Source: Loxodes magnus
Taxonomy: Eukaryota; Ciliophora; Karyorelictea; Loxodida; Loxodidae
Assembly: GCA_946699065.1 (NCBI GenBank)
Contig: CAMPDV010000114.1
Coordinates: 496,001 to 560,000 of the forward strand
Length of the DNA stretch: 64,000 nucleotides
Direction of reading: 5' to 3'
Position numbers and translations under genes: made by a program. Shown here piece after piece: positions 1 to 64,000 of this stretch (positions are counted from its first letter, which is position 1; every line of letters begins with the position of its first letter). Below the pieces are notes generated by a model. It ran no database searches and was not told the DNA's origin. It saw only the letters and a list, made by a program, of their open reading frames with translations.

Positions 1-1005
1 TTGCTTTTTTCTTATATTAGCTAGCAAATCATTGTTAGCTATACTAAACGATCGCTTCTACTAATTTTAAGTGCTAAGAGATTATCTAAGGAGTTTCACT
101 GCAGCAGTCTGTTTTATTTCTTTAGGATTCTAAAATTTCTTATTCTTTGGTGTTCCGTTAAGTATACTGTTTATTTCTAATTTTAGAACTGAAGAATTAA
201 GTGAGAGATCCTTTTTATTTGAGAATTTGAACATTTTTAATTCAAATTTATATTGGTTATTAAGCTTAACTAAGAGAGAGATATGCTGCTTATATTAATC
301 AAGATAATAATCATAGATTTAATCCTAGAGAAAGAAGAACTAAGAAGTGCAAGCTATCATATACTTAGTTAATCAACACTCTTAGATAGGCATAAAAACG
401 AGATATGTTAATAGATAAACTCAAGTTTTTAAGTTGCTAAGCATCTAACCTGCCACAAGATTTTCTCATTATACAATTGAAAAACTCTTGAAGTTAGATG
501 AAAATACCTGAAGCTATTAAATCTAGTAGCATAATCCTAATAGCAAGGTTATTTATACTTGTATTGAAATTAAATAGCTATTTATAACTTAAAAATCCAA
601 ACTAAAGCACACTTACATAATATATCTTAAAGTGATAAATTAATAAGTTCTGTACTAATTGCTTAGTTGCTCATATCTAAGTGACTTAATAATATAATAT
701 TACTTAAGTAAATATAAGGAAGATATACTTATCTTAGTTTGGAAATACTCTATAAATTGTAAATAATACTACGAAGAACAGTAAGCTGCTAATAATTAAA
801 AGAGAAAAGTGCTATTCTATAATAAAATAGGCTAATGTGTATTATTATATACTTACATTGAGAAAATAGTATCATAGTATAGGGATTCTTTAGTAGTTAA
901 TGGGATAAAATAGCTAAAAAAGTAAAGATGAGATTGATAAAATCTAGATAACAAGTATAAACTGATTAGTATGAATATAGGTATATGCATTTAATTAAAT
1001 TTTGC
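1..1005. other. Unassigned AT-rich spacer, possible edge fragment
   Basis: No gene is recognised. A short TGA-ended reading frame enters from the left edge on the plus strand (to about 190) and could be the tail of a membrane protein, but its composition is not distinctive. The minus-strand frame of the neighbouring Cys-rich protein stays free of TGA through this stretch, which only shows how weak TGA absence is as coding evidence in this DNA. Confidence 0.4.
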
Positions 1006-1959
1006 TTAACCTGTGTTCTCAAAACTTAACTCCTCTTTTTCCTAGTTTGAATTGTTCTAGACATAATAAAAGCATATGCAGCATCCTAATAAAACGCCAG
1101 TTAGAATGATGGTGATGACTATTCAAATAGAAACATTTAATAAATTGCTTTTAATTATTTTCTTGTAGTCACTGAATTTCTTAATACATGACAATTCTGA
1201 TTCATTTTCTTCTAAAGCTAGAATGAAGTGCTCTAATTAAATTCCAATAAAATATTTACATGCATTTTATTGGTAATTTTCTTAGTCAGTCTGATGAACT
1301 TCTTCGCATACGTATCTTCAGAATTCTTCATAAGCAGGATCTCAAACAGATGTAGTGCATCTTCCCATTCCATCTGAAGATATAACACAAAGACATTTCT
1401 AACTAGCACACTAATTACTATTTTAGCACTTTTTCCACTTAATTCTTCCATGAATACTTAACTACTTCTTACTGTATACTGAAGAGTTCAAATTAAGAGA
1501 CTTACTAGCATCTTCTCTAAATTAGAAGAAGCTACAAATTCAAGACTTATCACAGTTTTTTGTGTTTCCACATAGATTTTAATATTCGCAATGCTTGTTA
1601 CACTACAGTTAGTCGAACAAATTCCTATCTTTGCAGAAATATCTATACAAGTCCCATTCATTATCTACACTCTAGCTTAAGTTATTCAAATAGCTCAAAT
1701 CTTAATTACTATCTTAACTCTCATTCTTAGGAATGCACATCGATTAAGTCTTTCCTTTATAATAGTCCAATAAAAAGCAAGTTTCATTCTGGTTATCACA
1801 GAAAGGCCCTACTTCTATATACCCTACATCATTCTAATAAAAGCAATATCCAGGTTTATTGTTAATACTCTTTCCACATCTCCATACAGGACAGAGCGAC
1901 TCTATTTGAATAAATAAAACTAAAAGACATAAAAAATTCTTTAGATTATGAAAGGACAT
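1006..1959 (-). CDS. Cys-rich type I membrane protein (paralogue of 50936-51844)
   Basis: Function unknown. The frame opens with a signal peptide (a Leu/Val/Phe core ending near residue 22), then a Cys-rich ectodomain with repeated C/W/N motifs such as SLCPVWRCG, and a single membrane segment of about 23 residues coded near 1070-1135, followed by a short polar tail. At least four in-frame TGA read as Trp (for example CDKSWICSF and TTSVWDPAYEEFW). It aligns over its length with the minus-strand gene at 50936-51844: CPVWRC versus CPIWQC, then LLDYYKGKTQ versus ILDFYEGAKST, then a lone TM. No TGA follows in frame after the tail, so the 3' end given here (a TAA after ENTG) is arbitrary. The gene may use an unseen mini-intron, or may have lost its stop. 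A surface-antigen-like role is inference. Confidence 0.7.
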
Positions 1960-2354
1960 TTTAAATTAAGACTTAACTAGAAACATTTTAATAGCCTACT
2001 TATTTAAAGCTTGGGTTAAGTTTAAATCGGCACTCCTAGTTAAAGATATATCTTATATTTAGGATACTTAAAAGATGTAGTTTTAATTCAGTTTATACAA
2101 ACTAGATTTTTAGCTTTATATGCCTATTTTATATTGGTAGTCTATATCTTATTGACTCTTAGAAGTCCTAGGGATTCTGAAAGTTCTTATTAAATCACTA
2201 CCATTTTTGTACTTAGATAAGGAGCTTACGTAGTATAGTCTACAGTAGGTTCTTCCTTTTATATAACAATTGTTCCATCAAAGAATTAAAGACAAATGTA
2301 AATTAAAAACCATAATTTGTTTATCCTAGTGATTCAATCTCAAAACTCTACTTA
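1960..2354. other. Unassigned spacer
   Basis: Divergent spacer upstream of the Cys-rich membrane gene. The plus frame of the following tentative ORF stays open upstream of its first ATG, so part of this stretch may be coding or hold an intron. Nothing else is recognised. Confidence 0.35.
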
Positions 2355-2960
2355 ATGATCGAAAATAAAAGTCATTTAAATAGAAGTTAAAGGATTCAAT
2401 ATGAAAGTCAGTTAAAGCTTCTGCAATATAAAAAGAGATATAAGTGAGAAAACGAGTTTCATCGCTATGACAAAAACGGAAATAGGATATATTTAAGGAA
2501 AAGTTAAATTATATCCAATTAAATATTTATAAAATAACGAATCTCTAACTTAGTTATAGTCAAGTATGTTAAATATAACTTTAGATATAAATTCACTTTT
2601 ATAGATAGATTAGTCAACATTGAACCTAGAAATCTTAAGTCTTTTCATAACAAAAAGCAGAAGGAAGTAGTTTATAAATATTATATATTAAGCTTTCTTA
2701 AAAACTAGCTCTTAGGGTACTTTAAAGCAAATCCTTAGTAAAAATAATGTATTAGGACATATATTTTTCATGCTATTGCTAAGAGAGTCAATTAAACTGT
2801 ATTTTGATTACCATTTAGAAAGTATCTCTAAAGCTATAATTTATAAGAAAAGCATCTGTATTGCAACTTTTACTAAGCGTGTAAAAGTTACTATCATACT
2901 GTAATTAAAAAGTAAAGAATAATTTCTTAATACTTGTAGTAGTTAAAGATTAAAAGGTGA
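2355..2960 (+). CDS. Tentative basic protein of 201 residues
   Basis: ATG-to-TGA frame that is open only if TAA/TAG are Gln and one TGA is Trp. The product is rich in Lys, Tyr, Phe and Gln and contains a region with ordinary protein-like composition near residues 25-45 (WENEFHRYDKNGNRIYLRK). No family is recognised. The frame is also open upstream of the ATG, so the start is uncertain. Because TGA is the only stop, frames this long occur by chance in AT-rich spacer, and the call rests mainly on composition. Confidence 0.3.
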
Positions 2961-3345
2961 TTCTAGAAGATGCCTAGAATCTATTATTTAGTCTAATAAT
3001 TTTTATTGAAGTCTTATTTCTTCTAAAGAGTCTCTTGAAAATGTTTAATATTTATTCCCAAAGTAATTAGAATTTTAAAGTACGGTTATGAATAGGAGTA
3101 ATGAAACATTTTTTAGTTCTATATCTCTTTCTACTCTTTTAGGTATAAAGCTTTATATATTTTTATTTCATTTTACCAGTTTCTTAGCCCGTACGGTCGT
3201 TATTTGAAGAATTGAATAACCTGGATTAAGTTGAAAAGTAAATAGTAAGACAGAAAGCATTTAGTTAGGTTAAAGTTTTGCAAAAGTAATGAAATGAAGA
3301 TGATTAAAGTAGCTTTAGTATAGTTTAAATAGATAAAAGTAAAAG
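2961..3345. other. Unassigned spacer
   Basis: Spacer between convergent ORFs. No gene, repeat or motif is recognised. Confidence 0.4.
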
Positions 3346-3651
3346 TCATTTGACGTATTTATCCTTCCGAAATATTTTATTATAGAGTCTATTGTAGCAT
3401 TTTTGACATATATCTCGAGCGTAAACTTAAGCACCAGTATGCTCACATTTTGCTTCTCCGCTTCTTTTCTTATTCTTCTTTTTTTCTATTATCTATTACA
3501 TCTCTTCAGCAACCTCTTCACATTTCCGCTTAGGCAAGCTTGGTAATTTCCTACAAATAGGCCACTAAGGGCCAAAATGGAGTGTGGGATGAGCTCTAAG
3601 AAGGCTGGGCATTTCCAGCAAGATAGTTTTTTTGTTCCTCTTCTGCTTCAT
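3346..3651 (-). CDS. Small C-x-H / A-R-x2-C-x2-CY motif protein (paralogue of 58724-59224)
   Basis: A 101-residue protein ending in TGA. Near the C terminus it has KCEHTGAQVYARDICQKCY, a Cys/His arrangement that looks metal-binding. The paralogue at 58724-59224 has two such units (CPHTSSRHYAKNMCSACYHR and CEHVDRVVFARGLCSSCY). The N-terminal halves also align: EMPSLLRAHPTLHFGPQWP here versus GMPSLLGDIVQLKFQTQWP there, followed by LPSLPK versus LPKLGQ. A Lys/Glu-rich linker separates the two conserved parts. Similar C-x-H...AKGxCxxCY units are, as far as I know, common in ciliate proteins without a settled function; nucleic-acid binding is only a guess. This copy keeps one unit and may be a shortened paralogue. 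Confidence 0.7.
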
Positions 3652-4308
3652 ATTTAAATAAAAATTCAATAATTAGCAAATCAAATATCAACTTTTTGTA
3701 AAATAGCTACTTTTTTCCCTTTATCATCTTGGAAATTAAAGACCAAAAAATTGATACATCTTTGCATAATTTCTACTTAATGTTTTAATATTAAACTTGT
3801 GACACTTTCAAACGGAAAATTAAATATGATAACTTAGTTTTTTCTAACTTCTTCCTCTACTAGTAAGTAAGAAAGAAAGAGTTTATTAAGGAAGTGAGGA
3901 AAGTAAGTATCTAAGTTTATGATACTGGGATATGAATCTAATCACCATCAAATGGTACGATATCAACAGACATTATTATATATTCTAACCTATCAATCAT
4001 CAACCACAGCTTTTAATAGGTGATTTTGTAGTAAGAAATGAAACTAAAACATTTCATTTCCCTTTCTAATTAAACCGATAGAAATAAATTCTGGCATTAT
4101 AAGAATAAAAGTGAGAAACCGCTAATGTAAATTAGTAAGAGTCAACTTCTAATAAATTTTGTTAATAGAATTATCAGAAATATTTCATTTAAATCTACCT
4201 TGTGATTATTAACTTAAATAAATGTAACCAGATAATTAATAATAAGGCTTTGAATAAAAACTCTTGAGTAACAGTAGAAATTTAAAAAAGAAGCTTGAAA
4301 GTAATAAG
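3652..4308. other. Unassigned spacer
   Basis: AT-rich divergent spacer between the minus-strand C/H-motif gene and the plus-strand coiled-coil gene. A short purine run (GTAAGTAAGAAAGAAAGAG) lies near 3863. No gene is recognised. Confidence 0.4.
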
Positions 4309-5244
4309 ATGTGGCAGAAGATTATTGAGTAAGGCTACGAGTTGAGCAATCATTAGATGGAAGCTCTTTAACATATAAAAAAATAAGAGTTACAGCTTAA
4401 GCAATGGTAAAATTTCCTAAGCATATATCAGAAGTGAGAATCAAAGTAAAATTAAATGAAAGTAAAAAAATCGAAAAAGAAAGTAAAAGATGTTGTGGTA
4501 GATAATAGATTGCTAGAGCTTATTCATGCTATTTAGTTACTACGTCTTATTTAAAACAATTCTGAAGAACATCAAGAGTTAATTTAATCTTAGGAAGTGA
4601 AAGTTTTGCTAGAATTTGGGAATCAGATTTTACCTAATCTTTCTCAGGGTGATTCTTATTAACAAACGCTGGCAACTTCACTAGAGGCTTCATAAAATTT
4701 TTTTGAAAAATCAAATAAGTTAGTGCCGAAATCAAACTACACTTACAAGCAAGTTAACAAATTCCTATAAATAGTAAGAAGCAACATCAGCCAGCTTTAA
4801 TATCCTGCGATTAAAGAAAAATTATTAGAAAGAGAATTTATTGAAGAGATATAGATTCCAATGCTAATTCCTTTATCAAACCCTATACTTTAAAAAGAGT
4901 AGAAAGATGATTAATAGCTTTAATGTTGCTACAAGAATTAATAGAAAATGGTAATAAAAGAATAGATGAATTAAAGGGTGCTTTAACACTAGGATAAGTT
5001 AATGTACCATTGTAAAACTTAGCAAGTTCAATCTAATTGGATAGACGAAAAAATTCAGCTTTTTAATTTAGGTCCAAGTGATTGGGGATTAGAAGAAATA
5101 TCTAAACACTACTCTGTTAAGTAATAGTTTTGTATAGAACAATGTAATGAACAAAAGTAAAACTAATATGACGAAGTAGAAATTTAGTTGTCTTATGACT
5201 TTGGTAAAGAAATCAAAGCGAGTTAAGAAATAAGAAGAAATTGA
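4309..5244 (+). CDS. Hypothetical helical/coiled-coil protein, 311 aa
   Basis: ATG to TGA, one frame, with one internal TGA as Trp (residue about 43) and many TAA/TAG as Gln. The first 45 residues are Gln/Leu-rich and likely helical. A basic patch follows (VKKSKKKVKD), then Leu-rich helices and a central part with good composition (residues about 100-190: VLLEFGNQILPNLSQG and SNYTYKQVNKFLQIVRSN). The C-terminal third has WIDEKIQLFNLGPSDWGLEE. I do not recognise a family. The ATG at 4456, in the same frame, is an alternative start. Confidence 0.55.
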
Positions 5245-5762
5245 GGAAGTACAAACTTAAATCAAAAACTTAATTATATAGCTTATATTATTTGATTATC
5301 TCAATAATTGATATTCACTTAACTTCATAAGTCTTAAATTAAAGCTACCTTTAAATGACTAAATCAAATAGCTAAAGGCAGATAGATAATATTCTTCTAA
5401 GATAATCAATAATATCTAATTAAGAAGGTATCATATAAACTATCCAATTAGAAGTAATTTAATTTTATACCTATATTTTACTTATCTAAGCAGAAGCAAA
5501 TTTTGAATACCTAGTCGAAGTGCATGATCATTATCAATTACTTAAATAGACCAAATTAAACTAAGTTTACCTTTATTAAGTTAGATCTATAAAAGAAATA
5601 GAATACGATCATTACTGCTTATATTAGGGAACAAACTATTAGATATAGTAAATATATTTTCTACTTTAGTAGTTAATTTATTAAGGGTTAACTAGAAAAT
5701 TGAATAAAGGGATTAAACTATTTTCTCAAGTTTTGTTTTGAAGAGTTTAAAAATATAATTAA
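5245..5762. other. Unassigned spacer
   Basis: AT-rich spacer between two plus-strand genes. Nothing recognised. Confidence 0.4.
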
Positions 5763-6263
5763 ATGGGAATGAGCAGTAGTAATAGATAGAGTGGATTTTT
5801 TGATACTGTTAATGTTGAATTAAAGGACAACAGGAGATATGAACCTGATTGAAACCCTAAAGTTACAGAGGTTTGGCTTTTGACTCGCAAAATTGAGTAT
5901 GAAAAATTGCCTTTATTTGAACATTGAGCAGTACTTTTACAGCTGGATGAAGTGTATTATTGTATAGCACAGAAATAGGGAGAAGAAATAACACTTGACT
6001 TCTCCTTCAACAAAAATGAAATGATTCTGAAGACTTGAACTAAAAATTATAAAAACTGTATTTACATGTATAATCAAAGCAAATGTGACCTATAATGAGA
6101 TTAAGTGAAGTTTTATATAGAAATACAAAGTAGATAGTACAACGGTTTTAGCAATAACTGCCAACATTTCGCTAAGCAACTTATCACAGATTTAACTGGA
6201 GGTTTTAAAAAAGCCTTAGTAGGATCTGACTTCTCCTTTTCACCAGACAAACTTTTTGGTTGA
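5763..6263 (+). CDS. NC-domain (LRAT/H-rev107-like) papain-fold protein
   Basis: A 166-residue protein, ATG to TGA, with four internal TGA as Trp. Two blocks define it: FEHWAVLLQLDEVYY (about residues 59-73) holds the His of the NC/LRAT family HWA motif, and SNNCQHFAKQLITDL (about residues 131-145) holds the Cys of the NNC-x-HF motif. In the NlpC/P60-type circularly permuted papain fold these are the catalytic pair; family members are acyltransferases, phospholipases or thiol peptidases acting on lipids or proteins. There is no signal peptide or TM segment. The Cys box is the stronger match; the intervening strand sequence is divergent. A PPPDE-type peptidase is the main alternative. Confidence 0.6.
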
Positions 6264-6521
6264 TAATCATGTTCATATTCAAAAACTTTCTTAATCATTT
6301 GTTTAAAGAAAAACTTAAAATTCAATGAACATAAATAAAATTAAACTAGTAAAGTATAAATTCTTTTATAAGTATGAAAGTTTGAGTATTTAAACGCTTA
6401 GATAAGTCATATAATATGATATATACTCAATGATCATCATTATAATATAAAAGATCATTATAATGCTTGTTTAAACATATTTAAACTTTTTAAATTTTGT
6501 TGTCTTTTGTTTGTTAATGTA

Positions 6522-9500
6522 TCAAAAACTATCTCCCGTAGCAAGATACTTAAAGACTTCAGGAAGTTCTGTTATTAACTCAATAGGCAGATGTTTGAAT
6601 AAATTTCGAGCGTTTCAAATTTACTTCTTCATTTACTCAGCATATTTTAATCAAACAAGGACACCCAAAATCATAAAAATGGAGAACCACAGAGTGAAAT
6701 GTAAAGCAAATTTGTCCATATTATTTACAAAATCATCTATTTATTACTCAAGAGAAATACCGAACTACTAAATAATCTGAGTCACTCATCTGTTTAATTC
6801 TTCAAATTCATCAATTTTAGCATATTCACCATCTGCAATTTCGATAAATAAATCGGCAAGTCTTCTTTATCCAGCTTCATTACCTTTTGTTAAAACTCCT
6901 CCTCCTAATCTTTAGCACTAACTTAACTTCGCCTAGAAATCAGGAAAATCACAAGCATTTCCTTCGTAATAGTTACTATAAAACTCTATTACATAGTTTT
7001 CATATGTATTTTCATGATCATTATAGTAATCATGTGACTTCTATATGTTTTTACTTCAAGTCTAATCATACTACTAACTTAATTAGTCTACTCTTTAATT
7101 GAAAAAGAAGGAAGAAGAATTAAGCATCAGTTCTCTCAATATTGAAGATGAAGTCCTTGTATCCGAAAATAGACGATTAATTTGGGTCTATATTTTGATT
7201 CTATAGTAAAGCTATTTCAGTAGTTAACTGAAAACTTCATACGTTATAAATAAATAAAAAACGCAAATCAAACTAAATCCTATCATTAAGGCAAGGGTTC
7301 TTAAATGCTCTTTTAGAGGATCGCAAAATTTAGTTTTTAGCCTTCTTCTAGATAATCTATTTCCAGTCACTTTTTTTTGCATCCCTTTTTTATTTTAACC
7401 CTTTTCATTTTTTTTGTTTTTAACCTAAATTAAAGTGCTTTCACTTTAGTTAGCTTTTACATTTGTTTTATCTGCTTATCTTTCTGAAGTAAGCGAGCCA
7501 TCTATTATTTCCTTATCTTCTTTCGAAATTTCTTTGTCTGATTCTGATAGATTCTGCATTTCTTCTCCCTAAAAATTATCATTAGAAGTTTTATCACTTA
7601 GATGAGACTAAAGCATTTGAATCTTTTTTTTTCTGTTTATATTGAATATAATTTAGAAGGCTACAAACTCAGATTTTTTAATTCTATACATTACTTATAT
7701 TTCAATGGCAATGACAATTATGCAAAATAGAGAAGTGATGAATAGGAAAATTATTCCTGAGACTTATTAAGTTTTTTCATTTCTTTGTTGCTCATCATTT
7801 ATTTACTATTCTCATTTTTTATACTAATCTGATAAAAAGGGCATCATCACGTTGTATGACGTGTTTATTATCCAGTGCATCTCTTTATTGTCTAAACCCA
7901 TTTCTTAAAGTGAATCGTTATACTTCGCAAGAACATATGATATTAGAATATCGTTAGCTTAAAAAGTAGTTACTTCTATAAGTTAATTAGGATTGTGAGC
8001 ATCTGGTAAGGAAATACTGTGAAAACAAAAATCAAAGACGTTAGTTTTTAATTTTTACGGAAAAAACTCATCACATTAGATCTTGTCAATTAGAGATTAA
8101 ATATTCAAACCAGCTTGGTGTAACTTATTTCTTTGCTACTATTCAAATTAACTTCTAGTCAAGTTGGATATTATTCAAGTTGATGCAGCAAGAGAGTTAT
8201 TTGATAAGAGAGTGAGATATCTGGAATGTTTTCCAATGTCTCTCATAGAAACAAGAGTTTATGAAATATCTTTCTAATATTCCCAGAAGTTAATATTCTT
8301 ATCTCTTATAGTTATACAAATTAAAGTAAAAGCTATTTGACATGCTACAAAAACAATCGAAGCCAGTACCATTGTAATTCTTATCGCTTTAATTTCCTTA
8401 GGTACTTTCAATAACTTATGCTTTTTCAAATGTTACTTTAAGAAATTCGTTTTCTACCTAGAAGAAGAAATCAAACTCTACTATTAACCTTCAGATATAA
8501 GATTTTCTACATCTTCTTCAGTTTATGATACGTTATTCTTGGTAGATGAGGAATTAATAGAATCCCTGTTAGCTTTAACGATTTCAGAATTAATATTATC
8601 TTGTAGTGTTATTATATAATAGTTTAAATCAGAAATGGCTTTCTTTTCTATTGTTATCTACATAATTGTGGATACCATTTCAGTCAAACTTTAAATTATT
8701 TCTCCTTCATTCATATTTTAAAGTGCCTATAGCTTTTTTTATTCTATATCTTACTTATCTAATTATTGATTTAATCTGATAGACCTTGCTATACTAAAGC
8801 TTTGACTGCGAAAGCTCAAAGTATTATAAGATTTCGTACTACTGCAGATTGACATTTAGTTTTCAAGTTAATATTTTCTTTATATTAAAGGCTTAAATAT
8901 CCTCTTAAGCATGTGCTAATCTTTTGCGTATTTATCAACTATAAACTTTAAATTTTTAATTTCTTCTTCATCCTTCGGAATTATGACAGAAGTGTCAAAG
9001 AATCCAAAATAGTCGGTTAAACGTTTTTCGAATTCTGGAATTAGACATACTATGCTGACATTTGATGATTATATAAAAGAACTGACACTTTGTCCTAGCA
9101 TCTTTCTCATGTTATTGGATACTGTGTTTATGACTCTATTTTCATCTAATAAGATAAATCCTTTATTTGAGTCTTCCTTTTGAGCCTATATAATAGCAAC
9201 AAATTCGAATCCTTCATGAATTTCAGATGGCTGTAGATATACAAGCTTGCTAATAGGAAAAAGGAGACCTTCTTAATTTTGACCGAAGTGGTTTTATATT
9301 TTGCCTGAATACTATTAAGTTTCAATTACTTTTCTCAAGTTCACATCATGTTACTTAGCTATGAGTTTAGGCATCAAGATATTAATATGCTAGTTTACTA
9401 GCTAATTACTTTTAAATCCAAAAACCTTATCTACATTCTAAGAAACGTATAAAACCTAACCTAAGCTATTTTAATCAGCACTTACTCTAAATACAACAGT

Positions 9501-11225
9501 TTTGTCATTGAAAAGATAATCAAATTAGCGTAGGTGAAGGTATTTCTATTATGATTTTTGAACTTCAGTCCAAAACTAGTCGAATTTATGGCGCTGCTTA
9601 TATTCTTTGTCTATATCCTATTTAATTACTTTCAGATATTAGATGTATACCTTATTTGCTTACTAGTTGTAAGGGGAAATCTTCTATATCTGCTAAAAGG
9701 TTTTTTTGAAATCATTCTTAGCGTTCTAAAATGTCTTACTTATGCTTAAAAAATCTTAAAGCTGTAGATTTTTCTGAAGTAGTTATAGTCAAAATCTTCT
9801 GCGCTGGTTTTCACACTCGAATAGCAATTAATCGAGTTAATTTAAAAGTTCCTCATACTTTATAATTAAGATAGGGTTTTGAATTTCTGATCCCATTTAG
9901 TTGTTTCCCATGTAAATCTGATAGTTGTAGAGTGTATCTAGACATAGCCTTTCCTAATTATCTTTAATTTTCCTATGTATCAATTCCTTTAGCATAAAAG
10001 CCTAATGCTTCTATACAAAGTTTAGTTAATACTTTTCAGCTTTATTAATGTTCATTAATGCCTTTTGAATATCATTCAGTCCATTGAAGTTTATTCTAGC
10101 TAGTTCAAGATACAGAGTACCGGAAAAAATGGATTTATCTTCCATCTGCTCTTAAAAGATAGACAAAATTCTGGCAATTACATTATGATCGAACGCTTTA
10201 GAGTAAGTTTTGTACTAGCATTGTATTCCCTTAAACTTAAGTGACTAGTAGCTAGGCTTTTCATCAAGTAAAGACTTCATATACTAGAAAACGCTAAGAA
10301 AATACTAAATGTTTATCTTAAAATGCTTGCTTTATGACATCACTATCTAGTTCTTTAGCTTCAAGATAAGAAACACAAGGATAAGTAAAACAATGAAAGA
10401 AGTGATTGTAGTAACGTAGTCCATTCCAAGTTAATCATAGAGTACTATGCATATTATAAAGATTATTCGGGTGATGTTCAAATAGTTTAGCACATTATCT
10501 ACATAATAGTCATAAAATACAGGCCTTTTTATTAAATATGCTAACTATATTAAACCGAAGACAAACGAGAGAATAAGTATAACGTATCAAACTTCACAGG
10601 TATTCAAAACGATTATGCAAAGTCTTTCCAGAGTGAAAAACTATAAGTAATAAGCGTTTTTTTCAAATCTATAGGTAAAATGTTACATTGAAAGGAAATC
10701 AACTGTGATATAGGAAATCTAATGGAAAAATAAGTTTGAGAGAATAACCTCAATTAGTATCACTCTAAAAGATAATTCAACTTACATAATAAGCACTATT
10801 CCTATAATGAGTAGTATTATCTTGACGATTTAATCGCTACATTTAGCAGATTGGAGCAAAAATTCTACCAAAATAGGGAAAATTATTCAAGCTAGTACAA
10901 TAAGAATTTTTACTTTCAACTATTAAAATAAAGATTGCTTTCATTCTTTAAGATATAACCCTAAATGGCCAAAGCAGAACATAATAGCAAGAGTGTACTT
11001 CCATATTTCGAATAAGTCCTGAGGAAATACTCTCATAATACCTAAAATCCTACTTACAAAACTATCGATAAAGCTTGGATCAAGATGATAACTTAGATAT
11101 TAGATGAATGTCAGGACAAGAATAGCAATAGCTTATTTTCTGGATACTTGTTTACTTATCATCATTTCCATACTAAACAATTTCTATCCAAATAGCTATA
11201 TTCTTTTTTCATTCGCTGATAGCAT
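6522..11225 (-). CDS. Giant polytopic membrane protein with PAS-like domain, ciliate TmcB-like family
   Basis: A single frame of 1567 residues closed by TGA at 6522-6524. Order: N-terminal cluster of about six membrane helices (residues 20-320), a long helical cytosolic region (330-570) ending in a FWLQLLQKNLQLQDFL-type helix, a PAS-like domain (about 560-680) with VDKVFGFKSNQLVNQHINIL followed by MPKLIAKQHD, a polar linker, then further TM segments near 960, 1170, 1317 and 1525, and a short tail (NLFKHLPIELITELPEVF). This layout is typical of the large ciliate PAS/TmcB-type membrane proteins, whose role is unknown but probably sensory. About a dozen TGA codons read as Trp. One at 6786-6788 looks like a stop but the frame continues with a good TM helix, so I extended to 6522. 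The start at 11225 is the first ATG of the open frame. No intron is needed. Confidence 0.85.
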
Positions 11226-12027
11226 TTTTATAATTAGTTAAGTAAATTCAAATTAAAGGAGCAGCACTAACCTGAAGTAATTAGCAATGAAAATACTTAT
11301 ATAAAATATCATTTTTATAGGTTATCTTAAGAAGAAAAAATATCAATATAATATTTTTGCACTTACATTTCAAATGCTGTAAGCAATATGTGATCTAAGA
11401 AAGAGGGTAAAATAATTAAATATTTCAGACTTTAAAGTGTAAATTTAAGACAATTAATATGTTTAATGGACTCAATAAAAGAATGACTCTGCATTACTAT
11501 TTGGTAATTAAATAAAGTTTAAAAATGAAAATTTTCCTTTTTAAATATCATATGGACAGTCTAATAACATTGGGAGGCTATTTTTATTGCTAATTAACTT
11601 TAGTCAGTCTTTTAATTTTTATAAGGAGAAGCTGAGGTAAAACTAGTTATAAGTAGTCTTGATCTAAGCTAACTACTTTTGCAGATTATAGTTAACTTCT
11701 CTAAAAGTATAGAAAAAGAAATATTTGGAGCAGTATTTAAGCTAAATGCTTTACTTAACTTACATTTAATTAATAATCCCTTATATAAATGCTTATAAAT
11801 AGGATATAGAGTCTATTTATTATGCTTTAATAGAGTTACCTTATTTTCAAAGCTTATGCTTTTAATTTACTTTTTAAAATGAAGGGTATTATCTAATAAG
11901 CTCTCTGTTATTAGTTATGAATTTAAATTTAATTAAATTGAAAGAAGAAGAAAGAAGAGTATTAAGAATGTTGGCAAAAATTGTGTAAAATGAAGTAAAA
12001 ATGAAAGAATGTTTTTTCCTTGCTAAC
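11226..12027. other. Unassigned spacer
   Basis: Upstream region of the giant TmcB-like gene and downstream region of the ankyrin gene, both on the minus strand. Very AT-rich. No ORF of convincing composition. Confidence 0.4.
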
Positions 12028-12657
12028 TCAGAGATATTCGACAATCATCCTAAATAAATTAGTTGGTAAGTTTAGAACCAATCTCACTTTAGCTTCTTTT
12101 TCTTTAGTGAAATTTTCAATTTGCTGCTTCACAGAAGGAAGATCAGCTACTAAATCTATCACTGTTTGTCCTTAGTTGTTCTACATTAATGGATACACGC
12201 GTGCTTAATTTAAAAGGTATTAGAAGATTACGAAAGTCGTATCTTGAAAATAAGTCTTGGTTTATTCTTCTGGACTAATAAACTGATAACCCATTTATTT
12301 CTGTTAGTATTTTTCTTATCTCTCCTTATATAGCTTTTACTAATTTTGATAATAGTACTCTTACCAACTTCTAAAGTCCTCTTCTTTTGGTTCTCCTTTA
12401 TTTTTTATTCCTATTGCTGTTATATGTAGAAGACTATTTTTTTCGTTATCTAAAACTTATGTTGGCACCTTAGCTTCAAAAACAAGTCAATAAAACAAAT
12501 GAAAATGACCATTTTTCAAGGCTAAAGAAAGAGCATTATCTCCGTTTTTGTCCCTGGAGCTAGTAATTTGTTACTTATCCGTCAATTTCAAATAAAACTC
12601 CTTGAGTTCTTCTAAATTGCCATTTGCTGCTATTTCGAGCCAATTCTAAGAAGTCAT
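12028..12657 (-). CDS. Ankyrin-repeat protein, 209 aa
   Basis: ATG to TGA in one frame, with one TGA as Trp (FYWLVFEAK). Ankyrin-type helical repeats are visible: NWLEIAANGNLEELKEFYL (residues 5-23), DKNGDNALSLALKNGHFHLF (about 36-55), NEKNSLLHITAIG (about 70) and NNQGQTVIDLVADLPSVKQQ (about 165). A Gln/Tyr/Glu-rich insertion separates the third and fourth repeats. There is no signal or membrane segment, so it is probably a cytosolic adaptor; the partner cannot be inferred. Confidence 0.75.
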
Positions 12658-13380
12658 GTTATTTTTATTATTCAAAAACACTAATGGAATTTCTTTTTAT
12701 ATGATTTGCCATATATTTTAATTTCTAGTACTAACTTCTAATTTACCTTTCTACTCTTTAACCTATTTAATTCAAGATACCTCTTATTTACTAAAAAGGT
12801 ATCTAAAGATTTATTGTTTTGAAGGTTTTAATCAAAAACTTAGCTTTAAATTAAAAGAATTATTTCTAGCTGCTGTACGATGGTTTTTAGTTATAGCCAA
12901 AACAAAAAAACTAGAAAGTTAACTTTAAGTAAAATGAATTAATTAAGTGTTCTAGTGTAATAATTGGACTTAGTCCCTTAATATAAAGAAGCCTTGTTCT
13001 TTTATAAAATGTAACTCTTTTATTTGCTTAACTTTAAATTTGGAAATATTTTCTAAGATAAGCTAAGCAATTTATTTTGCTATAAACTAAATCAAAATTC
13101 ATTAGATATTGCTATAATTTATTAAAGCTAATTTCTAAGTAAGTGATTCATTATAAAAAGGAATTAGCTTTATTAACTTTAGATTTCATCCTTTTTAATA
13201 GATAATTAGAGATTATTTAGAAAGACTGAATTCTACTTCATCTGTTAAATTTGCAAGCTTAGTTCTTTTTAAAACTTTTTAGTGCTAGCTTTAGCAAAAA
13301 TAGAAAAAGGGAAATAGTAGAAATATTAACAAAGGAGATATTTATTTATCATATATTCACATTTAAAGCTTTATGAAAGA
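12658..13380. other. Unassigned spacer
   Basis: AT-rich spacer upstream of the ankyrin gene. No gene recognised. Confidence 0.4.
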
Positions 13381-14397
13381 ATGAAGAATGTACATATGAT
13401 GAATAATCTAAGCTTTATTGTTTAAAGTACATCTAGGAAAGTAACTTAGATCTATTAATTTTATAATTCATTAAGCTATTTAGGATCATTATCCTTTATT
13501 ATATTATTCACTTAAGCGAAACGTGAGTTAGTTTAGATAAGTGAGCTTGAATGAACTATTATCTACCTTTGGTATGATTTTCATAATAATCATAGTTACT
13601 AAAATTAGTAAGGATATGTATTACTTATTTAAAGTACAAAATTTACTCAACTAGATTAGATAAAAATATATAAGAAAATATCTATTAATTTGCTAATTAT
13701 TTCTATTAATTAAGTTAAATACTCAGAGAAGCATCTGCATTAATATATCTCTAATGGTAGAAAGCTAATTAATATGTATTATGATAATATAACTTCTAAC
13801 TAGAAAATTTAAGTATCTATTCTAAAAGCTTGAGCTAATTTTTAATATTTGAGTTGCTATCTTATGAATTTTAATATCTCTATTGAATGCAAATTATTTA
13901 TGCTTTTGTAAATAGAAAAGTAAAAACTTTAAGAAGTTTACAATTAAATCTATTTTTTAAATTACTTAGTTTTTATCTCAGTTGAAATAATCAAGATTGA
14001 CAAAGAAATAGAATCCTTTATTTTAGTTAGAAATATAAAGAATTAATATCAGGATATTAGAAACTTTTTTAGGGATAGAAACTAAGATAATTGAGCTTGG
14101 TAAGTTTTTTAATTTTATAATTATCAATTCATTCTATATGGTGACTAAAGCTATCTTTATTCAAGGAATTCTAGTAGCGCTTTGCTAGATATATTTGCTT
14201 AATTTCCTTAAAACCAAAAAGTTATGAATCAAATTTTATTTCTAAAATATAAAGAATCAAAAAGAAGTAATTTCATTCCAATTAAATTTTGCAATGATAA
14301 TAAGCAAAATCTAATAATATTAAAGGCTAAAGACAATCTCTTAGATAAGTAATTTTTTTAACTTTTTTAAAGTAAAGCAAGATAAAAAAATGTTTGA
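13381..14397 (+). pseudogene. Possible gene or relic encoding helical/membrane-type protein
   Basis: A 339-codon frame, ATG to TGA, reading two internal TGA as Trp. Parts have protein-like composition (SELEWTIIYLWYDFHNNHSY; RNIKNQYQDIRNFFRDRNQDN). The run of amphipathic helices around an AW(A/T)NF-type motif is loosely reminiscent of the helical region of the TmcB-like family represented at 6522-11225, but I cannot align it securely. The rest is indistinguishable from translated AT-rich spacer, so a decayed or partial family member is as likely as a real gene. Confidence 0.25.
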
Positions 14398-14666
14398 TAT
14401 TCTTGGAATTATTTCTAGTTATATCTAACCGCCTCTAGATTACTCTAGAGACTAAATATAAAATTTATAAATCTCTAAAAGTCTTATTTTTACTTTGCAT
14501 ATGGTTCTTGATTTATTTTTTAGCATAAATAATGCTTGTTATCTTTTTTATGCTTATTTTTCCGAATTTTTTTGCAATATAATGATTCTCTTTATATTTT
14601 ATATATTTAAAGTTTTAGTTTTAGTTGATACTATCTCTTCTAATTAGTCTCCTTCTTCTAGTAGTA

Positions 14667-15176
14667 TCAATTCTCTTATTCGAAATTGTGAAAATTCTAG
14701 CATATTTTCAACTGATGTGTACGAGCATAACAATAATAGCAACTTTTCGTTTCTCGTTTAGGTTTAAATCCTGGGTTTTTTCTTTCAATTATCATTATAT
14801 CATTTCCTTAATCTCTTAGTTCCATATAATGCTGCATTTTTAGCTGCTTTTCATTTTTTTCTATCCTTCTGTCTTGCTCTTTTGCTTCGATTGAAAGTTT
14901 CTAGAATGGCTGTTCCTTGTTGCGAATATTTAAGAAGGCGATAAGGTTTCTTTCTTAGATCATAAGTTTAATTCTATTTCCTCTGCTATTCAAGTTTTTA
15001 CCAGTAGTTTTTATCTTTCTTCAACTTTTTACTTCTTCCTTTATTCAAGAACAAAAATCAGCTAATCACTTCATACTTTTTTTCTTGAGCATGAAATCAG
15101 ATACTTCTGATATGCTAATAGGAACTAAATGATGCTTAGGATGATTTACAGAGTTAATACCTTTTTAGGTTAGCAT
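14667..15176 (-). CDS. CCHC zinc-knuckle protein, gag-like
   Basis: A 169-residue protein. After a Lys/Arg/Glu-rich helical N-terminal region with TGA-encoded Trp (MKWLADFCSWIKEEVKSW), it ends with a canonical zinc knuckle, CYYCYARTHQLKIC (C-x2-C-x4-H-x4-C), as in retroelement Gag/nucleocapsid and some RNA-binding proteins. I take the TGA at 14667-14669 as the stop because the sequence beyond it turns into low-complexity AT-rich DNA; the frame could be read on to 14229. The gene diverges from the otubain-type gene at 15717. It resembles the decayed zinc-knuckle ORF inside the insertion at 17490-18223 in having one C-terminal knuckle in a charged helical protein. A domesticated or residual retroelement Gag is possible but unproven. 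Confidence 0.5.
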
Positions 15177-15716
15177 TTAGTTTTACTTAGCAATATAAAA
15201 TCAAAGATTACCTAGGATTTGAAATAATTAAAGGGTTTTGAAAGTTTATGGAAATGTTTCCTATTAAAATGCAACCTTGCACTAACTTAGTATAGGATAA
15301 GACATTTGATATATATTCTTTACCCATAATTTAAAGCTTTTAAGTTAACAATAGATTAGATAATTAAAAATAATTGAAGAAGCTATCATTATTATAAAGC
15401 ATCCTAATAAAAGCTTTTGTATTAACTTATGCATAATCAGTAAAAGGAATTATAAAATACGAAAGTATATGAATTAAAAGAAAATAACAAACAATTAAAT
15501 TGTAGATATTCAATCATTTTGATAACTAATTTAAGTTTATCAACTATCTAGAACATAAAGCTATGCTAGCACTAAGTAATAAAGTATTTTTGATTTAATT
15601 TTAATATAATTAGTGAATAAAGCTGAAAGTAAATTATCTAATTTTTATACTTTAAAATAAAGAATTAAATTTATTTATATAATTAAATCTTTAAATTATA
15701 TTAAAATTTACTTAAA
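15177..15716. other. Divergent intergenic region
   Basis: A 540-bp AT-rich region between the zinc-knuckle gene (minus) and the RING-otubain gene (plus). It must hold both promoters, but no motif is recognised. Homology to the second otubain copy stops at its right end, 3 bases before the ATG. Confidence 0.45.
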
Positions 15717-18700
15717 ATGCAACCAGGAGGGTAATGAATGCAATAGAGTTCTTAAATAAAATGTATCAAATGTAGTTAGAAGCCAGTCTATGAAAAATAA
15801 TACCAGCCATGTAATCACTTCCTTTGTGTGGATTGCTGAAGAAAGTATTGAACACTTCTTCATTAAAAAGATAAAACATTAGATTTCAAAGTGTTCTAAT
15901 GTCCAGGTTGCAAGTAATAAAGTATCATTAATGATAAATAGTTACTACAAATCTTAAATAACAATTAAGTTCCTTAGTCTTCTTAAACTTAACCTTAAAT
16001 TTAATAGTAGAACTTTTAACAATTTTAAGCTCAAAACTAATAAACTGCTGGATAAAATACTTAATAAAGATAGATAGAAGAGTAAGTTAACTAAACTAGT
16101 TATTGCTTAGATTGTAAAAATAAAGAAATAGCAATCAAATAATTGGAAACATAAAAAGACTAGCAGAAATAGTAAAATCTAAGCTTATTAACTAAAATTA
16201 AAGAATAAAACTCAGTTATTACAGGTCTTTAAAATTAGTTAAACAAGAAAACAATAAATTAAAATGTAGGACAGTAAAATGAAAGTATATAGTCTAATAT
16301 CTAGTAAGCTAATTAAAATTAAAATTAATTATTAAATTAATTAGTTAATAAATAATCAGGAACTTAATAAACATCATAGTCATAAAATAAGCAAGTAGTT
16401 AAATTACCAAATTAAAGTAGAAATTAATCAAATTAGAAATAAGAAAATTTAACAGAAAAATAAAAAAAATCTTATTCTGCTTTAGAAAATGAAGATAATG
16501 ACTAAATATTTTAAATGGAAGTAGAAAAATTATCAAAAGAATAAGAAGTATAAGATTAATTAGACTTATAAAATACTAAAAGAAAATTAAAAATTTCAAG
16601 TGAGGAAAATGCATCTATGAAGCAATAAATTTGAGAACTGTAAGAAAAAATTGCAAGTTTTTAAAATGAATAAAGCCAAATTGAAAATAAAAGCAAACAA
16701 ACCTCAGATGAATATATAGAGCAATTAAAGCAAAATGATTGCTTGCAAGTACAAATATAATAGTTAAAAAAATAATTATAAGAACTTTAATCAAATAACT
16801 AAAATAATGAAGAGCTTTAAAAATAGCTTTAGTTATAATAAAGGTAATTAGAAAGCAAAGATAGAAAAATAAATGATATAAAAGAAAATTTTAAATTATG
16901 AGAAGACAGGTTGGCTAAAGAAAGTGAAAAACTTGAAAATTAAGTAAAGGAATTATAATCAAAAAATGCGCAACTAACACAATTGAATATAGAAGTATAA
17001 TAAAAATATGAATGCGAATAAGAGTACTTTAAAAAAATAGAAATAGAAAGAAACTAATTTTAGTAGCAAATTTCATAATTAAATTAAAAATTATCCTAAG
17101 ATTAAAGTAACTTCAATGAGTAACACAATAATATGAATAATTTACTAAAAGATGAATAATAAAAAAATTTAGAATTGCATTAATAAATATAAAGATTAAA
17201 ATAATTAATTAAAAATATAGAATAAAGCACTAAATTATAACTAGAATAAAAAGAAAGTGAAATAACCTACAGTGAATAAACATTAACTAGCTAAAATTAA
17301 CAACAAACTATATAAATTAGTTAATTATAAAATGAAAATTTATAGCAAAAGTAGTAATTAGAAGCTATCACTAAAGAATTAGAAAGTCTTAAGGCTTAAT
17401 TACAAGATTAATAAAATAAAATGGACTAGAAAACCTCTTAATATTAAATCTAAGTTAAATTAAACGAGACTAATACAAAATATTATTAATTAATTTTAAC
17501 TATAAGGGTTAGAGTCATCTTTAATTAGAGGAAATGTTTCCTCAAATTAAAGGCAATAAAAGTTTTTATATTCGTACTCAATTGTACATGTCTTCATCTG
17601 AATCAATTTCAAACTGAGATAATTCTTCTTTCTCTTCAATAAGCTCATAGAATTGTTCTTCCATCTTCTTGTAATTTTTCTCCAGCTTCTCTAAACAAAT
17701 TCTAAGGTCATTGTTATCCTTTTAAAGCTATTTATTCTGTTACTGTTAATTACCAAGATCTTGTTTGATTAGTGTCACACTTGAATCATCTAATATCAGC
17801 TTCTTTCTGTAAATACCTCCAAAGTAGTTACAATATAGCCTCCTAGATGTTCCAAATTATTTACGGTGCTGCTCAAGCACTCTTCTTCACTTCGGACATT
17901 ACCTCCAAAATGTCCAGCCTTTTGACAACAATAGCAACGTTTTATTAAGGGCTTGAATTAAAATTTTTATTCTGTTTACATTTTTTCAATTAATGAATAA
18001 AGCTAAATAATGTCTTGCTCGTGGGGTTTCTCAAGCTTTTTCAGTTTGCTAGGAAATTCCGTATTTCCCAATCCTTAACAGGAGTAGATTTATCTTTTTT
18101 GAATTCTTGGTTCTTGCTAGTTAACTGAGACTTAAGATTGATCTTTAAGGTTAGAATTCAAGGTTTAGATTCCCGGGTTTTTTTCTATTTTTTTCTATGA
18201 TATATTATACAAAATATTATTAAGATTAAATTAAAATGTAATAAGATTAGCATTAGCAATAGATTAGTGAGCTAAATAATAAAATTTAATAAGAAATACA
18301 AAAACATTAAGAAATTTAATAAACTCTCATATCTGCTGAAGCAGAAAAAGAAAGTATATAAGCTTAGTTATATTAAATAAGAAGTAATATATATTAGGAG
18401 TCAAGTTAAAGAGAAAACAAAGACTAAAAATTAAAAAAATCTGCTTATTAGAGCAATAAAAGAAATAAATACAAAAATAATTAAATAGAAAATTAAAACC
18501 TTTAAATTACAAGTATCATGTAATAATAAGAACAAAATAAATTAAATTATTTATAAATCGAAACTTTAAATCAATAACTTGACTAAAAAGATAACTAAAT
18601 TAGTAACTTAACTAATCAAATTCAAAATGACAAAACTTAAATTGAAATTGAGAAATAATCTATTTAAAGAAATATTGAAGAAGGCAAAAAAAGATTAATA

Positions 18701-20773
18701 TAGCAAAGTTAATCCTTTATTACTAACAAGATAAATGAGCAATAAATTTAATTTAATTAATAAATAGAAATCCAAAAATAAAGCATAAGCAATTTAGAAA
18801 ACTAAAATAAAGTAGTATAAAATTAGCTTTAAACTACATAAGAGTAGTTAAAAGAAAAAGAAAGCTAAATAAATTTACTAGTTTTAAAAAAGTAAGAAAA
18901 GGATTAAGAAATCTATAATTTAATATCTTAAAATAGTTTATTAAAGTAAGATATTTTAAATTATTAGCAAAAATTCTAAGAATATGAAAATTAAATTAGA
19001 TAAAAAGAAGCATAAATAGTTTCTCTTCAAATTGATATTAAGAAACTATAGTAAGAAACTAATGAAAGATAAAACTAACCAAATAATTTTGTGTAATAGC
19101 AATATCAGTAACAGTTAAGTTAGTAGCAAAATTTAATACCTGGAAACAATTAGAATTAAAATTAAATAATCCAATAGCAGCATCAAAATCAACTTAATTA
19201 AGGTATTTTGAGTAATCAACCAAATGTTGGTAGCAATATTCAATATTATAGTTAGTAACCTGGAGTTCAAAACAGGTAAAATATGTAAAACTAAAACACA
19301 TAAAGCATTTAACCTTTAGTATCCTCAAAGAGTGATCCTGTCATTATTCCTTAGTAAATGAATCTTTAATAAGTTTATCCTCGTAAAGCTATCTCTAAGT
19401 TAAAGGAAGAGTACAAGCATAATGCAAATATTTAAAAAATAATTGAAGAATTAAGTGAAAAATACAACTGTTATAGAAATATTAGAGGGGATGGAAATTG
19501 CTATTTCAGAGCAGTTGGATTTTCATTTTTAGAACATTTGTGCAGAATTACTACTCCCATTTAACATATGGAAGATTTTATAAACAAAATAGAAAGTTAA
19601 AGAGGATACTATTAGTTGAGAGAAAGCTCTAAACTAGGATTCTAAAATGTTAGTCATAATTTGAGATAAATATTCTTGCAGTTTATGTATAGCTTAAGAG
19701 CTTTGAAAAGGTAAAATAATAAAGATATATTTTATCATTTACTTTAAGAACTTCAAGGTAATAAAGACAACCAAGATGAAGCACTTATATGGTAAATGCG
19801 ATGTCTAACAGCAAACTATTTAGAATCTCATAGGGATTATTTTGAAACATTCAATTAAATTTCTTATGAATAGCTTATTTAAAATGTTCTTACAATGGGA
19901 AAGGAAGCTGATGGTATAGTAATTGGCTCCCTTTAAGTAGTGCTAAAAGTTTAAATTTAAATAATAAGTATTGATAGAAACTATAGTCAAGCTATTTCAT
20001 TTGATCAAATGAAAATAGCAGGAAAATGCCCTTTAATTTATTTATTATACAAGCCAGGTCACTATGATATTATTTATTCAAAAGATTAAGCAAATGCAGA
20101 TGGTTTCAATTCTATTACTGAATAATTTGTCTAAAATATAATTCTTCCTAAAGACTATTAAATAAAAAATCTAGATAAGCCTTTCTTCATATTTATAAAA
20201 CCAAAAGGGTAAGAAAGTCCTTCAGAAGAGTTCAAAATATTTTAAATATAGTTTGATTTTCCTTATATAAGTACTTAATAAACTTCATATATCAAATAAA
20301 ATGAAATAGAAATGCAAAATAAGATATAAACCTAAAAAATAGCAGAAGTACCTAAGTTTTAAAAATGTGAAATATGCTAGGTAGAGATCGAGTTATAATC
20401 TTGCATTCGCTTATAATGTAATCATATTTTTTGTTATTTCTGCTTATAAGATAGCATCGATCAGTAAACTGGAAGCTAAATAATTCCTAAGTAGCCAGGA
20501 TCAAAAAGAGCAAGCTGTATAAAATGTAATCACATTATTATTAATGAAGAATTATAAAAAATAGTAGGGAAAGAGAAGTTTGAGAAAGCTATACGGATCA
20601 AACTTTAATAACAATAAATATTATCAAACTAATATCTAGTTTTAATGAATAAAGAATCAAATTTTAAAATTTCTGTTTTATAATCAAATTACATAACTTT
20701 ACCAAAAAATATTTCTTTATTTTAATTCTAAAGACTTAAAATTCCTCAATATGATACAGCTGATTCTTTATGA
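15717..20773 (+). CDS. RING - Gln-rich coiled coil - otubain (OTU) - RING protein, copy A, interrupted by a 734-bp insertion
   Basis: Removing bases 17490-18223 leaves a perfect 1441-codon frame ending in TGA. Domains: N-terminal C3HC4 RING (residues about 12-60: CIKC, PCNHFLCVDC, CPGC); about 900 residues of Gln-rich coiled coil written mostly with TAA/TAG; an otubain-type OTU protease (about 985-1240) with RGDGNCYFRAVGFSFLEHL carrying Asp and Cys, and KPGHYDIIY carrying the His, matching peptidase family C65; then a second RING-like finger (about 1306-1365: CEICQVEIELQSC, CNHIFCYFC, CIKCNH). An E3-type module and a deubiquitinase on one chain suggest ubiquitin-chain editing (inference). As it stands the gene is broken: the insertion shifts the frame and contains in-frame TGA. 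Compared with copy B (41267-46459) this copy also lacks about 540 bp of coiled coil, an in-frame deletion near 17268. It keeps its own 3' end. Confidence 0.85.
17473..17489 (+). repeat. Left 17-bp direct repeat flanking the insertion
   Basis: ATACAAAATATTATTAA occurs here and at 18207-18223, and only once at the uninterrupted site in copy B (near 44155), as expected of a target-site duplication or of the junction repeat of a precisely excised element. Confidence 0.9.
17520..17551. repeat. Hairpin at the insertion end
   Basis: Two 15-base arms (TTTAATTAGAGGAAA and TTTCCTCAAATTAAA) separated by TG pair with a single mismatch. It lies just past the stop codon of the minus-strand ORF in the insertion, so it would be in that transcript's 3' UTR. 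Confidence 0.7.
17578..18178 (-). pseudogene. Decayed gag-like zinc-knuckle ORF inside the insertion
   Basis: Reading left along the minus strand, three segments in different frames make one protein: a charged segment around FKKDKSTPVKDWE, then FPSKLKKLEKPHEQDI through RCYCCQKAGHFGG, then CPKWRRVLEQHRKQFG through a clean acidic coiled-coil C terminus (EEQFYELIEEKEELSQFE) ending in TGA at 17578-17580. Joining the second and third segments gives a C-x2-C-x4-H-x4-C knuckle, so one base appears lost right inside the finger. A second frame break lies near 18055. Known analogues are retroelement Gag zinc knuckles. With two frame breaks and no visible start it is most likely a pseudogene. Confidence 0.55.
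18207..18223 (+). repeat. Right 17-bp direct repeat flanking the insertion
   Basis: Identical to 17473-17489. From its end the otubain gene resumes in the same frame as in copy B. Confidence 0.9.
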
Positions 20774-21423
20774 TTATTCTAGCCTTAAGTCTTTAAAATT
20801 TTTAAAGGATTCAAATCATCCTAATTTTATATTTTAAATTTTAAGTTATTTTACTATGTATTTGCTACTCACTTTCTATATCTTATTTTCACTTAAAATA
20901 TCAATCTAATCAAAATTTTAATTTTTGGATTTACAAACTAATTAACTACTATTACTCAAATTCACTTTTAAAGACTTAGTTATTATGAACTAAAGTAATT
21001 ATAATCTAAGCTTAAAATTATAGCTTGATATGTAACATAAGGAAATCGAATTATTAGGGATAATATTCATCTCTTTTGAATAATTAGCAACATTAAATTA
21101 CATCTTCAGTGGCTTTAATATTTAAATAATGGATCTTACATATTTCTATAGCTTATCTGCCAGAAAGAAACTTAAAATAAGTATAAAGGGTTACATTAGA
21201 ATATAGGTAAATTAAACAAGCAATACATTAAAAGCTCTCACTAATGGATATAATGTATTAGACAAAAGCAGGAGAATGTAGTATCTTAAAATAGTCGCAC
21301 TAATTAAATAGATAGTTTCATTACCTTTGAAGTTAGGAATTATATGATGGTTAGTAATCTCTTTTAAGGATATTTTAATTTAATTCCTAAATCAAATCAA
21401 GTTTATTTAAAATAACAAACAGA
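20774..21423. other. Unassigned spacer
   Basis: A 650-bp AT-rich spacer between the otubain-type gene and the RBR gene, both plus strand. Nothing recognised. Confidence 0.4.
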
Positions 21424-23256
21424 ATGGGAAGTCCAATGTCTGCAAATGTATTTTAATCCTCAAGTGAAAATTTGCATAGTTCTTAAGACGAAAGTAATAT
21501 TTAACTCTTTCATAAGTAAGATAAGATTAAATAAAAGATGCTATTAGAACAGTCAGGTCTTTTGAAAACTTCTTCTAGTTCAGATATGAATTAAAAGGCA
21601 TTAAATTGATCCCCTGAGTAAACAATAGAATATTTAGTTGATTTAGGGTATAATAAATAAATAGTGGAGAAAATAGTTTCAATTCTTGGAGTAAATTAAA
21701 TAAGCGAAGCGTAGTCTATGCTCAAAAAAGACTAACTTGGATGAAAGCATTAATTCATTCCTGATACTTTAAATAAATTAGCTTGCTTTCTATGTGGTGA
21801 TTCTAGCTTTTAGCATGATGCTCGCTATAGTAAATCTCAATAAATCCTATAATCTTAAAATTAATTCTAGAAGTGCATTTTATGCTAGCAAGAGAACTAG
21901 GAATAAAACTAAGAAAGCGAAAACAGTTAATCTCTAAGTAAATTTCAAGAAATGTAGCGTATTTAATCTCAGATAAACCTATAGAATCTATATCAAATTT
22001 AGCCTTGTGAACATTATATTTGCTATACCTGCTTGAAAGGTTATATCTGTAACTGTGTCTCTAATAAATAAGTTATAATTAACTGTCCGAATGCTTCAGG
22101 TTGCTAGACAATTTTCGACTAAGTAACAGTTTTGAATTTCTCTAACAAATACATTTATTCTAAATACATAAGTTGCTTGAATAATTAGAAGTGGAAAGGT
22201 AAAGTAGGTAAGAACTGTCCTGCTTTTAACTGTATTGGCAAAGGAACAACTTTTAATTACGGTTGCCTTTAGTGTAATACATGTGGAATTTATTTTTGTA
22301 AAAGATGTAGAATTTCCTCTTTTGAGTTCGATATGAATCATAAATGCGAGTAGACTTCCTTCACTAAGCAAAGCATAGATTATTTATCAGCTAAGTAGTA
22401 GCCTTATTCATAGATTTGCATCTATTGCAATAGAAAGGGAATTAAAAATTTTGACAAAGTACATTGTATTTAATGTGATCTTGATTGATGCTATGTTTGT
22501 GGATAGATCGATGATGCTGCTAATCAATCAGATTCATCTAATTTTAACCATAAATGTACAATGCTGATAGACTATAACTTTTGAAAAAAGTATAAAATTA
22601 CTTTAGCGTTTCTTTGCTTACTTGCTCCTATCAGTTTATTCCTTATACCTACAATTGCGGTTTTATATTTGTGTTTAGAAAGAATTCAAGAAATTGAAGC
22701 TTAAACCCTTCTAATAAGACAGAAAGCTAAAATTAACAGAGAGTACGTATAACTTACGAAGTTTGATAAGTGACTATAAATAAAATGATGTTCACTGCCA
22801 ATATTAATTGCAGGCATTTTATTATTAACGCCTTTTATCCTAGCTCTGTTTTTCATATTCATAGGAAGTATCGTTCTGATATATTTCACCTTAAATTCTA
22901 TAAGCAAATGAGAAGGATAATGCAGAAACTGTACAAATTTTGTAATTTTCCTAGAAATCATTTTAGGACCAATACTTAGTCCACTAGTTATTCCCTTTTT
23001 TGCGATGACCTTGATTATACTACCTTTCATAGGAATAACAATGCTGTGCTAGCTTTTTTGCTGCAAAAGTTAAAATTCATACCAGGCAGAAGAAAGTTAA
23101 ATCATAGTTTAAAACTGCTTATATTATTTATCTTTTAATCTTTTTCTCTTTCTTCTGCTCACTAAAACCCTTTAATTTCCTCTTTAAGATCACATAACAT
23201 CACTAGATATAAAAATGTTTAAAGTGGATCAAATTAGTCTTAATAACCTATATTGA
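21424..23256 (+). CDS. Membrane RBR (RING-IBR-RING2) ubiquitin ligase-like protein
   Basis: 610 residues, ATG to TGA, with six internal TGA as Trp. A UBA-like helix bundle (about 63-100: TIEYLVDLGYNKQIVEKI) precedes RING1 (about 150-226: CILCQQE, PCEHYICYTCLKGY, CPNASGC), IBR (about 261-300: CPAFNCIGKG, CLQCNTC, YFCKRC) and RING2 (about 332-362: CIYCNRKG, VHCIQC, DWCYVCG). Three to five hydrophobic segments follow (about 395-420, 457-490, 505-540), so it resembles membrane-anchored RBRs such as RNF19/RNF144. RBR enzymes pass ubiquitin through a Cys five residues before the third RING2 Cys; here that position is Phe (FDKVHC), so transthiolation as known should fail. It may be a pseudo-RBR or a plain RING-type ligase. 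It lies 650 bp downstream of the RING-otubain gene, same strand. Confidence 0.85.
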
Positions 23257-23537
23257 GACTATACAAAGTTAAAATCAAGTTTTAGAAGCTATAAAAAGGT
23301 ATTAATGATCTAGAATGAAATGCAAGCTATTATAATTATGAAGCAGATATCAAAGGAATTTATATAATCTAGCTTTAGATAAGTTTATAAGTTAAGAAAA
23401 TATAGCTATGCTCATAATATACTGTTTGCTCTTTTGTTTATAATAAATATATCTTTGATAGTGTCAATTTAGAATAAACCAATTGAATAAAGGAATTATT
23501 TTCCCCTTTTTGGATTTATTAAAAACTTAAACTTTTA

Positions 23538-24428
23538 ATGGAAGAAAAAGAGAAAACTGCTTAAAACGGAACCACTCAATCCAGATTATTTGCTCCTGTT
23601 GAAAGATTCATTGAATAGACAGGTGAGTAACTTTGTAGTCCTTTTGAAGATGAAAATGGAGTTTTATTTGTGGTATCTTAAGGAGGAGAAGTTTTTACAG
23701 TTAACCAAAACTTATTATAACTGGAATGAAATACAGGAGGTATTCCAACTGGTATTTGCTTTGATAGCTAAGGGAATGCTTATATATGTGACATGACTCA
23801 TAAAGCCATTATGTCTTAGTAAGAAGTAGATGGAAAAATAGAGTTCACTCCTATTGTCAAAGATTGGGAAAGTAAGCCTCTTCTAGGACCTAACTCTCTT
23901 TCTATAGGAGGTCCAAACAATTAGTACGTTTTCTTTACGGATTCTGGTCAACTTGGAGAAGCTTCAATTGCGAATCCTAATGGATCAGTTTTTGCTATCG
24001 ATATGGAAATGCTAGTCTTAAAGCCTCTAGCAATTAACTGCCTTGCTTATCCAAGTGGAATTTATGCTACATAAGATACAATCTATGTTTGCGAAACGCT
24101 GAAAAACAGACTTCTTAGATTAGTCTTAAATCAATCTAATATATGGCATATGTCAATCTTTGCTCAATTTTCAGGAAGACTTGGACCTACAGCAGTTGCA
24201 GTTTAAGAGAGCACTGGAAATGTTTACGTAGCTAGATTCGAGTTTTCAAGTATGTCACGAAATGGAATAATAACAGTCTTAAATAAAGAAGGAGAGCATC
24301 TTCAGGAGATAAATGTACCTAATGCTCCAGATATTACAGGTTTACATGTGAGCAAAAGCTTAGGAGACATTTTATATATTACAGACAATAGCATGGTATA
24401 TAAAATGAGTCTGTCTGGAGAATCTTGA
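23538..24428 (+). CDS. SMP-30/gluconolactonase-like beta-propeller protein
   Basis: 296 residues, ATG to TGA. The sequence shows propeller-type blades with repeated hydrophobic strands: GVLFVVSQGGEVFTV, IPTGICFDSQGNAYICDMTH, GGPNNQYVFFTDSGQLGEA, AYPSGIYATQDTIYVCETLKN and GPTAVAVQESTGNVYVARFE. The pattern of LxxPxGIxxD..GNxYxCD followed by FFTDSGxLGE is typical of SMP-30/strictosidine synthase-like six-blade propellers (lactonases and relatives using bound metal). There is no signal peptide. One TGA in LEWNTGG is Trp. Substrate unknown. Confidence 0.75.
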
Positions 24429-26316
24429 TCGATTAAAACTGTAATCTTTTATTAATTATTTTCTAATCAATCATTCTCAGTAGAGCACCAAATGATCAAA
24501 CTAAGTAATAAAGCAATTATTTTAAAATTAATTACTAGATTCTTAAAGACATCAAGTTAAGCCTGAGTTAACTATTAATAACCCTATTTAAAAATAGAAG
24601 GTAATCCTGAGTACTAATACTTAGAGGAATAAAACTAATATAAACCTTAAAAACTAAACAAATTTAAAACTAGCGATATATAATTAAGAGCTTTGCTTGC
24701 TTATAAAGAATTAGCTTAATATTGTATGCTTATTGCATATTAGCTGCAAGAACAATCTCTAGTTTTAATTACTTAATAAAAAAGAAATCTTAAAGGTTAA
24801 AATAACTAACCAAATTAAATTAAGTTAACCCTAGGTATTAGTAGAGTTATTAATCAGAGTTAAGAATAACGAAAAAGATAAAATATTTATTTATTGTAAA
24901 TAAGCTAAAATCATTTGCTAGAAGAGAAAATTACAAAAATAAGAATCATCAATAAAGGAATGCAACTATTTAAGTCATCTAAAGGTATTTGAATTAAATA
25001 AAACTATCATAGTAAGTTAAAATAACTATAACCAATAAAGTATCAGAATGTTTTTATGTTTGTTATATCAAAATCACTAGTAACTTATAAAAAAGCTATC
25101 AATCTAAAATTCAAAGCAAACCTTATTTTATAATGATTTATCCAAGCTTTCAAGCATTTTTTAACGAAGAAAGATTAAATTAAGTTTAGAAATGTCAAAT
25201 TTTATCTTCTTTAACTGCTTAAATATTTAAAAATTATCTTTTGCATCGCTTTATTGGCTGATTAATCATAATCTAATCAATTTTTAATCAACTTGTTTAA
25301 AAAGGTTTTCTCAGATTAAATTCTAAAACCTTTAATTTAAATTTGGGTTCATTTTATTTAATAAACTTATGGATATTATATTTAGTAGCCTCTTTATTTT
25401 AGACTTATAACTTGCTGCTATTAAGTTTAAGGAGCTTTATATAAAAGGGACTTATATAGTGATTTTCTGATAGAGTTCTAGTTTTTATTGAAATATTATT
25501 GTTTGGCAAGAAAATAATAATTTGACTATGATATTTAGATTACTTCTAGTACAGAAATTCCTCTAAGCTATTTTAGTACTTTTAAGTAATTAAACAGACA
25601 CAATATTCTCAGTTCCTTTCAATGTTAGATAAATAATTTCTGTAACTCTAACTCTTTTAATCTTAAACAGCTCTAAAATCATAGAAACTCATCTAATCTA
25701 CCAAATAACCATAGACTCCTTATATAATATTGAAGTATCATTTTTTAAGAAAACATTTCTATTTTCAATGTCAAAATGAAGCCATAATAGATAGATTTAA
25801 TATATCCTATTTATTATTTTTCATATATAGAAAATAAATCTCAATGGCTTTATATTTGCTTATTACATGTATTTGACTAGATGTGCAATTCCTTTGCTTG
25901 ACTTAATTATTAAAATGGTATCCACTCATCCTTACAAACTAAGTTCTATATTATAGCTAGAATGTTTTATTAGCAGTTACTTAATAATATATGTAAGATT
26001 AGTTGTATGCTTTTCGTTATTATACAGTTAGTAATGGAATTATCTCCTATAAAATGCATTTAAAGCATCACTTCAGTTCATCCATCTTAATTACTTAGTA
26101 AACTTCCCCTTTATCAATAGATATACTATACACACTAGCTTCTCTCTTTATATCCTGCTGTTTTTTAAGTAATTTGACTAAAATTAGGTAAAAATCTAGA
26201 AGAGGTGATAGTATAAGAATTTCTAGGAAAGGGAGTTGGTAGAAATGATGGTAGGTTTAATTAATTTAGTTAGGAGTTTTAGATTAAATTAATTATAAAC
26301 AAGTAAAGTACAAAAT
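24429..26316. other. Long unassigned region with open frames on both strands
   Basis: The plus frame after the propeller gene and a minus frame around 25740-26270 are both nearly free of TGA, giving Gln/Leu/Ile/Lys-rich conceptual products. The minus frame includes a hydrophobic stretch (about 26150-26240) and a Lys/Asn/Gln-rich part without a clear ATG. Neither has a recognisable domain. I cannot tell a fast-evolving gene from spacer here. Confidence 0.3.
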
Positions 26317-27222
26317 ATGCAAGAATATTTCTTACAGCCAACTAGAAGACTACCTGAACCTTAAGCTACTATAGACGAGGATAAGAAATATAGCTGTCAC
26401 TTTGAATATCAAGATTTAGTTCAAAGGCTTCTAATCGCTAAAAAATAGACAGAAATGGAAGAATAATTTAAGTAGTTCAATGTAGATAATAACTATGTGG
26501 CTATGCCTCAAATTTAGTAACCTAAGATTAACAAAAGAAAAACGCATGTTCCGTAACTAGATATGTAAAAGATTGAGAGTGATTATATAAGCTCTGCTAA
26601 GTAGCAAAGAATGAACCATTTGTAGATTGTTACAGAACGAATTAATAACCAACTTCCTTTGAAGGGTTATCCTAATGGAGCTGTAACTTAAAGAGACAAA
26701 ATACAAAATTAATTTAAAAAGGAAAGAAAATTCAACTTCCAAAATTTATAAGTAAGCAGTTCTACTAAAAACCAAAAATCCAAAAAAATTAGTTATAAAC
26801 TGCATCCTAAGCAGAAAGCAGCTTAGTAATTGAATGATTTCCAGAATTAAAAATTAAATAAAATTCAAACTGAAAATTACGTTTAGAGCCCTTACTAGTA
26901 TATGGACTTATAAATTAAAAATTAAGCAAAGCAGACTTATCTCAACCGAGTTATGAAAAGAACTCGATCCTAGATAACAAAGCTCTAAAAGAACAACACA
27001 TAATAATAGCTTGCTCCACTTGATTAAAAATCATCACTAGAAACTATCAAAAAGGAAGTTACTCTAGAAGCTTATAAAAGTAATAATTTAGCTCAAACCT
27101 TAACATATGATTCGCAACAAAGTTCAAACTTCTTTAATAAACCTTAATTTAGAGTTAAATCTCCAAAGAAAAATCGTGTGCTAAACAACCAGATATCAAG
27201 AATTAAGGATAAATTCTTCTGA
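26317..27222 (+). CDS. Basic, Gln/Lys-rich protein of unknown function
   Basis: 301 residues from ATG to TGA, no internal TGA. Rich in Gln, Lys, Asn and Ser with a pI that must be high; repeated polar segments (KINKRKTHVPQL, KNQKSKKISYKLHPKQKAA, RVKSPKKNRVLNNQ) and the absence of long hydrophobic stretches suggest an intrinsically disordered protein. No domain is recognised. After the TGA the composition drops to AT-rich spacer, which supports this stop. Confidence 0.6.
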
Positions 27223-27783
27223 AATTTGAAATTATTTTATTAATTTTATTACCTTAAAGCTTTATTTATTAATATAATCTGTTTCTGTCATGCTAAATAT
27301 ATATGATATATTATTCAGTTTTGTGCCAAATATTATTTTTACCATATTTAATGCTTAATTACTTTAATTAGTTAAAATCCGTTATTTGATAAGAGAATTT
27401 TTATTTTAGATTTTAACTTACTTTTATTGCTTGATTCTCGTTTTAATTGATTTGGAGTATTAAAAGTTAATACCCAAAGTAACTTAATTTTAGACTCTGA
27501 TTATATTATTCTTGGTTTTATTCTGCTTTCAGCAAAAAATTGTATGAAATTTCAATTTTTATGGTTGGATTATAAAAAGGAAGAGCATCTAAAACTAGAG
27601 TTATTTACTTAAAAATTCCTGCTATTTGTAATTATTAAGCTTTCTTGATTTTCTTTATTGGAATACTGATTTTAATTTTATTTCTAGTAAAAGCATTAAA
27701 ACTAAATGGATAATAAGGTATAATGATAAATTAGGATATATTAGATCAAATTTTCTGAATTAAAGTGTAAATTACTAAATATT
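27223..27783. other. Convergent 3' intergenic region
   Basis: A 561-bp AT-rich spacer between the convergent basic protein gene and the hydroxyacid oxidase gene. Nothing recognised. Confidence 0.45.
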
Positions 27784-28908
27784 TCAAAGCTTAGCTCTCT
27801 AAATGCTAGGAGGATTGTGCAAAATACTTTAGTTACCATATATTTCTGAAACATTTCTGCAGCCAGTTAGTCGCATAGCTAGAATTAGTTCTTCATTAAG
27901 TAAACTTATTACGTCTATAATTCCTTAAACTCCTTTTACTGCTAATCCTCATAAATAAGGTCGTCCAATAAAAACAGCTCTAGCTCCTAAAGCTAGAGCT
28001 TTAATGATATCGGTACCTCTTCTAATTCCACCATCTAAATAAACTTCGCATTTACTACCTTTACAAGCTTCAACTATTTCTGGTAGCATCTCTATTGTTG
28101 AACTTGTGGTATCTAGTTACCTTCCACCGTGATTCGAAACAACAATTCCATCAGCTCCATGTTAAACACATAATTTAGCATCTTCATATGTTTATACTCC
28201 TTTTATAATTATAGGAAGCTTAGTGAGTCATTTTAATTATGATATTTTATCCCATTCCATTCCAATATCCAAGTTATCTCTAATGAATTCATTTATACCT
28301 GATCCTCCTTGACTTTTAATGCTAGCATTTGTATAGTTTTCAAGGTGGGTTAATGATAATCCTTCTTTATCTAAAGAGAACTTATTTTTAATATCTTCTT
28401 CTCTTTTACCAAATCTTGGAGCATCAACCGTTATTACTATTGCTTTAAAGCCGCATTTTTCAACTCTCCTTATTAAATCTTCATTTATCTTTGATTCTTT
28501 AAAGACATATAGCTAATATCACTTAGGGTACTAAGAAGCTGCTGCTACTTCTTCTATTCTTCTAGTTGATAGAGTACTCATCATATATATAGTATTACAT
28601 TTCTCTGCTGCTTTTGCAGTAGCTATTTCACCTTCTTTATTCGCAAGTCCATGCATTGCACATGGAGCTAACATAATTGGCGAAGAAATTAGAGTATCTT
28701 AGACAATAGTTCGTGTGTCAATCTTAGAAACATCTCTGAGAACTCTTTGTCGCATTAAAATTCTCCGAAAAGCAGCTTCATTCTCATTCAAAGTAATTTC
28801 ATCATCAGCCCCAGATTTATAATACCCATAAGCCATTTAAGAAAGTTTCTTCTAAGCAGCTCTTTCATAATCCCTTACATTTACTAATAGTTCTTCCTTT
28901 TAATCCAT
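27784..28908 (-). CDS. FMN-dependent 2-hydroxyacid oxidase (glycolate oxidase family), PTS1-like C terminus
   Basis: 374 residues, the usual length. It oxidises 2-hydroxyacids such as glycolate to 2-oxoacids with H2O2 release. Seen in order: [12 protein letters not shown] (active Tyr region), KWYQLYVFK (Tyr of the flavin site), [20 protein letters not shown] (Lys), SNHGGRQLD (catalytic His and Arg), DGGIRRGTD (FMN phosphate loop) and GRPYLWGL. The protein ends in Ala-Lys-Leu, an acceptable PTS1, so peroxisomal location is likely. The Trp present in plant glycolate oxidase near residue 108 is absent, which may change chain-length preference. This gene gives the clearest code proof in the window: invariant Gln and Trp positions are TAA, TAG and TGA. 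No intron is needed. Confidence 0.95.
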
Positions 28909-29519
28909 CTTAACTAGAGAATCACCCAAATTAATAAAAAAGTAATTTTAATAACTAAAAGTTTAATTCCTTTACTTCTATTACTCTCCCACTAGTTTGC
29001 TTCTAATCGTATTGCTTTAATTCCTTTATCATATCCCCATATGCAATTAGTTATCTCTCTATTCTAGATAGATCTTACTTCTATTTTCTTACTCATAGTG
29101 TAAGATTCTCAAGCTATAGTTGTATTATCTGAAACTTAAGATTTCTACTTTTTATATTTTTCAAGAGAAGAAGACAAAAGAGAGTTAGTTGAAAAAACAT
29201 GCTTTCCTATTATCTGCTTCGTATTCAGCTAGATTAATTTTAATAGCCTTAATTGAATAAACTGAGTGAAAAACAAGGCAGTTAGAGACTATATAAGCAT
29301 CTAGTTTTAATTAGAAAAGACACAGGTTTTATAGCAAGGAGTTTACTATATACTCAGCTTAGGTAAATAAGGCTAAAATTAAGTATAGAGATGTGGAAGG
29401 ATTAGCACTCTTAATATTTTAGCATATTAATAGGAATTTAGATAATATAAGCAATATTAAAAGAAGCTTTTAATTAATTAGCTCTGTAATCAATATATTT
29501 ATCAATCTAATCGATAGCA
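28909..29519. other. Divergent intergenic region
   Basis: Between the oxidase (minus) and the HAD-domain gene (plus). A short minus-strand frame with an ATG near 29094 runs into the 5' end of the oxidase gene out of frame and is probably not a gene. No promoter motif is recognised. Confidence 0.4.
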
Positions 29520-32315
29520 ATGGAGAGTTAAAAGCTAAACTATTTCTAGTAATCTAAGATTCCTTTTCATGTCAGGAACAGTAAAGATCCTTACAAAAAA
29601 CTTAGAATCTACCTGCCTAAATCTGACTAATATAATGGAGTTCCTTTCAAGAAAAAAATTAGCAAAAATCAGTCTAATCCTTTGATGGATTAATCTGACA
29701 TTCAAACCTAAATAGCTAACTTCCTTCAAAATGATAAAATACCTTAATAAGTAAAGAAGATAAATGAGTAGCCTTAAGAATAAAATATGAAAACAAAAAG
29801 GATAATTAAGATATATGATAAGTTTAATAATTTGAAGAAAAGGGAAAACAAATGCTCGTGAAATATAAGTCTGAGTCAACTTCCTAAAATATCTAAAGTA
29901 ACCTCTCCTACTAATTCTAAACTCATTAACTATTAATACTAAAAAGAATCCTTAAGGTCTTATACTCCTATGAACTATTTTGGACTATTTCAAATGACCT
30001 AGCTAATCAAAAATCCAGAATCTATGAGTCTAATTGAAAAGTAAAATCATCAAAATGTTAAGATTCATAGCAGAAAAAATACAACATAGTTAAATTCTTC
30101 GACTTCGATAATTTCTAACTATATGCTTGAAACCACATCCTCAAGTTAATTTGACACTATTAATAGTCTAAACAAGGTATCACCAAATAACAAAATTGTT
30201 TTAAATAAGCATGGAAAAAACTAGCAGTACTATACCCAAATTGATCTAAAGAGTAACATATCGACGAATGACTAGAATGTATTACTAAATCTAACCGCAA
30301 AATCTCCATACTATATAAAGAAGTCAAAGTAAACTTAAAGAAATCAAGCATTATAAAGTAATTCTTCATCAGAAGATATTGAAATTGTTGTGTGTTAAAC
30401 ACCTAAATAAGAAAGCAATTTGAAATTACTAGCTAAGAATCAAAATAAAGCAGTCAAAAAGTAATAAATGCTAAACTAAAAATATCAAAGAAAAAGTGAA
30501 GAAAGTAGTTTAGCTTAGAAGTAAATTGTAACTATTATGTTCACTAATAAAAGTGATGAAAAACTTTAAGCAACTGAACCTCTAAAAGAAGAAACAAGTT
30601 TAGTTAAATAAAATTAATCCAATGTGATTGATTCATACCAAGCATCGCAAATTCAAAATTATTGCTAGATTAAATAATTCAGTGATATTATGGAATATGA
30701 TCTCGACTCCCGTTCCTCAGGATTATACCCTTATATATAGTTATTTGAGAATAAATATCAATTTGGAAACTAAAAGCATGCAACAGTTGATTAAAAGGGG
30801 GAAAAATTAGATACCAAAATATCAGAGCAAAATTAAAAAAAATTAATTAATCTTTCAAATAAAAGCAGCTTACCATAGTTTTCCCACTAAGTAAACATTT
30901 AAAAAAAATGTATCTGTGATGATTTCGCTTTTTGCAATAAGAGATAATATTTGTAATGAATTCTTAGAAATCCAGATATTCCAACTGAAGAAAATTGTAA
31001 GAATAAAATTTTCTTTCTTAAGAGAATCTTCGTGAAGTAAAGAACACAAACAAGAAACTAACCTCTAATAGTTTTTAACTTTGAGGGTGTTATTGGAGAT
31101 ATATATAAGTGTAATATAACGGATGAATAACTGCCAAAAATTTATATTCGACCTGATGCAATAAGCTAGTTATAAGAGCTTTCAGAATAATTTTAAATCA
31201 TATTAGTTACTGCCTTTAAGAACACTCGCATCTATAAGATTTTAAACTACTTTCAGTAAGAGTAAGTGAATCTTTCTGGAGTCTATTAAGTCACTAAGCA
31301 AGGACATAACGAAAATGTAGGGCTTAATTTCCGCAGATTGTAGTTTTGTACAGATTATAGCAAAATTTACGAGGATTTTAACTTGAATAAATGAGGAAGA
31401 GTAGCTTAAAGGATGATTGTAAGTGATTCATATATAGATAGTTAGTTGTATAGATGTACTTAATGAAGATATCAAAGCACTAGAAGGAGATGAGATAATA
31501 TTTCAGAACTCTACAAGTATGTATCCTACTTTTTTTTGGTATTTGCTTAATATTTAGTCACAGAGCACCAATTGCAACTAAAGAAGAAAGAGAAGCTCCA
31601 GTTACTATCTTAGTTCCAAATCCGAGAATCCAAAATTAAAAGCAGACAATTTCTATGAAAGAAATAGCCAAAGTTATTGTGGATCTTTTCTTTAATACTT
31701 CTCAAAGTAATTACTGAAATGATAATTTCAAGAAATGGAAAATAGTGAGAAAGTTGGCAACTTCATAGCAACATAGATAAAACAACTATCTATAGTAACT
31801 AAAGTTTATAGAAACTCAAAAAATACATGAATATGCTATTGCTGAAATTTTAGATTTCCTAAAAGTCAACGAAATAAGTAAGTTAGAATAAGTTGCTAAT
31901 TAAAAAGTGTAATAGGTAAATAATTAACATGATGAGATATAAAATTTATCTTAACCTAACTCTAAATTAAAAGAAAAGCAGAGATAAACATGCAAAACTA
32001 CATAGGAAATTAAAAAGAAAAATAAGTTCTAAGGGTATATTTCACCAAAGCAGGCAAAAAAAGCACATTAAATTGAAAGGATTAATTCTAGTTTGCTTTC
32101 TCTTATCGAGAACTGCCAATTACATGGACAAATATTGAATCCAAGTTTCTAACTTTAAAAGAAAAATCTACCAATAAACCAGTTTATTGTAATACCAGGA
32201 CATTCTTTTTCTTAAATGGGAGATTACTAAGAGATTGAAGAAGAGGAAGAATTTTCTTTTTACAAAAGCATAAGCTTACTGAGTTGGACAACGTCTAGGA
32301 ATTAAATTTTATTGA
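29520..32315 (+). CDS. Large protein with degenerate FCP1/NLI-type HAD phosphatase domain (pseudophosphatase)
   Basis: Proposed exons 29520-31418, 31438-31538, 31558-32282 and 32299-32315 give 914 codons ending in TGA. The first 480 residues are Ser/Asn/Gln-rich and disordered. About residues 520-700 match the FCP1/small CTD phosphatase fold: PLIVFNFEGVIGDIY, IYIRPDAISQLQELSEQFQI with ILVTAFKNTRIYKILNYF, and a C-terminal MIIVSCIDVLNEDIKAL. In the active family the first motif is DxDxT; here it reads FNFEGV, so both catalytic Asp are lost and phosphatase activity is unlikely. A Gln/Lys-rich tail ends with an acidic stretch (QEIEEEEEF). The two 19-nt introns are required to keep the HAD frame; the last 16-nt intron is chosen only because it leads to a stop, and the 3' end is uncertain. 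Confidence 0.65.
31419..31437 (+). other. 19-nt intron
   Basis: GTAAGTGATTCATATATAG. Removing it joins the frame across the HAD domain (MIIVSCIDVLNED). Confidence 0.75.
31539..31557 (+). other. 19-nt intron
   Basis: GTATTTGCTTAATATTTAG. Removing it joins TSMYPTFFCH to RAPIATKEERE in frame. Confidence 0.7.
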
Positions 32316-33253
32316 TTTCTAAAGTATTTAATCTAATGCATTCTTATCTTCCTTACTTTAATCTTGTAATATAAGCATTTTTAGTAACATTTTCATCTAA
32401 AATATTCATATCAGTTTAACTCTTCTAAACTAGGTGTAAAATTTTGCACAATTAGCTAATTTATATCAACATAAATTGCCAAAAGATTAGAAAAGATATT
32501 CTTTGCTTTATACATATCCTAGAAGTTAAAAAGTTCTAGAGAAAAGTTGAAAAGAAAGTTATTTCTAAGTATTATCTAGATAATACAAATTTAATATATA
32601 GTAATTATTATATATATCAATATGTCTAAATCTATATAATAGAAACCATTCTATCAACTAAGCTTCTTTTATAATACCCTAACCACAATTTTACCTCTAT
32701 CTATTTCCTCTTATATCTAAAGCAGACCAACACTATAAATTATAGTATCTCATAGCTTACATTTTAGCTTATATAATACTTCTAAAGATTATAATTCTTA
32801 TTAATGGGTAAAATGGATATATCTCTATGCTTTTTTCTCCTTTTTACTTTATTAAGCAGGAAATTTAAATCCTCTTTTTACTATTTTAAAATCATATTAA
32901 AAGGTAATGATTTTATATAAATCTATAATACTCAAAGGATTAAAAAAATCTATTTACCTATAATTAGGAATTTTGGATTGGTTGCATATAAATGGCCAAT
33001 AGTAATTGTGATATATTTAGAATTAAGATTAAACAGGTTTAAGGTAAAATGTGCTGATTATAAATTAACTGATTATTATACCAAACTGTAATAAAAGAGG
33101 AGCTAGGAATAATAGATTACTATATCTAATTTTAGCAGGAATTTACAAAAATCAACCTAAATATTTGAATAAAACAGAGTAAATTTAATAAACCTAAGAA
33201 AGAGCAAAAAGAAGCTTGTAAAGTAAAAGAGAAGAGTAGAAAGGGGAAGAAGT
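32316..33253. other. Unassigned spacer
   Basis: Very AT-rich; the HAD gene frame would stay open through here without the proposed last intron. No gene recognised. Confidence 0.35.
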
Positions 33254-33571
33254 ATGGCTATAAAAGAGGCATGAAATTTTAAACTTAAATAGAATGAAGA
33301 ATCTGATATAAATCAGAAGCTTCATACTATAACAGCTTTTGTAAAGGAATTTATTGTTAGTGAGTAATAAAGAGATGCATTATAGAAAATACTTGCAATT
33401 AAGCTTATAATAACTTCTAAAATATAACTGCTAATTAAAATTTATTTTGGATAATTCCTAGTTTTGAAATAAGTCTAAGAAAGCTAAAAGTCTAAAAATT
33501 AAAGCGGAAAATACTAAATTTCTTAATATATAAACTAGAAAATCTTACAATTCCAAGTTCAAAATTAATGA
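33254..33571 (+). CDS. Tentative small protein of 105 residues
   Basis: ATG to TGA, one TGA as Trp. The first half looks protein-like (DINQKLHTITAFVKEFIVSE then QQRDALQKILA) and the second half is Gln/Lys-rich. No family recognised; could be a chance frame. Confidence 0.25.
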
Positions 33572-34196
33572 TCACACCAAATTTAATTGATAGAAGCAAT
33601 TATTAGTTCTTCTTAATAAATAATTAAAATACAATATATTAATAACTCTAGTCAGGAAATACTAACAGCATGTTCATTTAATCAAATAGCTATTATTTTA
33701 TACTAAAGCATTTAGTACCTTCAGGAATAAGAAACCTTATAATATTTCAAAATCCCTTTAAAGATGTAATTGTGTCTACCTTATAGAATGCTAAAATATC
33801 TTAATTACCTTTATTTTCAAGTCTATCTTACTTTCAATTTTTTTATTAATAACCAAGCTGGAAAGCAAAATTAAAAGAACTTTCAATTTTTATCTAATAG
33901 AGGATAGAAAATGCTACAGGCTTAGATAGAAGGATCATCTAACAAGAGAAAAGGAAGACAAGAGAAGTGAAATAAAAGCCTATATTACTTTTTTACTTTC
34001 CTTCTGATATAATAATAAGAAATAAGCATAAATGTCCTAACTAGTTAACTGCAATACATTTAAATAGTCAAATGATTTAAAGCTTAACTATTAATTAACT
34101 TCTTTATACTGCTTTAATTCTTACTTCTTTTGAAAACCTAAAATGCTTAATCCTAGTAGATAGCTAATTGAGTTATGAGTTTCTTATTCTAATATA
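33572..34196. other. Unassigned spacer
   Basis: AT-rich region upstream of the copine gene. Nothing recognised. Confidence 0.4.
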
Positions 34197-35951
34197 ATGT
34201 GAGCAGAGTAAATTTCTTAACTAAGTATATTAATAGAAGCTTATACTGCCAATCCTAAGGAAAGGTTTAAGAAGATAGGAGAGACTGAAGTTAAAAAAGG
34301 TAGTTCGAATATAGAGTTTTAGGAGTCTTTTTTGATAGATGTATTTTTTGAAAGCAACACTTTTATTAATTTTAAGGCTTGAAGTTAGACGGAAGAATCT
34401 TAGCAAAAGAAGGATAAATTAATAGGTGAATGCACAGCTTCACTAGTATAAATAATTAACAGACAACTATTTATTATTTAGGCAGAAAGTAGAGCCTTTT
34501 CAACAGGAGAATTTTCTATAAAAGCTGAATAAATTGTAAGAAATAGAGAAACTTTAAGAGCTGAGTTCAAGGGAAGAAATTTACCTGATAATTCCTCTTG
34601 CTTTTAAAGCTTTAATCCTATGTTCAAAATTCTACGTCTATCATAAGAAGAAAATTGGTAGATTCTATATAGTTCTGAGAGTATTCCTAAAAATAAAAAC
34701 CCCTCTTGAAAGCCTTTTGCGTTAAAAATAGAAAAATTGTGCTATAATAATTGAAAAAGATCAATAAGAATCCAAGTATGGAATTAAGATATGAAGGAAA
34801 CTTTAAAAAGCATTAAAATAACAGATATTGAAACTAACTTAGAAGAAATAAGGAAGTCAAATGAACTTAACTTATGATGTGGAAAAATTAAAGATAAATG
34901 TGCTTTGGAAATTAAGCAATTTTAAGTACTCTAAGAGCATACCATGCTAGAGTTCATTCTTGGTGGTTGTTAAATTTCACTTGCAATAGCTGTTGACATG
35001 ACAAGTAGTAATAGAAGTCCCTTTAATAACTAAAGTTTGCATTTTTGTGATAAAAAATACTTTAATAAGTATGAAAACGCAATGTACTCTATAGCAGATA
35101 TCTTATACAATTGAGATAGTACTATTTAAATAGAAATGCTAGGTTTTGGAGCTGAATTGGGAAAAGGAATTTATATTAAAAACCACAATAAGCATTGCTT
35201 TGCTCTTAATGGAAATGACAAAAACCCTTTTTTTTAGGGATTAGATAAAATGCTTGCAACTTATAGATAAGCAACTAAGACATTTATACAATCAGAACCA
35301 ACAAATTATTTTGACGTTATTAGCACAGTTCTAAAAAGACTGGAATAAGAAGAAATTAGCTAAGAAAATTAGAAATATACTATTCTCTTAATATTGACTG
35401 ATGGATGTGCTCAAGATTTGGATTAAACTATTAACGTTATTGTCAAAGCATCCTTTTTTCCAATAAGTATCGCAATAATAGGAATTGGAGATGCTGATTT
35501 TTCACAAATGAACAGTTTCAATGATGCTATAAATTAGTTTAAATCAAGTACTGGATAAAGAATGGACAGGGATATAGTACAATTTATAAGGCAGAATGAT
35601 ATGAAAAACAATATTAATAAACTAGCTGAAAATGTGTTAAGAAAGATACCATCATAATTCTTATCCTATTTTCAAAATAATAATATAACACCTAACAATC
35701 CAAAATAAACAATAAGGATTTAAAACTCTGAATCAGTTTTATAAACATAAGACTCATTCTATATTCGTTTGAAGCATTATAATAATATTATTGCTCCTAA
35801 AATAGAAGAAAATGAAGAAAATCAAAAAAAGGAAAATATCACAGACTATATAAACACAAAAAGTTCTGATAAAGAAAACGCCTTCTTTGCCTTCCTCGTT
35901 TTAATGTTGTTAATAGGTATTGGATTAGTAATTTTTTTCTATAATAAGTGA
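34197..35951 (+). CDS. Copine-like protein with C-terminal membrane anchor
   Basis: 584 residues. C2-like regions occupy about 1-230; the vWA copine domain (about 245-480) has LEFILGGCQISLAIAVDMTS with a DxTxS MIDAS-type metal site, YENAMYSIADILYNWDS, MLGFGAELG, YFDVISTVLKRL, LLILTDGCAQDLDQT and ISIAIIGIGDADF, all hallmarks of copines, Ca2+-dependent phospholipid-binding proteins. The C2 part is divergent and short. Unusually, the end has a polar stretch followed by a single hydrophobic helix (about 562-582, AFFAFLVLMLLIGIGLVIFF) and a three-residue tail, so it may be tail-anchored. The second codon is TGA (Trp). An in-frame TGA just upstream of the ATG supports this start. Confidence 0.85.
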
Positions 35952-36993
35952 TTTAGAAAAGTTTTAATAAGGACATTTAAAAGTATTTAATATAATTAGT
36001 CTCATATCCCCTTATTACATTAATATTAATTTCAATTAAAGTTAAGCTTCTATTAAATACTGAATGGCTAGTTATTTATAAGATTCCTTTTCACAATATA
36101 TCTTTCTAAGTATGAACTTATATCCTTTCTTGTATACTAAGCATTTTATAATTTTATAGCCTTAAATAATTATAATCACTCTTATATATTATCTTCTGAT
36201 TTAGTGCCTTATTTTGGTATATAATGCCTAAAATAACCAGCAATTACTATAACAATTAATAATCAAAATTCTATATTTGATAGTTATATTCATCTCTCTA
36301 TTATTCAATGCTAAACACCAACAACGACAATTACTTTTAGTAGATATCTAGTCTCAAGTTAAGACTAGTAAAGCAGTCATTTATTGCTTTAATAATAAGA
36401 TTCGATATTTAGTTTTATGAAGTATTGAAGCATAAAAAGTATATCAACATTAAGTAAAAAATGCATTTAGTATAAAAGGAATTTATTGAGCTGGATTATT
36501 TAGCTATTATACATTATTCTTTAAATAGAGCTAAGAAAATTAAATCTAATGGTGGAGTCTTTCTCTTTAATAAATTAATGCTCATAAGGTGAAGATTTAC
36601 CTCTATGATCTAATCTTCATTACATTGAAATATACTAAAAGATTCTAGGAAACTCAGCAAAGCATTATGTATCGTAGAAAAGGAAATTAATGTTTAAATG
36701 ACTTTCTATATATTTTATATTTTTGACTATTTTCAAGGTTTACAGAAAGGAAAAAGTTTCTAAATTTTAGGTTTGATTTATATAGCATGTAGTGATATGA
36801 TAGTAAGTATAAGAGATAAAGTATTATAGATAAAAGTATAATTAAGTAGAAGGAGAGAAAGAGTGATTATATCATGTAGTATTATCTATATATATTAGTA
36901 TCTTCTTAACTACCTTAATAGCTAATACTCTTTAATTTAGACTATTATTATAATAACTCTATTCTAGCACAATTTTTAAACTAAAAATAGAAA
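35952..36993. other. Unassigned spacer
   Basis: About 1 kb of AT-rich DNA between two plus-strand genes, with TATA/ATAT-rich runs near 36880-36900. Nothing recognised. Confidence 0.45.
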
Positions 36994-38823
36994 ATGGAAA
37001 AACGTAATATAGTGCTAGTGGGCGCTGGGCATGTTAATTGTTAAGTGCTTATGTAATTAAATGCTTACTTTCAGTCTTCGAAGTAATTGAGATAAATTTA
37101 TTAGCAAAGCTGAAATATTATTGTAATAAATGATGGCTAGTTTGGCTTTTATTCAGGAATGGTTCCAGGAGCTATTTCGAAGTTTTACTAGAAATAGGAA
37201 ATATAGATTGATATAAAATATTTATGCTAAAGAGAAAATGCCTTGTTTATAAACTAGCCAGTCATTTAATTGATGTGTAGAGATTAGCAAATTCTGCTGA
37301 AAGATGGTAGCAGAATTAACTATGATATAATGTCTATTAATATTGGAAGTAGAACGTTTACAAACGAAGTAGAGGGTGTATAAGAGAATACGTTATGTAC
37401 TAGACCAGTTTATACTCTTTTAGAAAGACTAGAATCATTTGAGAAAAAAATTCAGAACTAGATAGCATAGGAAAATTCATAGGTTCTAGCAACATACACA
37501 GATTTACGACCGGTAAAAGTTTGCATAGTAGGAGCAGGAGCTGCAGGTATAGAAATTTGTTTTTCAATAAGAGAACGTTGAAGTAATCTTTTTAAGAATA
37601 AAATAGAAATTACACTTATGTATAGAAGTTAAATTTTAGATGGAAATTAAAACCAAAAATTGAGAAGACTAATAATATAAAGTCTTTAAGAGTCTGGAAT
37701 TAATCTATTTCAAATGAATTCTAAAATAGTAAGAATAACTCCTTAATAGTAAATTATATTTGAAAATAATCAAGCAATGGAATTTGACGCTATCTTTTGA
37801 AGTACTGGAGCTTAGGCTTAAGAACTTAGTTTCAATAGTGATTTAAAATTGAGCTCAGATGGATATTTTCTTGTTAGAGATACTTTATAAACTACAAAGT
37901 TTGAAAATGTGTTTGCTGGAGGTGATTGTATCTCTATTCATTTTCCTGGAAGTAATTTATTAGTTCCAAAAGCTGGAGTTTATGCTGTAAGAGAAGGTCC
38001 CATAATATCAAATAATATAAAAAAGCTTTTAAAAAAGGCAATATTAAATTAACCAAATACTTAGTTAGAAATATACACTCCGTAAACAGATTTCTTAATG
38101 CTTATTAACACATAACAAGGTGTTGCAATAGGAGCAAAGTGGAACTATGCTTACAGAAATACATACCTAATGAAACTTAAAAACATGATAGATAAAAAAT
38201 TCATTGTCCAGTTTCAAAATTAGCAAACAGTAAATAACTAAGAAGAAATACAAGAAATTAAATTACCTGCTGAACAAAGTAGAAAATGCTGCATAATATT
38301 TTAATTAAACTTAATATAATTATAAATATTCTCAAAGCAACTCAGAGATTCAAATATAAAACTTAATGAATCAATTGTTATTTGTCTATATCCAAAGGCT
38401 TTGGTAGATGAATCTATTAGTTACGCTAATAAAAATTATTAAAGCAAGTCTGTCTCATTTTATTCGCCCTTCTAAACAAATAGATATAACTAAAATAGGT
38501 ATCAAAATATATAATATAAAATTAATTTTTAAATATAATTAAAATAATTTTATACTTTATAGCTTAATTATAAATAAATATACCATAGTAGTAATAATCA
38601 ATACGTGTAATAAGAAAATTTCAAATAACTAAATACTAAATCTTATGTTAAAGATGTATTTATAGCTATCTTTGTTAAATTAAATTTATAATTTTATAGC
38701 TAAAGACATAACATGCTTCAGAATTGTAATTATAAATAATTTGCTTTGAAAGCGCGTTCTTAGTTAAGACATTATTCAGATATTTTATTTATAATAATAT
38801 AAGTTCATTATATATTAGTTTGA
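36994..38823 (+). CDS. FAD-dependent pyridine nucleotide-disulfide oxidoreductase, SelD-associated type
   Basis: 609 residues to the first in-frame TGA. Two Rossmann folds are clear: IVLVGAGHVNCQVL (FAD, residues 6-19) and VCIVGAGAAGIEI (NAD(P)H, about 173). Others are GFYSGMVPGAISKFY (about 52), AIFWSTGAQ (TGA as Trp), NVFAGGDCISI and LVPKAGVYAVREGPIISNN, the block typical of the subfamily whose bacterial members are fused to or encoded beside selenophosphate synthetase SelD. The region FLMLINTQQGVAIGAKW plus MIDKKFI also fits. There is no SelD domain after it; the last 130 residues are Asn/Gln/Tyr-rich and may be partly 3' spacer. Substrate is unknown; NADH:quinone-type reductase is the main alternative. 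Confidence 0.8.
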
Positions 38824-39035
38824 TTTATCTGTTTTATAAGTATCTTATAAATATTTCCAGAAAATTAAGTCTGTTTTATTATGAAATATTTTGTCTTTCT
38901 AAAATTAAAAAATGAAATAAATTTTTGTAAAGCTAAAAGTTATTAAGAATTTAATAAGTATTAAGTTGGAATTAAAAAATTTGATTTATGAAAAGTAAAA
39001 AGATTTGGGTAATAATTATTTTATTTATTATCTTT

Positions 39036-41427
39036 TCAGCTTAAACTTCTGTTTGGCATTGGATTACTTGGCAATATAAATCCAACTGATCTCTCTTTCT
39101 TTTTTATTTTCTCTTTCAGTGAAAGAAAACCTTTCTTTTCTTATTTTTTGAGCTTTTTTAGATCATAATCATCCTCTTCTTAAAAGAGTTAGATATTTTT
39201 AACAGTTTCCAAAAATTCTATATTTCTCTGTACTTCATTTTCTGATCTGACAGCTCCAAGATCTTTAGCATCAGATAAATTTTAGATTGCTTTAATTGCC
39301 ATAATTTATTTCTTTTTTATTTTGCTAGAGTATTAATGCTATTTCATAAACCCTCGCATTTTGCTTTTCATTGCTTACTCTATTTCTTTCTATTTAAATG
39401 ATTCTTTTTCTTCCTTTTGGTTTTTATACATATGAATAACTTAGCTTGGATCTGTTTCAAGAGCATAAATTGTTAAGCCACAGTAAGAATTTTATTTTAC
39501 TCCTCCCATTAATATTAATTTAGAGCCTAAAACTCCCATACATGCATTTCAACGTCCAGATGGAATTTATCCATAAGCATTTACTTTTTCTCAAACTCAA
39601 GTTTTAATATTAAATGCATGAATTGATGCTAACGCTTCTTGCTAGAGATCACTACCTCTACCTCCATAAATCATAAGATATCCACCATGAAAAATAGCAC
39701 AGTGACCATATCTTGGACTAGGTGGTTAACCATTACCTTTAATTAATTTTCAAAGAATCAGATATTCTTTTCCTTTTTCTTCGGATTCCTTTGCAATAAT
39801 GAGTCATAAATCATTGTTAGGTTCTGTTTTGTTGCAACCTCCAAACATATAAACACCTGTTCTTTCGGAATCATATTCAGCATTTTTCATTTATCTTGGT
39901 ATTTAGAAAATATTAAAGTTGGTTTATTTCAATGTTCATGAGTCAAATACTGCGGTCATTGTCATAGAATGCAATTTCTAGGGCTATCTCTTAGTCTCTA
40001 TTATTCTTGGCTATCACATTCTTTTAAGATCTAAATCTAAAATATAAAAATCTCCAAGTAGCGTTGAGTTAGAATCAAATCCGCCATAAATAATCATTGA
40101 ATTCCCAACTACTGCAGAAGCATGATTTCTTCTTCCTGCTACTCTTGCTCCAAAATTATAGAAGCTACTCCATTTCTCCGTAACTATATAAATAATTACT
40201 AAGATCAAACATTCATATTTTCCTTCCACATCTCCTTTTTCCATACTTATAATTTGAAAACCCTCCATATATTATCATATACTAATTTCATACTTCAGCA
40301 GAATGTCCATATCTTCCTTTAGGTTTTAATTAGCAATCAATATTTTTCCATTCCCAATTATACTAACTTAATACTCTTAAATCGTTCTACTTACCTAAAC
40401 CCCCAAAACCTCCAAAAGAATATAAATGATTTAAATAATATTTAAGTGTCATACCTTCTCTAGCCTCAGGCATATGGCCTATTGTTTTAAGTTAATGCCA
40501 AAAGAGATGAAGGCCTATTTGCTTTGGCTATTATTAGAAAAGTTTGCTCCTTGGCTTAGTTTTTTATTACAATGAAAGAATACCAGCTGCTAGTTTCTAA
40601 GATTTCTTTTCTAGCTTTACATCTGGAAACATATCAATCATTTAATCCATCATCGTTTTTTCATCAGAAGATGCTCTTTTATCTCATTCTTCTTTACCCT
40701 TTTATTAATTTTTTGTTGGCATTTAGATGCATGGATTTTAAAATTAAATTCGAACGTTTTCCTTTTACTTGATACTGTTATACTAAAAAGGAGCAACTCC
40801 TGGAGATGTAGTTAATTGATAGGTTTGCTATTTATACTTATAAAAATCCTAGTCAGTTAATGTATCAATTTTCTTAAAAATCGAATTGTACATTTCAGTA
40901 AATTAGTCTATGCATCAGCTTAATTACTTTCGCTTTCTTTTAACTTTGCTATTTAATACAGGCTTTGAATTATCATCATTGTCTCAAATTACACCTTTAT
41001 AAGTTTGAACCATTTGCTATATTGCAAATTAAGCAGGAATGGAAAAATTAACGATAGGATTTTCACCTGACCAACTACTTTAATTTTCTTAATTAGTAGA
41101 CATTTTAGAGTTATCCTCTTAAAAAACGAGATCATTCATAAATCCAGTTGCCTAAGGTTTAAAAAATTTATAATTCTGAGTTAAAGGAGATTAAGAAGCA
41201 GAAAATCTATCAGTAGAATTATATAGCAAATTAGATCTTTTTTAATAAGAGGACTAGTTAACCTGTTCAGATAACTAATTTAAGTTGCTTTCTTGGTCTT
41301 ATCATTTCTATTATTTCTCTTTATATTAAAGAATACTTATTTGCTTCACCTTTAGTTAATTCCTAGTCTATTTCTCTTCTCCTATATTACTTTTTTGCAG
41401 ATCTAGCTCTGATTTAGTTTTTTTCAT
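39036..41427 (-). CDS. Six-blade Kelch propeller protein with one 16-nt intron
   Basis: Exons 40200-41427 and 39036-40183 (792 codons, TGA stop). An N-terminal 320 residues are Ser/Gln/Lys-rich and mostly disordered. Six Kelch blades follow (about 330-640), each with the GG pair: LYSFGGFGGLG, MIIYGGF, MIIYGGFDSNSTLLGDFYIL, VYMFGGCNKTEPNNDLW, LMIYGGRGSDLQQEAL and LILMGGVKQNSYCGL. A Lys-rich coiled-coil tail (ENEVQRNIEFLETVKNIQLF) closes the protein. Without the intron the fourth strand set falls out of frame. Kelch propellers bind proteins, often as scaffold or E3 adaptor; no BTB domain is seen. The start region overlaps, in another frame, the unterminated frame of otubain copy B. Confidence 0.85.
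40184..40199 (-). other. 16-nt intron
   Basis: On the minus strand GTAATTATTTATATAG. Removal converts MFDLSNYLYSYGE into MFDLITEKWSSF and keeps the Kelch repeats in frame. Confidence 0.85.
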
Positions 41428-44400
41428 AAATTAATCTTTCTGAATAAAATTATTTAATCGAGTAATATTTCAAACTATTGAATGACTATATAAATATAGT
41501 TGAGAATGATGCTCTCTAATTATGACCTATTTGCTTTTTTACTTGGATATTATAATTAAACCTATATAATTTAAATATTTAGTATATTATTTATCTCAAG
41601 CTTGCTAGTTAAGAAAATTAGTATATATAATTAATGTTAAACAATGGAAGCTAATTAAAAGCTAAAATTAAAGATTGTTAGAATACTTATAAAGAATGTT
41701 TGATTGCTTAAGCTAAGATTATTTAAATTAAGCTTGATAATATTTATTGTTATTAAAGTTAGCTCCGTATAGCTTTCTCAAACTTCTCTTTCCCTACTAT
41801 TTTTTATAATTCTTCATTAGTAATAATGTAATTACATTTTATACAGCTTGCTCTTTTTGATCCTGGCTACTTAGGAATTATTTAGCTTCCAGTTTACTGA
41901 TCGATGCTATCTTATAAGCAGAAAAAACAAAAAATATGATTACATTATAAGCGAATGCAAGATTATAACTCGATCTCTACCTAACATATTTCACATTTTT
42001 AAAACTTAGGTACTTCTTCTATTTTTTAGGTTTATATCTTATTTTGCATTTCTATTTCATTTTATTTGATATATGAAGTTTATTAAGTACTTATATAAGG
42101 AAAATCAAACTATATTTAAAATATTTTGAACTCTTCTGAAGGACTTTCTTACCCTTTTGGTTCTATAAATATGAAGAAAGGCTTATCTGGATTTTCTATT
42201 TAATAGTCTTTAGGAAGAATTATATTTTAGACAAATTATTCAGTAATAGAATCGAAACCATCTGCATTTGCTTAATCTTTTGAATAAATAATATCATAGT
42301 GACCTGGCTTGTATAATACATAAATTAAAGGGCATTTTCCTGCTATTTTCATTTGATCAAATGAAATAGCTTGACTATAGTTTCTATCAATACTTATTAT
42401 TTAAATTTAAACTTTTAGAACTACTTAAAGGGGGCCAATTACTATACCATCAGCTTCCTTTCCCATTGTAAGAACATTTTAAATAAGCTATTCATAAGAA
42501 ATTTAATTGAATGGTTCAAAATAATCCCTATGAGATTCTAAATAGTTTGCTGTTAGACATCGCATTTACCATATAAGTGCTTCATCTTGGTTGTCTTTAT
42601 TACCTTGAAGTTCTTAAAGTAAATGATAAAATATATCTTTATTATTTTACCTTTTCAAAACTCTTAAGCTATACATAAACTGCAAGAATATTTATCTTAA
42701 ATTATGACTAACATTTTAGAATCCTAGTTTAGAGCTTTCTCTCAACTAATAGTATCCTCTTTAACTTTCTATTTTGTTTATAAAATCTTCCATATGTTAA
42801 ATGGGAGTAGTAATTCTGCACAAATGTTCTAAAAATGAAAATCCAACTGCTCTGAAATAGCAATTTCCATCCCCTCTAATATTTCTATAACAGTTGTATT
42901 TTTCACTTAATTCTTCAATTATTTTTTAAATATTTGCATTATGCTTGTACTCTTCCTTTAACTTAGAGATAGCTTTACGAGGATAAACTTATTAAAGATT
43001 CATTTACTAAGGAATAATGACAGGATCACTCTTTGATGATACTAAAGGTTAAATGCTTTATGTGTTTTAGTTTTACATATTTTACCTGTTTTGAACTCCA
43101 GGTTACTAACTATAATATTGAATATTGCTACCAACATTTGGTTGATTACTCAAAATGCCTTAATTAAGTTGATTTTGATGCTGCTATTGGATTATTTAAT
43201 TTTAATTCTAATTGTTTCCAGGTATTAAATTTTGCTACTAACTTAACTGTTACTGATATTGCTATTACACAAAATTATTTGGTTAGTTTTATCTTTCATT
43301 AGTTTCTTACTATAGTTTCTTAATATCAATTTGAAGAGAAACTATTTATGCTTCTTTTTATCTAATTTAATTTTCATATTCTTAGAATTTTTGCTAATAA
43401 TTTAAAATATCTTACTTTAATAAACTATTTTAAGATATTAAATTATAGATTTCTTAATCCTTTTCTTACTTTTTTAAAACTAGTAAATTTATTTAGCTTT
43501 CTTTTTCTTTTAACTACTCTTATGTAGTTTAAAGCTAATTTTATGCTACTTTATTTTAGTTTTCTAAATTGCTTATGCTTTATTTTTGGATTTCTATTTA
43601 TTAATTAAATTAAATTTATTGCTCATTTATCTTGTTAGTAATAAAGGATTAACTTTGCTATATTAATTTTTTTTTGCCTTCTTCAAAATTTCTTTAAATA
43701 GATTATTTCTCAATTTCAATTTAAGTTTTGTCATTTTGAATTTGATTAGTTAAGTTACTAATTTAGTTATCTTTTTAGTCAAGTTATTGATTTAAAGTTT
43801 CGATTTATAAATAATTTAATTTATTTTGTTCTTATTATTACATGATACTTGTAATTTAAAGGTTTTAATTTTCTATTTAATTATTTTAAATTTCTAATGA
43901 AGTTTACATTTGTTTCTTTTCTTGCTCTAATTAGTTTATTTATTGGATATACTTATCTATAATTTCTCTTTAAGTTTACTCCTATTATAAATTATCTCTC
44001 ATTTATAGTAATTAACTTTATAAGTCTTGATTTTAATTTTCTGCCTTTTTGAGATTTTCTTAGTTTTGCTAATATTCTTATAAAATTTTATTATTTAGCT
44101 CACTAATCTATTGCTAATGCTAATCTTATTACATTTTAATTTAATCTTAATAATATTTTGTATTAGTCTCATTTAATTTAACTTAGATTTAATATTAAGA
44201 GGCTTGCTAGTCCATTTTATTTAATTAATCTTGTAATTAAGCATTAAGACTTTCTAATTCTTTAGTGATAGTTTCTAATTACTACTTTTGCTATAAATTT
44301 TCATTTTATAATTAATTAATTTATGTAGTTTGTTGTTCACTTTAGCAAGTTAATGTTTATTCACTGTACTAATTATCTTAAGTTAATTGTGATTATTAGT

Positions 44401-46459
44401 TTACTAAACTATCTTCCTCAGTTTTATTTTTTAAAGTTTACTATAAATCTGCATTTTTATTTTGCTCTTCAAGTAGTTGATAGTTTAACTAAGAGATTAA
44501 TGATTCAAATTATTGTTTCTGTTATTGTATGATATTTATCTCTTAAGTTTAATCTTATAGTTATTTTTGTAATTTTTAATTGCTTTAATCTAAGTTTTCT
44601 ACGACAAGTTACTGCTTATTTGTTTATTCTTCTAATTCTTAGTTATTTTTCTTTATTTATTCAAGTTGCTATTATAATTATAGCTTTTCACTTTCTAAAG
44701 CAGAAATATTTTAAGCGTATTGAGTTGTCTATTGCTAGAGGTCATTTAGTGGTATAATATCTTGCTAAGTTATACTATTGCTTTATATTTACTAAATTAA
44801 TTAATTATTTTAGTCTTATATATTTTAAATAGTTTACTAAGCTTATTCATATTTCTATTGTTCTTACTAATAATCTTCTTAAATCTTACTTAATTATGTT
44901 TTCCACTAGGCTATTTCACTTTCTTTTTATTCTAGTTATAATTTAGCGCTCCGTTCTATATTTTTAATTAATTAATTTAATCTTTATATTTCTTAATGCT
45001 ATTCTAAGTTTTTTTATTATTCATCTTTTAGTAAATTATTCATATTATTGTGTTACTCATTGAAGTTACTTTAATCTTAGGATAATTTTTAATTTAATTA
45101 TGAAATTTGCTACTAAAATTAGTTTCTTTCTATTTCTATTTTTTTAAAGTACTATTATTCGCATTCATATTTTTATTATACTTCTATATTCAATTGTGTT
45201 AGTTGCGCATTTTTTGATTATAATTCCTTTACTTAATTTTCAAGTTTTTCACTTTCTTTAGTCAACCTGTCTTCTCATAATTTAAAATTTTCTTTTATAT
45301 CATTTATTTTTCTATCTTTGCTTTCTAATTGCCTTTATTATAACTAAAGCTATTTTTAAAGCTCTTCATTATTTTAGTTATTTGATTAAAGTTCTTATAA
45401 CTATTTTTTTAACTATTATATTTGTACTTGCAAGCAATCATTTTGCTTTAATTGCTCTATATATTCATCTGAGGTTTGTTTGATTTTATTTTCAATTTGG
45501 CTTTATTCATTTTAAAAACTTGCAATTTTTTCTTACAGTTCTCAAATTTATTGCTTCATAGATGCATTTTCCTCGCTTGAAATTTTTAATTGTCTTTTAG
45601 TATTTTATAAGTCTAATTAATCTTATACTTCTTATTCTTTTGATAATTTTTCTACTTCCATTTAAAATATTTAGTCATTATCTTCATTTTCTAAAGCAGA
45701 ATAAATTGTTTTTTATTTTTCTGTAAAATTTTCTTATTTCTAATTTGATTAATTTCTACTTTAATTTGGTAATTTAACTACTTGCTTATTTTATGACTAT
45801 GATGATTATTAAGTTCCTGATTATTTATTAACTAATTAATTTAATAATTAATTTTAATTTTAATTAGCTTACTAGATATTAGAGTATATATTTTCATTTT
45901 ACTGTCCTACATTTTAATTTATTGTTTTCTTGTTTAACTAATTTTAAAGACCTGTAATAACTGAGTTTTATTCTTTAATTTTAGTTAATAAGCTTAGATT
46001 TTACTATTTCTACTAGTCTTTTTATGTTTCCAATTATTTGATTGATATTTCTTTATTTTTACAATCTTAGCAATAACTAGTTTAGTTAACTTACTCTTTT
46101 ATCTATCTTTATTAAGTATTTTATCCAGCAGTTTATTAGTTTTGAGCTTAAAATTGTTAAAAGTTCTACTATTAAATTTAAGGTTAAGTTTAAGAAGACT
46201 AAGGAACTTAATTGTTATTTAAGATTTGTAGTAACTATTTATCATTAATGATATTTTATTACTTGCAACCTGGACATTAGAACACTTTCTAATCTAATGT
46301 TTTATCTTTTTAATGAAGAAGTGTTCAATGTTTTTTTCAGCAATCCACACAAAGGAAGTGATTACATGGCTGGTATTATTTTTCATAGACTGGCTTCTAA
46401 CCACATTTGATACATTTTATTTAAGAACTCTATTGCATTCATTACCCTCCTGGTTGCAT
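41267..46459 (-). CDS. RING - coiled coil - otubain - RING protein, copy B, without its own stop
   Basis: Second copy of the gene at 15717-20773, inverted. It starts MQPGGQWMQQ (TGA=Trp) with the same N-terminal RING (CIKCGQKPVYEKQ, PCNHFLCVDC, CPGC), has an uninterrupted and about 180 residues longer Gln-rich coiled coil, the OTU domain (GDGNCYFRA near 42880, KPGHYDIIY near 42310) and the C-terminal RING. Homology to copy A ends near 41720, about 45 codons before copy A's TGA. From there the frame runs on without TGA until 41267-41269, inside the Kelch gene on the same strand. So the native 3' end was not duplicated, or was lost. It lacks the 734-bp insertion of copy A. Either this product carries a random tail, or the gene is dead, or an unseen intron supplies a stop. 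Confidence 0.75.
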
Positions 46460-46462
46460 TTT
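41720..46462 (-). repeat. Arm B of the 4.7-kb inverted duplication
   Basis: Reverse complement of 15714-20640. About 21 kb of unique DNA separates the arms. Extra sequence relative to arm A lies at about 44372-44907; the 734-bp insertion of arm A is absent here. Confidence 0.9.
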
Positions 46463-46548
46463 ATTATTTTATTGAAAAAAGCGATGCCTATATAGCTTAC
46501 TCTTTAAATATAATTTAACAAAAATAAACATTCTTAATACTCTAGATT

Positions 46549-47604
46549 TCATTTTATAACAGTGGCAGATAAGCAGGTAAACACTAATTAATTTAAAATA
46601 GATTCTTAAATATAACAGCTTTGATAGTCAATTCTCATATCTTCAGTAATAAATTTATATTATAACTATTTAAAGATGTCAAAAGATTTTCCTTTATCTC
46701 TAATAAAAGAATGCGTTTTATCTTTTTTAGCTAGATAGTCTAACATTTATTTCTAAGAAAATCCGTTTCTGATTTAATCCCTTATAAATACTATATCTTC
46801 CTCATATTCCTTATTCATTTTATAAATTATCATTCCTATAAGTTTCTCACTAAAGTTATACTTCAAGCAAATCTCACTTATAAAATTAAGGCTAGTAAAC
46901 TTCAGTTTGAACTTTCTGATTTAAAAGTTAGAATATAGCCACTCAGCTATGACTATAGATAAGCAATATAAATTTTAAATAATTAGAAATTAATTTAGCT
47001 ATATTAAAACCTCATTCTTTGCTAGCTATTTTTGCACTATATAATACAGAGTAAAAAGGAGCTTCAAACTTAGTTAATTTAAGTATTATCCTGTATATTC
47101 TAGACATTATTCAGATATTTAAAATTCAAGAGGCAATTAATTTATTATTGCTACTTCTAGATAAATATTTGTGACTAAATAGCTTTAAAATATTATAAAT
47201 ATAATCCCCAGATTGATAGCTTATGAGATACAAACATAATGTATAAAATAATTAAAATTCTTATTGAAATATTTTAGTTTTCATCTATTTTAATTTAGAA
47301 TACATTGTGGAATAAAATTTCTTTTTTTAAATTCAATATGATTAGAGTCCTTCACTGATTTATTTCTTCTAAGAGTAAATTGAAAATTTGTCTTAAATTA
47401 AGCTTCTAATTTGAATTCAATTTTGTAAGAAAAAGATTCATTGAAATTCTAATTTTTGCCTTTCTTTCTAATTTTATTGATTGGATAAAGAAATTCCTTC
47501 AGCCATTCTAATTATTTACTATCATTTTATTAATTTATCTAAATTTTCGCGCTTCATTATGTTTTGAAAATACTCCTTATCTCCTAAGCCTTATAAAAAT
47601 ACAT
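46549..47604 (-). CDS. Hypothetical helical protein, 351 aa
   Basis: ATG to TGA in one frame with two TGA as Trp. The product has balanced composition with many helical stretches: LEWLKEFLYPINKIRKKG, LSLKLLFTLYYIVQKQLAK, IVIAEWLYSNF, EEDIVFIRDQIRNGFSQKQM, LDYLAKKDKTHSFIRDKG. I do not recognise a family. It ends 90 bp upstream of the start of otubain copy B and shares its strand; the gene at 47854-48447 lies just upstream, also minus. Confidence 0.55.
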
Positions 47605-47853
47605 AACATGAATAGATTATTAATATCAAGTATTAAACAATTACTTAAAAGCTTAAATTAAAGAGCAGCTTTAATTCATTTAGCCAAAATTTCTTTTAAT
47701 ATATTTTTCTTTATTTTTACTTAATATATTTAGCTACGTAATTCGATACCTTTTATTTATAGATTTCAATAATAATACCTAAGATTTAATATTTTATTTC
47801 CTTTTTACTTATGAAAGCTATACAAGGAGGAAAACTTAATTCTCATTGACTTT

Positions 47854-48447
47854 TCAAAAATGTCTTTTGCTTTTTACATAATTAATTATATAAATCTGCC
47901 AATCTATTCTTTTTTATTTATCTTATAATCTAGACATCTCTATAAAACTATTAGCTAAGTCATATATGATTTTATATAGACGTATTAAGGAAATTTGTTT
48001 GCTTAAAACTATCTATGCATGAATATAGAGCATCTATCAAGTATTCTTTATCATATCTCTTATAATTTTAGAGCCCTAAAGTTCTCAAAGTATTAATTAG
48101 TTCTCTTATTATGCTTATTTATGCTTTCTTAGCACCTTTAATTTAGAATTTATTACTAGTTTTAAGGAGGCTAAACTCTCTCCTTTTGATATATTCATCC
48201 GAAATGGTTGATAGACTATTTTACAATAATACGTACAACTTCCATATGAACATATATTATCAATTATTATAGATTTAAAAAAGCTTTATTTTAAGTCCTA
48301 AGAAAACCAATAAAACTTATTTAAATTTGGATAAATTAAAGCATAATCTTGATAACTTGCTATTTCATATAAAAGCATTTCCTTTAGCCTTTAATGATTG
48401 AAAGAAATACAGTTTCCGATATAATTTAAAGACTTTTATATAGGCAT
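47854..48447 (-). CDS. Hypothetical protein, 197 aa
   Basis: ATG to TGA with two TGA as Trp. N-terminal part has well-mixed composition (HQRLKEMLLYEIASYQDYAL, NLNKFYWFSQDLKQSFFKSI, IDNICSYGSCTYYCKIVYQ). No domain recognised. The start codon lies in an 11-bp tandem repeat; the ATG one unit upstream is in another frame. The gene could be an exon of a larger transcript with the gene at 46549-47604. Confidence 0.5.
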
Positions 48448-48466
48448 TATATAGGCATTATATAGG
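48439..48466. repeat. Short tandem repeat, 11-bp unit
   Basis: Unit ATAGGCATTAT is present about two and a half times, overlapping the presumed start codon of the 47854-48447 gene. Confidence 0.8.
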
Positions 48467-48895
48467 ATTAATATATTTCTAAAACTATTCTTAATTTAAG
48501 ATTTTATAATCTTAGAATATGTTTAAAGTCTGAGAATTATTAGGAAAGCAATCATATAAAAATAACTAAGGAAATGATAATTAATTATTAAGTAAGATAT
48601 AAGAATACATTCTACTATTATTCTAAAATGCTTTTAATAGCAGTGTGTATATAAAGATATCAAATACTTAATCTTTTTAAATAAATATAGTATCTTCTAT
48701 TAATTTGCCTTAACTAAAATGATAGAATGTAATGCTATTTTTGAATGCTTAAATAGTTGAGAGAGGATATTATTAAAGTTGGAAATTAAGAAATATTAGA
48801 AAGAGAAATAATTAAAAGGGAATATTAGTTAGATTAAGAGTATTTGATTAAGAGTTAAACTAAATAGCAGATATTAATAGTTTAATATAGATAAA
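48467..48895. other. Divergent intergenic region upstream of Arf
   Basis: AT-rich region between the minus-strand hypothetical gene and the plus-strand Arf gene. No motif recognised. Confidence 0.4.
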
Positions 48896-49435
<540 letters not shown>

Positions 49436-50040
49436 TAGAGAAATGCTATACTAAACTTAATTTTATTTAGTTAATATTCAAAGAGATTGAATATCTATTA
49501 CAAAGATATGATATTTGACTGTTTATAAAATAAAAGAATACAAAGATAAATAATTATTATTAATAAAGGAATACTAAAAGTATTATCAAGCTATTATAGT
49601 ATTCTAACCTCTATTAATCATAGAGGTATAATATACATTAGTGTGTAATCTACTTAATTAGCTTTATTTATTTCTATAAGTATTATACTTATATTTTTAA
49701 ATATTTAAGATTGCTATCTTAGTTAAGGTATAATGAAGAAAGAAAGGCTATAATATTAAAAGGCTTATAAATATAATAATTAAGTTGCTAATTAGAAAGC
49801 TACTAGAAGGTTATGATAATTAATTTGTAATTAAATGTCTTTATTATTAAATGAGATCTGTTACTATTGAAACTTAATAATAGATTTAAGACATAAAGGG
49901 ATCAAATTTTCAATTTATAAAGGAGTTAAGCTGAACTAAGTTTTTTTTAATAATTAAAGTTTCAACTGTTGTTTTTGCTAATTATTTTAAGAAAGTAATA
50001 TGTTAAATCAAAAAGATCTAGTGATTTACTATAAATAAGT
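49436..50040. other. Arf downstream region
   Basis: Duplicated in part at 63380-63826. No gene recognised apart from the hairpin noted separately. Confidence 0.4.
49607..49627. repeat. Hairpin in the Arf 3' region
   Basis: ACCTCTAT-TAATC-ATAGAGGT forms a perfect 8-bp stem with a 5-base loop, 170 bp after the Arf stop. It is preserved in the second Arf copy. Confidence 0.7.
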
Positions 50041-51021
50041 GAAAATGAAAATACGCCACGTTATTAATTTTTAAACCTTGCTAAGTAGCCCTTGAAGATT
50101 CTTAAAGGAGTGTTAGGATTGAAGTATGCTAAATTAATTATTAAAGATAAGCTTATTTGATTCTTGTAATAATTAGCAAATAACAATTACCTTACACCTT
50201 ACGAAATAAAACAAATTATTTACAGAGCATTTACATTAAAGACTAAGTAAAAGGAAGTTCTAGAAATATTTAAGGTTTATTCAACACTTAAGGATTAAAA
50301 TTAACGAAGAAATAAACTTAATATAAATATTAAATAAAGAAAAGCACGATTGTATTTACAAATAATTTTCAGCATAACTAACTAATTAATTTCTATCTTT
50401 TTTAGTCAGATGATCTTAGTAGATGTTCTAAAACGTTTTTTAGCATTTACAAATCCAAGATTTTTACAATTAGATATCAGTGTAAAAACTTGAAAAAAGA
50501 TAATATATTTCAGTTAGAATTATTTAAATAGTCTTGAAATTTATGGTTTTCTATGATATTTTAAAAAAGAACCTTTTAAAATAGTTGCCTAGTATAATAT
50601 ATAAACTGATGCAATACTTAGAGTATTAATTTAAATTAACTGGCTTTAAGAATTTTATATCACTAATGGTTATTAATTACCTTCTTAAAGTTTCTTGCTT
50701 TATTAATTCCAAAGGAAACTTATTAATTAGCATAGTTAACTTAGGATTTCCTTTTAGATTAATAGCCTTATCTATCTTCCTTAAAAGAACTTGTTAATTA
50801 CAAAAGAAGGAAAAAATTAATTTTTAGAATGCTAAGTTTAAAGGAATAAAAGCAAGACTAAGAATAGATTTACCTAGTTTGGATAAAAATAAAATAATTT
50901 AAGAGTCTCTATTTACATTTATAATTAGTCCAATATCAAGACTCGGTATTGCTATACAATTAAATTGACTGTAATGCTCTCTTAAATATTTACTATTGCT
51001 TTTTCTTTTCTGTCAAAATGA
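50041..51021 (+). CDS. Tentative hypothetical protein, start not determined
   Basis: A TGA-terminated frame of about 326 codons. The first part has convincing composition (LKILKGVLGLKYAKLIIKDK, LTPYEIKQIIYRAFTLKTKQ, KEVLEIFKVYSTLKDQ); the last part is Gln/Asn-rich. Three TGA read as Trp. No ATG in frame lies nearby, so a 5' exon joined by a mini-intron is likely if real. It overlaps the 3' end of the convergent Cys-rich gene by 86 bp. No family recognised. Confidence 0.35.
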
Positions 51022-51844
51022 AAAGCACAATAGCTGAGAAGCCTAATATGAACAAAACTGCTAACAAGAATGCTAATCTTGAAGTTTAATCAAAATCTAT
51101 AATAGAATTGTAATCTTTAAAGAAGCGTAGACATCATAATTCTTTATAATCTTCTCTTATTGATTTCATGTAGTTTAATAGCAAAATGTGAATGTACTTC
51201 TTGCATTATTTTTACTTAATCATTTCTTGCTTCTCTTTCTTTAAAGCTTCAATATCTTTCTTACAAACTGAGATTCATAACTGTTAGAAATCTTAAGAAA
51301 AAATAGAATATTTGCATCTACCTTAACCACTTACTGATGGCAAGCACTCACATTATTAACTGATACATTCAAAATCATCCTGACATTTCTCGAAATCTTA
51401 TTTTAAGCTTGTATCATACTTAAATTTTTTAATTTGATTATCCGTATAAATTTCAAAGGAGCAGTTATCTAAAGAGTTTTAAAGACAGTATTTCCTACAT
51501 TCTAATAGTTCGTAGAAATCAGTTCCATTACAAAATTTATCATAAAATAAGGCTTCTATCCATTTTTAGCTATCTAATGCATCTAAAGCTATTGTTTCAT
51601 TTTCATTTTTGCACTAAGTACTTTTAGCCCCCTCATAAAAGTCCAAAATATAGCAACTTTAAGTTTATCCACACATGCTACCGGCTTTTATTATCTCACT
51701 TTGTTCTTGGATCTGATTCTAATAACAAATACCTATAGGTAATTACTCAGAACACTGCCATATGGGACATTATTTAGCAATTGCATTCAGTTATATTAAA
51801 ACTCAAATTTAAAAGGCTCTAATAGCTCCTTGCTATTATATCAT
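50936..51844 (-). CDS. Cys-rich type I membrane protein (paralogue of 1006-1959)
   Basis: 302 residues, ATG to TGA, three TGA as Trp. A hydrophobic signal (AFQIWVLIQLNAIA, residues 10-23) precedes a Cys-rich ectodomain: KQCPIWQCSEQLPIGICYQN, SMCGQTQSCYILDFYEGAK, CNGTDFYELLECRKYCLQN, QDDFECISQQCECLPSVSG. Several N-x-S/T sites are present. One membrane helix (SRLAFLLAVLFILGFSAIVL, about 262-282) and a short basic tail close the protein. The ectodomain aligns with the gene at 1006-1959, including Cys spacing. The family is not recognised; a ciliate surface protein is inferred from topology. Confidence 0.8.
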
Positions 51845-52412
51845 TTTATAATTATGTCTTATGATGATGCTTTTGATTGAATTTCATGTTAATCATCAAA
51901 GCTAATAAGCATTAAATGAACTATATAAGCCTACAATCAAAATGACTAAAAATTGGAAGTAATATAAGAGCAGAGGAATACCAAGATAAAGTGAAATTAA
52001 TACTATTTTGTATTACTACTAAAAAGCAACTAAATTAAGAGTTAAAATAGCTAAATTAAAGCTACTTATAATAAGACTCTAACCTAACTCTACACTAAGT
52101 AGATATTCCTTCTATCTATTCAGTTTCTCTTTTATTAGAATTAGACATTTAGCAAGTTATTAGCATTATAATTTCCATCTGCTTATTAAGGCATTCTAAC
52201 TATAATTAAAAGTGTGAAGATTTTAGTTATTAATAAGAAAAAATTAGGCTAATTGGTATTTATTTTAGTTCTTAGATGTTATAATTTTGAAATGTGAAGG
52301 CCTTTTAACTTTAGATGAGAACTAGATTTGCTTTAGTTAAGTTTAAACTAAATTAAAAAAATTTGCTTAGTAGAGGTTTAATTGAATATAAACTTTAAAA
52401 AAATAAATAAAA
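51845..52412. other. Divergent intergenic region
   Basis: Between the Cys-rich membrane gene (minus) and the DHHC gene (plus). Nothing recognised. Confidence 0.4.
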
Positions 52413-53216
52413 ATGTGATTCAGAAAATTGGGAAATTGCTTTTTCATTTATAAAGGGATATCTTCATAGTAACCTGCATATAGTTTAGGACCAGATTGAA
52501 TTTATCCCTTGTTTTTAGCGGTATTTGTGCTGGTAGTTCATTTGTGGATAATAATCCTTTGCTATAACTATATGATTGCCTAAATTTTGGGTCTTTTTCT
52601 ACTTGCTGCTTTTACATTTACTCTTTTCATAGCAGCTTTTAAAAATATTAAGTATGACATAGAAGAAAGTCTTAAAGATCTGCTAGAATCATCCAGTACA
52701 GAAATAGCAGATAATCTACAAATGCCCTTAACAGGAAGAATGAGCTAATAAGAAAAGGAAGAAAGCAGAAAAGCCTACACTTTCTGTGAAAGATGCAATT
52801 TGATGATCAAAAACTAAGATCATCACTGTCCGTGAATAGGAAAATGCGTGGCAGATGGAAATCTGAAATGATTTTCCTATTTTGTGATAGCTGCCTTTTT
52901 TAATTTTGTTTACTTTATTTTGGTTTTGTTGTTTTTAACAGATCCTTATGACTACTAGATGTGATATTGATCTAATAACAAAAATGTTTAATTTTATATA
53001 AGTTTTACCCTTATTTGGTATTTTGTATAACATGGTCATTTATCATTAAGCTTTACTATTAAAATATTTTAGCCTTTATTACATCCAATAAAATGCTACT
53101 CTATAAACATCAAAACCTAAATTTTTATCTAATCATGAGACTTTTAAAGTTAAAAATAGTATAAAGTACTTATTCCTAAGATTTTGCTATTATAATACAA
53201 ATAATAGAGTAAATGA
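52413..53216 (+). CDS. DHHC-type palmitoyltransferase-like protein with reduced zinc cluster
   Basis: 267 residues. Topology fits the S-acyltransferase family: two TM helices (about 30-55 and 62-82), a cytosolic loop with the DHHC box, two more TM helices (about 150-172 and 192-212). The box reads FCERCNLMIKNQDHHCPWI followed by GKCVADGNLKWFSYF; Trp of CPW and of LKWFSYF are TGA. The DHHC itself is intact, but the preceding C-x2-C-x3-(K/R)P-x-R-x2-H part of the Cys-rich domain is missing and the third Cys of C-x2-C-x2-C is Met, so zinc binding would be incomplete. Codon 2 is TGA. Protein S-acylation is the expected role if active. An in-frame TGA at 53214 is taken as the stop because the next gene converges. 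Confidence 0.8.
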
Positions 53217-53368
53217 CTGGATAAATAGGACTTATATTAGAGTAATTAAATAGAAGCTTTAAAAAGTATGATAAGGAGCTTTGGATTAAAATTTTAGTAT
53301 CCATTTGGATTCTTATAATAATAATTAGTTTAACTTACAATAAAACTATTATAAGTTAAAGCTTCAAA

Positions 53369-54382
53369 TCAATTAATTTATTTGCCAATCTTCTTCTCAA
53401 GGATCTTTATTATTTGTTCTTGTAGTTTGCAGAGATACTGCTTTTGAAGCAACTCTAGTTATTTCATCCTTTTTTCATTATTTTCCATAGTATTTTCTTC
53501 CTCTTCTTCCTCTTCTTTAAGCATAATAGTTCTATTAATACAGCAGGTTCTATGGCTAAATGAAGCTAATTATTACTTAAGTGCGACAATGATTTCATCA
53601 GACTTCAAAAATATTCCTGATACATCTAAGTTCTCTTTATTCCTATATCATTCTATTTACTAAGAAACTATTGTTTCGAAATTCTTGTTATAGTGCTATA
53701 AGCAACTAATTTTATTCTGATTATGTTCCTCAAAGTCAAAGAGAAAGTTTTTACCTTTCTATAAATCTTATATATAATAGTAAATAGTTTAAACGCTTTC
53801 GCCCATTTCAGTTGCAATATCTTACTTAATCTTAGTAATATTTTTTTCTTTTTTAGCAGATGTTGCATTTACCTACTAACTAAATTCACAAATTATTTGC
53901 TTAATTTCTCATAGTTATCTTTCCCTTTTCCTTTATGGACCTATTTTATTATTATAATCCTTTATTTAAGAATTTTCAAGTATTGGATGCTATATTTCTT
54001 AAGTGTACTGAAAATCGCTTTTTTCCTCTTCCTAAGCAGGTTATTCTCTAAATATTGATTGACTTCTTAAGATTTCTTCTTAATTAGTAGAACTAACCCT
54101 TAAAACTAGTAGATTCGAATATCAGAAGTTTTTGTGTAGATAATTATACCCTTTCAGAGGTACAATACCTTCAAGAGTAAAGCTTTCATCTTATTCTTAT
54201 AACTCAATCTTCTCTCCATCTTATATAATGCAGATTTCCCTTAGATAGTGAATGACTTCAACTAGATTAATAGTGCTATCCTAATAAAGCTTAGAAACTA
54301 CTCTTACTTTTTTAACTTCCTCTCCGATAATCAATTTAATATAAAATGAGACCTCTTTATTATAAATTTACATATACTCCAT
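53369..54382 (-). CDS. Coiled-coil protein with PB1-like N terminus and helix-turn-helix-like segment
   Basis: 337 residues, ATG to TGA, three TGA as Trp. The N-terminal 95 residues alternate strands and helices (VSFYIKLIIGEEVKKVRVVS, INLVEVIHYLREICIIQDGE) in a way reminiscent of a PB1 or other ubiquitin-like fold. A segment near 195-225 (ITKIKQDIATEMGESVQTIY) could be a helix-turn-helix. The C-terminal part has a Glu run (KEEEEEEENT) and a leucine-rich coiled coil (QLELLQKQYLCKLQEQIIKI). No family can be named. Confidence 0.6.
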
Positions 54383-55009
54383 TTTTAAACATGCTCTAGT
54401 GCTGTCTTTATATAAACATAGTCTATAATATAAAAAAATTACCACAATAAACTTAAATAAATTTACAGTCTTCTTCTGTTTATTTCATTATAATGGCTTA
54501 TTTCATTCCTTTAGTTTCAAATTGCTAATACAACTGATATCAGAAATTATTCTCTTTAATTTATTTGTTTAGACTTATGCTTTAAGCGCTTTCTAACTTC
54601 CTATTATACTCCTTTTGAATCTAATAAATTCTATGTTGTGTGTATTATGATTAACTATCTCTTGTTTATATTGATGATAATAATAGAGTAATACAAGTAA
54701 GATAGATATTAAGAGTGTAAACTTTAACTAGGTTACTGAAGTCTTTTCTACATAGTTGAGTTAGATTATTCTGGGTATAAATTATATTATTATAGATTTG
54801 GATAGTTTATAAGCATTATATGACTGATAAAGCACTATTGTTAATGAGCAAAATATCAACTGTATCATAATAAGAATTCTGCAGTTTACTCATAAACTAG
54901 ATCATTATCTAACTACAGCTATGGATAACTATATTCTTAATGTTGATAGTTAGGAAATTAAAAAGATGCTAGCTTACCAAATTAAACTTCTAAAAACTTT
55001 AGTAGTTTT
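54383..55009. other. Unassigned spacer
   Basis: Upstream of both the minus-strand coiled-coil gene and the next plus ORF. A short plus frame near 54922 (MDNYILNVDSQEIKKML) ends in another frame from the following ORF and might be a 5' exon. Confidence 0.35.
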
Positions 55010-56290
55010 ATGAAAGAGAAAATTGAAAGGGATAAAACTGCTTTTGAAATAATGGAAATGAAAAAGAAGAAACGCGAAAAAAAGTATACATTAACTATAT
55101 TAGCTATGATAGAGGAGTTTGAACTAAAATATAGAATTAAGTAAAGAAATATAGCTACTATAGGCAGCAGTTCTTACAAATACAAACAAAAAGAACTTCA
55201 AAAGCATAAATCCCTTTTTAATAATGTATTATAATTGCATATAATAAAAGCAATGCATTCAAAGTAAGAAAATAGAATTACTAATAATAAATTTAATATT
55301 TTTATAATTAAAAGTTGAAGTTAAAAGTTTATTAGAGTAACATTGCTTTATCTTTTCATTCTATTTTGCTTCGTATTAATAAATATCATATTTTTAATAC
55401 TAGCCTATCTATTTATTCAACTTCAAGATATCAAAGTAGAAAATTTAAGCTTTCTAGCTTTAATATTACACTCTATGCGAAACTTGGAAAAAAAGTTATT
55501 TTAAATATAATCTCAGAATGATTAGATATTAGCAGATGTTTAATAGTATATCAATATTCTTCCACTAGAAATTTTCCACTTGAATCAAAGTATCTTACAA
55601 AATAATAAAATTTCAATAGCATATTCCATAAATCTTAAATATAACTTGTACTATAACTAAGGTTTATAGTAGCAATCTTTAACTAAAGTAAGTGATTTTA
55701 TATGAGATAATTTATGATCATTGAAATCAAACTAAAAGGCTTTTCCTTTCAACTGTTAATATATTTTAACCTACATTTCTTCAATATTTTCAATTTATCT
55801 TATTCTATTTAATTGCAAAGAAAGTTCAATTCGCTAGAATTAATTTATATAAGAGAATTGCTGGAAGACAAGTAGAAGGAAGGGATTATGGAGAAAAGAA
55901 TAGTAAAAGCTAGATAAGAAGGATATTTTTATTAGACTTATGTAAATATCAAAGCTTATTTCTTAAACTTATAATTTAAAGAATATTGATATTCTATTTT
56001 TACTAAGATGCTTCTACACTTTCTCACCCCTTTTTTAAGTTCTAAATTCCTTTATCTGCAAACTAAGTAATTCAAAGCTTACTTAGAAACTCTCTTTTAG
56101 GTTTAAATTCTGAACTCTTTTTTCTATTGATTATATTTATATGAGTTTTAATTGTTGTTTTGGTCTTATGAATAGATATCAATCAGGACTATCTTCATGT
56201 AAGTCAAATTAAAGCAAATTGGTAGAATTTTTACTTTCATATTAGTAAGATAATAGAAGAGGCATTTTAGATAAGATCTTAAAAATCTGA
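55010..56290 (+). pseudogene. Membrane-protein ORF, possible TmcB-like fragment
   Basis: A 427-codon frame, ATG to TGA, with several TGA as Trp. A Lys/Glu-rich helical start (EIMEMKKKKREKKYTLTILA) leads to a membrane helix preceded by a basic stretch (IRVTLLYLFILFCFVLINII, about 120-145), similar in placement and pattern to the IRITMVLASIVFVACQIAF helix near residue 962 of the giant protein at 6522-11225, and followed as there by a helical extracytosolic part. The other TM segments of that family are not clearly seen and the rest is low-complexity, so a truncated or decayed copy is likely. Confidence 0.35.
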
Positions 56291-57912
56291 TTAAGACTTA
56301 ATCTTATACCATTTAAAAATCATGCTCATAGTTAAAAATTCAACTATGTTTAAAGATATAAAGGAATAATAAATATTCGTCGAATTTAAGTACATTCTTT
56401 AAGATAATTCAGTTACAAGTCTAACTTAAAGCAGCAGAGGATTATATTCTTATCATGGTTTATTAATCATAAGTTGAAAGAATTTAGCCTAAACTTGAAA
56501 AGGCTTGTTTAACTTTAAGCTTTAACTAATTAATGTTTAGTTTGATTGATTGAAGTTTCTAGTTTATATCTTATATTTATATCCTTTATTTTCATTCCAA
56601 ATCTAACAACCAAATAATAAATAAACAAGAATAAATTAAATAGAAGATAGCACTAGAGACAATTACTCTAATAATTAAATATAAAAGCTAGTTAGTGCTA
56701 AATATACTTATCCTTATGAGTTTCATATATATTCTATATGGTTCAGTGTTAAATATTGTATATTTTGCTGTATTTAGTAATTAATTTCTTAGAAATCAAA
56801 TCTTCAATTACTAGTTAGTATCAATAACTTGAAAGTGTTATGCTAAATTTAGTTAAAGTTACTCTAATTAATTTTAAGTTTTAATGTGCTTAGTTAATTA
56901 GATTCACATTTCTTTGTTGATAATATAGAAACATTGTTATAATTCTAAAATATTTGACGAAAAGAATGAATCCATTTAGTTATAGAAATCCTGCATATTT
57001 TGAGAAGAAGGTAGTTATATTAAAAGAATACAGAGCAAATAAAGAAAAAATGCTTAATTGCTTAATTTCCTTTTTTGGGATTAAAATTTATTTGATAATT
57101 TTAGATTTTAAGATACTAAAAATATTTATAATTTGCTTATTTCGAATTATTTGGACTTTAATAAATAATTTATACGGCATTAAATTCTTGTAACTCAATA
57201 GTTTTGGTATCTCTTAAAATGTTTTCAAAATAATTATCTCATATTGAAGGATATCATTTTATTTCTATGTTATATGTTTAAATCTATTTATCTAGATGTT
57301 TTGGTAATCTTCTTTTATTTAGCCTCTAATTTTGGAGTTTTACTATTGAAGCTTTGCTGACTATCCTTAAATTTCTTTAATCTTAGAGTAAAATACTTCG
57401 TATAGTTTTGCTAAATTGCTTAGAGATCATAATAGATCTTTTATTAATTTTGAAGTGCATCAAATATATCTTTTAATGATGTTATGCAAAGCATATAAGA
57501 GTGCTAGACTCTCTTTTACTAGTTCTAATAAATGAAATAGTAAAGATAGGTTGCTTTAGAATTTAAATAAATGGCTAAGCAAAAGTATACTTTGAAATGC
57601 CCTAATAATCAATTATTTAAAAAAGAGATAAATTGCCTACTTAAAGTTCAATTATATCAGCTTAGCAAGCTGAAAGTGCTTGCAATAGTATTAAATAAAA
57701 AGCTAGAAGCCTTGCATTTGTTCTTCTTTTATTTCTGATATAGATTATAGAAATCTATTGCTAAGAAGTATATGAAAGGCTTTAATCAAAGTACTATTAT
57801 TATCTATTATATTGTATAACCATTCAAATACAATGTTAGAACTAAACTAAGATTCTTATTAGCTAAATATATTATGTGAAAAGTATAATTTGCGAAACAA
57901 TTCCATTGTGAG
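56291..57912. other. Long unassigned AT-rich region
   Basis: About 1.6 kb. One short plus frame at 56966 starts well (MNPFSYRNPAYFEKKVVILK) and then becomes hydrophobic low-complexity; it might be an exon or a chance ORF. No other signal. Confidence 0.35.
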
Positions 57913-58608
57913 ATGCCAAACAATTATTTAAATAAGAAAAGGTAGCTTTAAGATTTAGAGGACTAGAATATAGTAAGAGTATTTTGGTTAGTATTTATCT
58001 TAATTTTAATATTTGGTTAGAACTTACTAGTTCGATTTGTTTAAATTGATTCTAAAAATGTTAAAGCAAAAGCCCTTCATAAGTAAAATGCTTGCATTGC
58101 ACCTTAATTAAATTAGATTCTTATAGTCCAATTAATATTTTCCAAAACCAAAGATTCACATTTCATTTAAGACTTTTAATCATCTTTATAAGGAATAAAC
58201 TCTTAAGGTTATTACCAGAAATTCTTAGTGAAGACTACTAACTATAAAAGACTTAAAAATAGTTAAGGTTATTATACTAAATTAATAATTGATGAATAAG
58301 CATAAATTTATACTCGATTGAGATATAGAATCAAAAAGTTCCATATATTTATACTTTCTAATTAAATAAATTCAGAGGTAGAAAATAAAAAACAAACTTA
58401 GATAGTAGAATCTTTATTTTTAAGCACGATCTAATTATTGTATTTAGCCTCTTTTAATACTCTAAAGAAATGCTTATAAATACTAAAACTACTAAGAGTA
58501 AAATTCCTTAAAAAACAATTATATTTAAGTCTAAGGGTAAATATTAAGCAAAGGAATTATTTACAGTTTTATTACAAGTTCTATTTTAAAAAAATGAGAG
58601 GTAATTGA
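57913..58608 (+). CDS. Hypothetical single-pass membrane protein, 231 aa
   Basis: ATG to TGA, no internal TGA. A polar N terminus (NNYLNKKRQLQDLEDQN) is followed by one membrane helix (residues about 22-40, VRVFWLVFILILIFGQ) and a mixed-composition domain (KAKALHKQNACIAPQLNQIL, FQSSLQGINSQGYYQKFLVK, LIIDEQAQIYTRLRYRIKKF). The last 60 residues are Leu/Lys-rich. Signal-anchor topology is inferred. No family recognised. Confidence 0.5.
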
Positions 58609-58723
58609 TTTTGAAGATACTTTAAAAATCCAAATTTTGAAAATATTATCTCTTTCTAAGAGACTTGAAGTATTTTTTTGATACTAATGTAAGTATGAGA
58701 TGTTTCTTTTGATAAGTGAGAAA

Positions 58724-59224
58724 TCAAAGCATGATAGAAATAAATGATAACTCAATTTAAGTATTTTTATCCTTTCTATATCCTTGATATACACAATAAT
58801 AGCAAGAGCTACACAGTCCTCTAGCAAATACAACTCTATCAACATGCTCACATAGAATTTACTTTTCTTCTTTTTTCGTTCTATGGTAACATGCAGAACA
58901 CATATTTTTAGCATAATGTCTACTGGAAGTATGAGGACATTTTGTTACTTTCATAACTTGTTTCGCTTCAAATTCATATTTTTCATTTTTTCTCTTTCCT
59001 AATTGGAGTAGCACTTACTATAAATTATTAATTTCTAAGTCTATATCTTATTATTCTATCACTTTCTATCCAAGTTTAGGTAATTCTAATAAAAAAGGTC
59101 ACTAAGTTTAGAATTTAAGCTAAACTATATCCCCTAATAAGCTTGGCATCCCGTATAATATGCCTTTCTTCATTAGTTCTTCGTTTTTCTTTCTAACATC
59201 CTAGCCACTATCATTTACTTTCAT
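58724..59224 (-). CDS. C-x-H / A-K-x2-C-x2-CY double-motif protein
   Basis: 166 residues, ATG to TGA. Two consecutive putative metal-binding units lie near residues 105-150: CPHTSSRHYAKNMCSACYHR and CEHVDRVVFARGLCSSCYYC, separated by a Lys/Glu linker (TKKEEKKIL). The N-terminal half contains GMPSLLGDIV and TQWPFLLELPKLGQKV, which match the shorter paralogue at 3346-3651. Regular spacing of Cys, His, Cys, Cys in each unit suggests one zinc per unit or one shared site. The function is unknown. Confidence 0.75.
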
Positions 59225-60730
59225 TTTTTTTACTTTTAAGTCAAATTAAATATAAAATAATTACCTAGAATTTTTAATCTAAAACGAAAAATAAAAACTA
59301 TGAATTTGATTAAACTATGAAAAATAAGGAAGAATCATTATTTAATCAAGAACTAATAATTTCGTTTTAAATACATAAAACCAAAACAAACTAGCTTTAC
59401 AATGTTAGCTGCTTCTTTAATTATCATCTTATTAGTCACATCAATCCTAAAACTACTTTAAAAAGATGCTAACTAGTTTAGACCCTTTCAAATATATCTA
59501 ATACATATTTTTTTAAAAATCACACAACAATCATGAATTCTTAACTTCAAATAGTTTGTCAATTTTAGTTCAATAGCTGAATGAAGAAGTAATTTATTAC
59601 ATATATATAGCTAACTAATATTCTTTATACTATCTTCTATAATCTATTTGCATCTATTTAGATCAGTCATTTGTATAGTCAATATTATTCTTAACAAAGA
59701 GCAAGCTTTCGTTAAAATTTTAAAGTTAGTTTATTTCTTTTACTTATTATTATACTATCATTTCCTTAATCTAGATAAAGCTAAGAGACATCTTAGCTTT
59801 ATTTGCATATATTATAGATACAAATTAAAGATAAATATAGCACTTATTATAGGATATGGTTTTAGAAGATAGTAGAAAAGAAATAGGAAACGAGTAAAGT
59901 TAAGAGAAGCTTGGGAATTGAAGGTAAAATAGCAGAATAGAAATATCTTAAATAGCAACTGAAAATACTTTTTTATCTCTTTTTATTTGTATATTATAAC
60001 ACTAAATCATAATAGATGTAGTATGGATGCTGAAAGGATTATAATACAAAAGAAAAATGCATGCTTAAGAGGTAGTTTAATTAAGTGGTCAATTAATTTG
60101 AATTGTAAAGTAAAATTTCCATAAGCAGTTATAAAAGAGAAACAACTCAAGAATATCTCTCGATCAAATCTTTTGCAAATAAATGAAGATTGATCAATAA
60201 AACATGGAAGAAAGTTTATCTTTGAAAGTATATTTTTATTCATAAAGTTGAAACGGAAACACATAGATATGGTAATTATAATTTCAATAAATTTTAATAA
60301 TAAGTAAGTAAGATAGAAGCTATTTGGTTTAGTACTTACAAATGAAAAATATAGGTGTAGCATATTGTTAAATAGTAACTTAGAAATTATTTGTACAATT
60401 AAAAAAGTAAATTATTTATCTATAATTGCTTTTTCTTTAATTAATAGCAGTTTTAGACAATTAGATTAGCATAAATTATCATTTAATATAAGGAAATATA
60501 AGCAAGTTTATAATGATTAAGCATAGTTGATAATAAAAAAATTCGAAGCATTTAATGAAACTGGATGTATTTGTAAGCTTTCTATTTAATAGAATTTAAT
60601 TAAAATGACTGAACAGACTCTTGCTTAGATTCTTAATCTAGTAAAGAAATGCTTAGTTAGTATTAATAATTAAGATGTTTAAGAAAAACGAAATATAAAA
60701 TATATTAAAAGATTGTTTCATATTGCAATG

Positions 60731-62398
<1,668 letters not shown>

Positions 62399-62588
62399 TT
62401 TTAATTAATTTCTTTGCTTTTGAATATAATTTAAGTTTATTCTTTAGAATTTTCAGTCTCACTGCACATTGGAAAATAAGAAAATAGTAGCTATAAGATG
62501 ACAAAGAATAGACAGCTTAAGCTGATTTATAATATAGCAAGCTTTAATTAATAGAATCAATAAAAAGGGATAAAGTTTAGTCTTATTA

Positions 62589-63077
62589 TCACTTATTGCT
62601 TACATATTTCTGCTTACCATAGTCAAAAGGTACGTATTTATGCTTAAACATGTGTGCTATTTGTTTTCTCATTGCAAATGTAAATAGGATTATAAAATAA
62701 ATGACTAAAATTGGCCAGAATACAGGGATATCTAAACTCTCAAAAAAGGTTAGTATAAAGCTTAAAAAAGTGATAATTATACTATTCCACCAGCATGTGA
62801 ATTCAGGTAATTTTCTTTAAAATCCTTTGAATTCTGTCTCTTCTTTTACAGGTAATACAGGAGCGTCTTCATCATCATCTTGAATAGGCTGAAGAAAAGA
62901 AATTAAAGCATTTAGTAAATAAATAGCAAGAGCGTATGAAACAACATGGAAACCTTCTATCAAATAAACTCTTAAAGTATAAGCACTTAGTATACAGCAA
63001 AATGCAAACCATCTTATTTTTGGGTATACCTTTATTCTATCCTTTCATGACTAATAAATCTGCCAAAATGTAGCCAT
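62589..63077 (-). CDS. RER1: Rer1 family ER retrieval receptor
   Basis: 162 residues, ATG to TGA. Diagnostic blocks: SWKDRIKVYPKIRWFAFCCI, YALAIYLLNALISFLQP, the acidic linker DDDEDAPVLPV, RKLPEFTCWWNSIIITFLS, VPVFWPILVIYFIILFTFAM with the actual residues DIPVFWPILV, RKQIAHMFKHKYVPF and DYGKQKY. Rer1 is a four-TM Golgi protein that returns ER membrane proteins and unassembled subunits through COPI vesicles. TM pairs fall at about 25-65 and 100-140. One TGA (QSWKDR) is Trp. It lies upstream of katanin on the same strand and downstream of the second Arf copy; Arf and Rer1 act in the same COPI pathway, though linkage here need not be functional. Confidence 0.95.
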
Positions 63078-63379
63078 TTTTAATAATCTTGTCTATACCT
63101 TTATTTTAAAATTTAAATTAGCAAGTTAAATACAACTCTCTAACATCTATTTATTTAACGAAATATTATAAGAAAGGTTTACTCTTGATATTTAAAGGTT
63201 TAGTATTAAATAAGTATAGGAAAGAAAACATTAAATGAGATAGTCATAAAAGATAACGTTAAATTATGACAATTAATTAGATTTACTTAATTTAAGTTTT
63301 TTAATTCCAAGCCTTATCTACTATCACTCTTTAAATACTACCCTCCTTTATTTTTATAATCAAACTTATCTTACTTTAT
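63078..63379. other. Rer1 upstream region
   Basis: AT-rich sequence between the Rer1 start and the edge of the Arf duplication. Nothing recognised. Confidence 0.4.
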
Positions 63380-64000
63380 ATAAATTGAATATTTGATCCC
63401 TTTATGTCTTAAATCTATTATTAAGTTTTAATAGTAACAGATCTCATTTAATAATAAAGACATTTAATTACAAATTAATTATCATAACCTTCTAGTAGCT
63501 TTCTAATTAGCAACTTAATTATAATATTTATAAGCCTTTTAATATTATAGCCTTTCTTTCTTCATTACATCTTAAGTAATACTTATAGAAATAAATAAAG
63601 CTAATTAAGTAGATTACACACTAATGTATATTATACCTCTATGATTAATAGAGGTTAGAATACTATAATAGCTTGATAATACTTTTAGTATTCCTTTATT
63701 AATAATAATTATTTATCTTTGTATTCTTTTATTTTATAAACAGTCAAATATCATATCTTTGTAATAGATATTCAATCTCTTTGAATATTAACTAAATAAA
63801 ATTAAGTTTAGTATAGCATTTCTCTATCATTTTGCAATTGTTTTTACTAACCAGTCTAATCCTTCATATAGCCCTTTTTCTTTAATAGCACAAGCAGCTT
63901 AAATGTGCCAAGGTCTATCTTTTATTTACTACAATTGCATTTATTCAGTTATCTCATCTATAGTCATTGCATTAGGTAAATCTTGCTTGTTTGCTAAAAT
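63380..64000 (-). repeat. Inverted duplication including Arf 3' end, arm B
   Basis: Reverse complement of about 49262-49919, with the same 8-bp hairpin. It has a short deletion near 63560 compared with arm A. It continues beyond the window. Confidence 0.9.
63827..64000 (-). CDS. ARF1: Arf family GTPase, second copy, 3' part only
   Basis: The C-terminal 57 residues plus TGA of a second Arf gene, cut by the window edge. It holds [35 protein letters not shown] and the same C terminus as the gene at 48896-49435. In the visible overlap I see one coding difference (Phe to Leu just before ANKQD). Expression and completeness cannot be judged here. Confidence 0.9.

Follow-up and report, generated by a model that had tools for sequence, protein, structure and literature searches.

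An apparently dead copy of a short, very probably non-autonomous non-LTR retroposon family inside a gene of the ciliate Loxodes magnus

Introduction

The half-L1 elements (HAL1) of mammals are non-autonomous non-LTR elements that encode an ORF1-type protein only (PMC5753468). The element described here, which we interpret as a retroposon, is alike in being non-autonomous and non-LTR and in having an ORF1-type protein as its sole product, with no reverse transcriptase (RT). However, its protein is a CCHC knuckle protein, its tail is (TTAA)n, its host is a ciliate and its 5' untranslated region is no more than a few A, and pieces of three LINE copies of the genome showed no DNA homology to it beyond short matches. 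SINEs are similarly short and non-autonomous, with target-site duplications and tail repeats, whereas the present element carries a 283-codon open reading frame (ORF) and gives no Rfam or tRNA match. There is also a resemblance to ciliate IESs, which in Paramecium and Tetrahymena are inserts in genes between direct repeats, as is the sequence studied here. However, the repeats of the element are site-specific duplications, 12-21 bp long where called, and its family is retained in an assembly that we take to be macronuclear.

LINEs of 5-6 kb with RT and endonuclease have been described from L. magnus itself (rnd-1_family-27 and -19; PMC11441545). One LINE family of this genome shares the (TTAA)n tail of our element and another has a knuckle in its ORF1 region, but the element possesses neither the RT nor the endonuclease of rnd-1_family-27 and -19. 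The term 'non-autonomous' is absent from the main text of the Loxodes paper (PMC11441545), and our literature searches found no paper on zinc-knuckle ciliate non-LTR retrotransposons, on Loxodes SINEs and LINEs, or on nonautonomous gag-like zinc-knuckle ORF1 elements with LINEs.

Here we report that an insert in a gene of L. magnus, suspected in a preliminary description of being a frame-killing sequence that removes itself, is very probably an ordinary retroposon insertion, namely a dead member of a family of short non-LTR retroposons that are non-autonomous and encode one gag/ORF1-like protein but no enzyme. The name that suits the element best is ORF1-only (HAL1-like), non-autonomous non-LTR retroposon. 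Its family is a new case of this kind, to which HAL1 is the nearest known name. It is common in the genome and is probably a little-described passenger of larger retrotransposons. The retroposon reading fits the published view that Loxodes is without classical IESs and carries mobile elements in its soma (PMC11441545).

Results and Discussion

The insertion site and the two host gene copies

The window (the whole 64,000-nt stretch of L. magnus DNA analyzed here) contains a near-identical inverted gene pair, 15713-20630 on the plus strand and 41731-46463 on the minus strand, lying 21 kb apart and matching in four blocks of 92-99% identity. An otubain (Peptidase_C65) domain is present in both copies, in copy A downstream of the insert. 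The foreign DNA sits in one of the two, copy A, where an exact 17-bp direct repeat (ATACAAAATATTATTAA) occurs twice at an offset of 734 (Table 1). The preliminary description had reported a 734-bp element flanked by this repeat; the repeat is indeed exact, but the 734 bp include one copy of it, and the foreign DNA proper is 717 bp. Its GC content is 0.308, compared with 0.195 in the flanks. Copy B, proposed earlier as the empty site, does align through the site on the minus strand, with one 17-mer and without the insert. The repeat of the window copy scores 17, and none of 506 mismatched pairs of 5' and 3' flanks from the family reached 15. It represents the duplicated target of this particular insertion and is not an excision signal.

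We also searched the assembly with 461 bases of copy B spanning the site. Identity above 76% was found only with copy B itself (100%) and, in copy A, with the sequence on either side of the insert (93% and 79%), and the remaining 21 of the 24 matches had 68-76% identity. The empty copy B is a diverged paralogue, neither an excised molecule nor the same locus.

The claim that removal of the insert restores a 1441-codon frame holds under one reading of the code. With the insert skipped and the frame taken from 15714 (codon AAA; the nearest in-frame ATG is at 15717), a TGA is reached at codon 1441, but only if five earlier in-frame TGAs, at codons 7, 41, 45, 306 and 395 and identical in copy B, are taken as sense; when every TGA counts as a stop, joining the flanks leaves 1045 codons open. 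If the insert is retained, TGAs next occur at codons 684, 760 and 804, in a shifted frame. The frame of copy B, which also has extra sequence, reaches codon 1731. In the window TAA and TAG are used as sense codons and in-frame TGAs are conserved between both gene copies, as expected for translation table 27, which is given for Loxodes (PMC11441545).

The window holds a second inverted repeat pair, 49262-49919 and 63379-64000, which is 97-100% complementary and reaches the window end; six translations tried from this pair gave no Pfam match.

Table 1. Positions of the features in the window
Feature	Position	Strand	Basis
Host gene copy A (frame as counted in the preliminary description), otubain (Peptidase_C65) domain 3' of the insert	15714..20773	+	Repeat blocks, frame count, domain match
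Host gene copy B, empty site	41267..46462	-	Repeat blocks, alignment, domain match, frame count
Target-site duplication, first copy (plus-strand order)	17473..17489	.	Exact 17-bp repeat; single in empty copy B
Target-site duplication, second copy	18207..18223	.	Exact 17-bp repeat; single in empty copy B
Sole occurrence of the 17-mer in copy B, at the site without an insert	44147..44163	-	Repeat blocks and alignment of the copies
Very probable retroposon copy, 717 bp; 5' end on the 18206 side, 3' end at 17490	17490..18206	- (sense)	Multi-copy family; ends from 40 copies
Twelve extra nt separating the A-rich 5' start from the target-site duplication; variable in sequence and length among other copies	18195..18206	-	Copy comparison
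Position of the ORF start codon: ATA here, ATG in 53 of 71 independent copies	18186..18188	-	Copy comparison
Junction of the 241-nt internal deletion	17972..18003	-	Imperfect direct repeat AATTGAGAAAATG / AATTGAAAAAATG in complete copies; junction 32-mer
Zinc-knuckle coding stretch (CX2CX4HX4C in complete copies), 1-nt deletion in a T run	17896..17936	-	Copy comparison
TGA closing the ORF (...SDEDMYN*)	17578..17580	-	Copy comparison
3' hairpin of the element RNA (predicted)	17515..17556	-	Fold of the corresponding stretch of L040
Conserved 3' end CTAACCCTTATAGTTAAAATTAA preceding the (TTAA)n tail	17490..17512	-	442 exact copies in the assembly

Copy number and age of the family

The assembly that we searched comprises 705,730,643 bases in 7,843 contigs and is presumed to be the L. 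magnus macronuclear assembly, for which 706 Mbp is reported (PMC11441545). A DNA search with the insert gave 79 matching pieces when the best 40 of 1,487 candidates were scored, corresponding to the whole window copy and 39 other places. At these other places, bases 1-502 (in one case from base 2) were matched at 97-98% and matching resumed from base 481 or 491, with approximately 220 bases in between. This split shows that the other members are longer and that the window copy is without a piece. Indeed, among the 40 best copies 39 are complete, and a deletion (241 nt) is found in the window copy alone. This set, being the best-scoring, is biased towards likeness to the window copy. A second set of 60 copies was hand-picked from the first 100 of 442 matches to the 3' end; because the first 20 of them have no exact 5' 25-mer among the listed matches nearby, it leans to altered 5' ends.

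Exact matches in the assembly numbered 227 for the 5' 25-mer and 442 for the 3' 23-mer, both of which are lower bounds for the family size. The 71 independent copies are 93-99% like the majority base (98.6% for the window copy), and the nearest relative of the window copy within this set shows 98.1% identity. The same 5' start and 3' end recur in 39 copies of the first set of 40 and in 50 of the second set of 60. Where the flanks differ, likeness between copies extends over approximately 950-1030 bases and then stops. At about 2100-2833 of locus L058 there is an 83% relic of the same family, with the same 5' start and with the 3' end absent; its shared start suggests that the lineage may predate the present burst.

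Structure and protein of the complete element

Complete members are approximately 945 bp long. Read on what is the minus strand of the window, they consist of a short A run, ATGGAAAAAAACCCGGGAATC..., a 283-codon ORF whose ATG lies near the 5' end, an approximately 85-nt 3' untranslated region with a hairpin, CTAACCCTTATAGTTAAAATTAA and a (TTAA)n tail. The hairpin was predicted from a 121-nt stretch of L040 (minimum free energy -21.6 kcal/mol, z -2.29, with 6 of 200 shuffles as good). The ORF fills the element, encodes no RT and leaves no room for one. Its protein contains CYCCQKAGHFWRQC, a CX2CX4HX4C motif that we take to be a zinc knuckle. Pfam gave no match to the knuckle at E 1, and the word 'gag-like' refers to the motif; the best PDB match of the knuckle was a retroviral nucleocapsid (E 0.15, residues 165-183). 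By eye, the N- and C-terminal parts of the protein are coiled-coil-like, and the Pfam coiled coil APG6_N was matched at E 0.0011, below its cut-off. A PHROGs search found nothing.

An indel-free ORF is present in 19 of the 71 independent copies, 17 of which keep the knuckle, and the ATG is kept in 53 of the 71. In 14 of the 19 there is one in-frame TGA, read as W. We also analyzed synonymous excess in the ORF. In the 40-copy set the p-values were 0.03 for private and 0.40 for shared variants; in the 71-copy set they were 0.33 for variants in 1 copy, 0.29 in 2 copies, 0.011 in 3-5 copies, 0.07 in at least 3 and 0.49 in at least 6. The excess is weak and confined to individual frequency classes.

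The zinc-knuckle relic noted in the preliminary description is found on the minus strand of the window copy as CYCCQKAGHF, followed by a 1-nt deletion relative to complete copies, so that 'relic' is an apt word. In complete copies, the imperfect repeat of Table 1 stands at both edges of the 241-nt piece that the window copy has lost. The 32-mer across the deletion junction occurs once in the assembly, with at most one mismatch allowed; therefore, the deletion belongs to the window copy or to a lineage not otherwise seen. Judged from its sequence, the window copy is dead, with ATA for its start codon, the internal deletion and a frameshift in the knuckle. Given that it is a deletion derivative, the 734-bp length is no property of the element.

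Duplications, tails and truncations

Target-site duplications, a variable tail and 5' truncation are marks of the target-primed reverse transcription of LINEs and their passengers. The 40 copies fall into 23 distinct flank groups, and a flanking repeat scoring at least 12 was found in 17 of the 23, compared with 3 of 506 mismatched-group pairs. In the second sample, which was chosen by an exact 3' end, 33 of 48 groups reached this score, with called duplications 12-19 bp long, whereas 35 of 873 mismatched pairs did so; a score of at least 10 was reached in 39 of 48 against 105 of 873. No duplication scoring at least 12 was found in 6 of the 23 and 15 of the 48 groups. Over both samples the called duplications measure 12-21 bp, and their sequence differs per site. 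From the terminal AATTAA to the called duplication there are 2-25 nt, mostly TTAA repeats, and the tail length varies; the tail of L012, TAAAAAAAA, is unlike the usual (TTAA)n. On the other side, 0 to approximately 40 extra AT-rich bases, which differ per copy, lie between the duplication and the 5' start (12 in the window copy).

Of the 60 copies selected by their 3' end, 50 align in full as a single block. L054 carries an internal gap, L056 is interrupted, and L062, L074, L088, L094 and L097-L100 are 5'-truncated. Duplications accompany the truncation in L088 (18 bp, 1 mismatch) and L097-L100 (12-17 bp), the latter probably being one insertion duplicated together with its surroundings; in L062, L074 and L094 the flanking repeat has 5-6 bases at most. 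The priming site is AT-rich, often with TTAA: this tetranucleotide occurs near the duplication start in 28 of 43 cases, compared with 341 of 1420 control windows, with duplication calling itself favouring TTAA. The constant 3' end, variable tail, site-specific duplications and 5' truncation are marks of target-primed reverse transcription.

A candidate source of the enzyme

Since no RT is encoded, the element is probably mobilized in trans. We propose that its RNA would be copied in trans by a LINE-encoded endonuclease/RT, with target priming at an AT-rich site within the host gene, and that repair of the staggered nicks would have produced the 17-bp duplication. The most plausible source of the enzyme would be a LINE family whose own 3' end is likewise (TTAA)n.

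A search of the assembly for RVT_1 gave 150 scored places out of 3,403 candidates, and pieces of three LINE copies (C614, C117 and C321) were read for comparison. LINE A (C614; L101, L102) and the LINE of C117 (L104) end in (TTTA)n, and the ORF1 region of LINE A holds a CX2CX4HX4C knuckle in a frame other than the longest there. In LINE B (C321; L103), the (TTAA)n end lies near base 516: of its 40 scored copies, 24 break off at 514-518, and the remaining 16 continue to base 900 and thus share flanks. The LINE B 3' end has 45 exact copies in the assembly. Among the scored matches, six of these ends (C321, C473, C2272, C333 twice and C83) are preceded on their own strand by an RVT_1 match 1.48-1.49 kb upstream, which ties the (TTAA)n end to the LINE. 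Comparison of the element with the three LINE 3' regions gave nothing beyond short matches (best E 0.014) and the tail unit, and a protein comparison of the 283-aa ORF with one LINE ORF1 region gave E 0.14. From its tail type, LINE B would be the best candidate partner. At C5131 and C20:2028-7877, RT matches are spaced regularly by 2,532 bases, and in part of C5131 also by 2,504, a pattern resembling that of a LINE piece repeated in tandem.

Alternative explanations

The preliminary description left open whether the insert was a new non-autonomous element or an IES-like sequence. A germline-limited sequence precisely excised between direct repeats during macronuclear development would account for the flanking repeat, the coding location and the frame that is restored on skipping the insert, and it would suit the ciliate code. 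However, hundreds of copies are retained in the assembly that we take as macronuclear, the repeats differ per site with no boundary motif such as TA or TTAA conserved everywhere, and copy B is a diverged paralogue at a different locus. Classical IESs are moreover reported as undetected in L. magnus (PMC11441545). We consider an IES very improbable; of the two early proposals, the one that stands is the non-autonomous element, together with its flanking repeat and gag-like knuckle. The genome-wide search with comparison of flanks that had been suggested as a check gave hundreds of copies, and the duplications called in the sampled copies differ per site. Assembly chimerism at 17490 or 18223 has the least to recommend it. 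Although misassembly of low-complexity repeats has been described for this genome (PMC11441545), both junctions fall where other copies place the ends of the element, and the duplicated sequence agrees with that of the empty paralogue.

Two other explanations share an RNA-mediated origin with the retroposon family and are not exclusive of its mechanism. If the insert were not a member of a separate family but a piece of a long autonomous element (LINE or LTR), either internal or 5'-truncated, the gag-like protein and the marks of target-primed reverse transcription would also be accounted for, and a LINE ORF1 region in the same genome does have a CX2CX4HX4C knuckle. The common 5' start and 3' end in 39 of 40 and 50 of 60 copies, the loss of likeness after approximately 950-1030 bases and DNA homology to the LINE pieces read that is limited to short matches make this unlikely. 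Slightly less likely still is a processed-pseudogene family of a host zinc-knuckle protein gene, which would leave RNA-mediated marks and a single ORF without an enzyme; its tail, however, is mostly (TTAA)n instead of poly(A), a 945-bp unit exists in hundreds of copies, the older 83% relic has the same 5' start, and related knuckle stretches occur in other repeats. We therefore strongly favour the non-autonomous retroposon family. As earlier claimed, terminal inverted repeats are lacking: by eye, neither these nor LTRs were seen at the ends of 40 family copies, and an LTR element was rejected on the latter ground. A SINE was likewise rejected: Rfam gave nothing at E 0.1 for 3 loci, ARAGORN predicted no tRNA in the 6 loci examined, and a 283-codon ORF is present.

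Other knuckle families in the genome

In 130,820 nt around element copies (L041-L060), the knuckle pattern occurred six times, compared with 0 in each of 20 Markov rounds. Five of the six stretches are not of the window's type (L050, L051 twice, L056 and L058), and the sixth presumably lies in the split window-family copy of L056. There, an element of another family (5592-6959; 1,368 nt, of which 1,352 were examined) is nested in the window-family copy. The nested element has an ORF and a knuckle of its own and ends in AATTG repeats. It is flanked on each side by bases 877-893 of the host element, 13 of them exact at the junctions. Further knuckle stretches were found in L074, L062 and L012. 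The types represented by L037, L056, L051/L074 and L062/L012 share a motif like LYxNxxGxIYKxK outside the knuckle, which stretches from L050, L102 and window position 14741 fit poorly. Because the nine-sequence alignment was selected by the knuckle itself, its invariant C and H prove nothing, and the flanking motif alone is independent. When the assembly was searched for zf-CCHC, 33 matches were obtained among 150 scored of 4473 candidates, and 25 of the 33 lie in five multi-knuckle clusters.

A tentative reading, to which we give somewhat less than an even chance, is that Loxodes carries a superfamily of gag-only short retroposons. Its several families would show no detectable similarity in DNA sequence and would differ in tail ((TTAA)n or AATTG repeats) and in length (approximately 0.95 and 1.37 kb). 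Their proteins would have a coiled-coil-like part and CX2CX4HX4C, followed in four types by [LM][YW]...G.[IV]YK downstream. These could be long-lived, protein-carrying LINE parasites, each adapted to a LINE with its own tail and tolerated as this ciliate does not edit its genome. If this speculation is true, ciliates too have gag-only retroposons, of which HAL1 is the mammalian example, and these persist with a protein of their own; it can then be asked whether selection keeps a protein in an element that borrows its enzyme.

Another CX2CX4HX4C stretch, CYYCYARTHQLKIC, lies in the window itself at 14741 on the minus strand (ORF 14257-14784), with 0 found in each of 20 Markov-resampled windows; it may be an older relative. 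In L074, an 83% stretch like the 3' part of the window family follows downstream of the ORF of another knuckle family on the same strand, possibly as a template-switch chimera. In L062, an 89% window-family stretch lies on the strand opposite the ORF of the other family.
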